In this document: piece by piece, positions 1 to 64,000 of the stretch
How positions within the stretch are numbered: position 1 is the first letter of the stretch
How the letters are laid out: each line of letters starts with the position of its first letter
DNA from: Bacteroidetes bacterium GWF2_38_335
Lineage (GTDB): Bacteria > Bacteroidota > Bacteroidia > Bacteroidales > GWF2-38-335
Assembly (NCBI GenBank): GCA_001769535.1
Contig: MEOH01000022.1
Span: forward strand, 62,001-126,000
DNA: 64,000 nucleotides
Direction of reading: 5' to 3'
Notes under the pieces: generated by a model
What the model was told of the DNA's origin: nothing
Databases searched by the model: none
The model's input: the letters and a program-made list of their open reading frames with translations, nothing else
Translations under genes and position numbers: made by a program

Positions 1-225
1 TTTTTGTGCTATTTCAAGCAGCCATCCTTCCGGTATCAGTCCGTCGAAAAAAGGAAACAGGTTTTTGTCCCGATAAGGAGTTTCATTTTTTGGTAAAGTC
101 AGACTTACAGGTGGTAATTCATTATTTGAAAGATATTCTTTATTATAAAAAAAGGTATATCCGTTTTCATCTTCAATCAATTCGCCAGCCGGAATCTGAT
201 GCATATATACTTCAGCTTTTCTCAT
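1..225 (-). CDS. HipA N-terminal-domain protein (HipA or split HipS-like), partial at window edge
   Basis: The reverse strand reads MRKAEVYMHQIPAG, then a GYTFFYNKEYL segment, PPVSLTLP, and LFPFFDGLIPEGWLLEIAQ before the window ends. This matches the N-terminal subdomain of HipA toxins, which are Ser/Thr kinases that in E. coli phosphorylate glutamyl-tRNA synthetase. The start overlaps the end of the upstream HTH gene by 14 bp, as is usual for hipBA pairs, so the two are probably translationally coupled. An alternative ATG lies two codons upstream (229-231). Only about 75 codons are visible. The gene could be a full HipA of about 400 residues, or the separate short HipS protein of tripartite HipBST systems, which matches the same subdomain; the kinase part is outside the window. 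Confidence 0.8.
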   Translation of the reverse strand, partial: MRKAEVYMHQIPAGELIEDENGYTFFYNKEYLSNNELPPVSLTLPKNETPYRDKNLFPFFDGLIPEGWLLEIAQK

Positions 226-445
226 CTGCATTTTGTTTTCTGTTTATTGACTGTGGCCCCAGTTCCATTCCGAATAACTGAAGTACCTGATTTACTTTAT
301 CCATTCTCATGGTTGTTTTTCCTTGTTCAATTTCACGTATAAAACGCAATCCTACTCCGGCTTTTAGTGCCAGTTCCTCCTGGGTTAGTTTCAATTGCTT
401 CCTTTTTAGTTTAAGGTAAAAAGATAATGCGCTTTTTTGTTTCAT
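212..445 (-). CDS. HipB-like XRE/Cro-family HTH antitoxin and repressor
   Basis: A 77-residue protein made almost entirely of one helix-turn-helix domain: LKLTQEELALKAGVGLRFIR is the HTH, followed by EIEQGKTTMRMDKVNQVLQL. This is the y4mF/HipB type of XRE regulator that binds its own promoter and neutralises the HipA-type toxin. The ATG at 445 is preferred; a TTG seven codons upstream (466) would run through operator 1. The toxin gene follows with a 14-bp overlap. Three TATACC-N6-GGTATA boxes lie immediately upstream, and a -7 box (TATATTTG, 471-464) touches the first, so autorepression is a reasonable inference. Family assignment is firm; target specificity is inferred from context. Confidence 0.88.
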   Translation of the reverse strand: MKQKSALSFYLKLKRKQLKLTQEELALKAGVGLRFIREIEQGKTTMRMDKVNQVLQLFGMELGPQSINRKQNADEKS

Positions 446-447
446 AT

Positions 448-546
448 TATACCTATTTGGGTACAAATATAATGAAAAATAATAAATATATACCTTTTAG
501 GGTGTAAAATTAATAAGCATATAATATTTATACCTATTAGGGTATA
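448..546. promoter_or_regulatory. Three HipB-type operators upstream of hipB
   Basis: Three inverted repeats are visible: TATACC-tatttg-GGTACA at 448-465, TATACC-ttttag-GGTGTA at 489-506, and TATACC-tattag-GGTATA at 529-546. The third is a perfect 6-bp inverted repeat with a 6-bp spacer; the other two differ from it by one base each in the right arm. Start-to-start spacing is 41 and 40 bp, about four helical turns, so dimers would bind the same face of the DNA. E. coli HipB also uses several dyad operators, of a different sequence. Confidence 0.72.
464..471 (-). promoter_or_regulatory. Bacteroidota -7 promoter element of the hipB operon
   Basis: On the reverse strand TATATTTG fits the TAnnTTTG -7 consensus of Bacteroidota sigma factors. 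It overlaps the edge of operator 1 and lies 18 bp before the ATG at 445, giving a short leader. No clear -33 TTTG is visible. Confidence 0.45.
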
Positions 547-617
547 AATATAATATTATTTGTTTTCAAAAAAAAATATAGATTTGTAAAAGTGTTTCAG
601 TTTTATTGGTTCTTTAT

Positions 618-1127
618 ATGAAAAACATCTTTTTTTTATTGTTAACATCCGTAATGTTTTTGTCAACCTGCAAAAAGGATGATTCTGATATTTCAAATTA
701 TTGCTTTGATGTTCCTGAAATTGGAGGGTATATTCAAAGGGATGCAAATGGTTCAACGATTGGAATTGTTGGAAAGCCGATTCATTATCCCGGTGAATAT
801 CCGGGAGCGTGGATGATGGTATGTCCAAATCCGCTTTTTAGTTATATGAACTCATTTGTGGTATATTGTTCAGACAATACTAATGAAAAGAAGTTATGGA
901 TAACACGGGCAAAATTTAAAAATCAGTTGTCTCCTACAGGTGTTACCTTGGGAATGAATACTGCTTGGTTGTCGGGTGGGAAAATATTTGAAAAGAAGTT
1001 TGTCGAAAGAGATATACATATTGATAAAAGCCTGTTCACAGAAGGTTATTACAGGGTTTACCTCGAAATTGACGGGCAGGTTTATTACGATAATTTAGTC
1101 ATTTCTAACGAAACAATTTATTATTAA
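618..1127 (+). CDS. Putative lipoprotein of unknown function
   Basis: A 169-residue protein with a lipoprotein signal: MKNIFFLLLTSVMFLSTCKK, with the lipobox Cys near residue 18. The ATG at 618 is chosen over an in-frame TTG at 606 because the signal peptide begins there. The mature part is rich in aromatic residues and Gly (PGEYPGAWMMVCPNPLF) and looks beta-structured, but I do not recognise a family. It is followed after 1 bp by a secreted beta-barrel-like gene and then by a second lipoprotein, so the three probably form one operon. It likely sits in the periplasm or outer membrane. Confidence 0.7.
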   Translation: MKNIFFLLLTSVMFLSTCKKDDSDISNYCFDVPEIGGYIQRDANGSTIGIVGKPIHYPGEYPGAWMMVCPNPLFSYMNSFVVYCSDNTNEKKLWITRAKFKNQLSPTGVTLGMNTAWLSGGKIFEKKFVERDIHIDKSLFTEGYYRVYLEIDGQVYYDNLVISNETIYY

Positions 1128-1128
1128 C

Positions 1129-1623
1129 ATGAAAGCAAAATTTTTTATTAATCTGGCCATTCTTGGGTTATTGTGTCTGACTGGTTTTTCACAGGATAAA
1201 ACCAAAATAGGGATTGCAGGAACTGTTCAGGACAATCAGTTTGGTGTGAATATCCCAATTTGGGTAGGAGAAAATGCGGTTCTTGCACCTGCCTTTGATT
1301 TTAAGTATGCAAAGACTCAGGGAACAGATATCGGTTTTGGCCTTGCTCTCCGCTTTTATTTTAAAACTGAAAAACTTTGTCCGTATTTTGGTTTAAAAGC
1401 CGGAGCATTGATATATAAAGTTCCTGAAAGCACCTCTTATACATTGGACCTTATTGGGGGCATAGCCTATGGGGCAGAATATTTTATTGATGATAACTTC
1501 AGCTTCGGAGTTGAATTACAGGGAAATATAGCCAAATCCGATGAGTTTTCACTCAGGTTTGGAAACCCCGATGGCATAAATTTCAATACGGCAACCATGG
1601 TAATGGCTACAATATATTTTTAA
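1129..1623 (+). CDS. Small outer-membrane beta-barrel-like protein
   Basis: A 164-residue protein with a cleavable signal peptide (about residues 1-21, ending LTGFSQ). The rest alternates short aromatic/aliphatic strands with Gly-rich turns (FGLALRFYF, YFGLKAGALIY, GGIAYGAEYFID, FSFGVELQGNIA) and ends in the aromatic residue Phe (TMVMATIYF), as in small OmpA/OmpX-like barrels. It starts 1 bp after the preceding lipoprotein gene. A specific family cannot be named. No peptidoglycan-binding domain is present. Confidence 0.68.
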   Translation: MKAKFFINLAILGLLCLTGFSQDKTKIGIAGTVQDNQFGVNIPIWVGENAVLAPAFDFKYAKTQGTDIGFGLALRFYFKTEKLCPYFGLKAGALIYKVPESTSYTLDLIGGIAYGAEYFIDDNFSFGVELQGNIAKSDEFSLRFGNPDGINFNTATMVMATIYF

Positions 1624-1636
1624 TCTACAAAGTATA

Positions 1637-2281
1637 ATGAAATTAAAAACATCCCAAATAACCTGCGTTTTATTTGCCTTGTTTATTTTCATTTTACATT
1701 CCTGCTCCATAACTAAACGGGTTTATCAACCGGGATACCATGTTGAATTGTCAACAAAGTTCATTGATAAACAAAAATCTCCTAACCCCACAAAAGCAGA
1801 AAATGAGACAAATTCCAACACAACAGGACTTTCCAATCAACATCAAAAGGAGTTAGGGTATGAAGAGGAGTATTTAACATCAGGAATGCAGGAAGTTCTA
1901 GAAACGCAATTAGAAAAAACTAATTCTGAAAATACTGAAACGGAGATAAAAATCAGCAAGGTTAAAATAAACAGGAAAGATATTTATAAACCATTATCCT
2001 GTGAAATTAATCCAAAGGATTCCATTGATAAGCGTGAATCTGATAATAGGTATTTTAGCGGACTGGCAATTGGTTCGTTTGTATTGGCATTAACTGGTCC
2101 GTTTATTGGGATAACCATTCCGTTTGCTATTGCCCTGGGCTTTATAGCATTAAGAAGAATAAAAAGAAATCCGGGAGTATACAGGGGAAAAGGATTTGCG
2201 ATTGCCGGAATTACTATAGCGTTTTTAACTATTCTTTTTTATGCCTTAATGCTGTTTATATTATTTACAATTTTTCTCTGA
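1637..2281 (+). CDS. Lipoprotein with C-terminal DUF4190-like membrane domain
   Basis: A 214-residue protein. The N-terminus is a lipoprotein-like signal (FALFIFILHSCSITKR, Cys near residue 23). A charged, low-complexity linker rich in Asn, Glu and Lys follows (about 30-135). The C-terminal 75 residues hold two or three membrane segments (SGLAIGSFVLALTGPFIGIT, GFAIAGITIAFLTILFYALM) with the GKGFAIAGI pattern typical of DUF4190 domains. Function is unknown. It follows the barrel gene by 13 bp and ends the small operon; a CTCCCAAGTC palindrome lies 37 bp downstream. Confidence 0.7.
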   Translation: MKLKTSQITCVLFALFIFILHSCSITKRVYQPGYHVELSTKFIDKQKSPNPTKAENETNSNTTGLSNQHQKELGYEEEYLTSGMQEVLETQLEKTNSENTETEIKISKVKINRKDIYKPLSCEINPKDSIDKRESDNRYFSGLAIGSFVLALTGPFIGITIPFAIALGFIALRRIKRNPGVYRGKGFAIAGITIAFLTILFYALMLFILFTIFL

Positions 2282-2317
2282 TCCTTGTATAATTAGCGAA
2301 TCCTTATCATACCCGCT

Positions 2318-2341
2318 CTCCCAAGTCTCCCGACTTGGGAG
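2318..2341. repeat. Intergenic palindrome, CTCCCAAGTC family (copy A)
   Basis: Arms CTCCCAAGTC (2318-2327) and GACTTGGGAG (2332-2341) are perfectly complementary around a TCCC loop. A degenerate second unit (AAGTCCCCCAAAATGGGAGT) follows at about 2354. The same palindrome recurs at 32333 and 34193. Confidence 0.8.
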
Positions 2342-2461
2342 TCATCTCTACTCAAGTCCCCCAAAATGGGAGTATTAACTACTGGATTTCATTCTAAGCC
2401 AAAATCCCTTACATTAATATTCATTTTTAACCTAAAATTTTCTTTTAACCCAAACCCATTG

Positions 2462-2469
2462 TACTTTTG
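2462..2469 (+). promoter_or_regulatory. -7 promoter element for the histidine kinase operon
   Basis: TACTTTTG fits TAnnTTTG and lies 20 bp before the ATG at 2490, a normal position for a short Bacteroidota leader. No convincing -33 element was seen. Confidence 0.42.
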
Positions 2470-2489
2470 TGGTAATATAAATAAATCAA

Positions 2490-4580
2490 ATGTTCAAAAA
2501 TATCCACATACCCCTAAAGCTAAAGTTATTTCTGCCCGTAGCTTTTATCATCATTGCCGTGGTGGCGTTGGCTACCATATTCTACATCTCAAGCTCCATT
2601 AAAACAATAAACCGCCAGATTGAAAACAGTCTGCTGTTGCAGGTCAACACCGTGGCCAAAATGTTTGAACGCGAACGCGATCTTAAACTTGAAAATGTAA
2701 AACAGGATATGGAAGTGGCTTTTGCCCTGTTCAGCAAACACAAGTATGCTTTTTCGGCAGAAAAGTTCGAAATGACCATCACAAACCAGGAAACAAAACA
2801 AAAAATTTCCTGTGCCATCCCTGATTTTTATCTGGATAACCGCCGCCTGCTCGATAATGATGATCTTGTTGACAGTTTGCAACAATTGCTAAGCGGTACG
2901 GTCACCATTTTTCAGAAAATCGATTCGGGTTTTGTGCGCATCTCAACCAATGTGCTCAATATCGACAGCTCCAGGGCAATCGGAACATTTATTCCGAATA
3001 ACTCACCAGTGGCAAAAACCATTCTTCAAAAAAAGGATTACTATGGCAGGGCTTTTGTTGTTAACGACTGGTATATAACCGCTTACAAACCATTTTATCT
3101 GGATGGCGAAATTGCCGGGATGCTCTATGTTGGCGACAGGGAAAAAAACCTTGACGAGTTGCGCAAAATCCTTCATGACATGAAAATTGGCGAGTCGGGA
3201 TATACTTATGTTTTTGAAAAGGATGGCAATGTCCTGATCCATCCCAAACTTGAAGGCCAGAATTGGAAAGACAGCGCGGTCTTTAAGGAAATCATCAGCA
3301 ATAAGGACGGAATTATACATTATGAATTTTACGGCGAGGAAAAAACGGCTGCCATTGCTTATTTTCCCGATTTTGAAATATATATCGCTGCTGCAGTAGT
3401 CACCGAAAATGAAACCCGGGGTTTTATAAAAAGAAACATCATAAAATCTGGTCTGATCGCCCTTGGAGCCATGATCCTGCTGATTGGTTTCCTATGGTAT
3501 CTCACTGCAGATAGACTATACAGATATCTTCGTCAGGCCGAAATTTCAAATAAACGCCTTTCAAACACACGAGAGGCGCTGCGGCAATCGGAAGATCGGT
3601 TTCAGAAACTTTTCGATTCAACGGGCGATGACATTTTTGTTACCGATACTCAGGAAAGAATTATCGAGGTGAACCAATCGGCCTGCATTAACCTGGGCTA
3701 TGAACGAAATGAATTGCTCCAGAGAAAAATGATCGACATCAAAACCTCAAAATTTGCCCCTTTGGTTCATCATAACCGAAAAAAAATATATGAGCTGGGA
3801 AAATATACTTTTGAGTCGGAGCATGTAACCAAAGACGGAAAAGTGATTCCCGTCGAAATAACCAGCCGGGTGGTCGATTATAAAAATGAAAAGCTTATTC
3901 TCAGTATTTCAAGGAATATTGGTGAAAGAAAGGAAATAGAACGCGAAATACTTTCGGCTGTCATCCGCGCCGAGGAGCGTGAGCGTGAGCGTTTTGCCCG
4001 TGATATGCACGATGGAATTGGTCCGTTGTTGTCAACCGTTAAACTCTACGTGAGCGAACTGAAAACCGAAAACATGGAGCAGGACGAGCGCAATGAACTG
4101 GTGAAAACCTCCAACGAAATTCTGGATGAAGCCATAATATCCACACGAAATATATCCAATAATCTGATGCCCAGAGTTATTCATCAATATGGGTTGGTAA
4201 AAGCACTTGAAGCATTTTGCGAAAAAGTCAGCAAAAAAAGCAGCATAAAAATTGATCTGGATGCCTCTGATTTGCCCGAAAGAATGGACCAAAACCTGGA
4301 GCTGATATTTTTCCGGATTACCAGCGAGCTCATCAACAACACCCTTAAACATGCCAAAGCACAAAACATCAGCATTATTTTCAGAAAAGCAGACAACAAA
4401 ATGTTCCTGCGTTTCACCGATGACGGCGTGGGTTTTGATGTAGAGCAGATCATGCATTCGGATAAAGCCGGTATGGGTTTAAAAAACATCATCTCGAGGG
4501 TGAAATCTATCGATGGAATTTATAACTTTGAAAGTGGCAAAGGAAACGGTTTTAAAATTGAAATTGAGATAACTTTATAA
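2490..4580 (+). CDS. Cache-PAS sensor histidine kinase (NarL/HisKA_3 family)
   Basis: A 696-residue inner-membrane sensor kinase. A first membrane segment (about 12-33) is followed by a periplasmic Cache_3-Cache_2-like sensor (about 37-310, with YITAYKPFYLDGEIAGMLYV and GESGYTYVFEKDGNVLIHP), a second membrane segment (about 320-338), and a PAS domain (about 368-485). The HisKA_3 dimerisation/phosphoacceptor helix contains RFARDMHDGIGPLLSTV; the His near residue 507 is the predicted autophosphorylation site. A HATPase_c domain follows (about 590-694; NNTLKHAKA, DDGVGFD, GMGLKNI). The response regulator gene starts 10 bp downstream, so the two form a cognate pair. Cache domains bind small ligands such as carboxylates or amino acids; the ligand here cannot be read from sequence. 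Confidence 0.93.
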   Translation: MFKNIHIPLKLKLFLPVAFIIIAVVALATIFYISSSIKTINRQIENSLLLQVNTVAKMFERERDLKLENVKQDMEVAFALFSKHKYAFSAEKFEMTITNQETKQKISCAIPDFYLDNRRLLDNDDLVDSLQQLLSGTVTIFQKIDSGFVRISTNVLNIDSSRAIGTFIPNNSPVAKTILQKKDYYGRAFVVNDWYITAYKPFYLDGEIAGMLYVGDREKNLDELRKILHDMKIGESGYTYVFEKDGNVLIHPKLEGQNWKDSAVFKEIISNKDGIIHYEFYGEEKTAAIAYFPDFEIYIAAAVVTENETRGFIKRNIIKSGLIALGAMILLIGFLWYLTADRLYRYLRQAEISNKRLSNTREALRQSEDRFQKLFDSTGDDIFVTDTQERIIEVNQSACINLGYERNELLQRKMIDIKTSKFAPLVHHNRKKIYELGKYTFESEHVTKDGKVIPVEITSRVVDYKNEKLILSISRNIGERKEIEREILSAVIRAEERERERFARDMHDGIGPLLSTVKLYVSELKTENMEQDERNELVKTSNEILDEAIISTRNISNNLMPRVIHQYGLVKALEAFCEKVSKKSSIKIDLDASDLPERMDQNLELIFFRITSELINNTLKHAKAQNISIIFRKADNKMFLRFTDDGVGFDVEQIMHSDKAGMGLKNIISRVKSIDGIYNFESGKGNGFKIEIEITL

Positions 4581-4590
4581 TTGCAGCATC

Positions 4591-5238
4591 ATGGATCAAC
4601 AAGTAAAAATTGCAATAGTCGACGATCATGAGATTTTCAGGAACGGACTTAAAATGGTGCTGGGGAAACTGAAATACACCAAAGTGATCGGGGAGTTTTC
4701 GAACGGACAGGAGTTTATTAAATTACTCAGTTCACAGGTTCCGGATATCGTTTTAATGGATATTGAAATGCCGGTAATCAACGGAATCGAAACCACTGAA
4801 AAGGCCATTGCCCTTTACCCGCAACTGAAAGTTATTGCCCTTACCATGTTCAATGAAGACCAGTATATCCAGAGCATGATTGATGCCGGAGTAAAGGGGT
4901 TTCTCATAAAAAACATCAACAAGGAAACCCTCGATAAGGCCATTCAAACAGTTTATAACGGAGGAAATTATTATTCAGAAGAGCTTTTCGATTATTTCAC
5001 CAAACAGGTGACCAAAGAAGATAAAAACAAAACCGAAGCAGTGGCACTTACGCGTCGCGAAAAAGAAATTCTGCAACTTATCGCCGAAGGTTTAAGCAAC
5101 AAGGAGATAGCCGATATCTTATTCCTCAGTGAACGTACCATTGTCGGACATAAAACCAATCTGCTTTCAAAAACAGGTTGCAAAAATACGCTTAGTTTGA
5201 TGTCGTATGCCATAAAGAATAAACTGGTGGTGGTGTAA
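4591..5238 (+). CDS. NarL/FixJ-family response regulator
   Basis: A 215-residue two-domain regulator. The receiver domain (about 5-122) carries the acidic pair in IVDDHEIFR, the phosphoacceptor Asp near residue 56 in DIVLMDIEMPVINGIE, and Lys in VKGFLIKN. The C-terminal LuxR-type HTH (about 150-213) has LTRREKEILQLIAEGLSNKE and LSERTIVGHKTNLLSKTG. It lies 10 bp after the kinase gene and ends at a strong bidirectional terminator. It should be phosphorylated by that kinase and act as a transcription factor; target genes are not evident nearby. Confidence 0.94.
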   Translation: MDQQVKIAIVDDHEIFRNGLKMVLGKLKYTKVIGEFSNGQEFIKLLSSQVPDIVLMDIEMPVINGIETTEKAIALYPQLKVIALTMFNEDQYIQSMIDAGVKGFLIKNINKETLDKAIQTVYNGGNYYSEELFDYFTKQVTKEDKNKTEAVALTRREKEILQLIAEGLSNKEIADILFLSERTIVGHKTNLLSKTGCKNTLSLMSYAIKNKLVVV

Positions 5239-5242
5239 TTGG

Positions 5243-5278
5243 AAAAAAAAAAGAGCAATTTTTGATTGCTCTTTTTTT
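5243..5278. terminator. Bidirectional terminator between response regulator and T9SS cargo
   Basis: The stem GAGCAAT (5253-5259) / ATTGCTC (5265-5271) is flanked by an A-tract on the left and a T-tract on the right, so it can terminate both the plus-strand response regulator (stop at 5238) and the minus-strand gene ending at 5297. Confidence 0.88.
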
Positions 5279-5296
5279 ATTTCTATTGTAGTAAGA

Positions 5297-8152
5297 CTAC
5301 TCCTGTTTAATAAATTTAACAGTTGCAACAACCTGATTGTTTTTCAAAACCTTCAATACGTAAGTTCCTTTTTCAAGTCCGCGTACATCAATTTTATTTC
5401 CTTTTTCCTGAAGCACCAGTTGTCCGGAAAGATTATAAACCTGATTGTCACAATCGGGATCGCTGTTGATATTCAGGTTATCAATAGTGGGATTTGGATA
5501 TACATTGACTTCAACAAACTGAATATCTTCCACAGAAACAAAATGGTCAATGATGGTGTTGATGGTGGTGTTGGTGACAATGGGCAGGTTATTGTCGAAA
5601 TAAATATATGCGGTATTTTCAATGACCTCTCCAATATTGGCATCGTTGGCCAAATTTATTTCATACGAAACAAACCCATGGCTGGCCGGCTCATTGGTTG
5701 CACTGTCAGGGAGATTAATATCTTCAAATGTAAAAATAACTTCACCGTATTCATTAAGGTCCCAAATGTATGGATGGCTGGCTGCGCCCGGAATGATGCT
5801 TGTAATCTCCAGATTTTGGGAAAGGGGATCAACAATTTGTACTAAAAAAGCAGTGTCGTTACCGGTGTTTTGGAAGTGTACCACATAATGAAGTAAACTG
5901 TCTTCAAGGTAGATATCTCCTGTTTCGCCGATACCGGCAGGGAAAACTTCCTTGAAATTCGGGTCGTAAGAACCATATATTAGCTGGGTTCGTGTACTGG
6001 TATTGTTCGAGATATTTAAATCAGTTCCTGAAAAACCAATGGTGGCTTCAGCATTTAGTTCACTGCCTATCAAAGTAGCATCATCAGGCAGATTAAAACC
6101 AATATAAACAGTTTGAAAACTATGAGGATCAAGTACGTCAAAAACGATACTCAGGGAATCAGAAAAGTAATCGGCAAAACTTGTACTGCTATAAACCAAT
6201 AATAAAACCGGGTCATATGCAAAACTTAAGGTGGCATTTACTACCGGGTAGGAGCCCGAGTTTTCTATGTAGAATGAGTATTGCAGATAGTTTCCAACTC
6301 TTGCAAACCCCGAACCCAAATAAACTTTTAAATCAGCAAAGCTCTTGTTCAAAATACCAAAATCAATGTTTTGGGCAGTGTCAAAGGCCATGGTAGAAAC
6401 ATCATAAAAATAGGAGCCCGTACAAACAATTGAATCATCAACGTGTGGTATCAACTCCACTGTATATTCTCCCTCGGGCACCATGATGTCATAAAAGCCG
6501 GTAACCCCAACCGAACCATAATATGGACCGGGAGTTACTTCAATAATCCTTCCATACCAAGCCATTTCTTCTGCGTCAAAAACACAGTTTAGATTTTCAT
6601 CACAAAAAATATTTCCTGTGATGTATGAGGGTTCATCAATCACATGAATAATGGTAGAATATTCGTACTCGCACCCCGATAATGAAGTAACATGATGCAC
6701 ATATTCAAAACTACCGGTTTCAAGAGGCAATGCTGTTGCTGTATTTTCTGTTTCAGATAAAATGTTCTCTCCAATCCAATCGGTTGAAGTATATTCAGGA
6801 TCAGTTGCGGGGTAAAACAGATACAATTCTGGGTCAAAGAAAACATTCCAGCAAAATATATGTCCATCATCAATAGCCCAATTGTCTGTTATGGTAAGAA
6901 TCCAGTCTCCATTGAGCAAACAACCAACAAGTGGGTTGAGCGGCTCGCTGGTTAAATAACTACCCGACGGAAGAGTCGAAACTGAGCCGGCCATATCGCC
7001 CATATCCATTGGATAATCTGCATACATAGCCGTTGTCCAGCAGTAATCCCAACCAACACCCGGGCCTGAACCTCCTGAGTCATCTATGGGAACTCCCATA
7101 TAGGTTCCCCCGCCATGTTGATCTTCAAGAATGACTGTTGCAGTCCCACCGGTATAAATATTTGCAGAGCAGGTAATTTCAATGGTTAAATCCCCGATAA
7201 ACGAATGTTCCATATTGGCACAGATTCCCCTTATTTGGTCGATGGATTCTAGTGTCTGCCCCGGTAAAAAGCAATCTGTGCTGATGGGATAGGTATAAAT
7301 TGCTCCAGACCCATCAGGAATTGGCATGGGGGTTTCACAATCCATTAATACAAGAGCATCTGTCGAACTGTAAGAAAAAAGATGAACAGTATCTCCCAAA
7401 ACATAGGTTGTGAAAGGAGAGGGAAAAATTACTTCGTCTTGATTGTCAAGATAATCAATCAAAAGTACGGTGTCGTTTTCAGCCGAACAAAAATACTGGT
7501 CGAAAATAGCGACTTGAATAATACCTTCAGTTACTGCGGAGGCATTAAAGGTAAATGTCTGCCCTGTACCAATGGAATCTCCATTATAGTACCAAACAAA
7601 AGTGGAAAGTTCATCGGATTGTGGATAAAGTGCCCCTGTATATTCACCTTGGGCATGTAATTCAATTTCTCCTGGCTCACAGCTGTTGATGGTGTAGGCA
7701 GTACCAGGAATCAATTCAGGAATGCCGGTGATGTTAACTCCGGGAGTGCTGCACAAAAATTGGCATCCCACGGTGCCCGATATTTCGGCCCATAAACTGA
7801 CACAATAGAATGATATGGTCAAACATCCTGATGAATTCTCAGGGCTGGCTGTAAATACTTCTCCGTCGTAAATAAAATCCGTGAGAATAGGAGAATAAAC
7901 ATCGGGGCCATCAAAAATTATCACCTGGGTGGTATCATAAAGCATTACATGGTCTATGGTGATAACCATCTGAGAGCAGTTCGGGTCATCAGCACAAAAA
8001 GTAAGGGTGTAAATTTCTCCCGGCACATAATCGCCAAGCTCAAAGGTTGCAGAAGACGTGAATAGGGTCTGTCCGTTATTTGTCACAAAATTGTATTGTG
8101 AAAAAACGGCACAGCTGATCAGCATCAGAATGATAAGTAAAGATTTTTTCAT
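5297..8152 (-). CDS. T9SS type A cargo: multidomain secreted protein with P-domain-like and DUF7619-like modules
   Basis: A 951-residue secreted protein. Signal peptide MKKSLLIILMLISCAVFSQ. A CUB-like domain (about 25-130; ends ISGTVGCQF) is followed by an Ig/PKD-like stretch, a proprotein-convertase P-like domain (about 285-450; SFIGDLTIEITC, LNGDWILTITDNWAIDDGH), a second Ig-like piece, an SdrB-like linker starting ITGNIFCDENLNCVFD, a conserved-repeat domain with LQYSFYIENSG, and a DUF7619-like domain (SYDPNFKEVFP, HYVVHFQNTGNDTA, YIYFDNNLPIVTN). The last 70 residues are a type A sorting domain (VYPNPTIDNLNI ... KGTYVLKVLKNNQ). No catalytic domain is visible, so an adhesive or structural surface role is inferred. 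It is followed by its own terminator and belongs to a minus-strand block of secreted proteins. Confidence 0.88.
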   Translation of the reverse strand: MKKSLLIILMLISCAVFSQYNFVTNNGQTLFTSSATFELGDYVPGEIYTLTFCADDPNCSQMVITIDHVMLYDTTQVIIFDGPDVYSPILTDFIYDGEVFTASPENSSGCLTISFYCVSLWAEISGTVGCQFLCSTPGVNITGIPELIPGTAYTINSCEPGEIELHAQGEYTGALYPQSDELSTFVWYYNGDSIGTGQTFTFNASAVTEGIIQVAIFDQYFCSAENDTVLLIDYLDNQDEVIFPSPFTTYVLGDTVHLFSYSSTDALVLMDCETPMPIPDGSGAIYTYPISTDCFLPGQTLESIDQIRGICANMEHSFIGDLTIEITCSANIYTGGTATVILEDQHGGGTYMGVPIDDSGGSGPGVGWDYCWTTAMYADYPMDMGDMAGSVSTLPSGSYLTSEPLNPLVGCLLNGDWILTITDNWAIDDGHIFCWNVFFDPELYLFYPATDPEYTSTDWIGENILSETENTATALPLETGSFEYVHHVTSLSGCEYEYSTIIHVIDEPSYITGNIFCDENLNCVFDAEEMAWYGRIIEVTPGPYYGSVGVTGFYDIMVPEGEYTVELIPHVDDSIVCTGSYFYDVSTMAFDTAQNIDFGILNKSFADLKVYLGSGFARVGNYLQYSFYIENSGSYPVVNATLSFAYDPVLLLVYSSTSFADYFSDSLSIVFDVLDPHSFQTVYIGFNLPDDATLIGSELNAEATIGFSGTDLNISNNTSTRTQLIYGSYDPNFKEVFPAGIGETGDIYLEDSLLHYVVHFQNTGNDTAFLVQIVDPLSQNLEITSIIPGAASHPYIWDLNEYGEVIFTFEDINLPDSATNEPASHGFVSYEINLANDANIGEVIENTAYIYFDNNLPIVTNTTINTIIDHFVSVEDIQFVEVNVYPNPTIDNLNINSDPDCDNQVYNLSGQLVLQEKGNKIDVRGLEKGTYVLKVLKNNQVVATVKFIKQE

Positions 8153-8227
8153 AGCAATGGTTTATTACAAGACAGAAAAAAGCAGTTAAAGGTTGCCTTA
8201 AGAATTATTATTTTGATAAATTTTTTT

Positions 8228-8258
8228 AAAAAAAAAAGGCAGGAAACCCCTGCCCTTC
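8228..8258 (-). terminator. Terminator of the 1524-residue cargo gene
   Basis: The stem GGCAGG (8238-8243) / CCTGCC (8249-8254) lies 25 bp past the stop codon, and on the reverse strand it is followed by a long T-tract. Confidence 0.8.
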
Positions 8259-8279
8259 AAAAAAAACCTCAGTTTTTTA

Positions 8280-11200
8280 TTATTTGACAACTAACTTATG
8301 AGCCAGCATTTTTCCTTCTTTTGTGAATACACGGGCCATATAAACTCCTTCTGTAAATCCTGAAAGGTCAATAATCCGGTCAAAATTTTCTATACCCTTG
8401 ATCTTTTCTCCCATCAGGTTGAAAATCTCAACTTTATTGATTTCATATGGTGTAACCACGTTGAATATGCCATCAGATGAAGGATTCGGGAACACTTTTA
8501 TGTTGGATGTGGTTTCAATTCCTGAAATATTATCAATAATACCATCAACATAAACCTCTTCTGTAAATGTACATTCATTGGCATCGGTGATGGTTACGGT
8601 GTAATAACCGGGCTCCAGATTTGAAATATCTGCAGTTGTTTCTCCATTTTCCCAAAGGTAAGTATAAGTTCCTGTTCCGCCTGTTACGGTAGTTACAATA
8701 GCTCCTTCGGCTGTTCCTGTGCTCATCAGGTCATCGGTTACTTCAAATGTTGCAGAAATAATCTCGGGCTGGGATATTTCTACAGTATCCAAAACCTCAC
8801 ATCCATTATCATCGGTAATGGTAACCATGTATGTTCCTGCACAAAGTCCTGTTATTTCAGCTGTTTCTTCTGAGTTGCTCCACAAATATGTATATGGAGC
8901 TGTTCCTCCGGTTGCCACTGCTGAAGCTGTTCCGTTACATTCGCCAAAACATAAAGCTGCTGATTGGTTCATAGTCAGAACGGGTGCATTTGTATTGCTG
9001 ATGGTTATTTCCAGATTATTGGTACAACCATTGGCATCAGTCACCACTACTGTATAGTCTCCTTCTGCCAGTCCGCTTGCAGTGGCAGAGATTTCACCGG
9101 TTGACCATAAATATTCAAAGTCCGGAGTTCCGCCTGTTACGTTTACAGTAGCCGAACCGTCATTGTTCCCGCAGGTTGCGTTGGTTATGATGCTTTCGAG
9201 AGTGAAAACTTCAAAAACTGTTGCTATAATGTTATCTGTGCCTGTACATCCATGAACATCAGTAACAACGATATTATATGTTCCTGTTGTCAGTACTTCA
9301 ATGGTTGGGGTTGTTGCTCCGGTTGACCATAAGTATGTGTTTTCAGCACTTCCTGAACCTTCGTCAAGGATAACCGATCCGCAGCCGTCAATATCTGAGC
9401 CAAGATTGACAATGGGATTATCAAATATGGCAACTGATATTTCAGCACTGTTTTCGCAACCATTTCCATCGGTAACGGTGACAGAATAAATTCCGTCAGC
9501 TACCACAATGATACTTTGAGTGGTTTCTGTGGTTGACCATAAATAACCTGTAAATCCGACTCCGGCATCAACTGTTGTTGAAACACAAGCCTCAGTCATC
9601 TCTTCCATGTCAATAACCGGCAAGTCGTTAAACGTAACAGTAATTGCATCAGAAGCATTTGGACAACTGCCGCTTGTGACGGTTACAGAATAGGTTCCGT
9701 TTGCTGTTGCAGTAATCGATTGTTCAGTGCTTCCTGTTGACCAAAGGTAGGTGTCAAATCCCGATCCGGCATCAATGGATACATTTTCGCCGGCACAAGA
9801 TGAGATATCTGAACCCAAATTTATAGAGATATTATCTTCAAAATCAGCAACAATCACATCCGTTGATGAACATCCGCTGGTTGTGACCGTTACAGAATAG
9901 GTTCCGGCTGTGGTTACAGAAATTGTTTGATCTGTTGAAGCATCTGACCATAAATAGGAATCTGCTCCGGCTCCGGCATCAAGAATTACAGAGGAACCTG
10001 TACATGATGTGAAATCGGGACCGAGGTTTACAACAGGCAATTCGTTTATGGTTAACAAAACCGCATCTGTTCCTTCGCATCCGTTAGCGTCGGTGATAGT
10101 TACGGAGTAAGTTCCTGAAGTAACCGGACTGATAGTCTGGCCCGATCCGCCATTGCTCCATGAGTATGAGGTTGCCGATCCGGCATCGAGAATGACACCT
10201 GTTCCTTCACAAACATTGATGTCTGATCCAAGATTTACTGCAGGGTTTGTGTGGAATGTAACAGAAACGTCATCTGTATTGGTACATCCGTTTGAGCCGG
10301 TGATGACCACATTATATGTGCCAGTGGTTGTAACATTGATTGTCTGTGTGGTAGCAGCAGTGCTCCATAGATACGAAGCTGCTGTTCCGGCATTGAGGGT
10401 AACGGTTTCGCCATCACACGCATTTTGTGCTGCTCCAAGCTCAATTGAAGGGATGGTATTGTAAGTGACCTGAATGTCATCGTTGTCAGTACATCCATCT
10501 GAGTTGGTTATGGTTACTGAGTATGTGCCTGACGCAGTCGGACTGATGGTCTGTGATGTTTGCCCCGAACTCCAGTTGTAGGAAGACATCCCTGTTCCTG
10601 CATCAAGTGTTGCACCGGATGTTCCGCAGATGCTGATATCCGAACCCAGATCTACCACAGGGTTTGCATGGAATGTAACAGAAACATTGTCGGTATTGGT
10701 ACAGCCGTTTGAATCGGTAATGATCACACTGTAAGTCCCTGAACTTGTAACGCCAATTGTCTGTGTGGTTGCGGAAGTGCTCCAGAGATACGAAGCTGCT
10801 GTTCCGGCATTGAGGTTAATAGTTTCGCCGTTGCAGGCATCGATATCTGATCCCAGCTCAATTGAAGGTGCTGTGTTAAAAGATACTGAAATATTATCAG
10901 AGGCAGAGCAGCCGCCGGCATTTGAGACAGTGACAGAATATGTATCTGCAGTTGTGACATCTATGGTTTGGGTTGTTGCACCAGTGCTCCACAGGTAGCT
11001 TGTCCAGCTTCCTGCATCAATGCTTACTGTTTGGCCGGTACATGATGCGATGTTGCTTCCCAGTTCTACTGCGGGTGTTGAATAGAAAGTCAGTACATCA
11101 GTTTCCGTTGTATCGGAACAAGCGTATTCGTTGTAGACAATGGCATAATAGGACCCGCTTTCGGTTGCATAAATACTTCCACCCCACATGGTGTAATCGT

Positions 11201-12854
11201 ACCAAACACCATTATGATACCAATCGGTCTCCTGATAATCATATTGTGTGTGCATTTCAATGGATTCTCCCTCACATGCCGAAGATCCACCTTCCTCTAT
11301 AACATTGTTTCCGGAAACTGATAAATTGGGCTGTGGCCTTACAATCATCAGCGTTGAATCATAATCCGGGCAGCCATATGCATCCATTGCTTCAACAAGC
11401 AGGTAAAGCCCTGATGATTCAGGAAAGGCATTGGAAATTAGTGCATTCGTGCTTTGGGCACTGGGGTCGTCAATATGAACATAAGGCAGATAGGTGTAAT
11501 ACTGGGCATAGAAACTCCATTCGTAAGATGATGCCCCGGCTGTTGCCGATATTGTAAATGGATAGTTTTCACAGGAATACCCTCCTGCAGTTGATGTGAG
11601 TTCAACAGCAAAAGTTGGAGTGCAAATATCCAACAAACAAATTTTATTGTATGGATCGGCGCTTTCTTTATGATAGCCGGTAACCAGTATGTCATTGTTG
11701 CTTCCGGGGGTTATGGAATAAATTCTCAAGTCTGAGCCCACTGCATTATGAAATTCACCCCAACTGTAATATAAATCATCAGCACCGGTGGTCATGTTCA
11801 ATCTTACAACCTTTGCGTGATACCAGATTGAGGCATAAAGATAGCCCCCGTTGATCAGGAGTCCGAGTTCGTTTTTCGCTGGTGAAACATAAGTCCATTG
11901 AACATCGCCCGAAGTGTTGTATTTGATTACTCTTGAATCGGCGTCAATATGATCAGATTTAACAGCGACATAGATAGCGCTTGAATAAAAAACGATATCG
12001 GTGCCGCTGAAATTGTATGTTGTCCCGTTTGGAACGGTTTCACTCCATTGTTGTACTCCTGAGTCATTGTATTTGACTGTAAGGCCGTCTCCGTTAACAG
12101 TTCCGGTCATATAAACGGCAAACGAAGTGGTCAAACCACCAATAGCGATGGCCATTCCGGATGCGCTTGAATAAGTCTGTGCCCATTGCTGGGTTCCTGA
12201 TGAGTTCAGTTTAAGTGTAAAAGCCGCTGTTCCGGTAGTTCCGGTTGCATAAACATCTCCTGTGGTTGCCCTAACTTTTATGTCGTTTGCAATATCGCTT
12301 GTGGCGTTATCATAGGATTGTGCCCATGCCAGGGAGCCAGTTGAGCTCAGTTTTACAAAAAATGCATTGGTGTTGGATGCTGTTGGCTTTGCATATCCGG
12401 CAAGGTGCAGACTGGTTCCGTTAAGGTCAATGGAATAAACCTTTGTTTCATAGGCAGCAATGGAGGTATATTGCCATTGAAAAGTACCGGCCGAATTGTA
12501 CATAACGGCTGTCAGTTTATTTATCCCTGAAACAACAGTGTTTCCTCCGATATAGATATTGTCAGAGGCATCGATTTCAATTCCAACCGGAATGTCATCA
12601 TCTCCACCATCAATGGTTCTGATCCATTGTTTGACTCCCGAGGAATTGTATTTTATTAAATAAATGTCATAATCGGTTCCATTGTCTTTTTTACCGACAA
12701 CATATGCGTTTCCCGAAGCATCGGTGGCAACATCCACGCCTTGTTCGTTTCCATTGGTTGACGACTCATCGGTCAGCCATTTTTCTGACATTTGGGCATT
12801 TAAATTAAATGCTGCCAATATGAACAGAATCAATACTAATTTTGCTTTTTTCAT
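8280..12854 (-). CDS. Giant T9SS type A cargo: beta-propeller, nine Ig-like repeats, SprB-like repeats
   Basis: A 1524-residue secreted protein. A signal peptide (MKKAKLVLILFILAAFNLNA) is followed by an SBBP-type beta-propeller region (about 25-410), whose units read like TDASGNAYVVGKK ... YDIYLIKYNSSGVKQW. Then come Ig-like segments and a block of nine tandem units of about 69 residues following LGSDI..C.G....DAG...YLWS...TTQTI.VT..GTYSVTVT..NGC. Three SprB-like repeats follow (TVTGGTGTYTYLWENGETTA; SprB is a Flavobacterium surface adhesin repeat). A type A sorting domain (KVFPNPSSDGIFNV ... EGVYMARVFTKEGK) ends the protein. No enzyme motif is visible; adhesion or cell-surface function is inferred. 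The repeats make copy number prone to recombination. Confidence 0.9.
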   Translation of the reverse strand: MKKAKLVLILFILAAFNLNAQMSEKWLTDESSTNGNEQGVDVATDASGNAYVVGKKDNGTDYDIYLIKYNSSGVKQWIRTIDGGDDDIPVGIEIDASDNIYIGGNTVVSGINKLTAVMYNSAGTFQWQYTSIAAYETKVYSIDLNGTSLHLAGYAKPTASNTNAFFVKLSSTGSLAWAQSYDNATSDIANDIKVRATTGDVYATGTTGTAAFTLKLNSSGTQQWAQTYSSASGMAIAIGGLTTSFAVYMTGTVNGDGLTVKYNDSGVQQWSETVPNGTTYNFSGTDIVFYSSAIYVAVKSDHIDADSRVIKYNTSGDVQWTYVSPAKNELGLLINGGYLYASIWYHAKVVRLNMTTGADDLYYSWGEFHNAVGSDLRIYSITPGSNNDILVTGYHKESADPYNKICLLDICTPTFAVELTSTAGGYSCENYPFTISATAGASSYEWSFYAQYYTYLPYVHIDDPSAQSTNALISNAFPESSGLYLLVEAMDAYGCPDYDSTLMIVRPQPNLSVSGNNVIEEGGSSACEGESIEMHTQYDYQETDWYHNGVWYDYTMWGGSIYATESGSYYAIVYNEYACSDTTETDVLTFYSTPAVELGSNIASCTGQTVSIDAGSWTSYLWSTGATTQTIDVTTADTYSVTVSNAGGCSASDNISVSFNTAPSIELGSDIDACNGETINLNAGTAASYLWSTSATTQTIGVTSSGTYSVIITDSNGCTNTDNVSVTFHANPVVDLGSDISICGTSGATLDAGTGMSSYNWSSGQTSQTISPTASGTYSVTITNSDGCTDNDDIQVTYNTIPSIELGAAQNACDGETVTLNAGTAASYLWSTAATTQTINVTTTGTYNVVITGSNGCTNTDDVSVTFHTNPAVNLGSDINVCEGTGVILDAGSATSYSWSNGGSGQTISPVTSGTYSVTITDANGCEGTDAVLLTINELPVVNLGPDFTSCTGSSVILDAGAGADSYLWSDASTDQTISVTTAGTYSVTVTTSGCSSTDVIVADFEDNISINLGSDISSCAGENVSIDAGSGFDTYLWSTGSTEQSITATANGTYSVTVTSGSCPNASDAITVTFNDLPVIDMEEMTEACVSTTVDAGVGFTGYLWSTTETTQSIIVVADGIYSVTVTDGNGCENSAEISVAIFDNPIVNLGSDIDGCGSVILDEGSGSAENTYLWSTGATTPTIEVLTTGTYNIVVTDVHGCTGTDNIIATVFEVFTLESIITNATCGNNDGSATVNVTGGTPDFEYLWSTGEISATASGLAEGDYTVVVTDANGCTNNLEITISNTNAPVLTMNQSAALCFGECNGTASAVATGGTAPYTYLWSNSEETAEITGLCAGTYMVTITDDNGCEVLDTVEISQPEIISATFEVTDDLMSTGTAEGAIVTTVTGGTGTYTYLWENGETTADISNLEPGYYTVTITDANECTFTEEVYVDGIIDNISGIETTSNIKVFPNPSSDGIFNVVTPYEINKVEIFNLMGEKIKGIENFDRIIDLSGFTEGVYMARVFTKEGKMLAHKLVVK
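9206..11069 (-). repeat. Tandem array of nine Ig-like coding repeats (about 207 bp each)
   Basis: Nine consecutive units in the protein encoded at 8280-12854 share the consensus LGSDI, Cys, DAG, SYLWS, TTQTI, GTYSVTVT and NGC. Units 2 and 4 are closest to each other (both have GTAASYLWS and NGCTNTD), suggesting duplication of a two-unit block, since units 1/3 and 2/4 alternate in style. Confidence 0.82.
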
Positions 12855-12900
12855 TTTCTCTTGTTTTAAAATAATTTAAAAAATACATAGCTTTGGCTGT

Positions 12901-12931
12901 TCCGGAGAATAATAAATATTTATTCTCCGGA
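12901..12931. terminator. Perfect 12-bp-stem hairpin between two secreted-protein genes
   Basis: TCCGGAGAATAA (12901-12912) pairs with TTATTCTCCGGA (12920-12931). It lies 40 bp past the stop of the gene at 12972-14516 and about 50 bp before the start of the 1524-residue cargo, both on the minus strand. There is no T-tract, so it may be an RNA processing or partial termination element, or an operator, rather than a classic terminator. Confidence 0.5.
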
Positions 12932-12971
12932 TTTACAGACAGTTAAATATATTGTTAGTTAAAGGTTTTTG

Positions 12972-14516
12972 TTATTGCACATCAACTTTTAAGGTGTAAC
13001 CTCCGGTTTTCAGTCCTTCGGCGCCCACAACCCCGATCACAATTTTGTAGCTGCTGCCCAGGGAGGTTAAATCAGTGACTGTCCGGGTATGATCCTGTGT
13101 TTTGCCCCGCTTTGGATAATCCCATTTGTGTTCGGCTTCGCAGGTAACACAGGATGCAAGGTTTGGCGGAAGTGAATTGTTTGTTGTTCCGACCTGATAG
13201 GCGTACAGACTGAAGTTAGCATTTTTATCATCGGGGATAACGGTAACAGTCATGGTTGAATTTGCAGGCAACTCGGTAGTATATAAAACATGATTGCCGT
13301 TAAATTTGGTATTTTGTGTTCCGGGCCAGCAGGCATTTGAACTGGTTGAGGCCCAGGAAAGATCGTTGATGATTACACCATCTTTCAGGTTACCTTTTAC
13401 CTCAACAGCTTTCCCTTTTGCGCTGGTAATTTTTGATGCTTTTACCTCGGCTTGAACCGAATTATCTTCTTCGCCCCCGATTACTTTTATTTCCAGAGTG
13501 TATCCGCCGGTTTTTAATCCGTCGGCACCAACCACTCCGATAAACACATTGAACGGGTCACCAATGGCATTGAAGTAAATTTCGCGGGTGTGGTCCTGGG
13601 TTTTGCCGGCTTTTGGGTAATCCCATTTATGCTCGGCTTCACAGGCAACGCAGCTTGCCAGATTAGGGACAATTGAATTGTTTGTGGTTCCCACTTCATA
13701 TCCGTAAATAGAAAAATTGGCATTTTTGTCATCAGGAATGACTTTCACATACATTTCGGAATGTTTTGGAATCACGGTTTTGTACATCACATGGTTTCCG
13801 GTGAATTTGGCGTTCTGCGTTGCAGGCCAGCAGGCATTTTGACTTGTTGAAGCCCAGGAAAGGTCGTTAATGACCACTCCGTTTTTCAGATCACCTTTGT
13901 AAGAAACAGTATTGTTTGCCTTACAATCAACAGGGTTGACTTTTACTGTAGCCTGAGGAAGAACAACTTCTTCTTCGCCACCCACAACTTTAATTTCAAG
14001 TTTAAAACCGCCGGTTGTTAGTCCGTCGGCACCCACAACTCCGATTACCACGTTCCATGGATCATCAAGAGCGTTAAGATAAATCTCTCGGGTGTGGTCC
14101 TGTGTTTTACCGGCCTTTGGATAATCCCATTTGTGCTCGGCCTCGCAAGTCAGACAGGTAGTAAGTTCAGGCACCATTGTGTATTTATTGGTTCCCATCT
14201 GGTACGCGTAAATGCTGAAGTTTGCATTTTTGTCATCGGGAATGACTTTAATATACATTTCAGATCTTTTTGGGGTAACAGTAGAAAAGAACACATGGTT
14301 TCCCCTGAATTTTGTGTTTTGTGTTGCAGGCCAACAGGCAACAGAACTGTTTGATGCCCATGAAAGGTCGTCAATTTTTTTACCGGTAGATAAATTCCCG
14401 GTAACAGAAACTGTGCCGTTCGGTTTGCAGTCAACTTTCTTCACATAAGAAGGAAATTGCGCATTAATAGTAAGTATAAAACTTACAAGTGTTAGTGTCA
14501 AAAATAGCTTTCTCAT
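12972..14516 (-). CDS. Secreted protein made of three copies of an unrecognised Cys/His domain
   Basis: A 514-residue protein. The signal peptide MRKLFLTLTLVSFILTINA precedes three units of about 160 residues with almost no other sequence. Each unit holds LSWAS, then ACWP.TQN.KF.GNHV, DDKNANFS.Y.Y..GT, a C..CEAEHKWDYPK block, GKTQDHTR, and IGVVGA.GL.TGG. The C-x2-C-x3-H arrangement is invariant in all three and could bind a metal or form a disulphide. Overall layout resembles bacterial pre-peptidase C-terminal (PPC) beta-sandwich domains, but I cannot assign a family. Unlike its neighbours it has no T9SS sorting domain, so it may stay periplasmic. It is the first gene of the minus-strand block that continues with the 1524-residue cargo. 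Confidence 0.8.
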   Translation of the reverse strand: MRKLFLTLTLVSFILTINAQFPSYVKKVDCKPNGTVSVTGNLSTGKKIDDLSWASNSSVACWPATQNTKFRGNHVFFSTVTPKRSEMYIKVIPDDKNANFSIYAYQMGTNKYTMVPELTTCLTCEAEHKWDYPKAGKTQDHTREIYLNALDDPWNVVIGVVGADGLTTGGFKLEIKVVGGEEEVVLPQATVKVNPVDCKANNTVSYKGDLKNGVVINDLSWASTSQNACWPATQNAKFTGNHVMYKTVIPKHSEMYVKVIPDDKNANFSIYGYEVGTTNNSIVPNLASCVACEAEHKWDYPKAGKTQDHTREIYFNAIGDPFNVFIGVVGADGLKTGGYTLEIKVIGGEEDNSVQAEVKASKITSAKGKAVEVKGNLKDGVIINDLSWASTSSNACWPGTQNTKFNGNHVLYTTELPANSTMTVTVIPDDKNANFSLYAYQVGTTNNSLPPNLASCVTCEAEHKWDYPKRGKTQDHTRTVTDLTSLGSSYKIVIGVVGAEGLKTGGYTLKVDVQ

Positions 14517-14692
14517 AATTTTTAAATTATTGGTTTACCCAAATTGTACTGTAAAAATCGTGCAAGTATTTCTTATATACAAAAAATGCCTGTCAAGATT
14601 TAGCAATTTAGACAAAAAACAGAAATAAGACAAATTTAACCATAAGAAATTCAGTACATTGACAAAAAACAAACCGATTAGTCTAATTACTT

Positions 14693-16726
14693 CTATTTCG
14701 ACGATTTCTGAAAATAAGAAGGCGTTAATCCGGTAAATTTTTTGAACGCGGTAATAAAAGTGGCACGGGAATGAAAACCGGATTTTGATGCAATGGCTTC
14801 GAGGGTGAGGTTGGCAAAATCCGGACTGAGCAAAAGTCTGCGGGCTTCCTTAACCCGATATTCATTAATAAAGTTGCTGAAGTTCATTTTAAACTCTTCA
14901 TTAATTGCCTGGGATACATATCGCCGGTTTGAACCAAGGTTTTCAGACACCTCTTCAATGGTCAACTGAGGGTTGAGATAGAATTTCTCTTCATCCATTA
15001 ATAAAGAAAGCCCTGCCACCAACTGATTTTTTTGTTCCTGATTCAGGGTTGAAGATGAATATTTATCTTCGGGGATTTGGATTTCCTCTTGATGAATAAT
15101 TGCTTCTCTGGTTATCACCTCTGGTGGCCTGATTTTTTCAAGCTCTTTTTCTTTTTCAACAATTTCAATGTTCTTTTTCAATAAAATTTTATAAGACTTT
15201 TGTTTTTGCAGGTACATCATGAAAAGAACTCCTGAGAAAATAATAATCATCACCAGGGCTGCCAGATATATTTTGATTTTTTCCCTTTGAGATTCGAGAG
15301 AGGCGTTTTTTTTGTCCATTTCGAGACTGGTGATTTCTTTTTCGTTTTCAAGCAAAACAATTTCTTTTTCTTTTTGCTCAGTTTCAAATCTGGTTTGAAG
15401 GGTGGAAACCTGTTGATGTTTTGTTTCGTTGAATAGGGAATCTTTCAGTTCGGTATGATTTTTATAATAAGTATAAGCCGATTTGAAATCTGCATTTTTC
15501 AGATAGATATCGGAAAGAATTTTATAGGAATCAGAAAGCAATGATTTCTCATTTATCTCCTTTGCCTTGCTGATACTTGGCCGGATATATTCCATGGCCT
15601 TTCCGGTGTTTCCAGTAGACAAATAATCTTTAGCAAGATTTTGCAGAATCATCACAATGCCCCGGCCACTATTCAGCTCGGTATTTACTGCAAGTGATTT
15701 TTCATGGTATAATATAGCCTTTTTATAATCGCCCATTTTATTTAAAACACTTCCGATGTTATTGTACGAGGCAGCCTCACCGCTTTTAAATCCAACCTTA
15801 ATAAATAAATCGGAGGATTTTTCATAGAACGAAAGTGCTTCGCTGTATTTTTTCTCAAGTTCCTTTACAGTGCCAATATTGTTGATCATTGTGGCAATGC
15901 CTTTTTGATCATTAATTTCTTCCTTAATCTCCATGGAAATATTGTAATATTCCAGTGCTTTGGGATAATTACCCCAAATTTTATATACTCCGGCAATATT
16001 ACTGTATGTTATAGCTGAAAGATGTTTGTCACCCAGATCCTCGCTTATTTTCAGTGATTTAAGGTAATAACTGATGGCTTTTTCATATTCGCTCCACAAA
16101 TCATGTATATATGCGATGTTATTGTAGGAGTATGCCAATCCCTTCTGATCCTTAATTTTCTTTTTAATTTCAAGTGATTTTTCAAAGCATTTTAATGCCT
16201 CAACGTTTTCACCGGTTAGCTGCCTGATTGATCCAAGGTTATTCCATGCAAGTCCAATTCCTTTATCATCCTTATTTGTTTCTGCCAGTTTAAGCGTCTT
16301 TCCATAGATTTTTATTGCCCTGTCATATTCACCTGTCTGGTAATATACTGCACCAATATTGTTTAGCACGGTGGAAGTCCCGACATAATCACTTTCTTTC
16401 TCAAAAATCTTTAAGGCTTTATTATAAAACAGCATACAACTGTCATAGTCGCCTGTGTAGTAATGATACTCCCCAAAAAAAACATTGGCATTTCCTTCTT
16501 CAATAATGTTTTTTTCTTTTTTTGCAAATTTTAATGCCTGCCTGCCATGCCATAAAGCCGTTTCTGGAATGCTGTCAACTAAAATCGCGGCCAGATCATT
16601 ATGTAATTTTGCTTTTAGAAAGGATGTTTTAAGTTCTCGTTTCAAACTATCCACAGATGAATTTTGCGACTTCGAAAAAAGTGGCAGTAAACAAGTAAAC
16701 AATAAGATTTTAAAAACAAAATTCAT
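14693..16726 (-). CDS. Membrane-anchored TPR sensor with C-terminal AraC-type DNA-binding domain
   Basis: A 677-residue regulator. A signal-like N-terminus (MNFVFKILLFTCLLPLFSKS) precedes about eight to ten TPR units (about 60-400; for example AVYYQTGEYDRAIKIYGKTL). A coiled coil (about 430-485) leads to one membrane segment (IYLAALVMIIIFSGVLFMMY) and a cytoplasmic AraC HTH pair (about 580-677; LTIEEVSENLGSNRRYVSQA, FHSRATFITAFKKFTGLTPS). The ATG at 16726 is preferred to a GTG four codons upstream. The layout places the TPR domain in the periplasm and the DNA-binding domain in the cytoplasm, an architecture common in Bacteroidota. It sits just upstream of the secreted-protein block on the same strand, so it may control those genes; this is inference. 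Confidence 0.88.
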   Translation of the reverse strand: MNFVFKILLFTCLLPLFSKSQNSSVDSLKRELKTSFLKAKLHNDLAAILVDSIPETALWHGRQALKFAKKEKNIIEEGNANVFFGEYHYYTGDYDSCMLFYNKALKIFEKESDYVGTSTVLNNIGAVYYQTGEYDRAIKIYGKTLKLAETNKDDKGIGLAWNNLGSIRQLTGENVEALKCFEKSLEIKKKIKDQKGLAYSYNNIAYIHDLWSEYEKAISYYLKSLKISEDLGDKHLSAITYSNIAGVYKIWGNYPKALEYYNISMEIKEEINDQKGIATMINNIGTVKELEKKYSEALSFYEKSSDLFIKVGFKSGEAASYNNIGSVLNKMGDYKKAILYHEKSLAVNTELNSGRGIVMILQNLAKDYLSTGNTGKAMEYIRPSISKAKEINEKSLLSDSYKILSDIYLKNADFKSAYTYYKNHTELKDSLFNETKHQQVSTLQTRFETEQKEKEIVLLENEKEITSLEMDKKNASLESQREKIKIYLAALVMIIIFSGVLFMMYLQKQKSYKILLKKNIEIVEKEKELEKIRPPEVITREAIIHQEEIQIPEDKYSSSTLNQEQKNQLVAGLSLLMDEEKFYLNPQLTIEEVSENLGSNRRYVSQAINEEFKMNFSNFINEYRVKEARRLLLSPDFANLTLEAIASKSGFHSRATFITAFKKFTGLTPSYFQKSSK

Positions 16727-16829
16727 TTGAAAAAACACTCTTTATACTTAAGTAATCAAGCAACTAAGGTACTCATATTTTATTTAGTTATCCATATCCT
16801 TCCCAACTCCCAACTCCGAACCTCAAATC

Positions 16830-18722
16830 CTACCACTCATTCTCAGGAACTTCCCTCTCTCCATCCACAACATACCATTTACCGTCGCGGTATCCCTTGT
16901 AAAGCGGCATGTCAAATACTTCAACTTTTTCGTATATGAAATCCTTTATGGGAGTTCCATCTACTGAAACCAGTCCGTACTTGCCGTCCTTTTTGCACAT
17001 GATTGCCTGGATTCCATATAGCTGATCGGGTTCTTTTGGAAATATATCCTGATATTCAAATGGAATCACAACCTGAAATTCCCTGTTTATCGCGCCAAAC
17101 TTACCGTTTTTGGAGGTGATGAATATTTCCGATTCATTTTCCATATATGCAGAGTTAAAAGCATCAAGACCGTCAATGCGTATCTTTCCGCTAATATCAA
17201 CTATACAGTATTTGCCGTCTTTTTGTGCGTAAGTGCAGTCGAACCCCCAGTCATTTAAAAAGTTCATGTCGATTGTTGTGAAAATGCAGGGAGTGGTAAC
17301 GGTCATGCTGTCGTTGAAAAATCCGAATTTCCCTTCTTTCTCATATTTAATATATTTATACCCGTTTGAAATTGATTCCAGGTCAATATTTTTCAGTCTT
17401 GAAAGGACAAAACTGCCTGTTGTGTCAATAATTGCATAGCTCTTGTCTTTTTTTACTATGAGTTTGCGGTTGCTGCGAATAAATTCGAATATATAGTATT
17501 CACGGAGGTCCACTAAATCAAATTCAAAACCCGAAATCATCCCCGGCTTTGTATTGGCAACAGCCCATTTGCCCTTTTTGTCCTGCATCAGGAAAAAGGG
17601 AATATTTTCATAGCCCATATCTTCATGGTATAAAGTAAATTCGGGTGAAATTTCTTTTTCAAGTACAGGCGATACCAACACATAATTTTTATCCTTCATT
17701 AATGGGAAAAAACCAAAATTTTCCAAAATGAATTCATGATCGTATGAAATATCGGTGTATACAAAGGGTATCACCGTTTTGCCATTTTTGTCTATGATGC
17801 CGTATTTTTCCTCAATGGTTGCATAACTGTATCCCATAAAAAAGTCGGCGGCATAATCATACTGATAATCTATAACCGTTTTTCCGGTGAGATCAATAAA
17901 TCCTGATTTAAAATTCATTGATACCTCACAAAGTCCCTCAGAAAATCCATTTGAAACATTTTCATAGTTATAGTCAATAATTACTTTTCCGGTCACGTCA
18001 ATGAAACCCCATTTCGTTCCTTTTTTAACAGCAGCAAGTTTTTCACTGAATGATCGTGCACCATCGTATTCAAAAGGTAAAACGGTTTTTCCTGTCTCAT
18101 CTACAAAACCATATTTTGTGCCTTTTTTTGCCCAAAGCATATTTTCAGTCCGGGTAAACGTCATGTCATCAAACCATGATTCCGATGACAGTGCGCCAGT
18201 CTTATCAAAAAAAGCATATCCTTTTTCGCCTTTTACTACAAAGTAGTTTTTTGTGAAGGTTTGGCAGGTGCTATAAACAACATCAGTAAGCTTTTCTCCC
18301 GAATCATTTAAAACTCCGTTTTTATCACCGATCTGAACAAAAATAAATCCGTTATTTGGCTGACTGATATAAGTAAACCATTTATCAGACAGTAATTTGC
18401 CTTCATCATTGACCAGATTTTTATTGTTTTTTTTGTCGGTGATATAACACAGTTTTTCATTTATCATATATACACCATCAAGGGGAATATTGATCAATAA
18501 GGTTCCACTTTTATTGATGAGGTTTGGCCCTTTGTCGGTAACTACCCTGGCCATATTTCCCGTAAACCTGTCGGCATTCAGAAACTGGTATTCAATTACC
18601 ATCTCATTTTTTTCATTCTGGTAACCCCATTTACCTTTTTGATCAATGACCGGAGTCAGTGTCTGACAAAAACCAAAAGCACTGAGTGCCAATAATGCAA
18701 TAAATAAGCGCATACTTTTCAT
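16830..18722 (-). CDS. Secreted WG-repeat protein
   Basis: A 630-residue protein with a signal peptide (MRLFIALLALSAFGFCQ, after a short MKS) and roughly ten WG-type repeats along its whole length. Examples are GKWGYQNEKNEMVIEYQF, KYGFVDETGKTVLPFEYD, KWGFIDVTGKVIIDYNYE and KYGIIDKNGKTVIPFVYT. WG repeats (WG_beta_rep) form beta structures of unknown biochemical role. No sorting domain follows the repeats (C-terminus YRDGKWYVVDGEREVPENEW). It lies 103 bp upstream of the TPR-AraC regulator on the same strand and could be transcribed with it. Two ATGs three codons apart are possible starts. Confidence 0.9.
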   Translation of the reverse strand: MKSMRLFIALLALSAFGFCQTLTPVIDQKGKWGYQNEKNEMVIEYQFLNADRFTGNMARVVTDKGPNLINKSGTLLINIPLDGVYMINEKLCYITDKKNNKNLVNDEGKLLSDKWFTYISQPNNGFIFVQIGDKNGVLNDSGEKLTDVVYSTCQTFTKNYFVVKGEKGYAFFDKTGALSSESWFDDMTFTRTENMLWAKKGTKYGFVDETGKTVLPFEYDGARSFSEKLAAVKKGTKWGFIDVTGKVIIDYNYENVSNGFSEGLCEVSMNFKSGFIDLTGKTVIDYQYDYAADFFMGYSYATIEEKYGIIDKNGKTVIPFVYTDISYDHEFILENFGFFPLMKDKNYVLVSPVLEKEISPEFTLYHEDMGYENIPFFLMQDKKGKWAVANTKPGMISGFEFDLVDLREYYIFEFIRSNRKLIVKKDKSYAIIDTTGSFVLSRLKNIDLESISNGYKYIKYEKEGKFGFFNDSMTVTTPCIFTTIDMNFLNDWGFDCTYAQKDGKYCIVDISGKIRIDGLDAFNSAYMENESEIFITSKNGKFGAINREFQVVIPFEYQDIFPKEPDQLYGIQAIMCKKDGKYGLVSVDGTPIKDFIYEKVEVFDMPLYKGYRDGKWYVVDGEREVPENEW

Positions 18723-18840
18723 GATATGTGTTTTTAAAGAACGTATAAAAATAGTAAAAATTTAAAACAAACGATGAAATAAATTTAAGGATGAAAACCG
18801 GAATCATTATGCTGAAAATCAAATTTATATTAAATTATTT

Positions 18841-18868
18841 TTGAAAAATATATTATTTTGTATATTTA
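18841..18868 (+). promoter_or_regulatory. Candidate Bacteroidota promoter for the 887-residue cargo
   Basis: TTG (18841-18843, within TTTTTG) and TATATTTA (18861-18868) are separated by 17 bp, close to the TTG / TAnnTTTG arrangement. The -7 box ends 23 bp before the ATG at 18892. Confidence 0.42.
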
Positions 18869-18891
18869 CATCATAATAAACCCTGAAAACT

Positions 18892-21555
18892 ATGAAAATT
18901 ATAACTTTTTGTTTTTTATTTGCCGGAATAGTATTGACAAATATTTCCATGGCCCAGACTCATTTATGGTCGGGCGCCACTACCTGTGCCAGTTCAACTG
19001 ATTACAAAGCTTCTGCAACAGATGCTTCCGGAAATACTATTGTTACCGGAACATTTAGTCAGGTCACAGATTTTGATATAACAGGCGCTACAGTAAATCT
19101 AACCAATACAGGAGGGAGCGATATGTTTATCGCTAAATATGATGTCAATGGCAGTTTGTTGTTTGCTAAACAGATTGGCGGATCAGGTGGAACGGATTTT
19201 TGCATACCCAACGATATTTGCCTTGACAATGCAGGAAATATTTATATTACAGGATATTTTATGAATGCAGTGGATTTTGACCCTTCGGTTACAGCATATA
19301 ATTTAACGGGAGCAAGTTATGATGTGTTTTTTGCAAAATACACAAATCTGGGAGTATTGTCCTGGGTTAAACGTCTGACCACTGCAGGTGGTGATTATGG
19401 AAAGACCATTAATCTTGATAATTCCGGAAATATTTACCTTACCGGAGATTTTCCGGGAACCATGGATTTTGATCCGGGAGCCGGAACACAAAATCTTACC
19501 GCTGTTGGCACACAGGATATTTTCTTCGCAAAATACACATCGGCAGGGGCATATATCTGGGCCAAGAGAATTGGTGTAACGAATTTAAATTATTCATGGT
19601 TTGCGACTGTTGACTCTGATGGTTCATTGATTTTTTCAGGTTCTGTTGAAGGCACTCCCGATTTTGATCCGGGAACCGGCACTGCCAATGTAACCGGCTC
19701 TTCTTATATTGCCAAGTATGACGGATCAGGCAACTTTATATGGGCATTTTCTCCCGTGGCAAACGTCAATTCCATAAATGCTGATGCCGGTAAAAATATT
19801 ATTTACACAACTTACAGCGCCCTCTATAAAATTGATCAAAATGGCGGTGCTCTCTGGAACTTCAATCTGGGCGCCCAAAACATTGCAAACCTCGATGCTT
19901 CAGGAAATATTTTGCTGGCCGGAGCCATTTCAATGACCACGGATCTGGATCCCGGCCCCGACATGTATAATGTCGCTCTTTCAGGTTCTCAAAGTGGCTT
20001 TTTTGCATGCTATAATACAGATGGTGATTTTCTTTGGGGGAATGTTCTTCAGGGATCCGGCTACTCATTTATTAAGTACTCAAACATTTACCTGAGCAAT
20101 TTTTTTATTGTTGCCGATATGAATAACACCGTAGATTTTGATGTAACAACTGGTACCGCATCCACAACGAGATCATCTATATCAGTAGCGCTTGCAGGAT
20201 ATTCACTTTTTGACGGGGTTTCAGTCCAGCCGGTTGAACAGACCATCTGCGAACTACAGAATGTTCCATTCTCCGTGTCTGCGGTCGGAATTGGATTGCA
20301 ATACCAGTGGCAGGTAAATGACGGAGTTTCATGGGCTGATGTTGTTGATGATGCTGTATATTCAGGATCTCAAACAAATGCATTGTCAATTACCAGTGCT
20401 CCTGTTTCAATAAACGGTTATCATTACAGATGCTACGTTTCAAATGCTTTTGGTTCTGAAAATTCAGACGCTGTGATGCTTACTGTCAATCCCCTTCCCG
20501 ATATCGAATTGGGCGAAGATGTAATGGTTTGCGGTTATGAAACAACCGTGCTCGACCCGGGTTATAGTGCTGATTATTCATATGACTGGAACGACGGGTC
20601 AACCAATCCGACTTATTCAACCACAATTCCCGGTTATTATTCGGTTACCGTTTCCAATTCGATCACAGGCTGTACATCTTACGATGATATCAATATTTCA
20701 TATCGCTACCCATTTAACGACGAGCAAATCTGCATGGTTACCGTTGATACGCTTTCGGGTGACAATTTAATTGTTTGGGAAAAAACTGCCGGTGTAAATA
20801 CTGTGATGTTTAAAGTATACCGCGAGTCTGTTGTGGCCGGCGTGTATGATTCAATCGGTTACAGAAACTTCGATGATATCAGCGTTTGGATAGATGACGG
20901 TGTGGATCCCGCTTCGCAGGCATATTTCTACAAAATTACCTGCGTTGATGATTGTGGGAATGAATCACCAATTGAGTCATGTACTGCCCATAAAACCATC
21001 CACTTGCAGGTTAGTCCGGGTTCACCCTCGGGTTATGAACTGGACTGGGACGAATATCAGGGATTCTCATACCCCTCTTATAAGATTTACCGCGCCAATG
21101 TGGGCGGGACTTTCTCACTTGTTTATACTATTTCCTCAAGCTTAACAGCATGGACTGATGTTTCGGCTCCGGCAGTTCCTCTGGAATACCGTGTTGCAGT
21201 TGATAAAGGTGAGGCATGCTATCCTACCGGACCAGGAAAAGACCTGACAGGACCCTACAGCCAGTCGGTTTCAAATCTTGAAGACAACGGGGTGGGTGTA
21301 AATGTTGCTGAAAACGGCAAATTGGAAATTTCTGTGTATCCGGTTCCGGCAAACAGCTTCCTGAATATTGAAGCACCATCAGAAACCAGCGTGAATTACG
21401 AAATTGTAAATGCAGCCGGACAGATTGTTTCAACAGGAACTATTTCAGCCATTAAAACAACATTGGATATTTCAGGTTTTGAAAATGGTGTGTATGTATT
21501 GAAAATAAAATCAGAAAAATTCAATACTAAGGAAAGATTTGTAATAAGCAGATAA
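18892..21555 (+). CDS. T9SS type A cargo with SBBP beta-propeller and Ig/Fn3-like domains
   Basis: An 887-residue secreted protein. Signal peptide MKIITFCFLFAGIVLTNISMA. Residues about 25-430 are SBBP-type repeats in which DFDPG or DFDPS recurs with FFAKYT..G...W and DNAGNIYITG. An Ig-like domain (about 445-540; QYQWQVNDGVSWADV, YRCYVSNAFGSENSD), a second unit with LGEDVMVC and GYYSVTVSNS, and Fn3-like segments (FKVYRESVVAGVYDSIG, YKIYRANVGGTFSLVY) follow. The last 80 residues form a type A sorting domain (VYPVPANSFLNIE ... NGVYVLKIKSEKFN). It has no recognisable catalytic residues. It is transcribed away from the WG-repeat gene and ends at a hairpin shared with the convergent oxidoreductase gene. 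Confidence 0.9.
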   Translation: MKIITFCFLFAGIVLTNISMAQTHLWSGATTCASSTDYKASATDASGNTIVTGTFSQVTDFDITGATVNLTNTGGSDMFIAKYDVNGSLLFAKQIGGSGGTDFCIPNDICLDNAGNIYITGYFMNAVDFDPSVTAYNLTGASYDVFFAKYTNLGVLSWVKRLTTAGGDYGKTINLDNSGNIYLTGDFPGTMDFDPGAGTQNLTAVGTQDIFFAKYTSAGAYIWAKRIGVTNLNYSWFATVDSDGSLIFSGSVEGTPDFDPGTGTANVTGSSYIAKYDGSGNFIWAFSPVANVNSINADAGKNIIYTTYSALYKIDQNGGALWNFNLGAQNIANLDASGNILLAGAISMTTDLDPGPDMYNVALSGSQSGFFACYNTDGDFLWGNVLQGSGYSFIKYSNIYLSNFFIVADMNNTVDFDVTTGTASTTRSSISVALAGYSLFDGVSVQPVEQTICELQNVPFSVSAVGIGLQYQWQVNDGVSWADVVDDAVYSGSQTNALSITSAPVSINGYHYRCYVSNAFGSENSDAVMLTVNPLPDIELGEDVMVCGYETTVLDPGYSADYSYDWNDGSTNPTYSTTIPGYYSVTVSNSITGCTSYDDINISYRYPFNDEQICMVTVDTLSGDNLIVWEKTAGVNTVMFKVYRESVVAGVYDSIGYRNFDDISVWIDDGVDPASQAYFYKITCVDDCGNESPIESCTAHKTIHLQVSPGSPSGYELDWDEYQGFSYPSYKIYRANVGGTFSLVYTISSSLTAWTDVSAPAVPLEYRVAVDKGEACYPTGPGKDLTGPYSQSVSNLEDNGVGVNVAENGKLEISVYPVPANSFLNIEAPSETSVNYEIVNAAGQIVSTGTISAIKTTLDISGFENGVYVLKIKSEKFNTKERFVISR

Positions 21556-21556
21556 G

Positions 21557-21605
21557 TTTTTGCCGCTAATGCGCTAATGTATAATTTGTGCATTAGCGGC
21601 AAAAA
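21557..21605. terminator. Bidirectional terminator between convergent genes
   Basis: TTTTTGCCGCTAATGC (21557-21572) pairs perfectly with GCATTAGCGGCAAAAA (21590-21605). The outer A:T pairs give a T-tract in both directions. It resembles the hairpin at 50786 (GCCGCGAATGCGC). Confidence 0.88.
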
Positions 21606-21611
21606 ATAAAT

Positions 21612-22235
21612 TTAGGAATACCATTCATTCAACACAGCATCAATCTTTGCTTTTGCAGTATCCATATTTTCCTCTTTCATTTTGGGATTTGATGTTGTTG
21701 CGCCAATTACTTCGGCTTTTTCAAACCCCATAAATGCAAATTCTATTTTTGCTAGAAGCTCAAGTGTATTCCATTCGGGATAGTTAATTGACACTTTATC
21801 CGGAGTATATGATCCCCCGCTGGTGTAAACGGTTAAGGATTTTTTCCCTTTGTACATGCCAAACGGACCGGTTGGGCCATAATCAAATGCCATGCCTTTT
21901 TGCATGATGTTGTCAAACCAGGTTTTAACAATTCCTGGAATTCCAAAATTATGCATGGGATAAGCCATAATAATGATATCAGCTTCTTTTACCTGATTTG
22001 CAAATGCATCCATTTTTGAAACACTTTTTTTAAGCTCTTCAGATATTTCCTTTCCCTGATAATTTCTTTGATAGTAGGCCATCAGACTGTCATTGTCAAA
22101 AAACTCGGGTTTATCTTCAAGCAAATCTATATGTTTGTATTCTTTGTTTTCAAATTTTGCCATGATGTGATCAAACAACTTTTTTGTGTTTGAATAATCT
22201 TTTCCGGGCAGGTAACTTATAATTAATGTTTTCAT
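21612..22235 (-). CDS. Flavodoxin-fold NAD(P)H-dependent oxidoreductase (azoreductase/NQO family)
   Basis: A 207-residue cytoplasmic protein. The N-terminal MKTLIISYLPGKDYSNTKKL is the FMN phosphate-binding region of the flavodoxin-like fold. IIIMAYPMHNFGIPGIVKTW is the AcpD/FMN-dependent NADH-azoreductase signature, followed by GMAFDYGPTGPFGMYKGKK and TSGGSY. Such enzymes reduce quinones or azo compounds by two electrons with an FMN cofactor. The ATG at 22235 is preferred to a TTG four codons earlier. It is a single gene convergent with the 887-residue cargo. The in vivo substrate is unknown. Confidence 0.9.
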   Translation of the reverse strand: MKTLIISYLPGKDYSNTKKLFDHIMAKFENKEYKHIDLLEDKPEFFDNDSLMAYYQRNYQGKEISEELKKSVSKMDAFANQVKEADIIIMAYPMHNFGIPGIVKTWFDNIMQKGMAFDYGPTGPFGMYKGKKSLTVYTSGGSYTPDKVSINYPEWNTLELLAKIEFAFMGFEKAEVIGATTSNPKMKEENMDTAKAKIDAVLNEWYS

Positions 22236-22380
22236 TTTTATAATCAATTAAAATGGTGTTTAAATTTTATACTTATTTTTTAAACAAAAAAAAGGAGGAA
22301 AGGTTCATTTTCCATTTGTGTTTTTTAGAAAACATCGGAATAGCTGATAATTAAATGTTGATTTGTATTATAATTTCTTT

Positions 22381-22519
22381 TTGTGTACATGACAAAACGT
22401 AATGGAGTAATAAACTTAAGGTAGTTGAATTTAAGATTTCTCCCGTTGGTCGAAATCTTCTTTAACTATCTGGAATCCAGTTTCGTTGTTCCAATATAAT
22501 TTATTTGTCATGTACTGAA
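22381..22519. mobile_element. Possible MITE: 139-bp element with terminal inverted repeats and 9-bp flanking repeat
   Basis: GTACATGACAAA (22385-22396) and its exact reverse complement TTTGTCATGTAC (22504-22515) sit near the ends of the segment. The 9-mer AATTTCTTT occurs directly before it (22372-22380) and directly after it (22520-22528), like a target-site duplication. The interior also folds: AAGATTTC (22433-22440) pairs with GAAATCTT around a short loop. It has no coding capacity and fills most of the 356-bp gap upstream of the phosphofructokinase gene. It could instead be a structured leader RNA; AT-richness makes the 9-mer less compelling. Confidence 0.42.
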
Positions 22520-22591
22520 AATTTCTTTATACATGATAAAAATGCATCTTAATAATTTTTACTATATTGCAATAGATTAAATTTCATTAAA

Positions 22592-23914
22592 ATGATAAAC
22601 GACGATTTTACAGTAAAAATGCTCGGCCGCTGCTCGGTCGCGTCACCGCTTAAGCTGTCTTCAATTAGCGGAGACGGAGTGTTTAATTATATTACCGACG
22701 AAGAAAGAGTTTTATACGATAATTCTCTTTCGAATTTTCTGAAATGTAAAGAAACCGGCGAGATGCCGATCAGTTTTGAAAAAGCCGGACCAAGGGAAAA
22801 GCTTTTTTTTGAGCCGGCAAAAACCAAAGTTGCCATTGTTACCTGCGGCGGACTTTGCCCCGGATTAAACAATGTAATCCGCAGTCTGGTTATGGAATTG
22901 AATTACCGTTATAAAATCACCAGGGTAATTGGCATACAATATGGTTACGAAGGCCTTATATCCAAGTACAACCATTCTTTTATTGATCTTACCCCGAAAA
23001 TGGTTGAAAATATCAGCCTTATGGGAGGAACCATTCTCGGCTCTTCGCGCGGAAATCAGGACGTACCCGAAATGGTTGACACCCTTGAAAACAACAACAT
23101 CAACATTTTGTTCTGTATCGGCGGTGACGGCACATTGCGTGGCGCAAATGACCTTTCCAACGAGATTGCTGCCCGCGGGTTAAAGATTTCAGTGATTGGA
23201 ATTCCCAAAACCATTGACAATGACATAGGATACATTGAAAAATCCTTTGGTTTTGAAACTGCTTTTTCAATTGCCCGGGATATTATCCGTGATGCGCATA
23301 ATGAAGCAGTGGGTGCGTATAACGGCATTGCACTTATTAAACTTATGGGACGTGACTCAGGTTTTATTGCCGCAAACGCTACCCTTTCCATGCAGGAAGT
23401 CAATTATGTGATTATTCCCGAAATGGATTTTGAACTTCACGGGGGCAGGGGATTTTTGAAAGAACTCAGAAAACGTCTCGAAGAACGCCGTCATGCATTG
23501 ATTGTCGTTGCCGAAGGAGCCGGTCAGCACCTCTTTGAAAGCGGTGATGTGACCAAAGATGCCTCAGGCAATGTAAAACACAAAGACATCGGCTTGTTCC
23601 TGAAAGATAAAATTGCTGAGGAATTTGAGCATAAAAAATTTCCTTATTCATTAAAATATATCGACCCGAGCTATATCATCCGAAGCGCGGCAGCCAACGC
23701 CAACGACAGCAAATTCTGCAGTCTGCTCGCCCAAAACGCCGTACACGGTGCCATGGCAGGAAAAACCGGTTGTGTGGTTGGGTACTGGAATCATGCCTTT
23801 ACTTACCTGCCCATTCCAATCGCCGTTAAGGAAAGAAAGAAAATCAACCTTGAAAGCGAATTGTGGTGGAATGTGCTTGAAACGACCGGGCAGCCGGTTA
23901 CGATGAAAACCTGA
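22592..23914 (+). CDS. 6-phosphofructokinase, ATP-dependent plant/TP0108-like group
   Basis: A 440-residue glycolytic enzyme that phosphorylates fructose 6-phosphate to the 1,6-bisphosphate. Visible motifs are VTCGGLCPGLNNVIR (nucleotide loop), CIGGDGTLRGAN, GIPKTIDNDI (catalytic Asp), LMGRDSGFIAANATL (sugar binding), IPEMDFELHGG and VVAEGAGQ. GGDGT has Gly where PPi-dependent enzymes have Asp, while PKTIDND has the Lys found in PPi-type and long plant-type enzymes. This Gly/Lys combination is known from ATP-using members such as plant PFKs, so ATP is the likelier donor. The N-terminal 70-residue extension also fits that group. It is a single gene with its own terminator. Confidence 0.92.
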   Translation: MINDDFTVKMLGRCSVASPLKLSSISGDGVFNYITDEERVLYDNSLSNFLKCKETGEMPISFEKAGPREKLFFEPAKTKVAIVTCGGLCPGLNNVIRSLVMELNYRYKITRVIGIQYGYEGLISKYNHSFIDLTPKMVENISLMGGTILGSSRGNQDVPEMVDTLENNNINILFCIGGDGTLRGANDLSNEIAARGLKISVIGIPKTIDNDIGYIEKSFGFETAFSIARDIIRDAHNEAVGAYNGIALIKLMGRDSGFIAANATLSMQEVNYVIIPEMDFELHGGRGFLKELRKRLEERRHALIVVAEGAGQHLFESGDVTKDASGNVKHKDIGLFLKDKIAEEFEHKKFPYSLKYIDPSYIIRSAAANANDSKFCSLLAQNAVHGAMAGKTGCVVGYWNHAFTYLPIPIAVKERKKINLESELWWNVLETTGQPVTMKT

Positions 23915-23915
23915 T

Positions 23916-23943
23916 AAAAAAACCGCCTGGGGCGGTTTTTTTT
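23916..23943 (+). terminator. Terminator of phosphofructokinase
   Basis: AACCGCC (23921-23927) pairs with GGCGGTT (23931-23937), preceded by an A-tract and followed by a T-tract, starting 2 bp after the stop codon. Confidence 0.92.
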
Positions 23944-24187
23944 ATGTATGATGTATGATGTCAAATATTTGATGTCAAATGTTTTGTGAAGGGTAGGCGA
24001 TTGGCTTTGGGTTTTTATGCTGGCTTTTGCCTTCCAACCTTTAACATCCCTTTCAATCACTTCACCGACCAATTTCCCCATTTCACCTATTTTTATTAAA
24101 TAATTAATCCTTAGCGAAATACTTTTGGTCAAAAGTTTTTTAATAAAAATTAACAAAAACTTAATATACTTTGGAAACTTTTATTAC

Positions 24188-24195
24188 TAATTTTG
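24188..24195 (+). promoter_or_regulatory. -7 promoter element of the efflux operon
   Basis: TAATTTTG fits TAnnTTTG and lies 27 bp before the ATG of the TetR gene at 24223. A TTTG is present 14 bp upstream, which is shorter spacing than usual. Confidence 0.38.
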
Positions 24196-24222
24196 TTTCC
24201 TGAGTTTTTAAAGTTTTTTATT

Positions 24223-24849
24223 ATGGAAAGCGAATTTGAAAAAATACTTGAAAAGGTTTTTCACCTGTACAGAAAATACGGAGTGAAAAGCATTACAATG
24301 GACGATGTGGCACGAGAACTGGGTATCTCAAAAAAGACTTTATACCAGTATGTCGAAGATAAAGCCCAACTGGTCGACAAAGTTGTGGACTTTGAAATAA
24401 GGCGCCGTGAATCATGCCACATGATGGATACAGGTAATGTTGAAAATGCCATTGACGAACTTTTTGCGGTGAACAAAAGTATCAACAGAATGTTGAAAGA
24501 GCATAATCCCTCAATGGAATATGATTTGAAAAAATATTACCCTGATTCTTACATGAAAATCCAGAAAAAAAGGCATGATGGAATGTATTATTCAATTCTT
24601 CAGAATCTGATAAAGGGAAAAACTGAAGGGTATTACCGGAGTGATGTTAACGAAAAAATTATTGCCAAGCTTTATCTTTCAAGGGTTGAGGGAATCATTG
24701 AAAATGATTTTTTTACCGTTGAGGAATTTACTTCGCCGGCAGTAATAAGGGAAATTCTCACTTACCATATCAGGGGAATTGCCAATGAAAAGGGAATTAA
24801 ATATTTCGAAAACAATATTAAAAAATTTAATTACATAGAGAATGAATAG
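24223..24849 (+). CDS. TetR/AcrR-family regulator of the efflux operon
   Basis: A 208-residue regulator. The N-terminal HTH (about 10-55) reads KYGVKSITMDDVARELGISK followed by KTLYQYVEDKAQLVDKVVDF, the usual TetR DNA-binding pattern. The C-terminal helical domain would bind a ligand. The ATG at 24223 is preferred to an in-frame TTG at 24193 because it sits 10 residues before the conserved helix. The stop overlaps the TolC-family start by 8 bp, so the regulator is the first gene of the efflux operon and probably represses it. Confidence 0.92.
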   Translation: MESEFEKILEKVFHLYRKYGVKSITMDDVARELGISKKTLYQYVEDKAQLVDKVVDFEIRRRESCHMMDTGNVENAIDELFAVNKSINRMLKEHNPSMEYDLKKYYPDSYMKIQKKRHDGMYYSILQNLIKGKTEGYYRSDVNEKIIAKLYLSRVEGIIENDFFTVEEFTSPAVIREILTYHIRGIANEKGIKYFENNIKKFNYIENE

Positions 24850-26221
24850 AAAATTTTTACTTCTGCCGGCATTTTTATTTTTGTTTTGGACGGCAGGAGC
24901 GCAGGACGAAAAGGTGCCTGAACAAAAAACAGCTTTTTCACTAAAAGAGGCACAGGAATATGCTTTGATTAACAACACAAGTGTGAAAAATGCAATTATC
25001 GATATCGAAATTGCTAAAAAGAAAGTCTGGGAAACCACAGCCATTGGACTGCCTCAGGTTAATGGTAACGTAAACTATCAAAATGTTTTTACGGTTCCCG
25101 AAATGAGCTTTGGCGGTTATATTGACTGGGCATCTATGGACCCTTCAATTCCACTAACCTCAGGTGATGTTTTGTCTCATTATGTAATGCCTGAACCAAT
25201 TCAACTTGGCGTGAAGGAAAATGTGACCTGGGACATAACTGTCAGTCAGTTGATTTTTAGCGGTGAGTATATCGTTGGACTTCAGGCAGCAAAAACATTT
25301 CAGCAGGTTTCAGCACTTAGTCTTGAAAAAGCAAAAATCGAAACCAAACTTTTAATAAAAGAGACTTATACGCTGGTTCAAATATTAGAGGAAAACAGAA
25401 AGATTATAACTAATTCACTTGAAAATACAGAGAAAATTCTTGCCGATTTGCAAGCCACAAATAAAGTGGGTTTCCTTGACCAAACCTCAGTTGATCAGCT
25501 TGAGCTTACAACTCATAACCTTACAAATGCTAAAATATCAGTTGAGAAACAAATCAATACGGTTAAATTATTGCTGAAATATCAGATGGGCATGAATATG
25601 GATCAGGAAATTTCACTTACCGAATCTGCTGAAACTATTTTAAGTACTGTTGAATCTGATAAAATTCTTCTTCAGCCATTCGATATTGGTAAAAATATTG
25701 ATTATCAAATGTTGGAAGTTCAGGAAGAAATCACCAGTTTATCTTTGAAAAGACAAAAATCGACCAATCTTCCTACCCTGTCGGCTTTTTACAGACATCA
25801 GGAACAGATGAAAACACCTGAATTTAACTTTACTTCTCCCGATATGATCGGAGTAAGTCTGAAAGTTCCAATTTTCGCATCCGGTACACGACATGTAAAA
25901 ATTCAGCAAGCAAAACTGGAGCTGTTGCAAATCGAAAATAACAAGCTAAATGTCGAGCAGGCTCTTAATATGCAGGTAGAACAAGCCAGAAACAGTTTTA
26001 TTACTGCAAACAATAAATATATACTTGAAAAAGACAATCTGGATCTCTCAAAAAGAATTTACGACAATACATTAATCAAATTTCAAAATGGGTCGGTATC
26101 GAGCATGGAGTTGACACAAGCTCAAAACCAAATGCTAAATACTCAAATGGGTTACTTCACGGCAATCCTGGATCTTTTAAAAGCAAAAAACACATTAGAT
26201 AAAGCAATAAATAACTATTAA
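24842..26221 (+). CDS. TolC-family outer-membrane efflux channel
   Basis: A 459-residue protein with a signal peptide (MNRKFLLLPAFLFLFWTAGAQ). Two long helical-coil halves typical of OEP/TolC proteins follow: KEAQEYALINNTSVKNAIID near the N-terminus, LATNKVGFLDQTSVDQLEL-like helices mid-protein, GVSLKVPIFASGTRHVKIQQ, and NGSVSSMELTQAQNQML near the C-terminus. It forms a trimeric channel through the outer membrane and periplasm. It starts inside the end of the TetR gene and precedes the adaptor by 11 bp, making a complete tripartite export system with the next two genes. Confidence 0.92.
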   Translation: MNRKFLLLPAFLFLFWTAGAQDEKVPEQKTAFSLKEAQEYALINNTSVKNAIIDIEIAKKKVWETTAIGLPQVNGNVNYQNVFTVPEMSFGGYIDWASMDPSIPLTSGDVLSHYVMPEPIQLGVKENVTWDITVSQLIFSGEYIVGLQAAKTFQQVSALSLEKAKIETKLLIKETYTLVQILEENRKIITNSLENTEKILADLQATNKVGFLDQTSVDQLELTTHNLTNAKISVEKQINTVKLLLKYQMGMNMDQEISLTESAETILSTVESDKILLQPFDIGKNIDYQMLEVQEEITSLSLKRQKSTNLPTLSAFYRHQEQMKTPEFNFTSPDMIGVSLKVPIFASGTRHVKIQQAKLELLQIENNKLNVEQALNMQVEQARNSFITANNKYILEKDNLDLSKRIYDNTLIKFQNGSVSSMELTQAQNQMLNTQMGYFTAILDLLKAKNTLDKAINNY

Positions 26222-26232
26222 AAATATACACA

Positions 26233-27297
26233 ATGTACAATAGATTAATAATTTTAACAGGAATAGCAGTCTTAACTTTATTATCGGCCTGCGGTGGCAA
26301 AAAGGAAGATACAGGTGAACAGAAAAAAGACCACGACATCAAGGTAAATGTCAAAACCATGCAACCCGAAAAATTTGCGCACTATTTTCAGGTAAGCGGC
26401 TCGGTTGAGGCCATCGAAGATGCATTTGTAAGTTCAGAAGTGCCTGCTCAAATCAGAAAAATTCATGTTCAGGAAGGTCAGCGTGTTTCAAAGGGACAGG
26501 TTTTGGTTTCGCTTAATTCGGCAGTAATTTCAAATACCATTGACGAAATTGAAACTGCTTTGGAACTGGCCACCGTGCTTTACGAAAAACAGAAGGAACT
26601 TTGGGATCAGAAAATTGGCTCCGAAGTACAATATCTCCAGGCTAAAAACGGCAAGGAATCGCTTGAAGAAAAATTGCAGACGCTTAAAAGCCAGCAGGCA
26701 ATGTACTCAATTGTGGCTCCTTTTAGCGGTATCATTGACGAAATTTACCTCCGCGAAGGCGAAATGGCCAGTCCGGGCATACAGGTTATGCAACTTGTAA
26801 ACCTTGACCAGTTAAATATTAACGCTGCAGTGTCAGAATTTTATCTTTCACATGTAAAGAAAGGGGATACGGTCCTTATTACCTTCCCCGCCTATAAAGA
26901 CATTGTGCTGCACGAACCGGTTTTCAGAACTGGAAATGTGGTGAATCTCGACAGCCGGTCGTTTAAAATTCAGGTACAGATTAAAAACAGGGAGGAAATT
27001 CTCAAACCAAACATCATATCTTATATCAAAATCAAAGACTATGAAACCGATTCTGCTATGGTAGTACCGTCAATAATTATTAAAGATGAGATGGCACGCG
27101 GCGGTGAAAAGAAAAATTTTGTTTTCGTAGCAATTGAAAAGAACGGTAAAGCATTTGTTGAAAAAAAATACATCGTTCCGGGATCTACCTATGTCGATCG
27201 CACCGAAGTACTTGAAGGACTTGAGGCAGGCGACAAGGTCATTGTTGATGGTTATCAGCTTGTTACCAGTGGTACAGAAGTTAAAATCAAAAATTAA
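26233..27297 (+). CDS. RND efflux periplasmic adaptor (membrane fusion lipoprotein)
   Basis: A 354-residue adaptor. A lipoprotein signal (LTLLSACGGKKED, Cys near residue 20) anchors it in a membrane. The lipoyl-like halves are visible as QIRKIHVQEGQRVSKGQVLV and YSIVAPFSGIIDEIYLREGE, separated by a helical hairpin (about 95-155). A beta-barrel domain and membrane-proximal domain with VLEGLEAGDKVIVDGYQLV follow. It would bridge the inner-membrane RND pump and the TolC-like channel. It lies between those two genes with gaps of 11 and 17 bp. Confidence 0.92.
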   Translation: MYNRLIILTGIAVLTLLSACGGKKEDTGEQKKDHDIKVNVKTMQPEKFAHYFQVSGSVEAIEDAFVSSEVPAQIRKIHVQEGQRVSKGQVLVSLNSAVISNTIDEIETALELATVLYEKQKELWDQKIGSEVQYLQAKNGKESLEEKLQTLKSQQAMYSIVAPFSGIIDEIYLREGEMASPGIQVMQLVNLDQLNINAAVSEFYLSHVKKGDTVLITFPAYKDIVLHEPVFRTGNVVNLDSRSFKIQVQIKNREEILKPNIISYIKIKDYETDSAMVVPSIIIKDEMARGGEKKNFVFVAIEKNGKAFVEKKYIVPGSTYVDRTEVLEGLEAGDKVIVDGYQLVTSGTEVKIKN

Positions 27298-27314
27298 ATT
27301 TTAACAGATCAGAA

Positions 27315-30300
27315 ATGGAAAATCAGAATAACGAAATAAGTAAGCTCAGGGAATTCAAGCTTACTACCATGGCCCTGAAAAATAAAACATCAATGTTTTT
27401 GATGACATTCATGATTTTATTGTTCGGCGCAATCTCTTACATTAACCTTCCTAAGGAATTGTTTCCTGATATCACTTTCCCTTACGTGATGGTTCAGACA
27501 ACTTACCCGGGAAACCCTCCTGTGGATATTGAAAACCTTGTTACCCGACCCATTGAAAAGGAACTTGAATCAATCAAGGGAATCAAAACCATCAAGTCAA
27601 CCTCTTCTCAGGATGCTTCTATGATTTTCATCGAGTTTAACTCCAACGTTAAAATTGATGATGCCCTCGAAGATGTTCAGGAAGCTGTTGACAAGTCAAA
27701 AAGTGAATTGCCCAATGACCTGCCAATGGATCCCATGGTCAGGGATATTGACTTTTCCGAGTTTCCCATTATAAACATTAACCTGAGTGGTGATTACTCA
27801 ATTGATGAGCTTAAAAAATTCTCTGAAAAACTTGAGGAAAGATTTGAGACCGTTAGCGAAGTTTCAAAGGTTGTAACCCAGGGTGTTTCTGAAAAGGAAA
27901 TCAAAATTAATGTGGACCCGCTGAAGATGGAATCTTTTAAAGTGGGATTCGGGGATATTGAAGGCGCCATTGCACAGGAAAATATTTCCATGTCGGGTGG
28001 TGAAGTAAAACTTGGCGGAACCAGAAGAACCGTGCGTACTACAGGCGAATTTACCAGTCTGGATGAAGTAAGAAATATCGTGGTAAAACATGAGGATAAC
28101 AATATTGTGTATTTATGGCAGATTGCCGATGTTTATGAAGATTATGAGGAAGCCACCAGTTACACAAGGCTCTTTCACAAACCCGTTGTTTCGCTTCAGG
28201 TTGTTAAGAAAAGCGGCGAAAACCTCCTTTCTGCTATAGCTCAAATCATGAAAATGCTTGACGAGGCCCGCGACGAAAATGTCATTCCCGACGAGGAACA
28301 ATTAAAAATTACCACCACAAATGACCAGTCTGATCTGATTAAAAAGCAGCTCTCAAGTCTCGAAGACAGCATGGCCATGTCCATTATTTTTGTGATAATC
28401 GTGTTATATCTGTTTTTGGGAACCCGCAATGCTTTGTTTGTTGGTCTGGCAATCCCGCTTTCAATGTTTATGTCCTTTGCTATATTGGATTTAATAGGTT
28501 TTAAAATAAACATGATCGTTTTGTTCGCTTTGATACTTGCCCTGGGGATGCTGGTTGATAATGCCATTGTTGTGGTGGAGGTTATTTACAGATACATATT
28601 TCAGGGGCATTCAAAATTTTCGGCAGCAAAAAATGCTGTGGGCGAAATAGCCTGGCCAATTATTGCTTCGACCGCTACTACAGTGGCAGCATTTCTTCCG
28701 CTTGCATACTGGGATTCTATGATTGGTAGTTTTATGGTTTATTTGCCCGTTACTTTGGTTATTGTGCTCGCATCATCTCTGTTTGTGGCACTGTTTATCA
28801 CGCCGGTTTTTTCATCTTCTTTCGTGAAAACCAATGAGGAAAAACCAAGCTTAAAGAGGGGATTGATTATTGCGGGTGGGTTTGGATTAATCGGATTGAT
28901 GATTAAACCTGCCATTGGTCTGAACCTTTTTATTATCAGTACTGCCATGACACTTTTAAATGTATATGTTTTCTACAGGATTGGAGAAACCTTCCAGAAA
29001 AAATTTCTGCCCTGGCTCGAAAATTTCTATCTAAGGATTATCAGGTTTTCGCTTAAAGGCAGAAATCCGGTTTATTTCTTTTTCGGAACTTTTATTATGC
29101 TATTCCTGACAATGGGATTTTATTTTGGAAACAATCCAAAGGTTGAACTTTTTCCAACCAATGATCCTGATTACATTAACCTTAAAGTTGAACTTCCCCT
29201 TGGAACCGATATTACCACCACTGATTCAATGGTAATGGTCATTGAAAAGGATATTGACAGATTTCTTGAAAAGGAAATGGAAATGGGTATTGTTAAGTCA
29301 GTTCTGGCAAATGTAGGTAAAGGCGCAGTTGGTGAAAATGATATGAATTCCACCGGAGGATCAATGCCTAACAAGGGTTTGATTACAATTACATTTGTTG
29401 ATTATGAGATTCGTCAGGGCGTAAAAACCTCTGAAGTGATGAAGATGCTTACCGACAGTCTGTCCGGACGATATCCCGGCGTGATAGTAAGTTTCGAAAA
29501 AAACAGAATGGGTCCGCCCACCGGCAAACCCATCAACATTGAGGTTACCGGTGATGATTACACCAAACTCATCCAGTATGCCGATACGGTTAAAAAGATT
29601 ATTGATGATTCAGACATTGAGGGAATTGAAGAACTCAAACTCGATGTGGAAACCGGCAAGCAGGAAATGATTATTACCATTGACAGGGACAAGGCAAGAA
29701 GGTTTGGATTGTCAACCGTGATGATTGCAGGGGCTTTAAGAACAGCTATTTACGGAAAAGATATTTCTGACTACAAAATCGGTGAGGATGAATATCCCAT
29801 GCAGCTTCGTTTGGATGACAAGTACCGCTACAACATTCCGGCGCTTATGAACCAGAAGCTGACATTCAGAAATACCCGCGGAAAACTTGTACAGGTTCCC
29901 ATTTCGTCAGTTATTTCCTATGAAAACAGCACAACCTTCGGATCGGTGAAAAGAAAAGATCTGAAGAGGGTGATTACCATCTCATCCAATGCTGTGGAAG
30001 GTTTTAATGCCAATGAAATTAACGAACAAATTAAAAAACTGCTTGACGGATATCAGATGCCCGAATATTTTGAAGGTTACAAATATTCATTTGGTGGTGG
30101 TGAAATGCAAAACCAGCAGGAATCAATGGATTTTATTGTTGTAGCTTTTGGTATTGCTGCTGCTCTTATTTTCCTGATTCTGGTGATTCAGTTCAACTCA
30201 CTGGTGAAACCGTTTATCATTTTTACTTCTGTTTTGTTTAGTACAATCGGCGTTTTCGGCGGATTGGCGACTTTCAATATGAGTTTTATTGTGGTAATGA

Positions 30301-30767
30301 CCGGAATCGGAATTATTTCACTGGCGGGGGTGGCCGTTAACAATGCCATTGTGCTCATTGACTATATTGATCTTTTAAAAGGCCGTAAAAAGGAAGAGCT
30401 CGGACTTGCTGAAAATAATGATCTTCCATGGAGTGATGTAAAAGATTGTATCGTGATGGCAGGGAAAACCCGTTTGCGTCCGGTTTTATTAACGGCTATT
30501 ACTACCATTCTTGGCCTTTTACCAATGGCTATTGGATTGAATATAAGTTTTGAAGGCTTGTTGAATAACCTGGATCCGAATTTTTACATCGGCGGTAATA
30601 TGGCCATGTTCTGGAGCAATATGTCGTGGACAGTAATTTTCGGATTGACTTTTGCCACATTCCTCACTCTGGTTTTGGTTCCTGTTATGTATTATTTGGC
30701 TCGCAGGGTTAAATATTGGGGTCTGTCCTTGGGCGGCAACATGAAAAGAAAAAAAGCTGTATTATAA
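27315..30767 (+). CDS. RND-family efflux pump, inner-membrane permease
   Basis: An 1150-residue pump of the AcrB/MdtBC superfamily with about twelve membrane helices and two large periplasmic loops. Recognisable blocks are PKELFPDITFPYVMVQTTYP after the first helix, DNAIVVVEVIYRY in TM4, ELFPTNDPDYINLKVELPLG in the second loop, and GVAVNNAIVLIDYI plus RLRPVLLTAITTILGLLPMA near the C-terminus. TM4 reads LVDNAIVVVE: one of the two adjacent Asp residues of AcrB (Asp407/408) is Asn here. The operon probably exports hydrophobic compounds such as drugs, bile salts or lipids; the substrate cannot be predicted. A strong terminator follows directly. Confidence 0.94.
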   Translation: MENQNNEISKLREFKLTTMALKNKTSMFLMTFMILLFGAISYINLPKELFPDITFPYVMVQTTYPGNPPVDIENLVTRPIEKELESIKGIKTIKSTSSQDASMIFIEFNSNVKIDDALEDVQEAVDKSKSELPNDLPMDPMVRDIDFSEFPIININLSGDYSIDELKKFSEKLEERFETVSEVSKVVTQGVSEKEIKINVDPLKMESFKVGFGDIEGAIAQENISMSGGEVKLGGTRRTVRTTGEFTSLDEVRNIVVKHEDNNIVYLWQIADVYEDYEEATSYTRLFHKPVVSLQVVKKSGENLLSAIAQIMKMLDEARDENVIPDEEQLKITTTNDQSDLIKKQLSSLEDSMAMSIIFVIIVLYLFLGTRNALFVGLAIPLSMFMSFAILDLIGFKINMIVLFALILALGMLVDNAIVVVEVIYRYIFQGHSKFSAAKNAVGEIAWPIIASTATTVAAFLPLAYWDSMIGSFMVYLPVTLVIVLASSLFVALFITPVFSSSFVKTNEEKPSLKRGLIIAGGFGLIGLMIKPAIGLNLFIISTAMTLLNVYVFYRIGETFQKKFLPWLENFYLRIIRFSLKGRNPVYFFFGTFIMLFLTMGFYFGNNPKVELFPTNDPDYINLKVELPLGTDITTTDSMVMVIEKDIDRFLEKEMEMGIVKSVLANVGKGAVGENDMNSTGGSMPNKGLITITFVDYEIRQGVKTSEVMKMLTDSLSGRYPGVIVSFEKNRMGPPTGKPINIEVTGDDYTKLIQYADTVKKIIDDSDIEGIEELKLDVETGKQEMIITIDRDKARRFGLSTVMIAGALRTAIYGKDISDYKIGEDEYPMQLRLDDKYRYNIPALMNQKLTFRNTRGKLVQVPISSVISYENSTTFGSVKRKDLKRVITISSNAVEGFNANEINEQIKKLLDGYQMPEYFEGYKYSFGGGEMQNQQESMDFIVVAFGIAAALIFLILVIQFNSLVKPFIIFTSVLFSTIGVFGGLATFNMSFIVVMTGIGIISLAGVAVNNAIVLIDYIDLLKGRKKEELGLAENNDLPWSDVKDCIVMAGKTRLRPVLLTAITTILGLLPMAIGLNISFEGLLNNLDPNFYIGGNMAMFWSNMSWTVIFGLTFATFLTLVLVPVMYYLARRVKYWGLSLGGNMKRKKAVL

Positions 30768-30804
30768 AAATAACCCCGGCCTGCAAGCCGGGGTTATTTT
30801 TTTT
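30768..30804 (+). terminator. Terminator of the efflux operon (ATAACCCCGGC hairpin family)
   Basis: AAATAACCCCGGC (30768-30780) pairs with GCCGGGGTTATTT (30787-30799) and is followed by a T-tract. It overlaps the end of the RND gene region. Related stems occur at 36071 and 60068. Confidence 0.93.
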
Positions 30805-30847
30805 CAAAACAATCATTATCTTTATCTGGTTTTAAATATAATGTTAT

Positions 30848-32296
30848 ATGCAAAAGCCAGGAGAACCTTCTTTTAAACGGAGTTTAAATCTATTCGACTC
30901 TACTGCAATTGTTGTGGGATCAATGATTGGTTCAGGAATATTTATTGTCAGTGCCGACATGTCACGTACCCTGGGCGCTCCGGGCTGGCTTTTGGTGGCC
31001 TGGGCGGTAACCGGAGTGATGACCATTCTGGCTGCCCTCAGCTACGGCGAACTGGCTTCGATGATGCCCAAAGCGGGCGGGCAGTATGTCTATCTGCGCG
31101 AAGCTTACAATCCGCTTACGGGTTTCCTTTATGGATGGACATTGTTCACGGTTATTCAGACCGGTACCATTGCCGCGGTAGCCATGGCTTTTGCCAAGTT
31201 TGCCGGAGTGCTTTTTCCTTTCTTTTCAGAGGACAACGTGTGGCTTGACGTGGGATTTGTAAAATTTAATACGGTGCAAATCCTCGCTATTTCAACTATA
31301 ATAATTCTCACCTGGCTTAACACGCAGGGCATAAAATTGGGCAAGATTATCCAGAATTTCTTTACATCCACTAAAGCCATTGTGCTTGTTGCATTCTTAA
31401 TTGCCGGGTTTTTCTTCGTGAAAAGCTCTGCTGCCGATACGGGAAACTCTTTGATTTTTTGGGATGCCATGAAAATTGACGGGGGAAAAGCCACCGGTCT
31501 GGCGGGATTTGCTCTTATCGCTGCCATTGGCACTGCCATGGTGGGCTCGCTTTTTTCATCCGATGCATGGAACAACATCACCTTTACCGCCGGCGAAGTG
31601 ATCAATCCCAAGAGAAACATTCCGCTTAGTTTGTTCTTCGGAACTCTCATCGTTACCGTGATATACATTTTGGTAAACATGGTGTACCTGAACACCCTGC
31701 CGCTCAGAGGCGTTGAAGACGGAGCCACAGCATTTGAAAAAGGCATTCAGTTTGCAACAAACGACCGGGTTGCCACAGCTTCCATCAGCGGATTGTTTGG
31801 CGAATATGCCGCGGTTATCATGGCTGTTTTCATCATGATTTCCACGTTTGGTTGCAACAACGGACTCATTCTTTCGGGCTCCCGCGTGTATTACGCCATG
31901 GCCAACGACGGATTGTTTTTTAAAAAGGTTGGGCAACTCAATAAAAAGGGCGTTCCCTCGGCAGGATTGTTTGTTCAGTGCATCTGGGCATCATTGTTGT
32001 GCCTTTCCGGAACGTACGGAAACCTGCTCGATTATGTGGTTTTTGCAGTTCTGATATTCTATTCTCTTACCATTGCCGGAGTATTTATATTGCGTGTAAA
32101 ACAACCTAATGCAGAAAGACCCTACAAGGCATTTGGCTATCCTGTGCTGCCTGCATTGTACATTTTAGCTGCCGCTTTTATCATGATAATATTGCTCATC
32201 TACAAACCCGATTACACATGGCCGGGATTGGTCATTGTTTTGGTTGGAATTCCGGTTTATTTTATCATGAAAAAGAAGATTGGGGAGAGAAGGTGA
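30848..32296 (+). CDS. APC-superfamily amino acid permease
   Basis: A 482-residue inner-membrane transporter with about twelve helices. The first helix has the APC signature AIVVGSMIGSGIFIVSADMS, with the unwound GSGIF substrate-binding segment. PKAGGQYVYLREAYNP, FSSDAWNNITFTAGEVINPK and LILSGSRVYYAMANDGLFF are further APC family blocks. Such proteins carry amino acids by proton symport or antiport; substrate is unknown, and no decarboxylase lies nearby to suggest an antiporter. The gene is monocistronic. Its last codons and 3' flank are partly duplicated about 1.1 kb and 1.8 kb downstream. Confidence 0.93.
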   Translation: MQKPGEPSFKRSLNLFDSTAIVVGSMIGSGIFIVSADMSRTLGAPGWLLVAWAVTGVMTILAALSYGELASMMPKAGGQYVYLREAYNPLTGFLYGWTLFTVIQTGTIAAVAMAFAKFAGVLFPFFSEDNVWLDVGFVKFNTVQILAISTIIILTWLNTQGIKLGKIIQNFFTSTKAIVLVAFLIAGFFFVKSSAADTGNSLIFWDAMKIDGGKATGLAGFALIAAIGTAMVGSLFSSDAWNNITFTAGEVINPKRNIPLSLFFGTLIVTVIYILVNMVYLNTLPLRGVEDGATAFEKGIQFATNDRVATASISGLFGEYAAVIMAVFIMISTFGCNNGLILSGSRVYYAMANDGLFFKKVGQLNKKGVPSAGLFVQCIWASLLCLSGTYGNLLDYVVFAVLIFYSLTIAGVFILRVKQPNAERPYKAFGYPVLPALYILAAAFIMIILLIYKPDYTWPGLVIVLVGIPVYFIMKKKIGERR

Positions 32297-32332
32297 TTTT
32301 TGCATCACAACTGAACATATCCCACGCGCGCT

Positions 32333-32356
32333 CTCCCAAGTCTCCCAACTTGGGAG
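32333..32356. repeat. Intergenic palindrome, CTCCCAAGTC family (copy B)
   Basis: CTCCCAAGTC and AACTTGGGAG arms around a TCCC loop, one mismatch from copy A at 2318. It is preceded by GAACATATCCCACGCGCGCT, also found in modified form before copy C at 34193. Confidence 0.8.
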
Positions 32357-32393
32357 TTAAGCTGTCTCACCCCCTGAGTAAAATCCATCATCG

Positions 32394-32428
32394 ATATTCA
32401 AGGTTTGCAACCTTGAATATATTTTCAT
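32394..32428. terminator. Terminator between permease and KilA-N gene
   Basis: ATATTCAAGGTT (32394-32405) pairs perfectly with AACCTTGAATAT (32409-32420) around a TGC loop, followed by ATTTTCATTTT on the plus strand. It sits 4 bp from the end of the minus-strand KilA-N gene. Confidence 0.75.
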
Positions 32429-33234
32429 TTTAAGAACCTCCTGTTTTCAACATCCAGTAAAACAGACATTTGCTGTATAGCAATTTGATTAAGTCTTACT
32501 AATCGTTCTTCTTGGGGTATTTTTTCATTAATAAACAGGGAATTCAGGTTTTCCATGTTGGTAAGGCAAATTAATTCATTGATACTTGCATAATCACGAA
32601 TATTTCCCTTTAACCGTGGGTTTGTTTCTCTCCATTGTTTTGCGGTCAATCCAAACATAGCCATGTTGAGAACATCAGCTTCATTTGCGTAAATAACTGA
32701 AGTTTGTGCAGCAGAAAGTTCCTTTGGAATTAGGTTCTGTTTTATTGCGGCAGTGTGAATATGATAGTTAATTCTAGCCAATTCCCTTTTTGCAGACCAA
32801 CCCAGATGTTTTTGTTCTTCTTCTTTTAGACGCTGGAATTCTTTTACAATGTATAATTCAAATTCAATTGAAATCCAGCTGGCAAATTTAAATGCTATAT
32901 CCTTATGAGCAAATGTTCCGCCGTAACGTCCGGATTTTACAACCAGACCTATTGCTTCTGTTGAGGTGGTCCACTTTAATGGTGACATTGTAAAGGCATT
33001 TAATCCGGCTTCTTTTCTAAACCCCTCGAATTCGAGGGGTTTAAAAGATGGGTTGTAAAGAGTTTCCCAAATGCCAAGAAATTCGATGGTGTTTCGGTTA
33101 CGCATCCAGTTTCCAATTGCTGCACTGGTATCGTCTGTTTTGAATTTTGCAATATCAGTAAGAGAGATGTAATCTCCGTTATTGATTGTAATAATTACAA
33201 CTTCAGTATTTTTTACGTTAATTTTTTTGTTCAT
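32425..33234 (-). CDS. KilA-N domain protein
   Basis: A 269-residue protein. The N-terminal half is a KilA-N domain: YISLTDIAKFKTDDTSAAIG, IGNWMRNRNTIEFLGIWE, then GGTFAHKDIAFKFASWISIE and FELYIVKEFQRLKEEEQ. KilA-N is a DNA-binding domain first described in phage P1 KilA and common in phages and bacterial accessory DNA. The C-terminal part (about 150-269; WSAKRELARINYHIHTAAIK, NEADVLNMAMFGLTAKQWRE) is a conserved extension of unknown function. The ATG at 33234 is used instead of a TTG at 33243. It lies between duplicated permease-derived sequences, which suggests acquisition by insertion or recombination. No phage structural genes are adjacent. Confidence 0.9.
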   Translation of the reverse strand: MNKKINVKNTEVVIITINNGDYISLTDIAKFKTDDTSAAIGNWMRNRNTIEFLGIWETLYNPSFKPLEFEGFRKEAGLNAFTMSPLKWTTSTEAIGLVVKSGRYGGTFAHKDIAFKFASWISIEFELYIVKEFQRLKEEEQKHLGWSAKRELARINYHIHTAAIKQNLIPKELSAAQTSVIYANEADVLNMAMFGLTAKQWRETNPRLKGNIRDYASINELICLTNMENLNSLFINEKIPQEERLVRLNQIAIQQMSVLLDVENRRFLK

Positions 33235-33412
33235 TTTAATCAATTGTATAAATATTTAGTTTATAAAAATAGTAATTAAATATTAAATAATAAACTTTAA
33301 GTGTTTCATATATAATATTTAAAATAATATGGTAATCACATATAAATGACATAATATATATTCATGAACAATTCTATTTTCGTCTACAGACCCAAATACT
33401 TCTATCGGGATT

Positions 33413-33478
33413 GATTATGTGCTGGTTGGGATTCCGGTTTATTTTATCATGAAAAAGAAGATTGGGGAGCGAGGGTGA
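33413..33478 (+). pseudogene. Orphan 3' end of an amino acid permease gene
   Basis: The plus strand reads DYVLVGIPVYFIMKKKIGER-G-stop in frame, nearly identical to the last residues of the permease at 30848-32296 (VIVLVGIPVYFIMKKKIGER-R-stop). The DNA match continues a little past the stop (TGATGGTTTGCAACTGAACC against TGATTTTTGCATCACAACTG). It has no start or upstream coding sequence. It is either the scar of a lost second permease or a duplicated piece of the existing gene. Confidence 0.8.
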
Positions 33479-33500
33479 TGGTTTGCAACTGAACCAAACA

Positions 33501-33533
33501 AAAACTGCCGCAATCGCTTGCAGCAGTCTTTTT
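33501..33533. terminator. Terminator hairpin after the permease remnant
   Basis: ACTGC-CG-CAA (33504-33513) pairs with TTG-CA-GCAGT (33518-33527), with one mismatch, preceded by AAAA and followed by CTTTTTG. It would serve the permease remnant on the plus strand and the gene at 33611 on the minus strand. Confidence 0.65.
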
Positions 33534-33610
33534 GTCTAACTGTTAAAAATCTCCGGTAAAGTGAACCTTGGGGTAAGTTTTATCAGAAAAAACCGGAGCT
33601 GTTGAGGTAA

Positions 33611-34000
33611 CTAACCTCCAATATAAACTTTCTTAGAAAATACATCCTTTCCCTGGACAGCATTGACAAAGTAAATTCCGGCAGGAACGTTATCAATACT
33701 GTAGCTTTTTAGTGTTTTTAAACCGTCAGGATAAACTTTTTCAGATATAACTGTCCGTCCTGTGATATCTAAAATTTTAAATTCTATTCCTGTATTCTGC
33801 GAGGTGTTAAAGACTACTTCCAAATTAAGTCCGTAGTTGTAAACATGTAGATTAATAGGGCATTTTTCAATAGGTTTATCCTTTATTTCGGTTGGAAATC
33901 TATTTATATATACTTCTGATGGCGTGTCAGTTTGCGCATGGCTGCTGCCAAAAGCAAAGACCAGTGCAAAAATGGCGATTGATTTGATAATGCTTTTCAT
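33611..34000 (-). CDS. Small secreted protein consisting mainly of a T9SS-type C-terminal domain
   Basis: A 129-residue protein. After a signal peptide (MKSIIKSIAIFALVFAFGSSHAQ) only about 30 residues precede a domain resembling T9SS type A sorting domains: NLEVVFNTSQNTGIEFKILD, ITGRTVISEKV, PAGIYFVNAVQGKDVFSKKV. The usual VYPNP motif is replaced by LHVYNYGLNLEVVF, so the sorting function is not assured. There is no room for a passenger domain. Its upstream region carries a sigma-54-like promoter, unlike other genes here. It may be a cell-surface peptide or a decayed cargo gene. Confidence 0.75.
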   Translation of the reverse strand: MKSIIKSIAIFALVFAFGSSHAQTDTPSEVYINRFPTEIKDKPIEKCPINLHVYNYGLNLEVVFNTSQNTGIEFKILDITGRTVISEKVYPDGLKTLKSYSIDNVPAGIYFVNAVQGKDVFSKKVYIGG

Positions 34001-34054
34001 GGTATAGTTTTTTTAATATTATTGTTCTTTTCTAATATTGTCTGTTTACTGTAT

Positions 34055-34071
34055 TGCCATTTCTGTGCCAA
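34055..34071 (-). promoter_or_regulatory. Sigma-54-like promoter
   Basis: The reverse strand reads TTGGCACAGAAATGGCA. The GG and GC are separated by 10 bp, exactly the -24/-12 spacing of RpoN promoters (consensus TGGCACG-N4-TTGCA). Transcription would start near 34045, about 45 bp before the ATG at 34000. No enhancer-binding protein is encoded nearby. Confidence 0.42.
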
Positions 34072-34192
34072 AGTTTGTAAATAGCAGTAAAACAGACTTA
34101 TACATCAAAATTTCAATCCTGAAATAACAGTGATTTTTGCATCACAACCGAACATATTGTCCGAAACCGAACATATCCCGCGCACGCTCGCT

Positions 34193-34265
34193 CTCCCAAG
34201 TCGGGAGACTTGGGAGTTAAACTGTCTCCCGACTTGGGAGTTGAACCAGTCTCCCAACTTGCCAG
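34193..34265. repeat. Cluster of CTCCCAAGTC-family palindromes (copy C)
   Basis: A full palindrome at 34193-34216 (CTCCCAAGTC ... GACTTGGGAG) is followed by two half-size units: CTCCCGACTTGGGAG (34226-34240) and CTCCCAACTTGCCAG (34251-34265). The flank GTGATTTTTGCATCACAACC at 34130 copies the sequence just after the permease stop at 32293. The cluster ends about 30 bp before the radical SAM gene. Confidence 0.78.
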
Positions 34266-34296
34266 TATAAGTAAATTTTCATACCTTCACATTCAA

Positions 34297-35316
34297 ATGC
34301 ACTACAATACTGCTTATATCATTGGTTTTCTGAATTCCCTGACTATCAGGAAATGCCTTAATATTCTAAAGGTATATTTCTCCTATTATTCATCCCGCCT
34401 AACGGGAAAGATTAGTCACCGCGGAATGCCATTTAGTTTGGCAGCTGAACCCACCAATCTTTGCAACCTGAAATGCCCGCAGTGTCCGTCGGGAATGGAT
34501 TTACTTTCCAGAAAAAAAGGAAATATCGGTACTGAGCTTTATGAGAAAATCATGGATGAATTATCTCCATACCTCATGCATCTGACCCTCTATTTTCAGG
34601 GCGAACCTTTTCTAAATCCCGATCTGACCAAATTAATTTCCATTGCAAAAAACAAGAAAATTATCACTGCAATTTCAACCAACGGGCATTTTTTAACTGA
34701 GGATAATTGTGAGAAAATTATCACTGCAGGACTGGATCGGATAATTATTTCAATGGATGGCCTTGATCAGAAAACTTATGAGAAATACCGGGTTAATGGT
34801 GATTTTCAGAAAGTGGTTGATGGTATTAAAACCCTTGTGGATAAAAGGAAAAAACTGAAAAAATCAAATCCTTTTATCGAGCTGCAGTTTTTAGTATTCA
34901 GTCACAATGAGCACCAGATAATAGATTTCAGAAAATTTGCAAAATACTACGGGGCTGACAGTGCCAAAATAAAAACGGCCCAGATTTATAATCCGGATTC
35001 TAATTCCGAAATGATTCCTTCATCAGATAAATATTCAAGATACAAAAAAGACAATCAGGGGAAATATCAGATAAAATCATCCTTAAAAAACCATTGCTTC
35101 AGAATGTGGTCATCTGCCGTGGTTTTGCATGATGGAAGAGTAAGTCCTTGCTGTTTCGACAAAGATGCCACTTTTGTTTTGGGAGATCTGAATGATAGTA
35201 CTTTCGGAAAAATTTTTAAATCGGACGAGTACAATAAATTCAGAAACAGTGTTTTTTCTGAGCGAAAAAACATTGAAATGTGTTGCAATTGTACCGAAGG
35301 ACTCAAAACCCGTTAA
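34297..35316 (+). CDS. Radical SAM/SPASM-domain enzyme
   Basis: A 339-residue enzyme. EPTNLCNLKCPQCPSG holds the CxxxCxxC motif for the S-adenosylmethionine-binding [4Fe-4S] cluster. The radical SAM barrel continues with LYFQGEPFLNPDLTKLISIA and ISTNGHFLTEDN, then IIISMDGLDQKTYEKYRVNG. A C-terminal SPASM-type region has Cys in NHCFRMWSSAVVLHDGRVSP, CCFDKDATFVLGDLN and IEMCCNCTEG, for auxiliary clusters. SPASM proteins modify peptides, proteins or cofactors. The ATG at 34297 is used; the open frame extends 29 codons further into the palindromic repeats, which are not coding-like. No obvious precursor peptide gene is adjacent. Its stop overlaps the convergent activase gene by 4 bp. Confidence 0.87.
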   Translation: MHYNTAYIIGFLNSLTIRKCLNILKVYFSYYSSRLTGKISHRGMPFSLAAEPTNLCNLKCPQCPSGMDLLSRKKGNIGTELYEKIMDELSPYLMHLTLYFQGEPFLNPDLTKLISIAKNKKIITAISTNGHFLTEDNCEKIITAGLDRIIISMDGLDQKTYEKYRVNGDFQKVVDGIKTLVDKRKKLKKSNPFIELQFLVFSHNEHQIIDFRKFAKYYGADSAKIKTAQIYNPDSNSEMIPSSDKYSRYKKDNQGKYQIKSSLKNHCFRMWSSAVVLHDGRVSPCCFDKDATFVLGDLNDSTFGKIFKSDEYNKFRNSVFSERKNIEMCCNCTEGLKTR

Positions 35317-36056
35317 GGTGCATTGAGAATCGCACAACCCAAAGCTCCCGTTATCTGAGGATTTTCAGGAATTAACAAATTTGCTCCCAACAATTCAGAC
35401 AACAAAACACCGATGGCCGGATTTTTTGCAACGCCGCCCACAAAAGCAATATCATTCTCAATTCCCACTCTTTTTAGCAGCGAAGCCGAACGTGCAGCAA
35501 TTGAATAATGAATTCCCCGCGAAATTCCATCCCTGTTGTGGCCTTTTGCCAGCATAGACACCACTTCCGATTCGGCAAAAACAGTACACATGCTGCTGAT
35601 GTTCTCTTTTTCTTTGGTGTTTAGCGCAGCTTTTCCAAACTCATCAATGCTGTATCGTAATGCCATGGACATGATCTCCAGAAAACGCCCCGTGCCGGCT
35701 GCACATTTGTCGTTCATCTCAAATTTCCTGATTCTTCCCTTTTCATCCAACGAAATGGCTTTGGTGTCCTGACCACCAATATCTAAAATGGTGCGCACCT
35801 GTGGATATAGAAAATGGATTCCTGTTGCAAAAGCTTTTATTTCGCTGATTACTTCGCATTTAAAATGCTCGGCAAAAAGATGCCGCCCATAGCCCGTGGC
35901 TGTTATACTTTCATAAGACTTGTTTTCAAGAAGTTTTTTACACACTTCTATGGTGTTAAAAGTATTTTCCACCACCTGTGAAGAAAGGATGTGCCCATTT
36001 TCTAAAAAAACTGTTTTTATTGTCCTCGAACCAATGTCTATTCCTGCTGTTTTCAT
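35313..36056 (-). CDS. ATPase activator of double-cubane / 2-hydroxyacyl-CoA dehydratase type (YjiL/HgdC-like)
   Basis: A 247-residue ASKHA-fold ATPase (BadF/BadG/BcrA/BcrD family). It has AGIDIGSRTIKTVFLENGHI (phosphate loop), TILDIGGQDTKAISLDEKGR, NDKCAAGTGRFLEIMS and ISSMCTVFAESEVVSMLAKG. The two Cys in these blocks are those that bind the [4Fe-4S] cluster between monomers of the homodimer. FVGGVAKNPAIGVLLSELLG is the adenosine-binding region. Such activators use ATP hydrolysis to push a low-potential electron onto a partner iron-sulphur protein. The partner is encoded immediately upstream (36105-37382). The enzyme is oxygen-sensitive, implying anaerobic use. Confidence 0.92.
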   Translation of the reverse strand: MKTAGIDIGSRTIKTVFLENGHILSSQVVENTFNTIEVCKKLLENKSYESITATGYGRHLFAEHFKCEVISEIKAFATGIHFLYPQVRTILDIGGQDTKAISLDEKGRIRKFEMNDKCAAGTGRFLEIMSMALRYSIDEFGKAALNTKEKENISSMCTVFAESEVVSMLAKGHNRDGISRGIHYSIAARSASLLKRVGIENDIAFVGGVAKNPAIGVLLSELLGANLLIPENPQITGALGCAILNAP

Positions 36057-36070
36057 TACTTCTAGTTATT

Positions 36071-36098
36071 ATAACCCCGGCCTGAAGGCCGGGGTTAT
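36071..36098. terminator. Hairpin inside the reductase-activase operon (ATAACCCCGGC family)
   Basis: ATAACCCCGGCC (36071-36082) pairs perfectly with GGCCGGGGTTAT (36087-36098) around a TGAA loop. It lies between two co-directional minus-strand genes 48 bp apart. No strong T-tract follows on the minus strand, so partial termination or mRNA protection is plausible. Confidence 0.7.
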
Positions 36099-36104
36099 GA
36101 AATA

Positions 36105-37382
36105 TCATCCTTTAATTCTTTCAATAAACGCTTCAATCCTTGTTTTCAATTGGCCGGCGTCTTCCTGACTGTAATCGGTTTCAACTCTGAGCACAGGAAT
36201 CCCTTCTTTTTCAAGACTTTTTTCAATGCCCATGGATTCGTGCAGGTACGGCTGGCAAAACTGAAGTCCGTAATGCAGCACACCGTCTGCTTTGTATTCC
36301 TTTACCATTTCACGGATATGATTCAGGCGGTCTTCGTTTGGAGTAAATATGGCACAATCAACTTTCAGATATCTGTCCACAATATAATCAAATTGCTGAT
36401 CAATTGAATTTCCGGTATTTTCCACAAAATTTCGGGTACCTCTTTCGCCTGTGCACATTTCTTCGCCCACAATTACAGCATTAGAAGTTTCTGTAATAAA
36501 TGGAATTTTCCAGTTTGGAACAGCCATGGGGCAGCCCGAAACAAGAATGCGGGCAGTGTTTTCATTAAATACGCCGTTTTTCTCTTTTATTCTGATTTCC
36601 AGTTCATCGCAAAGAGCATTTACCGAGTTGGTAAACCTGATGGGGTCGTCATAAAAATATATCTGGTTGATTAGTAAAGCATCAAGTCCTGAAATAGGAG
36701 CGGGGTTAGTTGCTCTGAGCATAGCCAGTCTTTTTACTGCTTTTCTTTTGTTGTTCACAATTTCGATTCCTTTTTTCAGACTTTCAGGGGTAATTTTGTT
36801 GCCTGAAATTTCTTCGAGTTTATCAGCAAATCTTTTATATTCTGCTTTCAGCAATGCTTTTCCCGAGGGTGATTTCATCTGGGGAATATCCATCACATAT
36901 AAATTTCCCACCAGGTCTTTGTACGACTCGTAAGCTTTTTTCTTGCCATCGCAGGTGTTTTCGCCAACGATGAGATCGGTTGATTCAATATACGGGCAAA
37001 CTTTGGCCAGTTTAAAACCAAAAACTGATTTGATGAGCGAACAGGTGTTGCGTGGAACATACTGTTCAGCTGCCTCAAAACCCAGTTCGGCTCCGGCGCA
37101 AAGCCCCACACAAACTCCGTTTACCGCCAAAACAAGTTCTTCGGGAACAAAAACGCAGAAGGTTCCGATAATTTTTCGGCCTTCGGCTTTTGCATCCATG
37201 AGTTCCTTTATGCGAAGTCCATGAACTTCACTCATAACAAAGTCAAAATATTCCATGCCTTTAGGCCTGTTTTTCTGACTGAGAAATACATCCTGATAAG
37301 CTTTACCGACGATATTCAGGACAGCGTCGTGGGTTGCCAGATCCAATCCAAGGTCTGACCACATTTTTGTGTAATCTGCCAT
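36105..37382 (-). CDS. Double-cubane-cluster anaerobic reductase (YjiM-like, 2-hydroxyacyl-CoA dehydratase superfamily)
   Basis: A 425-residue protein of the HgdB/DCCP family. Conserved blocks include GRKIIGTFCVFVPEELVLAV, VCVGLCAGAELGFEAAEQYV, NTCSLIKSVFG, VCPYIESTDLIVGENTCDGK, SGCPMAVPNWK, EMCTGERGTRN and HYGLQFCQPYLHESMGIEK. The many Cys can ligate the [8Fe-9S] double-cubane cluster characterised in a close family member, which reduces small molecules with ATP-driven electrons. The physiological substrate is unknown. Unlike dehydratases, it has no second subunit gene beside it, which favours the DCCP/YjiM assignment. The activase follows 48 bp downstream, so they form a two-component system. 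Confidence 0.88.
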   Translation of the reverse strand: MADYTKMWSDLGLDLATHDAVLNIVGKAYQDVFLSQKNRPKGMEYFDFVMSEVHGLRIKELMDAKAEGRKIIGTFCVFVPEELVLAVNGVCVGLCAGAELGFEAAEQYVPRNTCSLIKSVFGFKLAKVCPYIESTDLIVGENTCDGKKKAYESYKDLVGNLYVMDIPQMKSPSGKALLKAEYKRFADKLEEISGNKITPESLKKGIEIVNNKRKAVKRLAMLRATNPAPISGLDALLINQIYFYDDPIRFTNSVNALCDELEIRIKEKNGVFNENTARILVSGCPMAVPNWKIPFITETSNAVIVGEEMCTGERGTRNFVENTGNSIDQQFDYIVDRYLKVDCAIFTPNEDRLNHIREMVKEYKADGVLHYGLQFCQPYLHESMGIEKSLEKEGIPVLRVETDYSQEDAGQLKTRIEAFIERIKG

Positions 37383-37747
37383 AATAAAAATTGATTAATA
37401 TTAAATTAAGTTTGGATAAACATGGAAAATCTGAACCTCCCAAATAGCTGAGAGTTCGATTATTTTTGTTGTAGAAAAGGAAAATTTTAAAGGAGAAAAG
37501 AAGGCAAAGAAATATCCGGCAGTAACAATTAATTACAGCAATACCATGCGCAAGGCAGGGCTTTAACGGTGTAATTGCCGGCAGTGACATAATTATTAAA
37601 CCTTAAGATGTTATAGCATCCTGAGGTTTGGAATCATATTTTTACTTTGTTGTACATTTCTTAAAATCAAAAATTGATAGTGGGGTAAATATATAAAAAT
37701 ATTGAAAGTAAAACGATTTTGGAATAATCTTTTTGATAAATCCTGAC
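37383..37747. other. 365-bp gap between reductase and primase genes
   Basis: No credible gene; the longest frame here is a non-ATG continuation without family features. It contains a hairpin: AAACCTTAAGATG (37598-37610) against CATCCTGAGGTTT (37617-37629), two G-U type mismatches, which could end the primase transcript. CCGGCAGT occurs twice (about 37516 and 37578). Confidence 0.5.
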
Positions 37748-39670
37748 TTACATGATGGTTCTTTCCCCCAGGTCATTGGAAAGTTGGTTTTTGACCTTGT
37801 CAAGTAAAATAATCTGCTGCATGAGGTCGTTCAGCAATTCGGTATTATTCTCTTCCTGGGCCGCCATCATTTTATTGGTAATTTCTTTGATCAGAAGTTT
37901 GGTGTATTTGTATTTAAACTCGTTGATTGCCTTTGGTACTATTTTTTTCAGGATCATATCTTCGGTCTCCACCTTGCTGTCATAACGGGTCCATAGCTTG
38001 CTCAACCTGTTGTTTTCAGTAAGAAGATCGGCAGCAACTTTACAAATTGCAGCGTCGTTATGGTTAATAAAATATTTGCTTTCCAACTCACGGTCTTCCG
38101 AAAGTGCTTTGAGGTATTCATTAAAAATTCTGCTGTAAACGGGGTGTTTCAAAAGCAGGTCGTCTTTTAAAAGTTGTTTTGTAACGTATCCGGCCACGGT
38201 TATTTTTTCTTTATCCTCGTTACCCGGATATAGTTCCTTTTCTGCGTAATGCAGGAGGACTCTTATAATTTCCCTTTCTTCTTCATAGAATTCGCCCGGA
38301 CTGATTACCTGCTGGGGAGCTTGCTGCCGTGGTTCGTCGGGGATGTTTTCCTCGGTTTTCGGAGTGGTTTTTTTCCGCAGGCGCGCATTAACCTCAAAGT
38401 GAAGCATTTCTTCTTCCACTTTCATGAGTTTGCTGCACAAAGAGATATATTCTGAACGAAGCGGCTTATCAGGAATTACCGCAATGGAACTTACAATATC
38501 CCGAATCAATCCGGCCCTTTTAGTCGGATCATCCTTGGCTTCTTCCAGCAGTAATTTTGTCTTGAACGAAATAAAATCCTTTTCTTCCTTCTTAAGAAAT
38601 TCCATCACTCCGCTGGATCCTACAGAGCGCGAGAATGAATCGGGATCTTCACCATCGGGAAACAGAGCCACTTTTACATTCATTCCTTCCTCAAGAATGA
38701 GGTCAATTCCCCTGATGGCAGCCTTTAAACCGGCCGCATCACCGTCAAAAAGAACGGTAATATTATTCGTAAAACGCTTGATTAGTCTGATTTGCTGACT
38801 GGTAAGAGCAGTTCCCGAAGAAGCCACCACATTTTCTATTCCGGCCTGATGGAAAGAGGTTACATCAATATACCCTTCAACAAGGTAACATTTATCGAGA
38901 TTTACAATGGATTTTTTTGCAAAATACAACCCGTACAGCACATTACTCTTGTGGTAAATGTCCGATTCGGGTGAATTGAGGTATTTGGCAATTTTCTTAT
39001 CCGATTTCAGGGTTCTGCCCCCAAACCCAATAACCTGTCCGGATATCGAATGAATCGGAAAAATAATTCGTCCCGAAAACCGATCAGCCTGCCATTCCTC
39101 TTTCTTAACGGTAAGTCCGGTTTGTTCCAGGAATTCAATCTTATAACCGTTTTTAAGTGCTTCCTGGGTGAAAGCATCTTTGCGGTCGGGGCAGTAACCG
39201 ATTTGGAATTTTTCGGAAATAGGAGCAGAAAATCCTCTTTCTTTCAGATAACTTTGTCCGATGGCTATACCCTCCATATCTTCCTGAAGCATCCTTGAAA
39301 AATATTTCTGGGCAAAAGAAGAAACAGCCAAAAGGCTTTCGCGTGCACTTTTTTGTGCTTTGTCGTCTTCGGTTTGTTCTTTTTCAACAATGTCGATGTG
39401 ATATTTTTTTGCCAGAAACCTGAGGGCTTCAACATAAGTCATTTGCTCATGTTCCATGATGAAGCTTACCGAGTTTCCGCCTTTGCCGCAGCCAAAGCAC
39501 TTAAAAATTCCCCGTGAAGGAGAAACGTTAAAAGAAGGTGTTTTTTCGTTATGAAACGGACACAGGCCAATATAATTTGTACCTCGCTTTTTGAGCGTGA
39601 CATATTCCTGCACCACGTCAAGGATATCAGCGGTATCAATAATTTTGTCAACGGTACTGTGATCAATCAT
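37748..39670 (-). CDS. dnaG: DNA primase DnaG
   Basis: A 640-residue primase that lays RNA primers at the replication fork. The N-terminal CHC2 zinc domain has YIGLCPFHNEKTPSFNVSPS followed by GIFKCFGCGKGGN. The catalytic core (about 120-370) includes FGGRTLKSDKKIAKYLNSPE, the TOPRIM Glu in CYLVEGYIDVTSFHQAGIEN, SSGTALTSQQIRLIKRF and the Asp pair in ITVLFDGDAAGLKAAIRG. The C-terminal 200 residues form the helicase-binding region, poorly conserved as expected. Length is normal. It is apparently a single gene without the rpsU/rpoD partners found in other bacteria. Confidence 0.97.
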   Translation of the reverse strand: MIDHSTVDKIIDTADILDVVQEYVTLKKRGTNYIGLCPFHNEKTPSFNVSPSRGIFKCFGCGKGGNSVSFIMEHEQMTYVEALRFLAKKYHIDIVEKEQTEDDKAQKSARESLLAVSSFAQKYFSRMLQEDMEGIAIGQSYLKERGFSAPISEKFQIGYCPDRKDAFTQEALKNGYKIEFLEQTGLTVKKEEWQADRFSGRIIFPIHSISGQVIGFGGRTLKSDKKIAKYLNSPESDIYHKSNVLYGLYFAKKSIVNLDKCYLVEGYIDVTSFHQAGIENVVASSGTALTSQQIRLIKRFTNNITVLFDGDAAGLKAAIRGIDLILEEGMNVKVALFPDGEDPDSFSRSVGSSGVMEFLKKEEKDFISFKTKLLLEEAKDDPTKRAGLIRDIVSSIAVIPDKPLRSEYISLCSKLMKVEEEMLHFEVNARLRKKTTPKTEENIPDEPRQQAPQQVISPGEFYEEEREIIRVLLHYAEKELYPGNEDKEKITVAGYVTKQLLKDDLLLKHPVYSRIFNEYLKALSEDRELESKYFINHNDAAICKVAADLLTENNRLSKLWTRYDSKVETEDMILKKIVPKAINEFKYKYTKLLIKEITNKMMAAQEENNTELLNDLMQQIILLDKVKNQLSNDLGERTIM

Positions 39671-39749
39671 ATCATGAAAATTGGGGGTACTAAGTTAAAA
39701 CAATAACCATGGGTTTGCAATGGTTTTATGCATCTTGTTGATAAAAAAC

Positions 39750-39776
39750 AAAAGAGCCGGCAGGCCGGCTCTTTTA
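39750..39776 (-). terminator. Terminator of the 234-residue cargo gene
   Basis: AAAAGAGCCGG (39750-39760) pairs with CCGGCTCTTTT (39765-39775), A/T-tracts on both sides. It lies 42 bp past the stop of the gene at 39818 and before the primase start. Confidence 0.9.
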
Positions 39777-39817
39777 CAGTAATTTATGTCTATAAACTAA
39801 TCTGAGTAAAATCTTGT

Positions 39818-40522
39818 TTAGTGACTTACAATTAATTTCATTGATTTTAAATTTTTTCCTCCGACAACAACCGAACAGATATAAGTGCCTGAGGGCAAAT
39901 CTGAAGTATTGATCACCTGTTTGCCGGATGCACTGTTCAGTTGTACTGATTTAACTTCTTTACCAATAATATTCCTGATAACCAGCGAACCATCATTTCC
40001 CATCAGGTCATAAGTGAAAACAGCCTGGTTGTTTGAAGGGTTGGGGTAAACAGATAAATTGTCGGTTTTATTTATATCATGGATACTATTAACTCCATTA
40101 TGTGATACATAAATCCAGACTGAGTCAGCAGGGTTTAATTCATCCCAAAAAGTATATTTAAAGGTATAACTTTTATTATTGCTTCCCAATATTATTGATG
40201 GATGAAAATCAAGTTCAGATTCTGCTGTAATTGCTTCATCACATGTAAATGTTGTTCCTGCAAAACAATGTACTCCAAAGCAAAACAAATGTGTGTAAGT
40301 AGAGGGTTTGTCAATATCATACCGATGAAACACACAATTTATATCTGAGGAGGAACCATTGTGAACAGCAAAATGGTAATCAAAATTGTGATTGGGAGCA
40401 ATGCTGTCAAAATGCATTTCCTGATTTGTATAATCTGTACCATTATAACTTATTGATAACTGAGCATTTGATATAGAAACAAACACTGTCAGGATAAATA
40501 GTGAAAGTAAAAGTTTTTTCAT
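39818..40522 (-). CDS. Small T9SS type A cargo
   Basis: A 234-residue secreted protein. Signal peptide MKKLLLSLFILTVFVSISNA. The passenger (about 22-150) is beta-rich with FDYHFAVHNGSSSDINCVFH, several Cys (CFGVHCF, FTCDE) and FKYTFWDELNPADSVWIYVS; it may be an Ig-like fold but I cannot name a family. The C-terminal 75 residues are a type A sorting domain (NLSVYPNPSNNQAVFTY, GTYICSVVVGGKNLKSMKL). It is divergently oriented from the 866-residue cargo at 40854. Confidence 0.88.
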   Translation of the reverse strand: MKKLLLSLFILTVFVSISNAQLSISYNGTDYTNQEMHFDSIAPNHNFDYHFAVHNGSSSDINCVFHRYDIDKPSTYTHLFCFGVHCFAGTTFTCDEAITAESELDFHPSIILGSNNKSYTFKYTFWDELNPADSVWIYVSHNGVNSIHDINKTDNLSVYPNPSNNQAVFTYDLMGNDGSLVIRNIIGKEVKSVQLNSASGKQVINTSDLPSGTYICSVVVGGKNLKSMKLIVSH

Positions 40523-40550
40523 AATTTTTTCAATTTATTGATTGTCTTGA

Positions 40551-40558
40551 CAAAGATA
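40551..40558 (-). promoter_or_regulatory. -7 promoter element of the 234-residue cargo
   Basis: The reverse strand reads TATCTTTG, matching TAnnTTTG, 28 bp before the ATG at 40522. No clear -33 box was seen. Confidence 0.45.
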
Positions 40559-40853
40559 CGAAAAAACAGGACGAAAGTTTGCGTTATTTTTATGTGGGTT
40601 TTTGATAAAAAAGAAAAAAACACACGTAAAATAAAGATATTCAATAATTAAGCATCAAAATATTGAAAATACAGATTTTATAAATTACGGTAATTTCCGT
40701 ACGTGATTCAGCAAGGCTTTTATAGGTGAATTGATTGATTTTGCATATATTTAGAAAAAAACACCTGTATTATGCAACCAAGCGAACGAAAAAATGATCT
40801 ATATTTATAGATATTTTAAACAAGTAAAATTTTAAAACTAAAATTGAATATTT
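40559..40853. other. AT-rich regulatory gap between divergent T9SS cargo genes
   Basis: No gene. Two dyads stand out: ACGG-taattt-CCGT (about 40687-40700) and ATCTATA-TT-TATAGAT (40797-40812), the latter 41 bp before the ATG at 40854. TATATTTA at 40746 resembles a -7 box. These could be operator or promoter elements for the 866-residue cargo. Confidence 0.4.
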
Positions 40854-43454
40854 ATGAAAAAAGTGTACATTTTATTTATCGCCTTATTGATTGCAGGCGT
40901 TAGTTTTGCACAGTACTCTTCAAAGCAAAACGCTGTAAAAGGCATTGTAAATCAAAAAGCTCAGGCTAAACCTGTTTACAATGTAAAAGACGTTGCAGTT
41001 GATTATTTTACTGAAGGATTTGAAGGTGCTGACCTTGCTGCAACCGGCTGGACAACTAATGATGCAGATGGGGACGGCCAGGTATGGACAATCGTCGCAG
41101 CTTCTCCGGGTCCTCACAGCGGAACAAAAAATGCTTCCTCAGCATCATGGAACAGTACTCCGCTGACTCCAAACAACTGGTTGATTTCTCCACAAATTGA
41201 CCTGACCAGTGCCTCAGGAACCATTTTTCTGAAGTACTTTGTTGCTGCTCAGGATCCCGATTGGGAATCAGAACATTATTCAGTTAATGTTTCAACTACC
41301 GGAACAGCAGTTGCAAATTTTACTCAGGTTCTTGATGAAACATTGCCGGTTGTTGGTACTTCTTTAACTTATTTTGAAAGATCAATTGACCTTTCAGCTT
41401 ATGCAGGACAGCAAATTTATATTGCTTTCAGGCATTATAACTGTACTGATATGTTCAGAATCAACATTGATGATGTTTCTGTTTATCAGGAAACAACAAC
41501 AGATGGTGCCATAACAGGTGTTACAGCTCCTAACAATGATAGCGATTGTTCTTTAACAGCTGCTGAACCTGTAACTATTACTATTTTCAATAATGGTGGG
41601 GTTGCTCTTTCAGGATTTCAGGCATCTTATTCAATCAATGGTGGCGCTCCTGTTACCGAAACCGTTGCCGCTACAATTGCTCCGGCTGCTTCTTATAACT
41701 ATACATTTACTGCTACTGCAAACCTTTCTGCTTTAGATTACTATGATATGGTTTTTGACCTCAATATTACAGGTGATGCTAATGCTGCAAATGATGGTTG
41801 GACAACAGAAGTTAGAAATACTGACGGTGTAATTATATTTGAAGTTCAATCTGATGCTACAGGCGACCAGGAAGTATTTATTACAAATAGTGCTGCAGAA
41901 GAAGTTTGGTATCATGGACCCTATCAGTGGGATTTAACAACAGTAGATCAGATTTGTGTTCTTGATGATGATTGTTATACTATTGAATTTAATGCAGGCG
42001 GTTCTAATACTGTAATTGCTGACTATAACGGAACAGAAATTTATAACGAGGCATTAACAGGTAGTGCAACCATTTACGCCATAGGCGGAAACTGTGCAGC
42101 TCTTGACGCTTCACTGGATGCACTTACTTTCCCGGGATATACTCTTCCTTCAACAAACGTAAACATTACCGGAACTGTTCAGAATGTTGGTTCAACTAAC
42201 ATTACTTCTTATTCAGTTTCTTATACAATTGATGGTGGTGCTTCAGTTGGAACATATAACGTTACCGGTGTTAATATTGCAACTGGTGGAACACATGATT
42301 TCACTCATAACGTTCCTTTTAATACTGCAACTGAAGATACTTATACAATTGAAGTTACTGTTTCAAACGTTAATGGCGCTACTGATGAAAATCTTTCAAA
42401 CAATGTTCTTTCAAAAAGTTTGCTTGTTACTTCAAGCTTAATGCAGAGATTGGTTGTTTGGGAAGAATTCTCAACTGAATCATGCCCCAACTGTCCTCCG
42501 GTTATGGATGCAATGTTAGCTTACGAAGCAACTCAGCCAAATATGGTTATGATGACCCACCATTCTGGTTACTACACCGATTTCTTAACAATCACAGAAA
42601 GTGAAGATGCCGGTATGATGTTGTTCTATAATGATGGTGGTGGTTCTTATGCTCCTGCCGGAATGTGCGACAGATTCTACAATGGTGAAGATAATGATCA
42701 GGATGGAACCCCGGAACCAGGTCCGGTATTTTGGCCAGGTAGTGGATACGGTGAAGCAATTATTGATGCAAAAGTTGAAGAACCAGCATTTGTTTCTGTA
42801 AATCTCAATGGTACATACAATGCAAGTACCAATGCTCTTAACCTTACTGTTTCAGGATCATTCTTAACCGATTTTACAGGTACTTATGGTGTTTCTGTAT
42901 GGATTTGCCAGAATAATATTCAGGAAAGTGCTTCAGGACAATCAGGTGCAACTTATTCACCTTACATTCACCAGCATGCTGTAAGAGATGTTATCTCTAC
43001 TTCAATGTGGGGCGATCAGATTACTACTCCTACCACTGCAGGATCAAATTACTCAAAAACATACACATTCACTGGCAATGCAGCATGGGTTGATGCTGAT
43101 CTTTATTTAGTTGCTTTTGTAAATAAAATCAATGCATCAGACATTAATGCTCGTGATATCCAGAACGCTGGAACTGTAGAAGTTTTAAGTATTGAACCAG
43201 TTGGTAATAGCGAAGTTGTTGCTCCAGGTAACATTCAGATGTATCCGAATCCTTCAAACGGAACTGTTAATTTTATGAATGTTGAAAATTCAGTTATCAG
43301 CATTTATAACATGCTTGGCGAAGTTGTTTACTCAACAACATCCAATAACATGTTTAAATCAATTGACCTTTCTAATCTTGAGAACGGTACTTACGTTGCC
43401 AGAGTTTCTCAGAATGGAAATATCGTAACTAAAAAAGTTGTTATTAATAAATAA
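40854..43454 (+). CDS. T9SS type A cargo with choice-of-anchor J and Omp28-type thioredoxin-like domains
   Basis: An 866-residue secreted protein. Signal peptide MKKVYILFIALLIAGVSFA. A choice-of-anchor J (MAM-like) domain (about 50-215) has FTEGFEGADLAATGWTTNDA, NNWLISPQIDLTSASGTIFL and MFRINIDDVSVY. CARDB-like beta domains follow (about 220-520). An Omp28-type domain (about 525-775) starts VVWEEFSTESCPNCPPVMDA with a CxxC pair like thioredoxin-fold proteins. The protein ends in a type A sorting domain (MYPNPSNGTVNFMN ... NGTYVARVSQNGN). Codons such as GCT, GTT, ACT and AAC dominate more than in neighbouring genes, consistent with high expression. A second Omp28 gene is at 49919. Confidence 0.9.
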   Translation: MKKVYILFIALLIAGVSFAQYSSKQNAVKGIVNQKAQAKPVYNVKDVAVDYFTEGFEGADLAATGWTTNDADGDGQVWTIVAASPGPHSGTKNASSASWNSTPLTPNNWLISPQIDLTSASGTIFLKYFVAAQDPDWESEHYSVNVSTTGTAVANFTQVLDETLPVVGTSLTYFERSIDLSAYAGQQIYIAFRHYNCTDMFRINIDDVSVYQETTTDGAITGVTAPNNDSDCSLTAAEPVTITIFNNGGVALSGFQASYSINGGAPVTETVAATIAPAASYNYTFTATANLSALDYYDMVFDLNITGDANAANDGWTTEVRNTDGVIIFEVQSDATGDQEVFITNSAAEEVWYHGPYQWDLTTVDQICVLDDDCYTIEFNAGGSNTVIADYNGTEIYNEALTGSATIYAIGGNCAALDASLDALTFPGYTLPSTNVNITGTVQNVGSTNITSYSVSYTIDGGASVGTYNVTGVNIATGGTHDFTHNVPFNTATEDTYTIEVTVSNVNGATDENLSNNVLSKSLLVTSSLMQRLVVWEEFSTESCPNCPPVMDAMLAYEATQPNMVMMTHHSGYYTDFLTITESEDAGMMLFYNDGGGSYAPAGMCDRFYNGEDNDQDGTPEPGPVFWPGSGYGEAIIDAKVEEPAFVSVNLNGTYNASTNALNLTVSGSFLTDFTGTYGVSVWICQNNIQESASGQSGATYSPYIHQHAVRDVISTSMWGDQITTPTTAGSNYSKTYTFTGNAAWVDADLYLVAFVNKINASDINARDIQNAGTVEVLSIEPVGNSEVVAPGNIQMYPNPSNGTVNFMNVENSVISIYNMLGEVVYSTTSNNMFKSIDLSNLENGTYVARVSQNGNIVTKKVVINK

Positions 43455-43474
43455 AAACAATTTTAAATTTATTT

Positions 43475-43506
43475 AAAGCCCTACTGAATCAGTGGGGCTT
43501 TTTTAT
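43475..43506 (+). terminator. Terminator of the 866-residue cargo
   Basis: AAAGCCC-t-ACTGA and TCAGT-g-GGGCTTT form a stem with one mismatch, followed by TTTT, 20 bp after the stop. Confidence 0.88.
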
Positions 43507-44133
43507 GGCGTATAATCTGCTAGTAATCTGTCAAGGAATGACCTAGCTTTACCGGGTTCGCATATTTATCATAGGCCTGCTGGAAAAGTGATATCATATT
43601 GATAAAGATTTAATATTTTTGATTTGTTTACAAATAAATGCAGGGTTTTATGTATAATATCCCATTTTCCCATTCATTGGAAAATCATTTTAATTTCGGG
43701 TGTAAAAGCATCATCTATCATTTTTTTTTTGGATGACAATATTACCTGTTTACATCCCAATTCTACAGAGTTCATAGTACTCTGCAACAATTGTGCTTTC
43801 ATATGGTGCATATCACTATGCTCCTATAGGTTTAAAATTTGCAATGAATAAAAAGATACAGTATTGAATGCTTCTTATTTTTGACTTAATCAGCAAGCCA
43901 AATTTTAAGAACCGATTCCTGGCTGCTCTGATAGGAAAAAGGTTCATCCTTGTCTTTTGATCCGTCAAAAGGATTGTCTTCAGTGGTTGTCCTGAGATTA
44001 GTAACTCTGTTTATATTTAAATTCTATCCTGTCTAAATAAATGCTAATCTAGATTTCAATTTGGAAAAGACCATTTAATTATTGTATCTTTAATTATATG
44101 CTTTATTTATGGTGTATTAATCAAATTAAAACT
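43507..44133. other. 627-bp gap with no intact gene
   Basis: An AT-rich stretch between a plus-strand and a minus-strand cargo gene. An open frame at about 43624-43851 starts with TTG, has no family features and is rejected. A coding-like minus-strand fragment is listed at 43886-44023. No tRNA or hairpin was recognised. Confidence 0.5.
43886..44023 (-). pseudogene. Possible 3' remnant of a gene
   Basis: The reverse strand encodes about 45 codons without a start, including RTTTEDNPFDGSKDKDEP, FSYQSSQESVLKIWLAD and then TAA. Composition (Asp/Glu/Lys/Ser-rich, ordinary codons) looks more like a protein end than random AT-rich DNA. A TAG closes the frame at 44024-44026. The family is not recognised and the call is tentative. 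Confidence 0.28.
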
Positions 44134-47100
44134 TTATTGCTTAATAAACCGTGAAATTTTTATTTCACCTGATTGACAAACAACTTTAATAATATAAATT
44201 CCCGATGATAATTTATTGATATCTAATTTGTTGCTCGCGTGGGTTGTTTTGCTGATCAAGCAGGTGCCATATGTATTATACACCCATACACTTGAAGATA
44301 TCTCATTTGGCAAATCAAAATAGAGCTCGCTTTCAGCAGGGTTTGGATAAATCCTGAATTGATCATCAGTGTTATTAATGGTTGGAATATCAGTATAAAC
44401 ATCCATTGTAATAACAATATAATTAAACTGTTTTGAACCGTCCATTGCGGTAGCTTTTACTACTAAGGTATCACCTGCAATCAAATCAGTATATAAATTC
44501 AAATATCCGGTTCCGTCAATAGTTCCCAACTCTGCTCCCCTGGTTATTTCCCATATAAATGAAGGGTCAGATGCATAAGCTGGATAATATTCAGGGCACA
44601 ACTGGAATTCAGTACCGCTTTTTGCCCCGGATGCCTCCAAATCCAGATTAAATGTGTCAATCAGCCTGTACCTCCAAAGTTCATCACCTAAAATTGGATC
44701 TGTTCCGTTAAAATAAACAAAACCCGAATTGAATGTATTATAAACAGGCCAATAAGAATCTGAAATACCTATTTGCAATTTTCGGGTATTTTCCTCGGTG
44801 CCGTCGGTTTGCCATAAAGCATACCCCAGCCCGTCATTGGCTGTAAAAAATAAAGTGCTGTCAAACTCAGCAAATTCAAAGCAACCATCTCCCGAGGGAC
44901 CTGGGTTAATATCTTTTACAAGATATGTCCCGGCTTCAGTTCCATCGGTTTTCCATAATTCACTTCCATGAACTCCGTCGTCAATGGTAAAATAAAAATC
45001 TGATCCGAATTTTCCACATATTTCTGTGTAATCAGAATATATAAACGGTTCTTCACTAACTGTATTTATATCTTTTACCATATAAGTTCCAGGCTCTGTT
45101 CCATCTGAAACCCATAATTCACGTGCATGGGTTTCATCCCAGGCGTTGAAAAAAAGCCTGTTTTTAACCGCTACAAGTGAATAAGGATTTCCACTTAAAA
45201 TTCCGGGATATATATCTTTAACCAAATATGTGCCTGCATCTGTACCATCTGACACCCAAAGTTCTGATCCGTATGTTTCAGTAGTATTTGTGAAAAATAC
45301 CAGACTGTCAGTCGGGGTCAAACGCTGCGGGTTTGAAGATTCATCACCGACATCCTTTATCATATAAGTTCCTGCTTCAGTCCCATCACTTCTCCACAGC
45401 TCAAATCCGGTTACTCCGTCAGTCCCCTTGAAAATTAATGTTCCGTTTAAATTGCACATCCACCAGTCTACCCCGTCTCCCGAAGGATTGATATCTTTTA
45501 CCATATAGGTGCCTGATTCTGTTCCGTTTGTTCTCCAAAGCTCCCAACCATAGATATCTGAGTATCCCTCAAAATACAGAATGCTGTCAATAACAATTAA
45601 ATTTGAGTATGGCCCGATTGAATCAAGAGCAACAAAAATTTCAGTTCCTTCTTCAGTCCCGTCTGTTTTCCAAACGGTTAATTTTCCATCCCCTCCAATT
45701 GCTTTAAAAAGAACATAATCTTCGTATCTTACAAATGAAGGATCTCTATACAGTCCCGGACTCCATTGATCTTCAAATACTCCATTGCCATTGGGGTTGA
45801 TATCCCTGATCATTCGGGTTCCGTCTTCCAATCCGTTGGTGTACCAAACTTCACATCCGTGAATGCTGTCATCTGCTATGAAAAGCAGGCATGAATCATA
45901 ACTAAAGATAAATTGCGGAAATCCACTTTCATAAGGATTGATATCTTTAACCATATATTCGTTAAAATAACCGGATGTGGAACTTTCAAGAATGGTACTG
46001 CAATTATATTTTGCTATGAAAAAATCAAACAAACCGTTACTGGTAACGTTGGAAATATTATCAGACAAATCCATATCCTGCGATAATTGAAACTGACCGG
46101 TTGTAATAATATTTAAATCATCCATGAAAACAACCTTGCTTGTTCCCTCGTCATAAAACGAACCCAATCCAAAAGCCCAAAGATAATTTCCATCCGGGTC
46201 AAGACATAAGTGGTAAATATCTTTTAACCCCTTATTAAGTATAAAATGTTGCTCTTCACTGTTGTCTGCATCGAATGAGTTGTTATAGTTACCGGTGAGA
46301 ATAATTTCATTAAGATTATTAATTTCCAGATCGTTTATGCTTTCATATGTATATGGATTTCCAAGTGACTTATACCATAAATTGACACCCTCATCTGTAA
46401 ATTTTGATAAAAAGATATTTTGACTTTGAGAATAATCAGAATAAGTTATGCTTCCTCCCGTTTGTATACTGCAATACTTGGTGTAAACCAGACCGCAAAC
46501 AGGAAATCCATCAGTTCCTATGGCTACAGAACTCATTCCAATAGTCCCATCAGAAATAAATCCTGTTGACCAAAGGTAGTTCCCATCAAGGTCATATTTT
46601 GCAATAAAACTACCTGAATTAGCAGGGTCCCATGTTGTGTGTTCAGTACCTGAGATAGCTGGATTTAAATCAATATTTAAATCGAAATCCCCAACAATAA
46701 TCAGGTTATTTTCAGAATCGGTGCATAGGCTTTTTGCAATACCATTTTCAAAATGGTAGTCCCATAAATAAACCCCATCATTATCATATTTGGAAATAAA
46801 TCCTCCTGCACCTGTTAAAACAGCACCCCCGGCGGGATTTAAATCGCATGATCCAAATATGTCGTCATATTTGCCTGTTAGAAGGATATTATCAGAATTA
46901 TCAATGTCCATGCAAGTAATTTCAATATTTCCATCAAACCCTTTTCCAAAAATCAAATTGCCGTCGGGATCATATTTTGCAAGAAATCCTGAATTGAATG
47001 CACCTCCATCAATTATAACAGACCCGATGCCGGGGTCAAGATCAATGCTTTCTGTAAAATTTCCTGTTACCAAAAGACTGCCTTCACTGTCAATACTTAA

Positions 47101-47409
47101 CTTAACAATTTGAGTAGTTTCTTCATTACCTAGATTAAAAGCCCATTGAAGTATATTGGATGAGTTATACTTGGCAATAAAAATATCACCCGTTGTAACA
47201 CTGGTTAGTTCATAAGAAGTTCCTTCAGGATTGAAATTGACCGTGGAACTAAAATTGCCACAAACATAAATATTCCCGGTATCATCCTTAATTAAATCAC
47301 TGATTGATTCATTTCCTGATGATCCTGTAGATAACTTCATCTGCAGTACCTGATTATAGGAAACACTTGCAAATGAAAGTAACACCATTAAAAATACTGA
47401 TTTTAACAT
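44134..47409 (-). CDS. T9SS type A cargo with SBBP and ELWxxDGT repeats
   Basis: A 1091-residue secreted protein. A signal peptide (MLKSVFLMVLLSFASVSYNQ) precedes SBBP-type beta-propeller repeats (about 25-480; DDTGNIYVCGNFSSTVNFNP, DGNLIFGKGFDGNIEI, FDLNIDLNPAISGTEH). Then come eight or nine repeats of about 50 residues built on ELW.TDGTE.GTY.VKDINP (about 515-915). A BIG/Ig-like piece (about 930-1010) and a type A sorting domain (YPNPAESELYFDLPN ... SGIYIIKVVCQSGEIK) end the protein. Both repeat kinds form beta-propeller-like folds; function is probably structural or adhesive. It stands alone, with the TlpA operon divergent upstream. Confidence 0.9.
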   Translation of the reverse strand: MLKSVFLMVLLSFASVSYNQVLQMKLSTGSSGNESISDLIKDDTGNIYVCGNFSSTVNFNPEGTSYELTSVTTGDIFIAKYNSSNILQWAFNLGNEETTQIVKLSIDSEGSLLVTGNFTESIDLDPGIGSVIIDGGAFNSGFLAKYDPDGNLIFGKGFDGNIEITCMDIDNSDNILLTGKYDDIFGSCDLNPAGGAVLTGAGGFISKYDNDGVYLWDYHFENGIAKSLCTDSENNLIIVGDFDLNIDLNPAISGTEHTTWDPANSGSFIAKYDLDGNYLWSTGFISDGTIGMSSVAIGTDGFPVCGLVYTKYCSIQTGGSITYSDYSQSQNIFLSKFTDEGVNLWYKSLGNPYTYESINDLEINNLNEIILTGNYNNSFDADNSEEQHFILNKGLKDIYHLCLDPDGNYLWAFGLGSFYDEGTSKVVFMDDLNIITTGQFQLSQDMDLSDNISNVTSNGLFDFFIAKYNCSTILESSTSGYFNEYMVKDINPYESGFPQFIFSYDSCLLFIADDSIHGCEVWYTNGLEDGTRMIRDINPNGNGVFEDQWSPGLYRDPSFVRYEDYVLFKAIGGDGKLTVWKTDGTEEGTEIFVALDSIGPYSNLIVIDSILYFEGYSDIYGWELWRTNGTESGTYMVKDINPSGDGVDWWMCNLNGTLIFKGTDGVTGFELWRSDGTEAGTYMIKDVGDESSNPQRLTPTDSLVFFTNTTETYGSELWVSDGTDAGTYLVKDIYPGILSGNPYSLVAVKNRLFFNAWDETHARELWVSDGTEPGTYMVKDINTVSEEPFIYSDYTEICGKFGSDFYFTIDDGVHGSELWKTDGTEAGTYLVKDINPGPSGDGCFEFAEFDSTLFFTANDGLGYALWQTDGTEENTRKLQIGISDSYWPVYNTFNSGFVYFNGTDPILGDELWRYRLIDTFNLDLEASGAKSGTEFQLCPEYYPAYASDPSFIWEITRGAELGTIDGTGYLNLYTDLIAGDTLVVKATAMDGSKQFNYIVITMDVYTDIPTINNTDDQFRIYPNPAESELYFDLPNEISSSVWVYNTYGTCLISKTTHASNKLDINKLSSGIYIIKVVCQSGEIKISRFIKQ
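44669..45862 (-). repeat. Coding array of ELWxxDGT repeats
   Basis: Successive units in the protein encoded at 44134-47409 read EVWYTNGLEDGTRMIRDI, VWKTDGTEEGTEIFV, ELWRTNGTESGTYMVKDI, ELWRSDGTEAGTYMIKDV, ELWVSDGTDAGTYLVKDI, ELWVSDGTEPGTYMVKDI, ELWKTDGTEAGTYLVKDI and LWQTDGTEENTRKLQ, spaced about 48-50 codons apart. A degenerate last unit (ELWRYRL) closes the array. Confidence 0.85.
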
Positions 47410-47645
47410 AGCTGTGTAATTTTATGGGACAATATTATTAAAAAATAAAATAAATTCAAAATGGAATTATTTCAAAAATAGCTCTCAAATAGAACCTTAA
47501 AGAACTAATTATTCATTTGTTTTCTTCTTTCATCTAAGTAAAATCAAAGAGACTTATATAAGTGAATTAATGGAATTTTACGGATATTAGTCTAAAAAGC
47601 AACCCGCCACAAACAATTACTCAAATATTATTATATTTTTGGTGT

Positions 47646-47653
47646 TATATTTG
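47646..47653 (+). promoter_or_regulatory. -7 promoter element of the TlpA-DUF6029-Omp28 operon
   Basis: TATATTTG is an exact TAnnTTTG match 35 bp before the ATG at 47689. No clear -33 element. Confidence 0.48.
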
Positions 47654-47688
47654 TATTAATAATAAATGAACTTTTAAAATTTTATTAT

Positions 47689-48213
47689 ATGAAACCTTTT
47701 ATCTCGATTCTCGCCCTGCTATTCTTTGTAAATTTCTGCTTTGCGCAGGATGAAGCAAAAGAAACAAAACTCCCTTCAGTAGATGTTAAGGAAGTAAGCG
47801 GTGCTGGGTTTAATACTGCTGATATTGCAAAAGAAGGAAAAGTGGTGGTTATTTCTTTTTGGGCTACCTGGTGCAAACCTTGTATTCAGGAACTGATTGC
47901 TATTTCTGAAAATTATACCGACTGGCAGGAGGAAACCGGAGTGGTACTCTATGCCGTTTCGATTGATGACACAAAATCATCGGCAAAAGTTGCCCCTTTT
48001 GTTAATGGTAAAGGATGGGAATACAAAATATTGCTTGACGAAAATCAGGACTTTAAAAGAGCAATGAACGTGGTGAATGTTCCCCATACTTTTGTTTTAA
48101 ATAAAGACGGAAATGTCGTTTGGCAGCATACTTCTTACGCACCCGGTGATGAAGAAACTCTTTACGAGGTGATAAAGAAAGTTGCAGCAGGCGAACAAAT
48201 CGAAGCACACTAG
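47689..48213 (+). CDS. TlpA-like periplasmic thioredoxin-fold protein
   Basis: A 174-residue exported protein. Signal peptide MKPFISILALLFFVNFCFAQ. The redox motif is VVISFWATWCKPCIQELIAI (CxxC about residues 63-66). IKFLL-type strands and cis-Pro in MNVVNVPHTFVLNKDGNVVW complete the thioredoxin fold. TlpA/ResA-like proteins reduce or oxidise disulphides in the envelope, often for cytochrome maturation or for specific partner proteins. It is first in an operon with a DUF6029 protein and an Omp28 protein (itself containing CxxC), so those are plausible partners. No cytochrome genes are near. Confidence 0.92.
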   Translation: MKPFISILALLFFVNFCFAQDEAKETKLPSVDVKEVSGAGFNTADIAKEGKVVVISFWATWCKPCIQELIAISENYTDWQEETGVVLYAVSIDDTKSSAKVAPFVNGKGWEYKILLDENQDFKRAMNVVNVPHTFVLNKDGNVVWQHTSYAPGDEETLYEVIKKVAAGEQIEAH

Positions 48214-48251
48214 CCTATAATTTTTTACCCTAACATTATTATATTTCTGAA

Positions 48252-49907
48252 ATGAGAAAGTATCTTTTTTCTTCACTTTTATTGTTCTTTGCATACTTTG
48301 CTTCCTTTTCACAAGAAAAAGGACAGTTAAGCGGAAACTTCCAACTCGATGCACAGATTTACAACGAGGACACCATTATCGGTGCTACTGTGCCACCGGC
48401 TAAAATGGGCATTAACTCCTACGCGAATTTTACCTATACTTATGGAAACTTTTCTGCCGGACTTCGTTACGAAGCCTATTTACCTCAGATGAACGGTTTT
48501 ATGCCACAGTACGAAGGCACTGGTATTCCCTACAAATACCTTAATTATAAAGCCGACCAGCTTGAGATTACTGTTGGTAACTTCTATGAGCAGTTTGGGG
48601 CAGGCTTGACACTCCGGACTTACGAAGAAAAAAATCTTGGATACGACAACGCCCTCGAAGGCGCCAGAGTCAGATACAATGCATATAAAGGAATTTATCT
48701 TACTGTCCTTGCCGGTTCAGAAAGGTCTTTCTGGGAATATAAAGGCAAGGTGCGCGGATTAAATGCCGATGTTAACTTAAATGAACTGCTTAAGCCGCTC
48801 GAAACTTCAAAAACCCTGATCCAGTTGGGTACCAGCTTTGTGAGCAAATTTCAGGCAGATAAAAATTCAAATTGGAAATTACCCGAAAATGTCTTAAATC
48901 AGGCATACAGAATAAGTGTTGGCAGGGGAAAGGTACAATTCTCGGCCGAATATGCCTATAAAATCAATGACCCTTCATCCGACAATGGCAATATTTATAA
49001 ACCCGGTGAAGCTCTTTTTGTAAATGCTTCTTATTCGCAAAAGGGACTTGGTGTGCTGCTTACAGCAAAAAGGGTTGACAACATGAGTTTCAGGGCTGAC
49101 AGAACAGCTAACCTGGCTAATCTCAGCATTAATTATCTGCCCGATATCACAAAAAATCATACCTACGCTCTGGCTGCCATGTACCCTTATGCCACACAGC
49201 TCAATGGTGAGGCCGGAGTAAATACTGAAATAACCAAGAAATTTGATAAAAACACCCTCCTTGGCGGAAAATATGGTACTTCTTTGTCCATTAGCTTTTC
49301 AAGGATCACCAACATCATAAAAGAACAAGTCAGTGAATCAATCGCTATTGATTCGGCTTATTCCATGGGGTACAGTTCAAGCATGTCGAATTATATTGAT
49401 GAACTCCTGAATGAAGATATTTTTTACCAGGACCTTCATATCGAACTGAGCAAAAAATTATCTGACAAATTAAAAGGTCAGGTTTCTTACCAGCACATTA
49501 AATACAATGATGCCGTGATCATGGGTTCAAACAGCGGCCTTCATGAGCCTATTGAAGCTGATGTTGTGATAACCGACATGACTTATAAATTTAAGGCAAA
49601 GAAATCCATCCGGCTGGAACTTCAGCACCTGAGTACTGAACAGGACTATAAAAACTGGGCAATGGCACTCGTAGAGTTAACTGTTCCAAACTGGTTTTTT
49701 ACCGTTCTTGACCAATACAATTATAGCAATCCCAACGAAGATAAACAGGTCCATTACCCCAAAATTGCCATGGGTTACATCAAAGGTGCCAACCGCATTG
49801 AACTGGGCTATGGAAAACAACGTCGGGGTATTGTTTGCGTGGGTGGTATCTGTCGTGCAGTGCCCGCTTCAAACGGATTGACTTTATCAGTAGTAAGTAG
49901 TTTTTAA
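48252..49907 (+). CDS. DUF6029-family outer-membrane protein
   Basis: A 551-residue protein with a signal peptide (MRKYLFSSLLLFFAYFASFS). The mature part is a long series of amphipathic beta strands: SYANFTYTYGNFSAGLRYEA, GNFYEQFGAGLTLRTYEEKN, VQFSAEYAYKINDPSS, SIRLELQHLSTEQDYKN, NRIELGYGKQRRGI, ending in Phe (LTLSVVSSF), as in large outer-membrane barrels. I recognise the family as DUF6029, known in Bacteroidota and without assigned function. It starts 38 bp after the TlpA gene and is followed after 11 bp by the Omp28 gene, an arrangement that suggests a shared envelope role. Confidence 0.85.
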   Translation: MRKYLFSSLLLFFAYFASFSQEKGQLSGNFQLDAQIYNEDTIIGATVPPAKMGINSYANFTYTYGNFSAGLRYEAYLPQMNGFMPQYEGTGIPYKYLNYKADQLEITVGNFYEQFGAGLTLRTYEEKNLGYDNALEGARVRYNAYKGIYLTVLAGSERSFWEYKGKVRGLNADVNLNELLKPLETSKTLIQLGTSFVSKFQADKNSNWKLPENVLNQAYRISVGRGKVQFSAEYAYKINDPSSDNGNIYKPGEALFVNASYSQKGLGVLLTAKRVDNMSFRADRTANLANLSINYLPDITKNHTYALAAMYPYATQLNGEAGVNTEITKKFDKNTLLGGKYGTSLSISFSRITNIIKEQVSESIAIDSAYSMGYSSSMSNYIDELLNEDIFYQDLHIELSKKLSDKLKGQVSYQHIKYNDAVIMGSNSGLHEPIEADVVITDMTYKFKAKKSIRLELQHLSTEQDYKNWAMALVELTVPNWFFTVLDQYNYSNPNEDKQVHYPKIAMGYIKGANRIELGYGKQRRGIVCVGGICRAVPASNGLTLSVVSSF

Positions 49908-49918
49908 AACATTGATAT

Positions 49919-50764
49919 ATGAAAAATATTTTCAAAGCTTTTTGCCTTGCAATAATTATTGGATTTACTGCATGCGATATTGTTGAAGAGCCATTTTACG
50001 AGGGCACAGGGCCTGATCCAATTCCCGAAAAAAAATACCGTAAAATCCTGATTGAGGACTACACAGGTCACTTCTGTACAAACTGTCCAACCGCTCACGA
50101 CACAATGTATGCAATAGAAGATTATTATAATATCAATGACACCGCCCGGGTTGTTGCACTCTCAATCCACGCAGGGGACTTTGCTTTTCCATATCCCGAT
50201 TTTGGTTATCCCGAAGATTTCAGAACTTCGGTAGGTGATGAATTGGATGCCTATTTTCAGGTTTCATCCGCAGGATTGCCAAAAGGATTGGTCAACCGCA
50301 AAGAAAACGAGGATGGTTTACGCCTTGATGCAGATGACTGGCGTGATGCCATAAAAGATATCTTTCAAATCAGTGAACTGGCTGATATTTATTTGACCAT
50401 TAACAATACTTATAATTCAGGTACAAATCAGGTGACTACTACCGTTACTACCGAATATATTGTTGATATGGAAGGAACCTATAACCTTTGTGTTTTTCTT
50501 TGTGAAGACAGCATCATAGCACCACAACTTGAGCATGGCGATTTGATTCCGGACTACAGGCACATGCACATGTTACGAAAATCTTTCAACGGAACCTGGG
50601 GTGAGGAGGTAGGCAGTGGTACAAATGCAGCCGAAACATCACTTGATAAAACATATACCCTATCTTTGGCAGGTAACGTGCCCGAAAACTGCTATGTAAT
50701 TGCCTTCGTGATTAACATGGAAACCGACGAGGTTATTCAGGCCGAGAAGAAAAAGGTGAAGTAG
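49919..50764 (+). CDS. Omp28-related lipoprotein
   Basis: A 281-residue protein. A lipoprotein signal (FCLAIIIGFTACDIVEE, Cys near residue 20) precedes an Omp28 domain that starts YRKILIEDYTGHFCTNCPTA with a CxxC pair, in the position of a thioredoxin active site. NGTWGEEVGSGTNAAETS, YTLSLAGNVPENCYVIAFVI and a basic C-terminus follow. Omp28 of Porphyromonas gingivalis is a surface protein of this family. It is third in the TlpA-DUF6029 operon and ends at a strong hairpin. Unlike the Omp28 domain at 40854, this copy carries no T9SS sorting domain, so it is exported as a lipoprotein. Confidence 0.9.
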   Translation: MKNIFKAFCLAIIIGFTACDIVEEPFYEGTGPDPIPEKKYRKILIEDYTGHFCTNCPTAHDTMYAIEDYYNINDTARVVALSIHAGDFAFPYPDFGYPEDFRTSVGDELDAYFQVSSAGLPKGLVNRKENEDGLRLDADDWRDAIKDIFQISELADIYLTINNTYNSGTNQVTTTVTTEYIVDMEGTYNLCVFLCEDSIIAPQLEHGDLIPDYRHMHMLRKSFNGTWGEEVGSGTNAAETSLDKTYTLSLAGNVPENCYVIAFVINMETDEVIQAEKKKVK

Positions 50765-50785
50765 AAGAATATTTAAAATATTTTG

Positions 50786-50830
50786 GCCGCGAATGCGCGA
50801 ATTATTAGCGCATTCGCGGCTTTATTTTTT
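50786..50830 (+). terminator. Terminator of the TlpA-Omp28 operon
   Basis: GCCGCGAATGCGC (50786-50798) pairs perfectly with GCGCATTCGCGGC (50808-50820), followed by TTTATTTTTT. The T-tract runs directly into the -7 box of the next gene. Confidence 0.92.
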
Positions 50831-50837
50831 ATCTTTG
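50830..50837 (+). promoter_or_regulatory. -7 promoter element of the beta-barrel/ubiX pair, near-leaderless
   Basis: TATCTTTG matches TAnnTTTG and ends only 4 bp before the ATG at 50842. Transcription would start at or just after that ATG, so either the mRNA is leaderless or a later start is used. Confidence 0.5.
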
Positions 50838-50841
50838 CAAA

Positions 50842-51465
50842 ATGAAGCACTTTTTTGTAATAATATTGCTGATAGCAGCCATCCATGGTAATTCCCAGAA
50901 TTTCAAAGGAGGTTTGTTTGGCGGTGCCGTTGCCTCCCAGGTGTATGGAGACAAGCTCAGCGGGTACGATAAAGCCGGGTTTCATGTCGGGGGATATGTC
51001 AGCAATAATTTTGGAAGCAAAGACAACGGATTTCGTTTTGAAATACAATATATTACAAAGGGAAGTCGAAAAAACACCAACATTAAAATCGGTGATTACA
51101 GATTTTATTTGCTCAGGTTAAACTATATCGAAATGCCCTTTACTTTTTATATGAAAAGCAAAATGGTAAAAAACCTGATTTACGAAGCCGGTTTATCCTA
51201 CGGGGTTCTGGTTAGCGCCAAGGAAGATCCCGATGGCGGTGGGTTTTATGTGCCTGATTATCCTCCTTACAGGGATTGGGAATTTGCAGGTCATGCCGGA
51301 ATCAGATACCGGTTTTCCGAAAAATGGGATTTTGCTACCAAGGTTTCCTATTCAATATTGAAGATACGCCCTTATCCCGGAAATCAGGCCTATTATTTTG
51401 ATCGCGGGCAAATGAACAACGTTCTGACTGCCACTTTATATTATAAATTCGGAAAAGATGAGTAG
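50842..51465 (+). CDS. PorT-like outer-membrane beta-barrel protein
   Basis: A 207-residue protein with a signal peptide (MKHFFVIILLIAAIHGNSQ). The mature sequence starts FKGGLFGGAVASQVYGDKLS and continues with barrel strands such as GFHVGGYVSN, FRFEIQYITKGSRKN, YRFYLLRLNYIEMPFTFYMK and NLIYEAGLSYGVLVSA, as in PorT/beta-barrel families common in Bacteroidota. The terminal strand (LTATLYYKFGKDE) is followed by a short tail. It overlaps ubiX by 8 bp; this coupling is likely a matter of gene packing rather than shared function. Confidence 0.78.
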   Translation: MKHFFVIILLIAAIHGNSQNFKGGLFGGAVASQVYGDKLSGYDKAGFHVGGYVSNNFGSKDNGFRFEIQYITKGSRKNTNIKIGDYRFYLLRLNYIEMPFTFYMKSKMVKNLIYEAGLSYGVLVSAKEDPDGGGFYVPDYPPYRDWEFAGHAGIRYRFSEKWDFATKVSYSILKIRPYPGNQAYYFDRGQMNNVLTATLYYKFGKDE

Positions 51466-52033
51466 CAAAAAAATTGTTGTGGCTGTTACAGGTGCCAGCG
51501 GGGCCATTTATGCTGATATTTTGCTCAGAAAGCTTCAGGAATTGAAAAATCAGCATGAAACAGTTGAGGTGGTTTTTTCCGATAATGCACGGATGGTTTG
51601 GGAACACGAAAAGGTTAAAACCAAAATTCAGGATATTCCATTCAAAATCTATCCGAAAAACGATTTTACCGCTCCTTTTGCCTCGGGTTCTGCCGGATAT
51701 ACCCACATGATCATCGTTCCGTGTTCTATGGGAACGTTGGGGCGCATTGCCGCCGGAGTTTCTGATGAACTTATTTCCCGTGCAGCTGACGTGATGCTGA
51801 AAGAAAGAAAAAAACTCATTCTGGTTACACGCGAAACGCCGCTCAATCTCATTCACATCCGAAATATGGAAACGGTTACACTGGCCGGTGGAATTATTTG
51901 TCCGGCAAATCCCTCATATTACTCAAATCCTTCTACCATAGAAGAACTTGCCGGCACTGTTATCAACAGGGTGCTTGATTTGTGCGGGTTTGAATTGGAT
52001 TATAAGCGGTGGGGGAAAAAACCTAATTCATAA
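51458..52033 (+). CDS. ubiX: UbiX-type flavin prenyltransferase
   Basis: A 191-residue flavoprotein. SSKKIVVAVTGASGAIYADI is the UbiX/Pad1 N-terminal motif; FTAPFASGSAGYTHMIIVPC and SMGTLGRIAAGVSDELISRA bind FMN and the prenyl donor; LILVTRETPLNLIHIRNMET is the family signature before the C-terminus. It transfers a dimethylallyl group to FMN to make prenylated FMN, cofactor of UbiD-type decarboxylases. No ubiD gene is in the window. It starts inside the end of the barrel gene and is convergent with the PorP/SprF gene. Confidence 0.95.
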   Translation: MSSKKIVVAVTGASGAIYADILLRKLQELKNQHETVEVVFSDNARMVWEHEKVKTKIQDIPFKIYPKNDFTAPFASGSAGYTHMIIVPCSMGTLGRIAAGVSDELISRAADVMLKERKKLILVTRETPLNLIHIRNMETVTLAGGIICPANPSYYSNPSTIEELAGTVINRVLDLCGFELDYKRWGKKPNS

Positions 52034-52053
52034 AATTTGTCCTATTTGAAATT

Positions 52054-52173
52054 ACCCCGACAAATATCTTTGTCGAGGGTTGTTCAACTACAATTTTTGA
52101 TGCGTTTTAAACTTTCAAAAATTTAGTTTCACAAATAAACCGGAAAGGAAACCCTAAAGTTCCCAATCCGGTT
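52054..52173. terminator. Two hairpins between convergent ubiX and PorP/SprF genes
   Basis: The first is CCCCGACAAA-tatc-TTTGTCGAGGG (about 52055-52079, one mismatch). The second has AACCGG (52138-52143) and CCGGTT (52168-52173) with inner pairing GGAA/TTCC. Neither has a long T-tract; the first would serve ubiX and the second the minus-strand gene ending at 52203. Confidence 0.5.
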
Positions 52174-52202
52174 CGCACTTACACTTATGAGAGAGAGACT
52201 TC

Positions 52203-53111
52203 CTAAAATAGCGATTTGGTTTCTTCTACTTTGCCAAGATCAATGCCAAGCATGATCTCATGTGATCCGCTGGAGTAGTTAATCAGATTACTTAATGTGT
52301 AATCAAAAGCATATCCGATGTAATACTTGTCTACTTTTAATCCGAGCATGGCAATTACAGCATCCTCGGTTCGGTATGAAAACGCCAGCCAGTAGTTTTT
52401 CTTATAAAAAAACCTTGCATTGAGGTCGAGCTGTGGCATATTGTATGCAGTTGTTTTTACAAGGAAAGAAGGTTCGATTTCAAAACTTTCACCTGCTTTA
52501 AAACGATATCCTGCTGTTACATAATAATGCCTGACTATTTTGCTCAGGTTTGTTGATCCATCGAGTTTAATCTGAAATTGAAATAGTTGGGTGGATGAAA
52601 ATCCTGCAAAATACTTCGGATTATACAAGTATGCTCCGAAATTGGCATCCGGAACGATACTTGTTTCAGTTGAACCGGTAAAAACAACATCGCTTTCATC
52701 TATGATATTGATGTTTGTTTCATCCATCTTATATTGGAAAGCTGATAATGACAATCCAAATGAAAGCTTAGTGTCGCTTTTGATTCTGATCTTATAGGAA
52801 TAGGTTCCCATGATGCCGGTCCGCCCAATGGGTCCGAATTTGTCGTTGTAAATGAATCCGCCCACGCCCATCTCTTTGCTGCGACCAAGTGCCGAATGTG
52901 CACTTATTGCCTGTGTTTGTGGTGCTCCGTCTATTCCTGTCCACTGTTGACGGGCAGTAAGACGAATGGGAATAATCTCTTCAGTTCCGGTAATCCCCGG
53001 GTTCAAAAGAAAACTGTTAAGCATATACTGGCTGTACAATGGTTGCTGTTGCGCTTCTGATACCTGGATCAAAGCAAATACAGCTATTATGATGATATAT
53101 ATTCTTTTCAT
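52203..53111 (-). CDS. T9SS PorP/SprF-family outer-membrane protein
   Basis: A 302-residue protein. A signal peptide (MKRIYIIIIAVFALIQVSEAQ) is followed by the family start QQPLYSQYMLNSFLLNPGIT, TARQQWTGIDGAPQTQAISA, GGFIYNDKFGPIGRTGIMGT and SFGLSLSAFQYKMDETNINI. The C-terminal YYIGYAFDYTLSNLINYSSG plus HEIMLGIDL is also typical. PorP/SprF proteins are outer-membrane barrels needed to display type B T9SS cargos such as SprB. It lies 5 bp downstream of a type B cargo gene on the same strand, the standard pairing. Confidence 0.95.
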   Translation of the reverse strand: MKRIYIIIIAVFALIQVSEAQQQPLYSQYMLNSFLLNPGITGTEEIIPIRLTARQQWTGIDGAPQTQAISAHSALGRSKEMGVGGFIYNDKFGPIGRTGIMGTYSYKIRIKSDTKLSFGLSLSAFQYKMDETNINIIDESDVVFTGSTETSIVPDANFGAYLYNPKYFAGFSSTQLFQFQIKLDGSTNLSKIVRHYYVTAGYRFKAGESFEIEPSFLVKTTAYNMPQLDLNARFFYKKNYWLAFSYRTEDAVIAMLGLKVDKYYIGYAFDYTLSNLINYSSGSHEIMLGIDLGKVEETKSLF

Positions 53112-53116
53112 TTTAC

Positions 53117-56100
53117 TTACTTTTTAATGGTTACAACTCCGGTTAATGGCTCTTTGCCGTTTTTCAGGTCAATGATGTAAACGAACGAGCTTATGGGCAG
53201 TTCTTTGCCGTTGTATGTTCCGTCCCATTGGTTGCGTGAGTAGGAATAATCCATTCCCGAACCGGAATATTCAAACATAAGCTGTCCCCACCTGTTGTAG
53301 ATTTCAATCCGTACTTCGTCATAAACACCGATATTCTCTACTTCCCAGGTGTCGTTTACAAGGTCGCCATTGGGCGAGAAGAAATCAGGGATGTTCAGAC
53401 AATCGTCAGATTCTGGTACTATATTGTAAGTAAATGATTTAACGCATCCGTTGTCATCGGTAACAGTCAGGTCGTATGTGCCTGCTGCAAGATTTTCAAG
53501 AACTGCAATGCTGTCTCCGTTTGACCAGTCAAAACTCAACGGAGCCAGTCCGCCTGTTGCTGTGATCGAAATGCTGCCGTCCATGTCACCCGGACAGGTT
53601 GTGTTTTGCAAATCCGAAACTGCTAATAGGTCTTCAAGTTCATTAACGGTAACCGAATCAAGTCCGATGCAACCATTAATATCTGTAACGGTTACCGAAT
53701 AATTTCCAGCTTCTGATACTGTAAGCAACTGGTCGGTTCCTCCGTTTGACCATGCATATGCGATATAGGTTCCTGCATCCAGTGATGTTTCGCTTTCGAA
53801 ACACATGTTGAGGTTTCCGGCAATGGCAGGTCTTGGGTTTTGTTTCACGCTTACTTTTAATGTGTCGGTTCCCCAGCAACCGTTTGCATCAGTAACAGTT
53901 ACAATGAAACTGCCGCCTGTAATGATGTCAATGGTTTGGGTTGTTGCTCCGTTTGACCAGTCATACACTGTGTAACCGGCCCCTGCATCCAGTGTGGCGC
54001 CGCCGCTTTCGCAGAAATATTCTGGACCGATGATGGTTGGAACAGGATTGGCAAACTCGCTGATGGTAACAGTTAAAGTTCCTTCGCATCCTTCGGCATT
54101 GGCAACAGTAACTGAGTAGTCGCCCGGAACAGAGACAGTGATTGTTGATTCTGTTGAGCTGTCTGACCATAAATATGAAGCAAAACCAGCTCCGGGGTTC
54201 AGTGTAAGAGAGCTACCGACACAGAATCCGTGAGGTTCGGGAATTGCGGGTATTGGGTTTGCATTTACTATTACAGTTACCATATCAGTTCCCTCACAGC
54301 CATTGGCATCGGTAACGGTAACGGCAAAGTCTCCGGCAGTTCCTGTTGAAACTGTTTGATCTGTAAGTCCTCCGGTCCAGTTGTATTCGCTGTATCCGCT
54401 TCCGGCATCAAGAACAGTAGTTTCTCCTTCGCAAATTTCAAGTGTTCCGATGATATCGGGGACGGGATTGGTGTTTTCGGTAACGGTAACAGCGTCTGTG
54501 GCAGTACATCCGCCGGGACCTGTGATGGTCACCTGGTATGTGCCGCCTGTTGTGACATTAAGAGTTTGACTTGTTGATCCGCCGGTCCATAAATAACCGG
54601 TAAATCCGGTTCCTGCATCCAGAGTGGTGCTGGCGCCCGAACAAATTGAAAGCACACCGGTAATATCGGCAACCGGGTTGGTGTACACGGTGATATTGAC
54701 TGTGGCATTTCCCAGGCATCCGTTGGCATCGGTCACGGTTACTGAATAATCGCCACCGGTTGTGACGTTAAGCGTTTGTGCAGATGTTCCGCCTGTCCAT
54801 AAGTAATCGGTATATCCGGTTCCGGCATCCAGATCGGTATTTTCACCTTCACAGAATTCCAGATCTCCTGAAATTACCGGAGTGGGATTAGCATTTTCGG
54901 TAACAGTAGCACTTGTTGTTCCTGTGCAACCTGATGCATCAGTGACGGTAACAGTAAAAGTTCCGCCTGCATTGACTGTAATAGTCTGGTTTGTGGAAGT
55001 TTCAGACCAGTCATAGTCATTATATCCCGAGCCGGCGTCAAGTGTGGTGTTTCCACCGGCACAGAATTCCAGATCACCGGTAATTACCGGGGTCAGACTA
55101 GCACTTTCGGTTACGCTGACTGTTTCAGTGTCACTGCAGCCGTTTGAATCGGTTATAGTAACGGTAAAGGAGCCGGATGCGTTTATTGTGGTTGTTTGCG
55201 ATGACGTACTGTTTGACCAGGCATAAGTTGAATACCCTGCCCCTGCATCAAGGGTGGTGTTTCCTCCGGAACAGAAAGAAAGTGCTCCTGTGATGGCAGC
55301 AACGGGATTTGCAAATTCGGTAACGGTTTCAGAATCAGTTCCCGAGCAGCCGTTCGAATCGGTCACGGTAACAGTGTAAGTTCCGCCGTTTGTAATATTG
55401 GTTGTTTGAGATGCAGTACTGTTAGACCATGCATAAGTTGAATATCCTGCGCCTGCATTGATTGTTGTGGAAGATCCGTCGCAGAAAGACAAAGTTCCGG
55501 TGATAACAGGTGTCGGATTAGAATTTACGGTTACGATATGTGAATCGGTACCGGTGCATCCGAAAGCATCTGTAACAGTTACAACATAGGTGCCTGCGCT
55601 GTTTACAGTGGCGCTTTGGTTTGATGTGCTGTTTGACCACGCATAGGTCGAATAACCCGCTCCGGCATTAAGAGTAACACTGTTTCCTCCGCAGAATGAA
55701 GTTGCTCCGGTAATTGCGGGGGTTGGAGGAGTGTGGATGGTAACAGTAAAACTTTCTTCATCGGTACAGGTACCGTCGGCATCATAAATGTAAACAGTCT
55801 GTGATGATGTGAGTGTCAGAGAGGTAATTTCTGTTCCGCCAGAGGCCTGACTGTTATTGAAATATCTTGGGTCATTCAGGTTTGTTCCGCCTATAGTTGA
55901 TTGAGCCGGCAAAGTATAACTTCCACAGGCGGATGCTGAGCCCGGATTGGTAATAACAGGACTTGTACAACTTGGGTCAACAGAAATAAAACTGCCCTGC
56001 TCAAGAAAAACGCCTGAGTCGTAAGCACCGTCGCTAATGTCGGCAACTAGTAATTTAATGTGGTAAGTTGCTCCTGAGGTAACATTTGCCGAAGCAGTAA

Positions 56101-56890
56101 GGACATTGGTATTGCCGTCGAATTTAACGCCGGCAATCTCGCCCCTGAATTCGGGAGAGAATGTTCCGTTTATCCAATCAGGATTGGCAGCCAAACAATT
56201 GGATGCGTTGGGAGCACCGCCTGCTGAGCCAACCACACCGCTGTTTACCGAGTTGATACATACATTTGAACCGTTTGCCAAAAGGGCAATGTTTTCGGCC
56301 GAATTTGAAAAAATCCCGCTGATCCCCGGTCCGCTAAGCAAAAAACCAAACTGGTCGTTGTAATCGGAACACTGGTAGTTTGTTTCACCAATGCCATTGT
56401 AGTAAAGCTCGTCGTATTCTTCAGAACCAAATACATAATTGAATCGGATAGAATCACTTGTTGGAACAAAATCAAATTCAAGAATGGCAACATTATAAGA
56501 GCTTGTTCCACCGGAAAGGATTTCAGCATCTGCCTCATTCCTGACTTCACCGGTTGTTCCGCTTGTGTAGCCCCTGCTGGCCTGACCGCTGTTTGCGGCG
56601 CCCGGAATTTCAAAGACATTTCCTGATGTCATGAAAACACCTGATGAAATTCCCATTTGTGTTGTGGTAGTTCCGGCTGTAGTAAAATACGAAAGCTGAT
56701 ACCTGCCGCTGTAATTCATTACTCCGTAAAACTGTACGTTTGAAACACTAACGCCTCCGCCCATTAAAATATCCTGCACGAGTTGTGTCGGAGTGTAAGT
56801 GGTGGCGTCGACTGTCAATTGGGCATTGATGTTTGAAAAACTCATCAAAACAATAAATGCCAAAATGATTTTTGTTTTAAAAATTCTCAT
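53117..56890 (-). CDS. T9SS type B cargo: choice-of-anchor L, ten Ig-like repeats, CHU_C domain
   Basis: A 1257-residue secreted protein, likely an adhesin. A signal peptide (MRIFKTKIILAFIVLMSFSNIN) precedes a choice-of-anchor L domain (about 25-310; NVAILEFDFVPTSDSIRFNY, VFGSEEYDELYYNG, NDQFGFLLSGPGI). A short spacer leads to ten tandem Ig-like units of 70 residues (about 390-1085) and one SprB-like repeat (TATGGLAPLSFDWSNGDSIA). The C-terminal gliding-motility-associated (CHU_C, type B) domain contains IPDFFSPNGDLVNDTWEVEN and IEIYNRWGQLMFE. The ATG at 56890 is preferred to a TTG two codons before. It is co-transcribed with PorP/SprF 5 bp downstream. Type B domains depend on such a partner for surface display. 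Confidence 0.93.
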   Translation of the reverse strand: MRIFKTKIILAFIVLMSFSNINAQLTVDATTYTPTQLVQDILMGGGVSVSNVQFYGVMNYSGRYQLSYFTTAGTTTTQMGISSGVFMTSGNVFEIPGAANSGQASRGYTSGTTGEVRNEADAEILSGGTSSYNVAILEFDFVPTSDSIRFNYVFGSEEYDELYYNGIGETNYQCSDYNDQFGFLLSGPGISGIFSNSAENIALLANGSNVCINSVNSGVVGSAGGAPNASNCLAANPDWINGTFSPEFRGEIAGVKFDGNTNVLTASANVTSGATYHIKLLVADISDGAYDSGVFLEQGSFISVDPSCTSPVITNPGSASACGSYTLPAQSTIGGTNLNDPRYFNNSQASGGTEITSLTLTSSQTVYIYDADGTCTDEESFTVTIHTPPTPAITGATSFCGGNSVTLNAGAGYSTYAWSNSTSNQSATVNSAGTYVVTVTDAFGCTGTDSHIVTVNSNPTPVITGTLSFCDGSSTTINAGAGYSTYAWSNSTASQTTNITNGGTYTVTVTDSNGCSGTDSETVTEFANPVAAITGALSFCSGGNTTLDAGAGYSTYAWSNSTSSQTTTINASGSFTVTITDSNGCSDTETVSVTESASLTPVITGDLEFCAGGNTTLDAGSGYNDYDWSETSTNQTITVNAGGTFTVTVTDASGCTGTTSATVTENANPTPVISGDLEFCEGENTDLDAGTGYTDYLWTGGTSAQTLNVTTGGDYSVTVTDANGCLGNATVNITVYTNPVADITGVLSICSGASTTLDAGTGFTGYLWTGGSTSQTLNVTTGGTYQVTITGPGGCTATDAVTVTENTNPVPDIIGTLEICEGETTVLDAGSGYSEYNWTGGLTDQTVSTGTAGDFAVTVTDANGCEGTDMVTVIVNANPIPAIPEPHGFCVGSSLTLNPGAGFASYLWSDSSTESTITVSVPGDYSVTVANAEGCEGTLTVTISEFANPVPTIIGPEYFCESGGATLDAGAGYTVYDWSNGATTQTIDIITGGSFIVTVTDANGCWGTDTLKVSVKQNPRPAIAGNLNMCFESETSLDAGTYIAYAWSNGGTDQLLTVSEAGNYSVTVTDINGCIGLDSVTVNELEDLLAVSDLQNTTCPGDMDGSISITATGGLAPLSFDWSNGDSIAVLENLAAGTYDLTVTDDNGCVKSFTYNIVPESDDCLNIPDFFSPNGDLVNDTWEVENIGVYDEVRIEIYNRWGQLMFEYSGSGMDYSYSRNQWDGTYNGKELPISSFVYIIDLKNGKEPLTGVVTIKK
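53630..55727 (-). repeat. Tandem array of ten 210-bp Ig-like coding repeats
   Basis: Ten units of almost exactly 70 codons in the type B cargo, consensus ITG.L.FC.G..TTLDAG.GY..Y.WS...S.QT..V..GGTYTVTVTD.NGC.GTD. Units 1-3 are the most alike (all contain AGAGYSTYAWSNST), and units 5-6 share TGGYLWTGG-like and QTLNVTTGG blocks, pointing to recent local duplications. Confidence 0.85.
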
Positions 56891-57113
56891 AAGCAATAGA
56901 TTTTTTTGTGTAAATGCAACGCTAATTTATAACAAGTTCAAAGGCATTTCAACTTTATGTGGCCAGCTGTAAAAATTTGGGTTGTAAATACCTATTTGGG
57001 GTATATGGAATTTGTTTGGGGTAAACAGAATAAATTGATACATAAATAAATAGATCTAAAAATGTTCAAATTACTGAATTTGTCAAATTATGGTATTAAT
57101 GACTATTTGTTAG

Positions 57114-57121
57114 TATATTTG
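57114..57121 (+). promoter_or_regulatory. -7 promoter element of the TPR-LytTR regulator
   Basis: TATATTTG matches TAnnTTTG, ending 20 bp before the ATG at 57142. No appropriately spaced -33 TTTG is seen. Confidence 0.48.
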
Positions 57122-57141
57122 TGCTTTGATTTTGTTTATTT

Positions 57142-58908
57142 ATGAGATTATTATTTCCAATAATATTCATTTTTATTTTTCTTGCTGTAAGTGGAGCAGA
57201 TGACTATTCTGACAGTCTGCTCAATCAACTTTCAAAAGCAGAAACTGATAAGCAAAAAACAACAATATATCTGGAACTTGGAAAATACTGGTCAAGGAAA
57301 TCTCCGGATGTAGCTTACGATTATGTAAGTAAATCACTCGATTTGTCAAAGAAGAATAGTGACAGGGAGAATGAAATCAACAGCTACATATTACTTGGGA
57401 TTATTCATAAAAATATGGGTAATTTCAAAGAAGCGGTAAAGCATCAGATGAACGGATTAAAAATTGCAGTTGAGATAAAGGACAAGCAAAAGGAATCGGC
57501 TTGCTTAAATAATCTTGGAAGTATATATCAGGCACAGAATAGTTATGATAAAGCACTTGAGTATTTCAAAGAATCTCTGGTAATTGAAGAGGAATTTGGT
57601 AATAAAAATCAGGTTTCTGTAAGGTTATATAATATAGGCACTATTTATGAACTGAAGGACAGTTTGGATATGGCTTATACTTACTATTATAATTCTCTTT
57701 TAATTGAACAGGAGATTGGCAACAAGGAGGGAATTTATTTTGCTTATTATGGTCTGGCCGGAGTTGACACCAAAAGAAAAGATTTTGCCCGGGCTACGGA
57801 ATATCTTGAAAAAGCATTGGTAATTGCACAACAGCTTAACGATCTTGGGGGTTTGGCTCTTTGCCATAATGAACTTGCAAAGCTGTACAAAGCCATGGGT
57901 GAAACCGACAAGGCCATACAGTCCTTTATTATCAGCATAGATTTTGCCAGAAAGATTAATTTTAGAAATGAGATAAAAGACGGATATTTAGGACTTTCTC
58001 AACTTTACAGATTAAAAAACGATTATAAAACAGCCTTTGAATATCAGCAACAATATATTTCTATAAATGATTCGCTAAACAGTGTGGAAATAAGTTCAAA
58101 GATTGCAGAAATTGAATCAAGATATCGGCTGGATATAAAGGAAAAGGAAATTAAATTTCTTGAAGAAAAGGAAAGTTTACTCGAAGAAAGGGCCGATTCC
58201 GAAAAGGCAAACAGGTATTATCTTTTGTTTGCGTTTTTTCTGGCAATTTTTTTAGCACTCACAAATCTCGACAGGGTTCTAAATAATTTACAGGCAATAT
58301 TTATTTATTCAGGATTAATTGTTTTTACACTGCTTGTAATCACATTGATATTTTTCAGGGTTAATTTTTCAGGTAATGATATAAATCTTGAAAATTTCAT
58401 TATTGTTTTAGTGGATGTTCTTACCTACGCAATCCTCCCGATTTTTATTTTTGTAATACTGGCCGAGAGAATTTTGCTCACCCGGCATTTGAGAACAGCC
58501 GGCATGCTTTCTGAAAAAATCCGCGAAATAGACACATCTCCCAATGAACCTGAAATTGTTTTAATAGCCGAAAATGATAAAGATCAGGTAAAATGCAATT
58601 CTGATGACTTGTTATTTATTGAAGCCAATGACAATTATTCGGCGGTTTGCTACCTTGTAAACGGACAAATGAAAAAAGTTCTTCTCAGGGGTTCGTTAAA
58701 ACGTATGGAAGACCAGCTTGCCGGTCGCGACATGATCATAAGATGCCATAAATCCTATATCGTAAATATCCGAAACATCCGTAAAGTGGCAGGAAATGCT
58801 CAGGGATATAAATTGCAGTTCAGTCAAACAGACATTGAAATACCCGTTTCACGTAACTTTCCCAAATCTATAATGGAAAAAATCAGGAATCAGATGGTTG
58901 GGCATTAA
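57142..58908 (+). CDS. Membrane-anchored TPR sensor with LytTR DNA-binding domain
   Basis: A 588-residue regulator. A signal-like N-terminus (MRLLFPIIFIFIFLAVSGA) precedes about six or seven TPR units (about 45-300; NNLGSIYQAQNSYDKALEYF, ATEYLEKALVIAQQLNDLGG). A coiled coil (about 315-352) leads to three or so membrane segments (about 355-450; YYLLFAFFLAIFLAL, AIFIYSGLIVFTLLVITLIF, AILPIFIFVILAE). The C-terminal LytTR domain (about 485-585) has DLLFIEANDNYSAVCYLVNG, VLLRGSLKRMEDQLAG and MIIRCHKSYIVNIRNIRKVA. It is the LytTR equivalent of the TPR-AraC protein at 14693. It lies divergent from the type B cargo and may regulate it, but that is inference. Confidence 0.9.
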   Translation: MRLLFPIIFIFIFLAVSGADDYSDSLLNQLSKAETDKQKTTIYLELGKYWSRKSPDVAYDYVSKSLDLSKKNSDRENEINSYILLGIIHKNMGNFKEAVKHQMNGLKIAVEIKDKQKESACLNNLGSIYQAQNSYDKALEYFKESLVIEEEFGNKNQVSVRLYNIGTIYELKDSLDMAYTYYYNSLLIEQEIGNKEGIYFAYYGLAGVDTKRKDFARATEYLEKALVIAQQLNDLGGLALCHNELAKLYKAMGETDKAIQSFIISIDFARKINFRNEIKDGYLGLSQLYRLKNDYKTAFEYQQQYISINDSLNSVEISSKIAEIESRYRLDIKEKEIKFLEEKESLLEERADSEKANRYYLLFAFFLAIFLALTNLDRVLNNLQAIFIYSGLIVFTLLVITLIFFRVNFSGNDINLENFIIVLVDVLTYAILPIFIFVILAERILLTRHLRTAGMLSEKIREIDTSPNEPEIVLIAENDKDQVKCNSDDLLFIEANDNYSAVCYLVNGQMKKVLLRGSLKRMEDQLAGRDMIIRCHKSYIVNIRNIRKVAGNAQGYKLQFSQTDIEIPVSRNFPKSIMEKIRNQMVGH

Positions 58909-59091
58909 TTTTTAAGAATTATAATCCAAATTAAGATAAGTTAAAAAAGTGTATGGCCATTAAATAGATTTCATTAATGCTTTTATCTGTTATTGAAATA
59001 TGTTTAAAAAGAGCATAAAATATTTAACATCGTCTTAACATTTTGTATTGTATCTGCGTATAAAAAAATATAACCTAAAAACGCGTTACTT

Positions 59092-59289
59092 ATGCTGGAG
59101 TTTTCAAAGCAAATACTGGAAAAAGTCAGTTTTGATCAGAACCTTTTTACGAAGGAACTGAATAAGCTGATCATCTGGTTAAACGACGAGGAGGAAATTA
59201 GAAAACTAAGGGATTGGTGTTTGAAGGTTTTTGGAAACAGATATTCATCTGTGATAACGAAAACTTTTCAAAAACGCCTTGAGAGCTAA
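59092..59289 (+). CDS. Small conserved protein of unknown function
   Basis: A 65-residue protein: MLEFSKQILEKVSFDQNLFT, then KELNKLIIWLNDEEEIRKLR and DWCLKVFGNRYSSVITKTFQ. It appears helical and charged and has no signal peptide or membrane segment. I recall this pattern as a small hypothetical protein family conserved in Bacteroidota, often near comF or similar housekeeping genes; no function is known. Its stop codon overlaps that of the convergent comF gene by 4 bp, leaving no room for a terminator. Confidence 0.8.
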   Translation: MLEFSKQILEKVSFDQNLFTKELNKLIIWLNDEEEIRKLRDWCLKVFGNRYSSVITKTFQKRLES

Positions 59290-59984
59290 ATTCCGGTCAC
59301 ACCCAGGGCAGCCACACTGACTTTGCTTTCGCGGAGCAGAAGTTGGGAGGCGCAGGCTTCAATGGTTGCCCCGGTTGTGATGACATCGTCAACCAGCAAA
59401 ACATGTTTTCCCTTTATTTCATACTTGTCTGTTATCCTGTAATCTGATTTGATTCCTTCCCACCGCTCTGTCCGGTTCTTTTTTGTTTGAGAATCATGCA
59501 TTTCTACCCGTTCAAGACATTTTCCATATAATTCAATGCCCATTGATTCACAAACCCCTTGTGCTATTACTTCGCTTTGATTGTATCCCCTGATCTTTTC
59601 TTTTTTAGGGTGCATGGGAACCGGAACAACGGCATCGAGATCTTTGTAGGAAGGACTTTGCAAAAGTTCTTTGCCAAGCATTTTCCCCATTTCCAGTCCG
59701 ATGTTTTTATATCCCTGATATTTAAGTTTATGTATCAGTTTTTGATATCTTGATTTTTTTGTATAGTAAAAATAGGCAGTGGCATTATGTATATAAACCC
59801 TGCCCCAAAATAACCTTGAAACTTCATTGTCCTTATCTTCATGGTTTCGCAGTCGCGGCATTTCAAAAAGACAAGGTGTGCACAGAAACAATTCGTTTTT
59901 CAGCAGGGTGTTGCCGCAGGCCGGACAAAGATCGGGGTATAGCAGGGAAATAAAATTCTGAAAAGATTTGGTAACCTGAGTCAT
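59286..59984 (-). CDS. ComF-family phosphoribosyltransferase-like protein
   Basis: A 232-residue protein. The N-terminal Cys motif (PDLCPACGNTLLKNELFLCT then PC) would bind zinc. The phosphoribosyltransferase domain has AVVPVPMHPKKEKIRGYNQS and the PRPP loop HVLLVDDVITTGATIEACAS, both standard for ComF. ComF proteins act in DNA uptake for natural transformation in some bacteria and may interact with the PriA helicase. The ATG at 59984 is preferred to one at 60053 because the extra 23 residues are AT-driven and non-conserved. It overlaps the convergent small gene by 4 bp. A single gene with no other competence gene nearby. Confidence 0.93.
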   Translation of the reverse strand: MTQVTKSFQNFISLLYPDLCPACGNTLLKNELFLCTPCLFEMPRLRNHEDKDNEVSRLFWGRVYIHNATAYFYYTKKSRYQKLIHKLKYQGYKNIGLEMGKMLGKELLQSPSYKDLDAVVPVPMHPKKEKIRGYNQSEVIAQGVCESMGIELYGKCLERVEMHDSQTKKNRTERWEGIKSDYRITDKYEIKGKHVLLVDDVITTGATIEACASQLLLRESKVSVAALGVTGI

Positions 59985-60067
59985 GGTAAATTGTTTTTGT
60001 AAAAATATATTATATTTATTAAAAACAAAATTATTGTTTAATAAAAAATTCATATATATTAAGATGA

Positions 60068-60097
60068 AATAACCCCGGCCTTAAGGCTGGGGTTATT
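60068..60097. repeat. ATAACCCCGGC-family hairpin (copy 3)
   Basis: AATAACCCCGGCC (60068-60080) pairs with GGCTGGGGTTATT (60085-60097), with one G-T pair. It lies between the divergent comF and CotH genes, where no transcript should end, which argues that the family is a repeat rather than only a terminator. Confidence 0.7.
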
Positions 60098-60209
60098 AGG
60101 GCATATTTTCAGAAAAAAGCACACAATGATTAAAATTATAACAATTTTACCAAATTCTATAATCAGTTTAATTAATCTATTGTTATTTTTACATTAAATT
60201 AGTTCTCAC

Positions 60210-62447
60210 ATGAAAAAACTGTTTTATACAATTATACTGACCTTAACTATTGCTTTAAATGCAAATTCCCAAAGCTTTTATGATACTGCATCTGTAAATA
60301 CACTTGAAATAAGCTTTCAAAATACCAATTGGGATGTCATACTTGATATTTTTTACAATAACGGCGCCGAAGAAAGACTGATGGGCAATGTTGTTATAAA
60401 TGGTGTTACTTATGATAGTGTAGGTGTAAGATTTTGGGGTTCATCAACATATGACCCGACATTTCTTAAAAACCCGATTAATATTGAACTGGATTTTCTG
60501 AAAAATCAAGATGTGGATGGTTTTACTACCATGAAATTATATAATGGAAAAAATGATCCTTCCTTTTTGAGGGAAGTGCTGGGCGGAATTATTGCTTCGA
60601 AGTACATGAATATTCCTGCTTCCAATTTTTCCAAGGTGTATGTAAATGGCACCTATTATGGGTTTTTTACAAGCGTGGAACATATTAACTGGCAGTATGG
60701 CGAGCGGTATATCAACTGCGGTCCAAACGGGATCAGGGTGCAATGCAATCCGGTTATCGGAACTGCAGGATCTACACTTGATTACCTTGGAACCGATTCG
60801 GCATTATATTATAATATGTATGAAATGAAATCTGACAGCGGTTGGGCCCAGTTTATTGCTTTTGTTGACACATTAAACAACAATCCTTCAAAAATCGAAA
60901 CAGTTTTTGATATGGATCGTGCTATCTGGATGTCGGCCTTCAGCAATGTGACTTCACATTTGGATACTTATCTGGGCACCATTCAACAGAATTACTACCT
61001 TTTCAGGGATAAGAATGAAAGGTTCGTGGCTCTTCAGCGTGATTTCAGTGAATGCTTTGGAGGATTTGACCAGATTGACACCACCTCATCAAATACCCTG
61101 GATGCATTAAAGTATATGAGTCCGGTTTTAAGAGAAAGCTTCCCCGGATGGCCATTGCTTCAACTGATTTATTCAAATCCAACATACAAAAGAATGTATA
61201 TTGCCCATTGTAAAACAATTTTGGAAGAGAACTTTACCGACAATTCATATTATCAAACCGGAACGGATATTCAAACATTCATATCAAATGAAATTCTTAA
61301 TGATCCGAATAATTTTTATTCTTATGATGATTTTCTTGTGAATCTGGATACCACTCAGGAATCTTCAGGCATAAAAACCATAGGAATAAAGGAATTGATG
61401 TCGGCGCGCACAGCTTACCTCATGGGACATGAGCTTTTTACCTGTTCGGCTCCTGAAATTGGTAATATTTCTCATTTTCCTGAAGTGTTGCAGCCAGGTT
61501 CAACATTCTATATCACAGCAGAAATTTCAAATGCAGACTCAATTTATATTGCAACGCGCACAGGCATCAGGGAAATTTTTTCCAAACAGCCCATGTATGA
61601 TGACGGTATGCATAATGATGGATCAGCAGGAGATGGAGTTTATGGATATTCAGGCACCATGGGAATAAACGACCTGCAGTTTTATATATATGCAGAAAAC
61701 GATTCGGCCGGATATTTTTCTCCAAGGCGTGCTGAAAAAGAATATCATTATCTTGGCTCATCAACCGATGTGGTAATAAATGAAATAATGGCGTCCAATA
61801 AGAATACCGTAACCGATGCAAACGGTGAATATGATGACTGGATTGAGCTTTATAACAATTCCTCATCGGCCGTTTCGCTGTCGGGATGGTATCTGTCTGA
61901 TGACCCTGATATCACCAATAAATGGTTGTTCCCCAATGTCAGCATTGGTTCGGGTGAATATCTTATTGTATGGGCCGACAAAGACACCATGCAATATGGA
62001 ATTCATACCAATTTTAAATTGTCTGCTTCAGGTGAAAAAATTCTGCTTGTAAATTCATCAGGGGATGTTTTGTATGAAACAGCTTATCCATATACCAACC
62101 CCGGACTGTCTTATTCAAGGATTCCCAACGGTACAGGAGGCTTTACGGTGAAAGATCCCACTTACAATAAAAAAAATGATGTGATAATTGGAATTGCTGA
62201 AAGATACTTTCTTAATGTAAAAGTATATCCCAATCCGGTTAACGATTTTTTCATCGTGGAATCGGGCGACAATGACAATTTTAATCTGACAGTTTATGAT
62301 ATATCAGGAAAGGTAATTCTGGAAGAAAAAATTGCCGGAAACAATACGCGTATTAATAGTTCTTCATGGAAAAAAGGAATGTATCTCGTAAAAGTAACCC
62401 TGCAGGGAAAATATTCAGGATTGTATAAAATTATTAAACCAGAATAA
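60210..62447 (+). CDS. CotH kinase-family protein with lamin-tail domain and T9SS sorting domain
   Basis: A 745-residue secreted protein. Signal peptide MKKLFYTIILTLTIALNANSQ. The CotH domain (about 40-400) includes GVRFWGSSTYDPTFLKNPIN, LDFLKNQDVDGFTTMKLYNG, YVNGTYYGFFTSVEHINWQY and RFVALQRDFSECFGGFDQID. CotH of Bacillus spores is an atypical protein kinase; the FxxxxDFSExFGG region carries the Asp-rich active-site segment. A lamin-tail domain (about 525-640; VVINEIMASNKNTVTDANGE, WIELYNNSSSAVSLSGWYLS) and a type A sorting domain (KVYPNPVNDFFIVES ... KGMYLVKVTLQGKY) follow. It leads an operon with a lipoprotein, a VTC-domain protein and a DUF4956 protein. Confidence 0.9.
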   Translation: MKKLFYTIILTLTIALNANSQSFYDTASVNTLEISFQNTNWDVILDIFYNNGAEERLMGNVVINGVTYDSVGVRFWGSSTYDPTFLKNPINIELDFLKNQDVDGFTTMKLYNGKNDPSFLREVLGGIIASKYMNIPASNFSKVYVNGTYYGFFTSVEHINWQYGERYINCGPNGIRVQCNPVIGTAGSTLDYLGTDSALYYNMYEMKSDSGWAQFIAFVDTLNNNPSKIETVFDMDRAIWMSAFSNVTSHLDTYLGTIQQNYYLFRDKNERFVALQRDFSECFGGFDQIDTTSSNTLDALKYMSPVLRESFPGWPLLQLIYSNPTYKRMYIAHCKTILEENFTDNSYYQTGTDIQTFISNEILNDPNNFYSYDDFLVNLDTTQESSGIKTIGIKELMSARTAYLMGHELFTCSAPEIGNISHFPEVLQPGSTFYITAEISNADSIYIATRTGIREIFSKQPMYDDGMHNDGSAGDGVYGYSGTMGINDLQFYIYAENDSAGYFSPRRAEKEYHYLGSSTDVVINEIMASNKNTVTDANGEYDDWIELYNNSSSAVSLSGWYLSDDPDITNKWLFPNVSIGSGEYLIVWADKDTMQYGIHTNFKLSASGEKILLVNSSGDVLYETAYPYTNPGLSYSRIPNGTGGFTVKDPTYNKKNDVIIGIAERYFLNVKVYPNPVNDFFIVESGDNDNFNLTVYDISGKVILEEKIAGNNTRINSSSWKKGMYLVKVTLQGKYSGLYKIIKPE

Positions 62448-62448
62448 T

Positions 62449-62856
62449 ATGAAAGTGAGCGCAATAAAAATATTGATTTTTTCGGCGATAATTATATTAT
62501 TTCAGGCATGCAAAAAGGATGCCGGGCCGGGAGGTACCTCCAAAATCACCGGAAAAGTATATGTAAAGGAATATAATTACAACTTTACCGAAGTGATTGG
62601 TGAACACTGGGCTCAGGATGAAGATGTTTTTATTGTATATGATGACAATACTGTGTATAATGACAAGTTTGCTACCAGCTATGATGGTACATTTGAGTTT
62701 AAATATCTGAATAAAGGCAAGTACACCATTTTTGTTTACTCTAAAGATACAACCAGTTTGTACCCTACAGGAGACGTAATTGTGTCGCGCGAAGTTGAAA
62801 TTACCGAAAACGGTCAAACCATTAACCTTGATGATATTGTTATAGCCAACAACTGA
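62449..62856 (+). CDS. Small lipoprotein in the CotH-VTC operon
   Basis: A 135-residue protein. A lipoprotein signal (ILIFSAIIILFQACKKDAG, Cys near residue 22) is followed by a beta-sandwich-like domain with TSKITGKVYVKEYNYNFTEV, VFIVYDDNTVYNDKFATSYD and GTFEFKYLNKGKYTIFVYSK, resembling carboxypeptidase-regulatory or SdrB-type folds. It starts 1 bp after the CotH gene and its stop overlaps the VTC start by 1 bp, so translation is coupled. Function is unknown; it may bind the CotH or polyphosphate system in the envelope. Confidence 0.8.
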   Translation: MKVSAIKILIFSAIIILFQACKKDAGPGGTSKITGKVYVKEYNYNFTEVIGEHWAQDEDVFIVYDDNTVYNDKFATSYDGTFEFKYLNKGKYTIFVYSKDTTSLYPTGDVIVSREVEITENGQTINLDDIVIANN

Positions 62857-63605
62857 TGAACAGTGATTTATTAAATATTGTCAATCGTTTTGAATCAATC
62901 TCCCTTAAGCAGGCCGATAAGGTAAAACTTTTTAACCGTACAGATACCAAATTTCTGTTTAATATTTCACAACTTCCGGAACTGTTGGAAAAGGTGATCG
63001 ACAAATACAACATCCTTGAAATAGAGAATACCAGAATACTTGAATACCGCACGCTTTATTATGACACACCTGAAAAACTTATGTATCTGGCACACCATAA
63101 CGGACGGCTTAACCGATACAAGATCAGGCAACGTGAGTATCTTATTTCGGGCACATCATTTCTGGAAATTAAATTCAAATCCAACAAAAACCGGACAATA
63201 AAAAAAAGAGTAAAACTCCCGGCATTTAATCCGGTTCTTGATCAGGCTACTGCTAATTTCATAGCTGATAACTCTTGTTTTTCATGCGGAGCGCTGGTTC
63301 CTGCAATTTCAAACAGGTTTTCAAGGATAAGTTTTGCCCATAAATCAAAAAGTGAAAGGCTCACCATTGATTTTGAGTTGAGTTTTGAAGATAACAACGG
63401 CAATCAGGTGAAGCTTGATAATATTGTAGTTGCTGAGGTTAAACAGGAGGGTTATTCTTTGAAGGCAGACATGATTCAGGCACTCAGATCAATGCATATC
63501 AGGGAATCGGGCATGAGCAAATACTGTATTGGAACTGCTTTGCTCGATAGTAGTGTTAAGCGCAACACATTTAAGGAAAAATTAATGTTAATCAATAAAA
63601 TATAA
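62856..63605 (+). CDS. VTC-domain (polyphosphate polymerase-like) protein
   Basis: A 249-residue cytoplasmic protein of the triphosphate-tunnel family. Basic residues expected in the tunnel are visible: RTDTKFLFNISQLPELLEK, EYRTLYYDTPEKLMYLAHHN, GRLNRYKIRQREYLISGTSF, LEIKFKSNKNRTIKKRVKL, NRFSRISFAHKSKSERLTID, and VVAEVKQEGYSLKADMIQAL, SKYCIGTALL. In yeast Vtc4 this fold makes polyphosphate from ATP; bacterial VTC-domain proteins are widespread but little characterised. It sits between a lipoprotein and a DUF4956 membrane protein, a common pairing of VTC and DUF4956 genes. It lacks a membrane anchor, so the DUF4956 protein may supply it. Confidence 0.9.
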   Translation: MNSDLLNIVNRFESISLKQADKVKLFNRTDTKFLFNISQLPELLEKVIDKYNILEIENTRILEYRTLYYDTPEKLMYLAHHNGRLNRYKIRQREYLISGTSFLEIKFKSNKNRTIKKRVKLPAFNPVLDQATANFIADNSCFSCGALVPAISNRFSRISFAHKSKSERLTIDFELSFEDNNGNQVKLDNIVVAEVKQEGYSLKADMIQALRSMHIRESGMSKYCIGTALLDSSVKRNTFKEKLMLINKI

Positions 63606-63607
63606 GT

Positions 63608-64000
63608 ATGAAAACATCAATTCAGGTAGAACAAAAAGAAAAAATATTTGGACTGGAACTATTTAATTCTGAGGATTTTTACCAGTTGATTGTAAGGTTT
63701 GGTTTTAATTTGCTTATTGCAATTATTATTGTCAGGGTGCTGTATTACTCAACACATAAAAGAAAGGATTACCTCTTTACATTTATGCTGATCAGTACAA
63801 CAGTTTTTCTTTTGTGCTTTTTGCTTGATAATGTTAAGCTTGAACTGGGATTTGCTTTGGGATTGTTTGCCATTTTCGGAATCATCAGATATAGAACAAA
63901 TGCAATACCAATTAAGGAGATGACATACTTATTTCTTGTAATTGGATTATCTGTAATAAATGCCCTTGCCAATAAGAAAGTAAGCTATGCCGAATTGCTT
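63608..64000 (+). CDS. DUF4956-family membrane protein, partial at window edge
   Basis: The plus strand reads MKTSIQVEQKEKIFGLELFN and continues for 131 codons to the edge. Three membrane segments are visible: LIVRFGFNLLIAIIIVRVLY, YLFTFMLISTTVFLLCFLL and the stretch around LELGFALGLFAIFGIIRYRT. The FGIIRYRTNAIPIKEMTYLF signature is that of DUF4956 proteins. It starts 2 bp after the VTC stop and is the fourth gene of the CotH operon. DUF4956 function is unknown; co-occurrence with VTC suggests a membrane partner for polyphosphate synthesis or transport. Confidence 0.88.
   Translation, partial: MKTSIQVEQKEKIFGLELFNSEDFYQLIVRFGFNLLIAIIIVRVLYYSTHKRKDYLFTFMLISTTVFLLCFLLDNVKLELGFALGLFAIFGIIRYRTNAIPIKEMTYLFLVIGLSVINALANKKVSYAELL

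Follow-up and report, generated by a model that had tools for sequence, protein, structure and literature searches.

In Bacteroidota, the genes for a VTC-domain protein and a DUF4956 membrane protein form the core pair of the operon described here, to which genes for a CotH-family kinase-like protein, a small probable lipoprotein and a DUF2490 protein are optional additions. The cotH/VTC/DUF4956 set occurs outside Pel clusters and is thus not specific to the Pel polysaccharide. We tentatively propose that it might be a module for the synthesis and export of a phosphate polymer, in which VTC would make polyphosphate, DUF4956 would pass it on, an envelope partner would release it and CotH would act outside; we regard this as possible, though short of probable. 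The proposal is carried by gene arrangement, conservation, predicted fold and co-occurrence, and from these we infer export and the use of the polymer as a donor by CotH.

Gene arrangement and encoded proteins

The window, a stretch of 64,000 nucleotides from Bacteroidetes bacterium GWF2_38_335, ends within the operon. The first-pass annotation had reported four tightly spaced genes for CotH, lipoprotein, VTC and DUF4956, and the ORF coordinates bear this out, with gaps of 1, -1 and 2 bp and all genes on the plus strand. In the genome locus (L007), a DUF2490 gene begins at the base right after the DUF4956 gene (gap 0), and because it abuts DUF4956 past the window end, the operon has five genes:

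60210..62447, plus strand: CotH-family kinase-like gene, 745 aa
62449..62856, plus strand: small probable lipoprotein gene, 135 aa
62856..63605, plus strand: VTC-domain protein gene, 249 aa, predicted cytosolic polyphosphate polymerase
63608..64000, plus strand: 5' part of the DUF4956 gene, frame open at the window end; full gene L007:5608-6294, 228 aa
64295-64960 in window numbering (L007:6295-6960): DUF2490 gene, beyond the window, 221 aa, signal-like start

The DUF2490 protein matches PF10677 (E 3.8e-22) and is a putative outer-membrane barrel. Pfam and profile matches around the locus gave ComF-like, TPR-LytTR and DUF2490 genes as neighbours. Scans for promoter-like sites (22 against 25.6 expected) and terminator-like sites (3 against 3.9 expected) gave no signal. 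Pfam found DUF2490 but neither an HlyD nor an OEP gene among the operon genes, which therefore do not encode a tripartite exporter.

The VTC protein belongs to family PF09359 (E 1.4e-24, 87.4 bits against a cut-off of 23). Its model (pLDDT 93.2) has the TTM tunnel fold and resembles Vtc4 (Foldseek 3g3r, E 6.9e-13; Z 17.4, rmsd 3.2, 212 aligned). The basic tunnel had been described as intact, and all 16 residues are indeed present (R28, K32, R87, K89, R91, R93, E104, K106, K116, R118, R157, R168, D172, E194, K196 and K222) and vary little or not at all across 26 sequences. R91, R93 and E194 are invariant in 26/26 and align with Vtc4 R264, R266 and E426, with the alignment counted from R196 and the residue numbering taken from the structural comparison; according to excerpts of PMC9911596, these are the Vtc4 residues that were changed to inactivate VTC. 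The 249-aa protein contains no hydrophobic segment and no SPX match in Pfam, and does not have the make-up of the eukaryotic complex, with fused membrane segments and SPX in the catalytic subunit. The same fold is found in TTM hydrolases (E. coli ygiF, Z 15.9), and the protein could in principle be a tripolyphosphatase or another TTM enzyme, with DUF4956 moving a different phosphorylated compound. In Foldseek, however, the first TTM protein other than a Vtc comes only after thirteen Vtc chains, and a profile search of PDB sequences up to E 1 returned Vtc proteins exclusively (10/10), so that we give this explanation hardly any credence.

PPK1 and PPK2 are the enzymes to which polyphosphate in bacteria is generally attributed. 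A profile search matched neither in the genome studied here, which makes VTC the only polymerase present among the families searched. PPK1 is present in 134/148 genomes of the phylum sample and also in 26/29 VTC genomes, and VTC is for this reason not a simple PPK1 substitute; the idea that VTC replaces PPK1 was rejected (PPK1 missing in 3/29 VTC genomes against 11/119 others, P 1.0).

The annotation of DUF4956 as a membrane protein holds. The part in the window matches PF16316 (E 7.4e-33), the full-length protein covers the entire profile (1-169 of 169, E 2.2e-52), and it consists of a membrane domain and a C-terminal alpha/beta domain, with an invariant R94-x-R96. By profile comparison it is a remote relative of MgtC, the nearest relative found (hhalign with four MgtC proteins: 97.1%, 185 columns, E 5e-11); PF02308 (MgtC) gave no match in the full-length protein at E <= 0.01 and 0 matches in the genome. 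No PDB match was confident, and since the best Foldseek E value was 0.25, a pore in DUF4956 stays putative. VIA-align rows reached Z 5.7 (rmsd 5.9, 91 aligned), within what the tool rates as common. The C-terminal part of the model contains strands and helices, ACT-domain chains are among the weak Foldseek matches, and excerpts of PMC12345266 describe DUF4956 as four TM segments plus an ACT domain.

These features, together with the MgtC similarity, would also suit a regulatory role, in which DUF4956 would be an MgtC-like membrane regulator that adjusts envelope modification to the phosphate or ATP state through a cytosolic alpha/beta (ACT-like) sensor. This sensor would be fed locally by VTC as a polyphosphate or tripolyphosphate enzyme, and CotH would use ATP reaching the envelope. 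The Streptococcus phenotypes point the same way: in the excerpts of PMC12345266, CotH and DUF4956 deletions of S. intermedius have an aggregation defect and none is reported for the VTC deletion. The latter counts against a strict polyphosphate model. A regulatory role would however leave unexplained the adaptor, OEP, Porin_O_P, DUF2490 and phytase-like neighbours described below, as well as the VTC gene beside 72/80 named DUF4956 genes (best 80 of 560), and we consider it rather unlikely.

The CotH protein had been annotated as a CotH-type kinase with a lamin-tail domain and a T9SS tail, and each part was recovered: a CotH domain at residues 91-384 (PF08757, E 3.1e-31, 109.5 bits against a cut-off of 23.8, placing it in the family), a lamin-tail domain at 518-621 (PF00932, E 4.3e-19) and a T9SS type A sorting tail at 672-743 (PF18962, E 1.8e-13; TIGR04183, 54.7 bits against a cut-off of 23). 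Conserved residues are K87, E157, D252, N261 and D278. D252 is kept in 37/39 and D278 in 39/39 aligned CotH rows, which contain the window protein twice, and both align to Asp in three other CotH proteins. Judged by pattern and spacing rather than by an aligned B. subtilis sequence, they presumably correspond to D228 and D251, the two catalytic Asp of B. subtilis CotH (PMC7821199). Loss of catalytic residues in CotH or VTC would, according to the first-pass annotation, have spoken against its reading; in the alignments of both proteins they are kept. The sorting tail on CotH had been called notable, but it is not unique, as locus L099 also has one; no report of a T9SS-tailed CotH was found in the openly licensed literature.

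For the 135-aa protein, no Pfam family matched above its cut-off, and the lipoprotein assignment stands only to the extent that the start of the protein (LFQAC) matches a simple pattern for lipoprotein signals. A motif of about C-x4-GxGGxSxIxGxV follows the signal and is present in relatives at the same place, and the lipoprotein profile was matched in 31/80 named loci (best 80 of 560).

Co-occurrence and gene neighbours

In the 148 phylum genomes drawn by the search tool, DUF4956 is present in 29/29 VTC genomes (P 1e-19; 0/20000 within-family permutations). CotH is likewise present in 29/29 VTC genomes, a co-occurrence reached in 15/20000 within-family permutations, and in 42/45 DUF4956 genomes (P 5e-19; 1/20000). 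DUF4956 occurs without VTC in 16/45 genomes. The association across Bacteroidota, proposed earlier as a check, is thus real in this sample and upheld by within-family permutation.

With their surroundings, 41/48 listed DUF4956 places were taken, including 29/33 VTC places. DUF4956 adjoins VTC on the same strand in 27/29 VTC loci and lies within about 3 kb in the other two. A second set, the named loci, consists of the best 80 of 560 confirmed DUF4956 loci, which share the subtype of the query; absences near their ends are uncertain because many lie on short contigs. Here, DUF4956 stands beside VTC in 72/72 VTC loci, and in four of the eight loci lacking VTC (L135, L145, L174 and L176) DUF4956 sits at the edge of its contig. 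Natural fusions between any two profiles, which would have been proof of contact, were absent from the open frames of both sets, the 41 loci and the best 80 of 560.

CotH lies inside 9/40 DUF4956 loci, the own locus left out, against 0.61 expected under an even spread over the genome, and at 18/80 named loci (best 80 of 560). Among the 45 of these that are at least 14 kb long, 42 contain VTC, 15 CotH, 27 DUF2490 and 15 the lipoprotein. In a same-genus genome, no CotH gene was found within 9 kb around the VTC–DUF4956 pair. The earlier interpretation of the operon stands for the association and the conserved catalytic residues of CotH and VTC, but the operon can also occur without CotH. Its optional presence would fit a coincidence, with VTC–DUF4956 as an ordinary phosphate-storage pair and CotH nearby only because the lineages in which one is frequent are also rich in the other. 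The permutations and the excess of CotH-bearing loci already disfavour this, as does the recurrence of the three genes together in Deinococcus, Pseudobutyrivibrio and Planococcus, and we regard coincidence as very improbable. Among cultured environmental bacteria, Puteibacter caeruleilacunae (L150) has CotH, VTC, DUF4956 and DUF2490, and Deinococcus taeanensis (L196) the first three of these.

Loci of relatives contain, next to the pair or to DUF4956 by itself, genes for HlyD-type adaptors, outer-membrane efflux proteins, phytase-like proteins or a phosphate-selective porin, and these neighbours hint at export. An adaptor-like protein (group A6) is present in 24/41 loci, with HlyD_3 in 15 of the 24; the neighbour profiles were counted in the loci that had served to build them. 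Porin_O_P directly follows DUF4956 in Pseudoalteromonas (E 2.4e-47), and L092 has an OEP match in Pfam. The order DUF4956, adaptor, OEP-like protein was found in 8/8 loci L107-L114; these proteins are called OEP-like and were rejected as proven TolC because OEP was matched by 2/10 members of their group A5, one of which is L092, and hhalign of the eight against the L092 protein gave 65.8%.

Two further CotH candidates were rejected. In L103, the exported protein encoded behind DUF4956 was alike by eye but had no Pfam match and an hhalign value of 0.4% to three CotH proteins, and the last gene of the L092 operon, an early profile match, shows only lamin-tail domains in Pfam.

A possible route for polyphosphate

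In the proposed module, soluble VTC, as predicted from fold and residues, would polymerise ATP gamma-phosphates into polyphosphate in the cytosol. The nascent anionic chain may then enter an oligomeric DUF4956 membrane protein via the cytosolic Arg-x-Arg motif, by analogy to yeast, where the VTC tunnel feeds a Lys/Arg-lined membrane channel. Judging from the neighbours, an envelope partner would carry the chain outward, possibly DUF2490 in the own operon and an HlyD-type adaptor with OEP, or a phosphate-selective porin, in relatives. Outside the cell, the polymer might be a polyanion of the matrix, a reserve of phosphate or a source of phosphoryl groups. CotH, exported by the T9SS, might phosphorylate a surface protein or glycan, perhaps supplied by polyphosphate.

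If this is true, VTC and its own membrane partner make up a separate pathway by which polyphosphate leaves the cell, comparable to its delivery into the vacuole by yeast VTC. DUF4956 would gain a role, the occurrence of secreted CotH kinases with DUF4956 would be explained, and kinases working outside the cell, where ATP is scarce, would have a testable phosphate source. It is distinctly doubtful that VTC–DUF4956 is, more generally, a dedicated prokaryotic polyphosphate synthase-translocase, coupled in two-membrane bacteria to adaptor, OEP, porin or DUF2490 exits and feeding extracellular kinases such as CotH and perhaps exported PPDK-like proteins; if so, it would answer how outside kinases work without extracellular ATP. 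Nothing on bacterial polyphosphate export that bears on CotH, VTC or DUF4956 was found in the openly licensed literature.

Comparison with known systems

In the openly licensed literature, as far as the excerpts go, the three-gene set was found only beside Gram-positive Pel clusters, with parts in Clostridium perfringens. The Pel accessory genes cotH/PPP/DUF4956(/DUF4832) are contiguous and encode the same three families, with a secreted CotH and a DUF4956 of four TM segments plus ACT (excerpts of PMC7112168 and PMC12345266). In S. intermedius, CotH and DUF4956 deletions shift Pel amounts in opposite directions, and the authors looked for the arrangement outside Pel without success (excerpts of PMC12345266). 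The parts are thus known beside one biofilm sugar, whereas here the set occurs without it: the genome has 0 PelG matches, and contiguity with pel genes is therefore absent. The operon lacks DUF4832 and adds the lipoprotein and DUF2490, its CotH carries the T9SS tail and lamin-tail domain, and relatives have HlyD, OEP and porin partners.

In Pel clusters, CotH has been suggested to regulate Pel synthesis by protein phosphorylation (excerpts of PMC7112168). CotH could accordingly be a glycan or protein kinase decorating a secreted polymer, with VTC–DUF4956 as an accessory for phosphate supply or as matrix counter-ion. Besides the Pel clusters, Pseudobutyrivibrio, with CotH–VTC–DUF4956 among glycosyl- and pyruvyl-transferase genes, supports such decoration, and so does Planococcus, whose order VTC–DUF4956–CotH–hypothetical–HEAT–glycosyltransferase is like C. 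perfringens NELoc-2 (excerpts of PMC2879425). Yet no polysaccharide gene lies within the own operon or that of Deinococcus taeanensis, and PelG is above cut-off in 2/148 genomes, neither with VTC (of four more matches at E <= 0.001 below cut-off, two, in G055 and G135, are with VTC). We think this role of CotH and of VTC–DUF4956 unlikely.

With the yeast VTC complex (Vtc1/Vtc3/Vtc4; excerpts of PMC9911596) our system shares the tunnel fold, the catalytic residues and a membrane partner with conserved Arg, whereas its VTC is without SPX match or fused membrane segment. The MgtC family shows remote profile similarity to the membrane and C-terminal parts of DUF4956, which differs in its missing PF02308 match, invariant RxR and pairing with VTC. 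To our knowledge, MgtC is not a polymer transporter, and we know of no T9SS in C. perfringens. NELoc-2 of this Gram-positive bacterium shares VTC, CotH, HEAT and glycosyltransferase with the sets described here, and there VTC and its neighbour are duplicated (excerpts of PMC2879425); its small membrane protein annotated as 'tubulin/FtsZ' may be a DUF4956 protein.

The operon and its two enzymes

CotH (an atypical kinase family), a lipoprotein, VTC (a polyphosphate polymerase family), DUF4956 and DUF2490 are encoded, in this order, in a five-gene operon whose upstream boundary is a divergent comF-like gene. The first-pass annotation had proposed four genes with gaps of 1, -1 and 2 bp, which ORF coordinates and Pfam families matched exactly.

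60210-62447: CotH
62449-62856: lipoprotein
62856-63605: VTC
63608 to the end of the window: DUF4956, whose full-length product has 228 aa (genome G000, contig C22, locus L007)
base immediately after DUF4956 (same locus): start of a 221-aa DUF2490 gene

The T9SS tail and lamin-tail domain assigned to CotH were likewise confirmed, the tail being T9SS type A. The genome encodes five CotH proteins. Lamin-tail domains recur: they are present within the CotH of the window (60210-62447) and of a relative (L086, 8706-11159), on a separate protein in another relative's operon (L092, 9378-10847) and on a lipoprotein upstream of DUF4956 in Pseudoalteromonas (L195:5273-5767). Elsewhere in the window, 53117-56896 encodes a protein of 1259 aa in which many repeats are near-identical (VTVTDxNGC...) and whose C-terminus by eye looks gliding-motility-type. 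The product of 57142-58908 combines TPRs and a LytTR DNA-binding domain, and its resemblance to the FimS sensor is limited to residues 8-346.

Both enzymes appear intact. Built from an alignment of 26 sequences, the VTC model (pLDDT 93.2) matched yeast Vtc4 in Foldseek (E 6.9e-13) and in VIA-align (Z 17.4, rmsd 3.2, 212 aligned), and the alignment profile found only Vtc proteins among PDB sequences (10/10, up to E 1). In the profile alignment, counted from R196 in entry numbering, Vtc4 R264, R266 and E426, which were mutated to inactivate the yeast complex (excerpt of PMC9911596), correspond to R91, R93 and E194 in the VTC protein of the window, and the tunnel residues are fully or almost fully conserved across the 26 sequences. 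CotH D252 is kept in 37 and D278 in all of 39 aligned rows, which contain the window protein twice; both align with Asp in three other CotH proteins. Judged by pattern and spacing rather than by alignment of the B. subtilis sequence, they should be equivalent to D228 and D251 of B. subtilis CotH, the two Asp at which changes inactivate that protein (excerpt of PMC7821199).

A core pair with interchangeable partners

Among 148 genomes of the phylum, VTC was found in 29, DUF4956 in 45 and CotH in 60, and all 29 VTC genomes, spanning 16 families, hold both DUF4956 and CotH. Co-occurrence was significant for VTC–DUF4956 (Fisher P 1e-19), VTC–CotH (P 2e-14) and DUF4956–CotH (42/45; P 5e-19). Because relatedness inflates Fisher tests, labels were permuted within families, and the overlaps were reached in 0, 15 and 1 of 20000 permutations, respectively. 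In one family (f22), the identical 14 of 18 genomes hold DUF4956 and CotH. With our own locus left out, CotH lay within 9 of 40 DUF4956 loci, 0.61 being expected if genes are spread evenly (Poisson P 2e-8). VTC and DUF4956 both matched the same three of 14 control genomes (Bacteroides ihuae, Corynebacterium glutamicum and Methanosarcina acetivorans).

In 27 of the 29 VTC loci examined, VTC and DUF4956 adjoin on a single strand; in the other two, DUF4956 is on the same strand, about 3 kb or less away. Among 80 named DUF4956 loci (the best 80 of 560 confirmed), 72 contain VTC, adjoining every time, 53 DUF2490, 31 the lipoprotein and 18 CotH. The eight loci from the closest genomes with VTC, on partly short contigs, all contain the pair and vary in CotH (2/8) and DUF2490 (3/8); a same-genus genome has the pair alone within the 9 kb seen. 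From these counts, VTC–DUF4956 is the core and the other members are interchangeable.

Of 41 loci, 24 encode an adaptor-like (HlyD-type) protein next to the pair or to DUF4956 alone, and 22 of these 24 are from outside our class; HlyD_3 was matched in 15 of the 24 proteins and HlyD_D23 in 13. Where an outer-membrane efflux protein (OEP) or an OEP-like protein is also encoded, the order is CotH–DUF4956–adaptor–OEP–VTC–lamin-tail protein in L092, CotH–DUF4956–adaptor–OEP-like in L106 (own class) and DUF4956–adaptor–OEP-like in eight f22 loci. The last L092 gene had been considered a CotH; this was dropped in favour of a lamin-tail protein. An SdiA-regulated/phytase-like protein is added in two loci (L076, L083).

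Annotated plasmids from other phyla carry CotH–VTC–DUF4956 (Deinococcus taeanensis, Pseudobutyrivibrio), VTC–DUF4956–CotH (Planococcus) and DUF4956–VTC–phytase-like (Shinella, Aminobacter; Nitratireductor with a phosphate transporter in between). In Deinococcus QL22 the pair is close to acid phosphatase and phosphonate transporter genes, and CotH was not found in the stretch examined. In Pseudoalteromonas a phosphate-selective porin of the Porin_O_P family (E 2.4e-47) follows DUF4956 by 1 bp. Phosphate and envelope exit are recurring neighbour themes. The Pseudoalteromonas plasmid (L195:5655-7651) has only a 104-aa C-terminal VTC-like frame before DUF4956.

Three DUF4956 genomes have no CotH match. 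In two of them, a gene convergent to DUF4956 encodes a protein whose start is signal-like and which contains a pyruvate-phosphate-dikinase ATP-binding domain (L104:8772-10667 and L105:8617-10494; PF01326 E 3.0e-32 and 5.8e-24). In the third (L103), an exported protein that belongs to no known family is encoded near DUF4956; its by-eye likeness to CotH was unsupported in profile comparison. By its own profile, this protein (L103:8419-9444) is related to a second exported protein in L143 (7654-10486), both directly 3' of DUF4956, and a Pfam search matched no family for either. After the L143 protein comes an ankyrin-repeat protein that also has a calcineurin-like phosphoesterase domain.

DUF4956 and proposed polyphosphate export

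In the DUF4956 model (33 sequences, pLDDT 84.6, pTM 0.69), a hydrophobic domain made of helices is joined to a C-terminal domain of alpha/beta type. All 33 sequences share R94 and R96, which, following the positive-inside rule for membrane proteins, would lie at the cytosolic helix end. Profile comparison with four MgtC proteins gave 97.1% (E 5e-11). Foldseek and VIA-align returned no clear PDB match for the model, so that a pore, modelled on the yeast VTC channel with its Lys and Arg lining (excerpt of PMC9911596), is offered only as a hypothesis.

The likeliest reading of the gene set is polyphosphate synthesis plus export: VTC would polymerise polyphosphate, DUF4956 would translocate it, an envelope partner would release it, and CotH would act outside the cell, possibly fed by the polymer. 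The usual bacterial polyphosphate kinases, PPK1 and PPK2, had no match in our genome (assembly 96.7% complete), making VTC the sole polymerase found there. PPK1 is also held by 26 of the 29 VTC genomes, which suggests a separate role for VTC rather than PPK1 replacement. Deletion data from S. intermedius count against synthesis plus export: loss of CotH or DUF4956 lowered aggregation in artificial sputum medium and shifted Pel amounts oppositely, and the excerpt of the study (PMC12345266) reports no aggregation defect for the VTC deletion. These data, and the 16 of 45 DUF4956 genomes without VTC, fit a DUF4956 tied more closely to CotH than to VTC.

Relation to Pel clusters

In the open-licence literature we found no proposal of export, or of a link to HlyD, OEP or porin. 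According to an excerpt of PMC7112168, cotH, a polyphosphate polymerase and DUF4956 are accessory genes in Gram-positive Pel clusters; the authors of PMC12345266, as excerpted, sought the arrangement outside Pel and did not find it. PelG was above the cut-off in two of the 148 genomes, both without VTC, and below it in four more, two of them with VTC (G055, G135). The PelG profile gave zero matches in our own genome. From this pattern it follows that, compared with the Gram-positive Pel clusters, with which three families are shared, the CotH–VTC–DUF4956 arrangement also occurs without Pel and with new partners.
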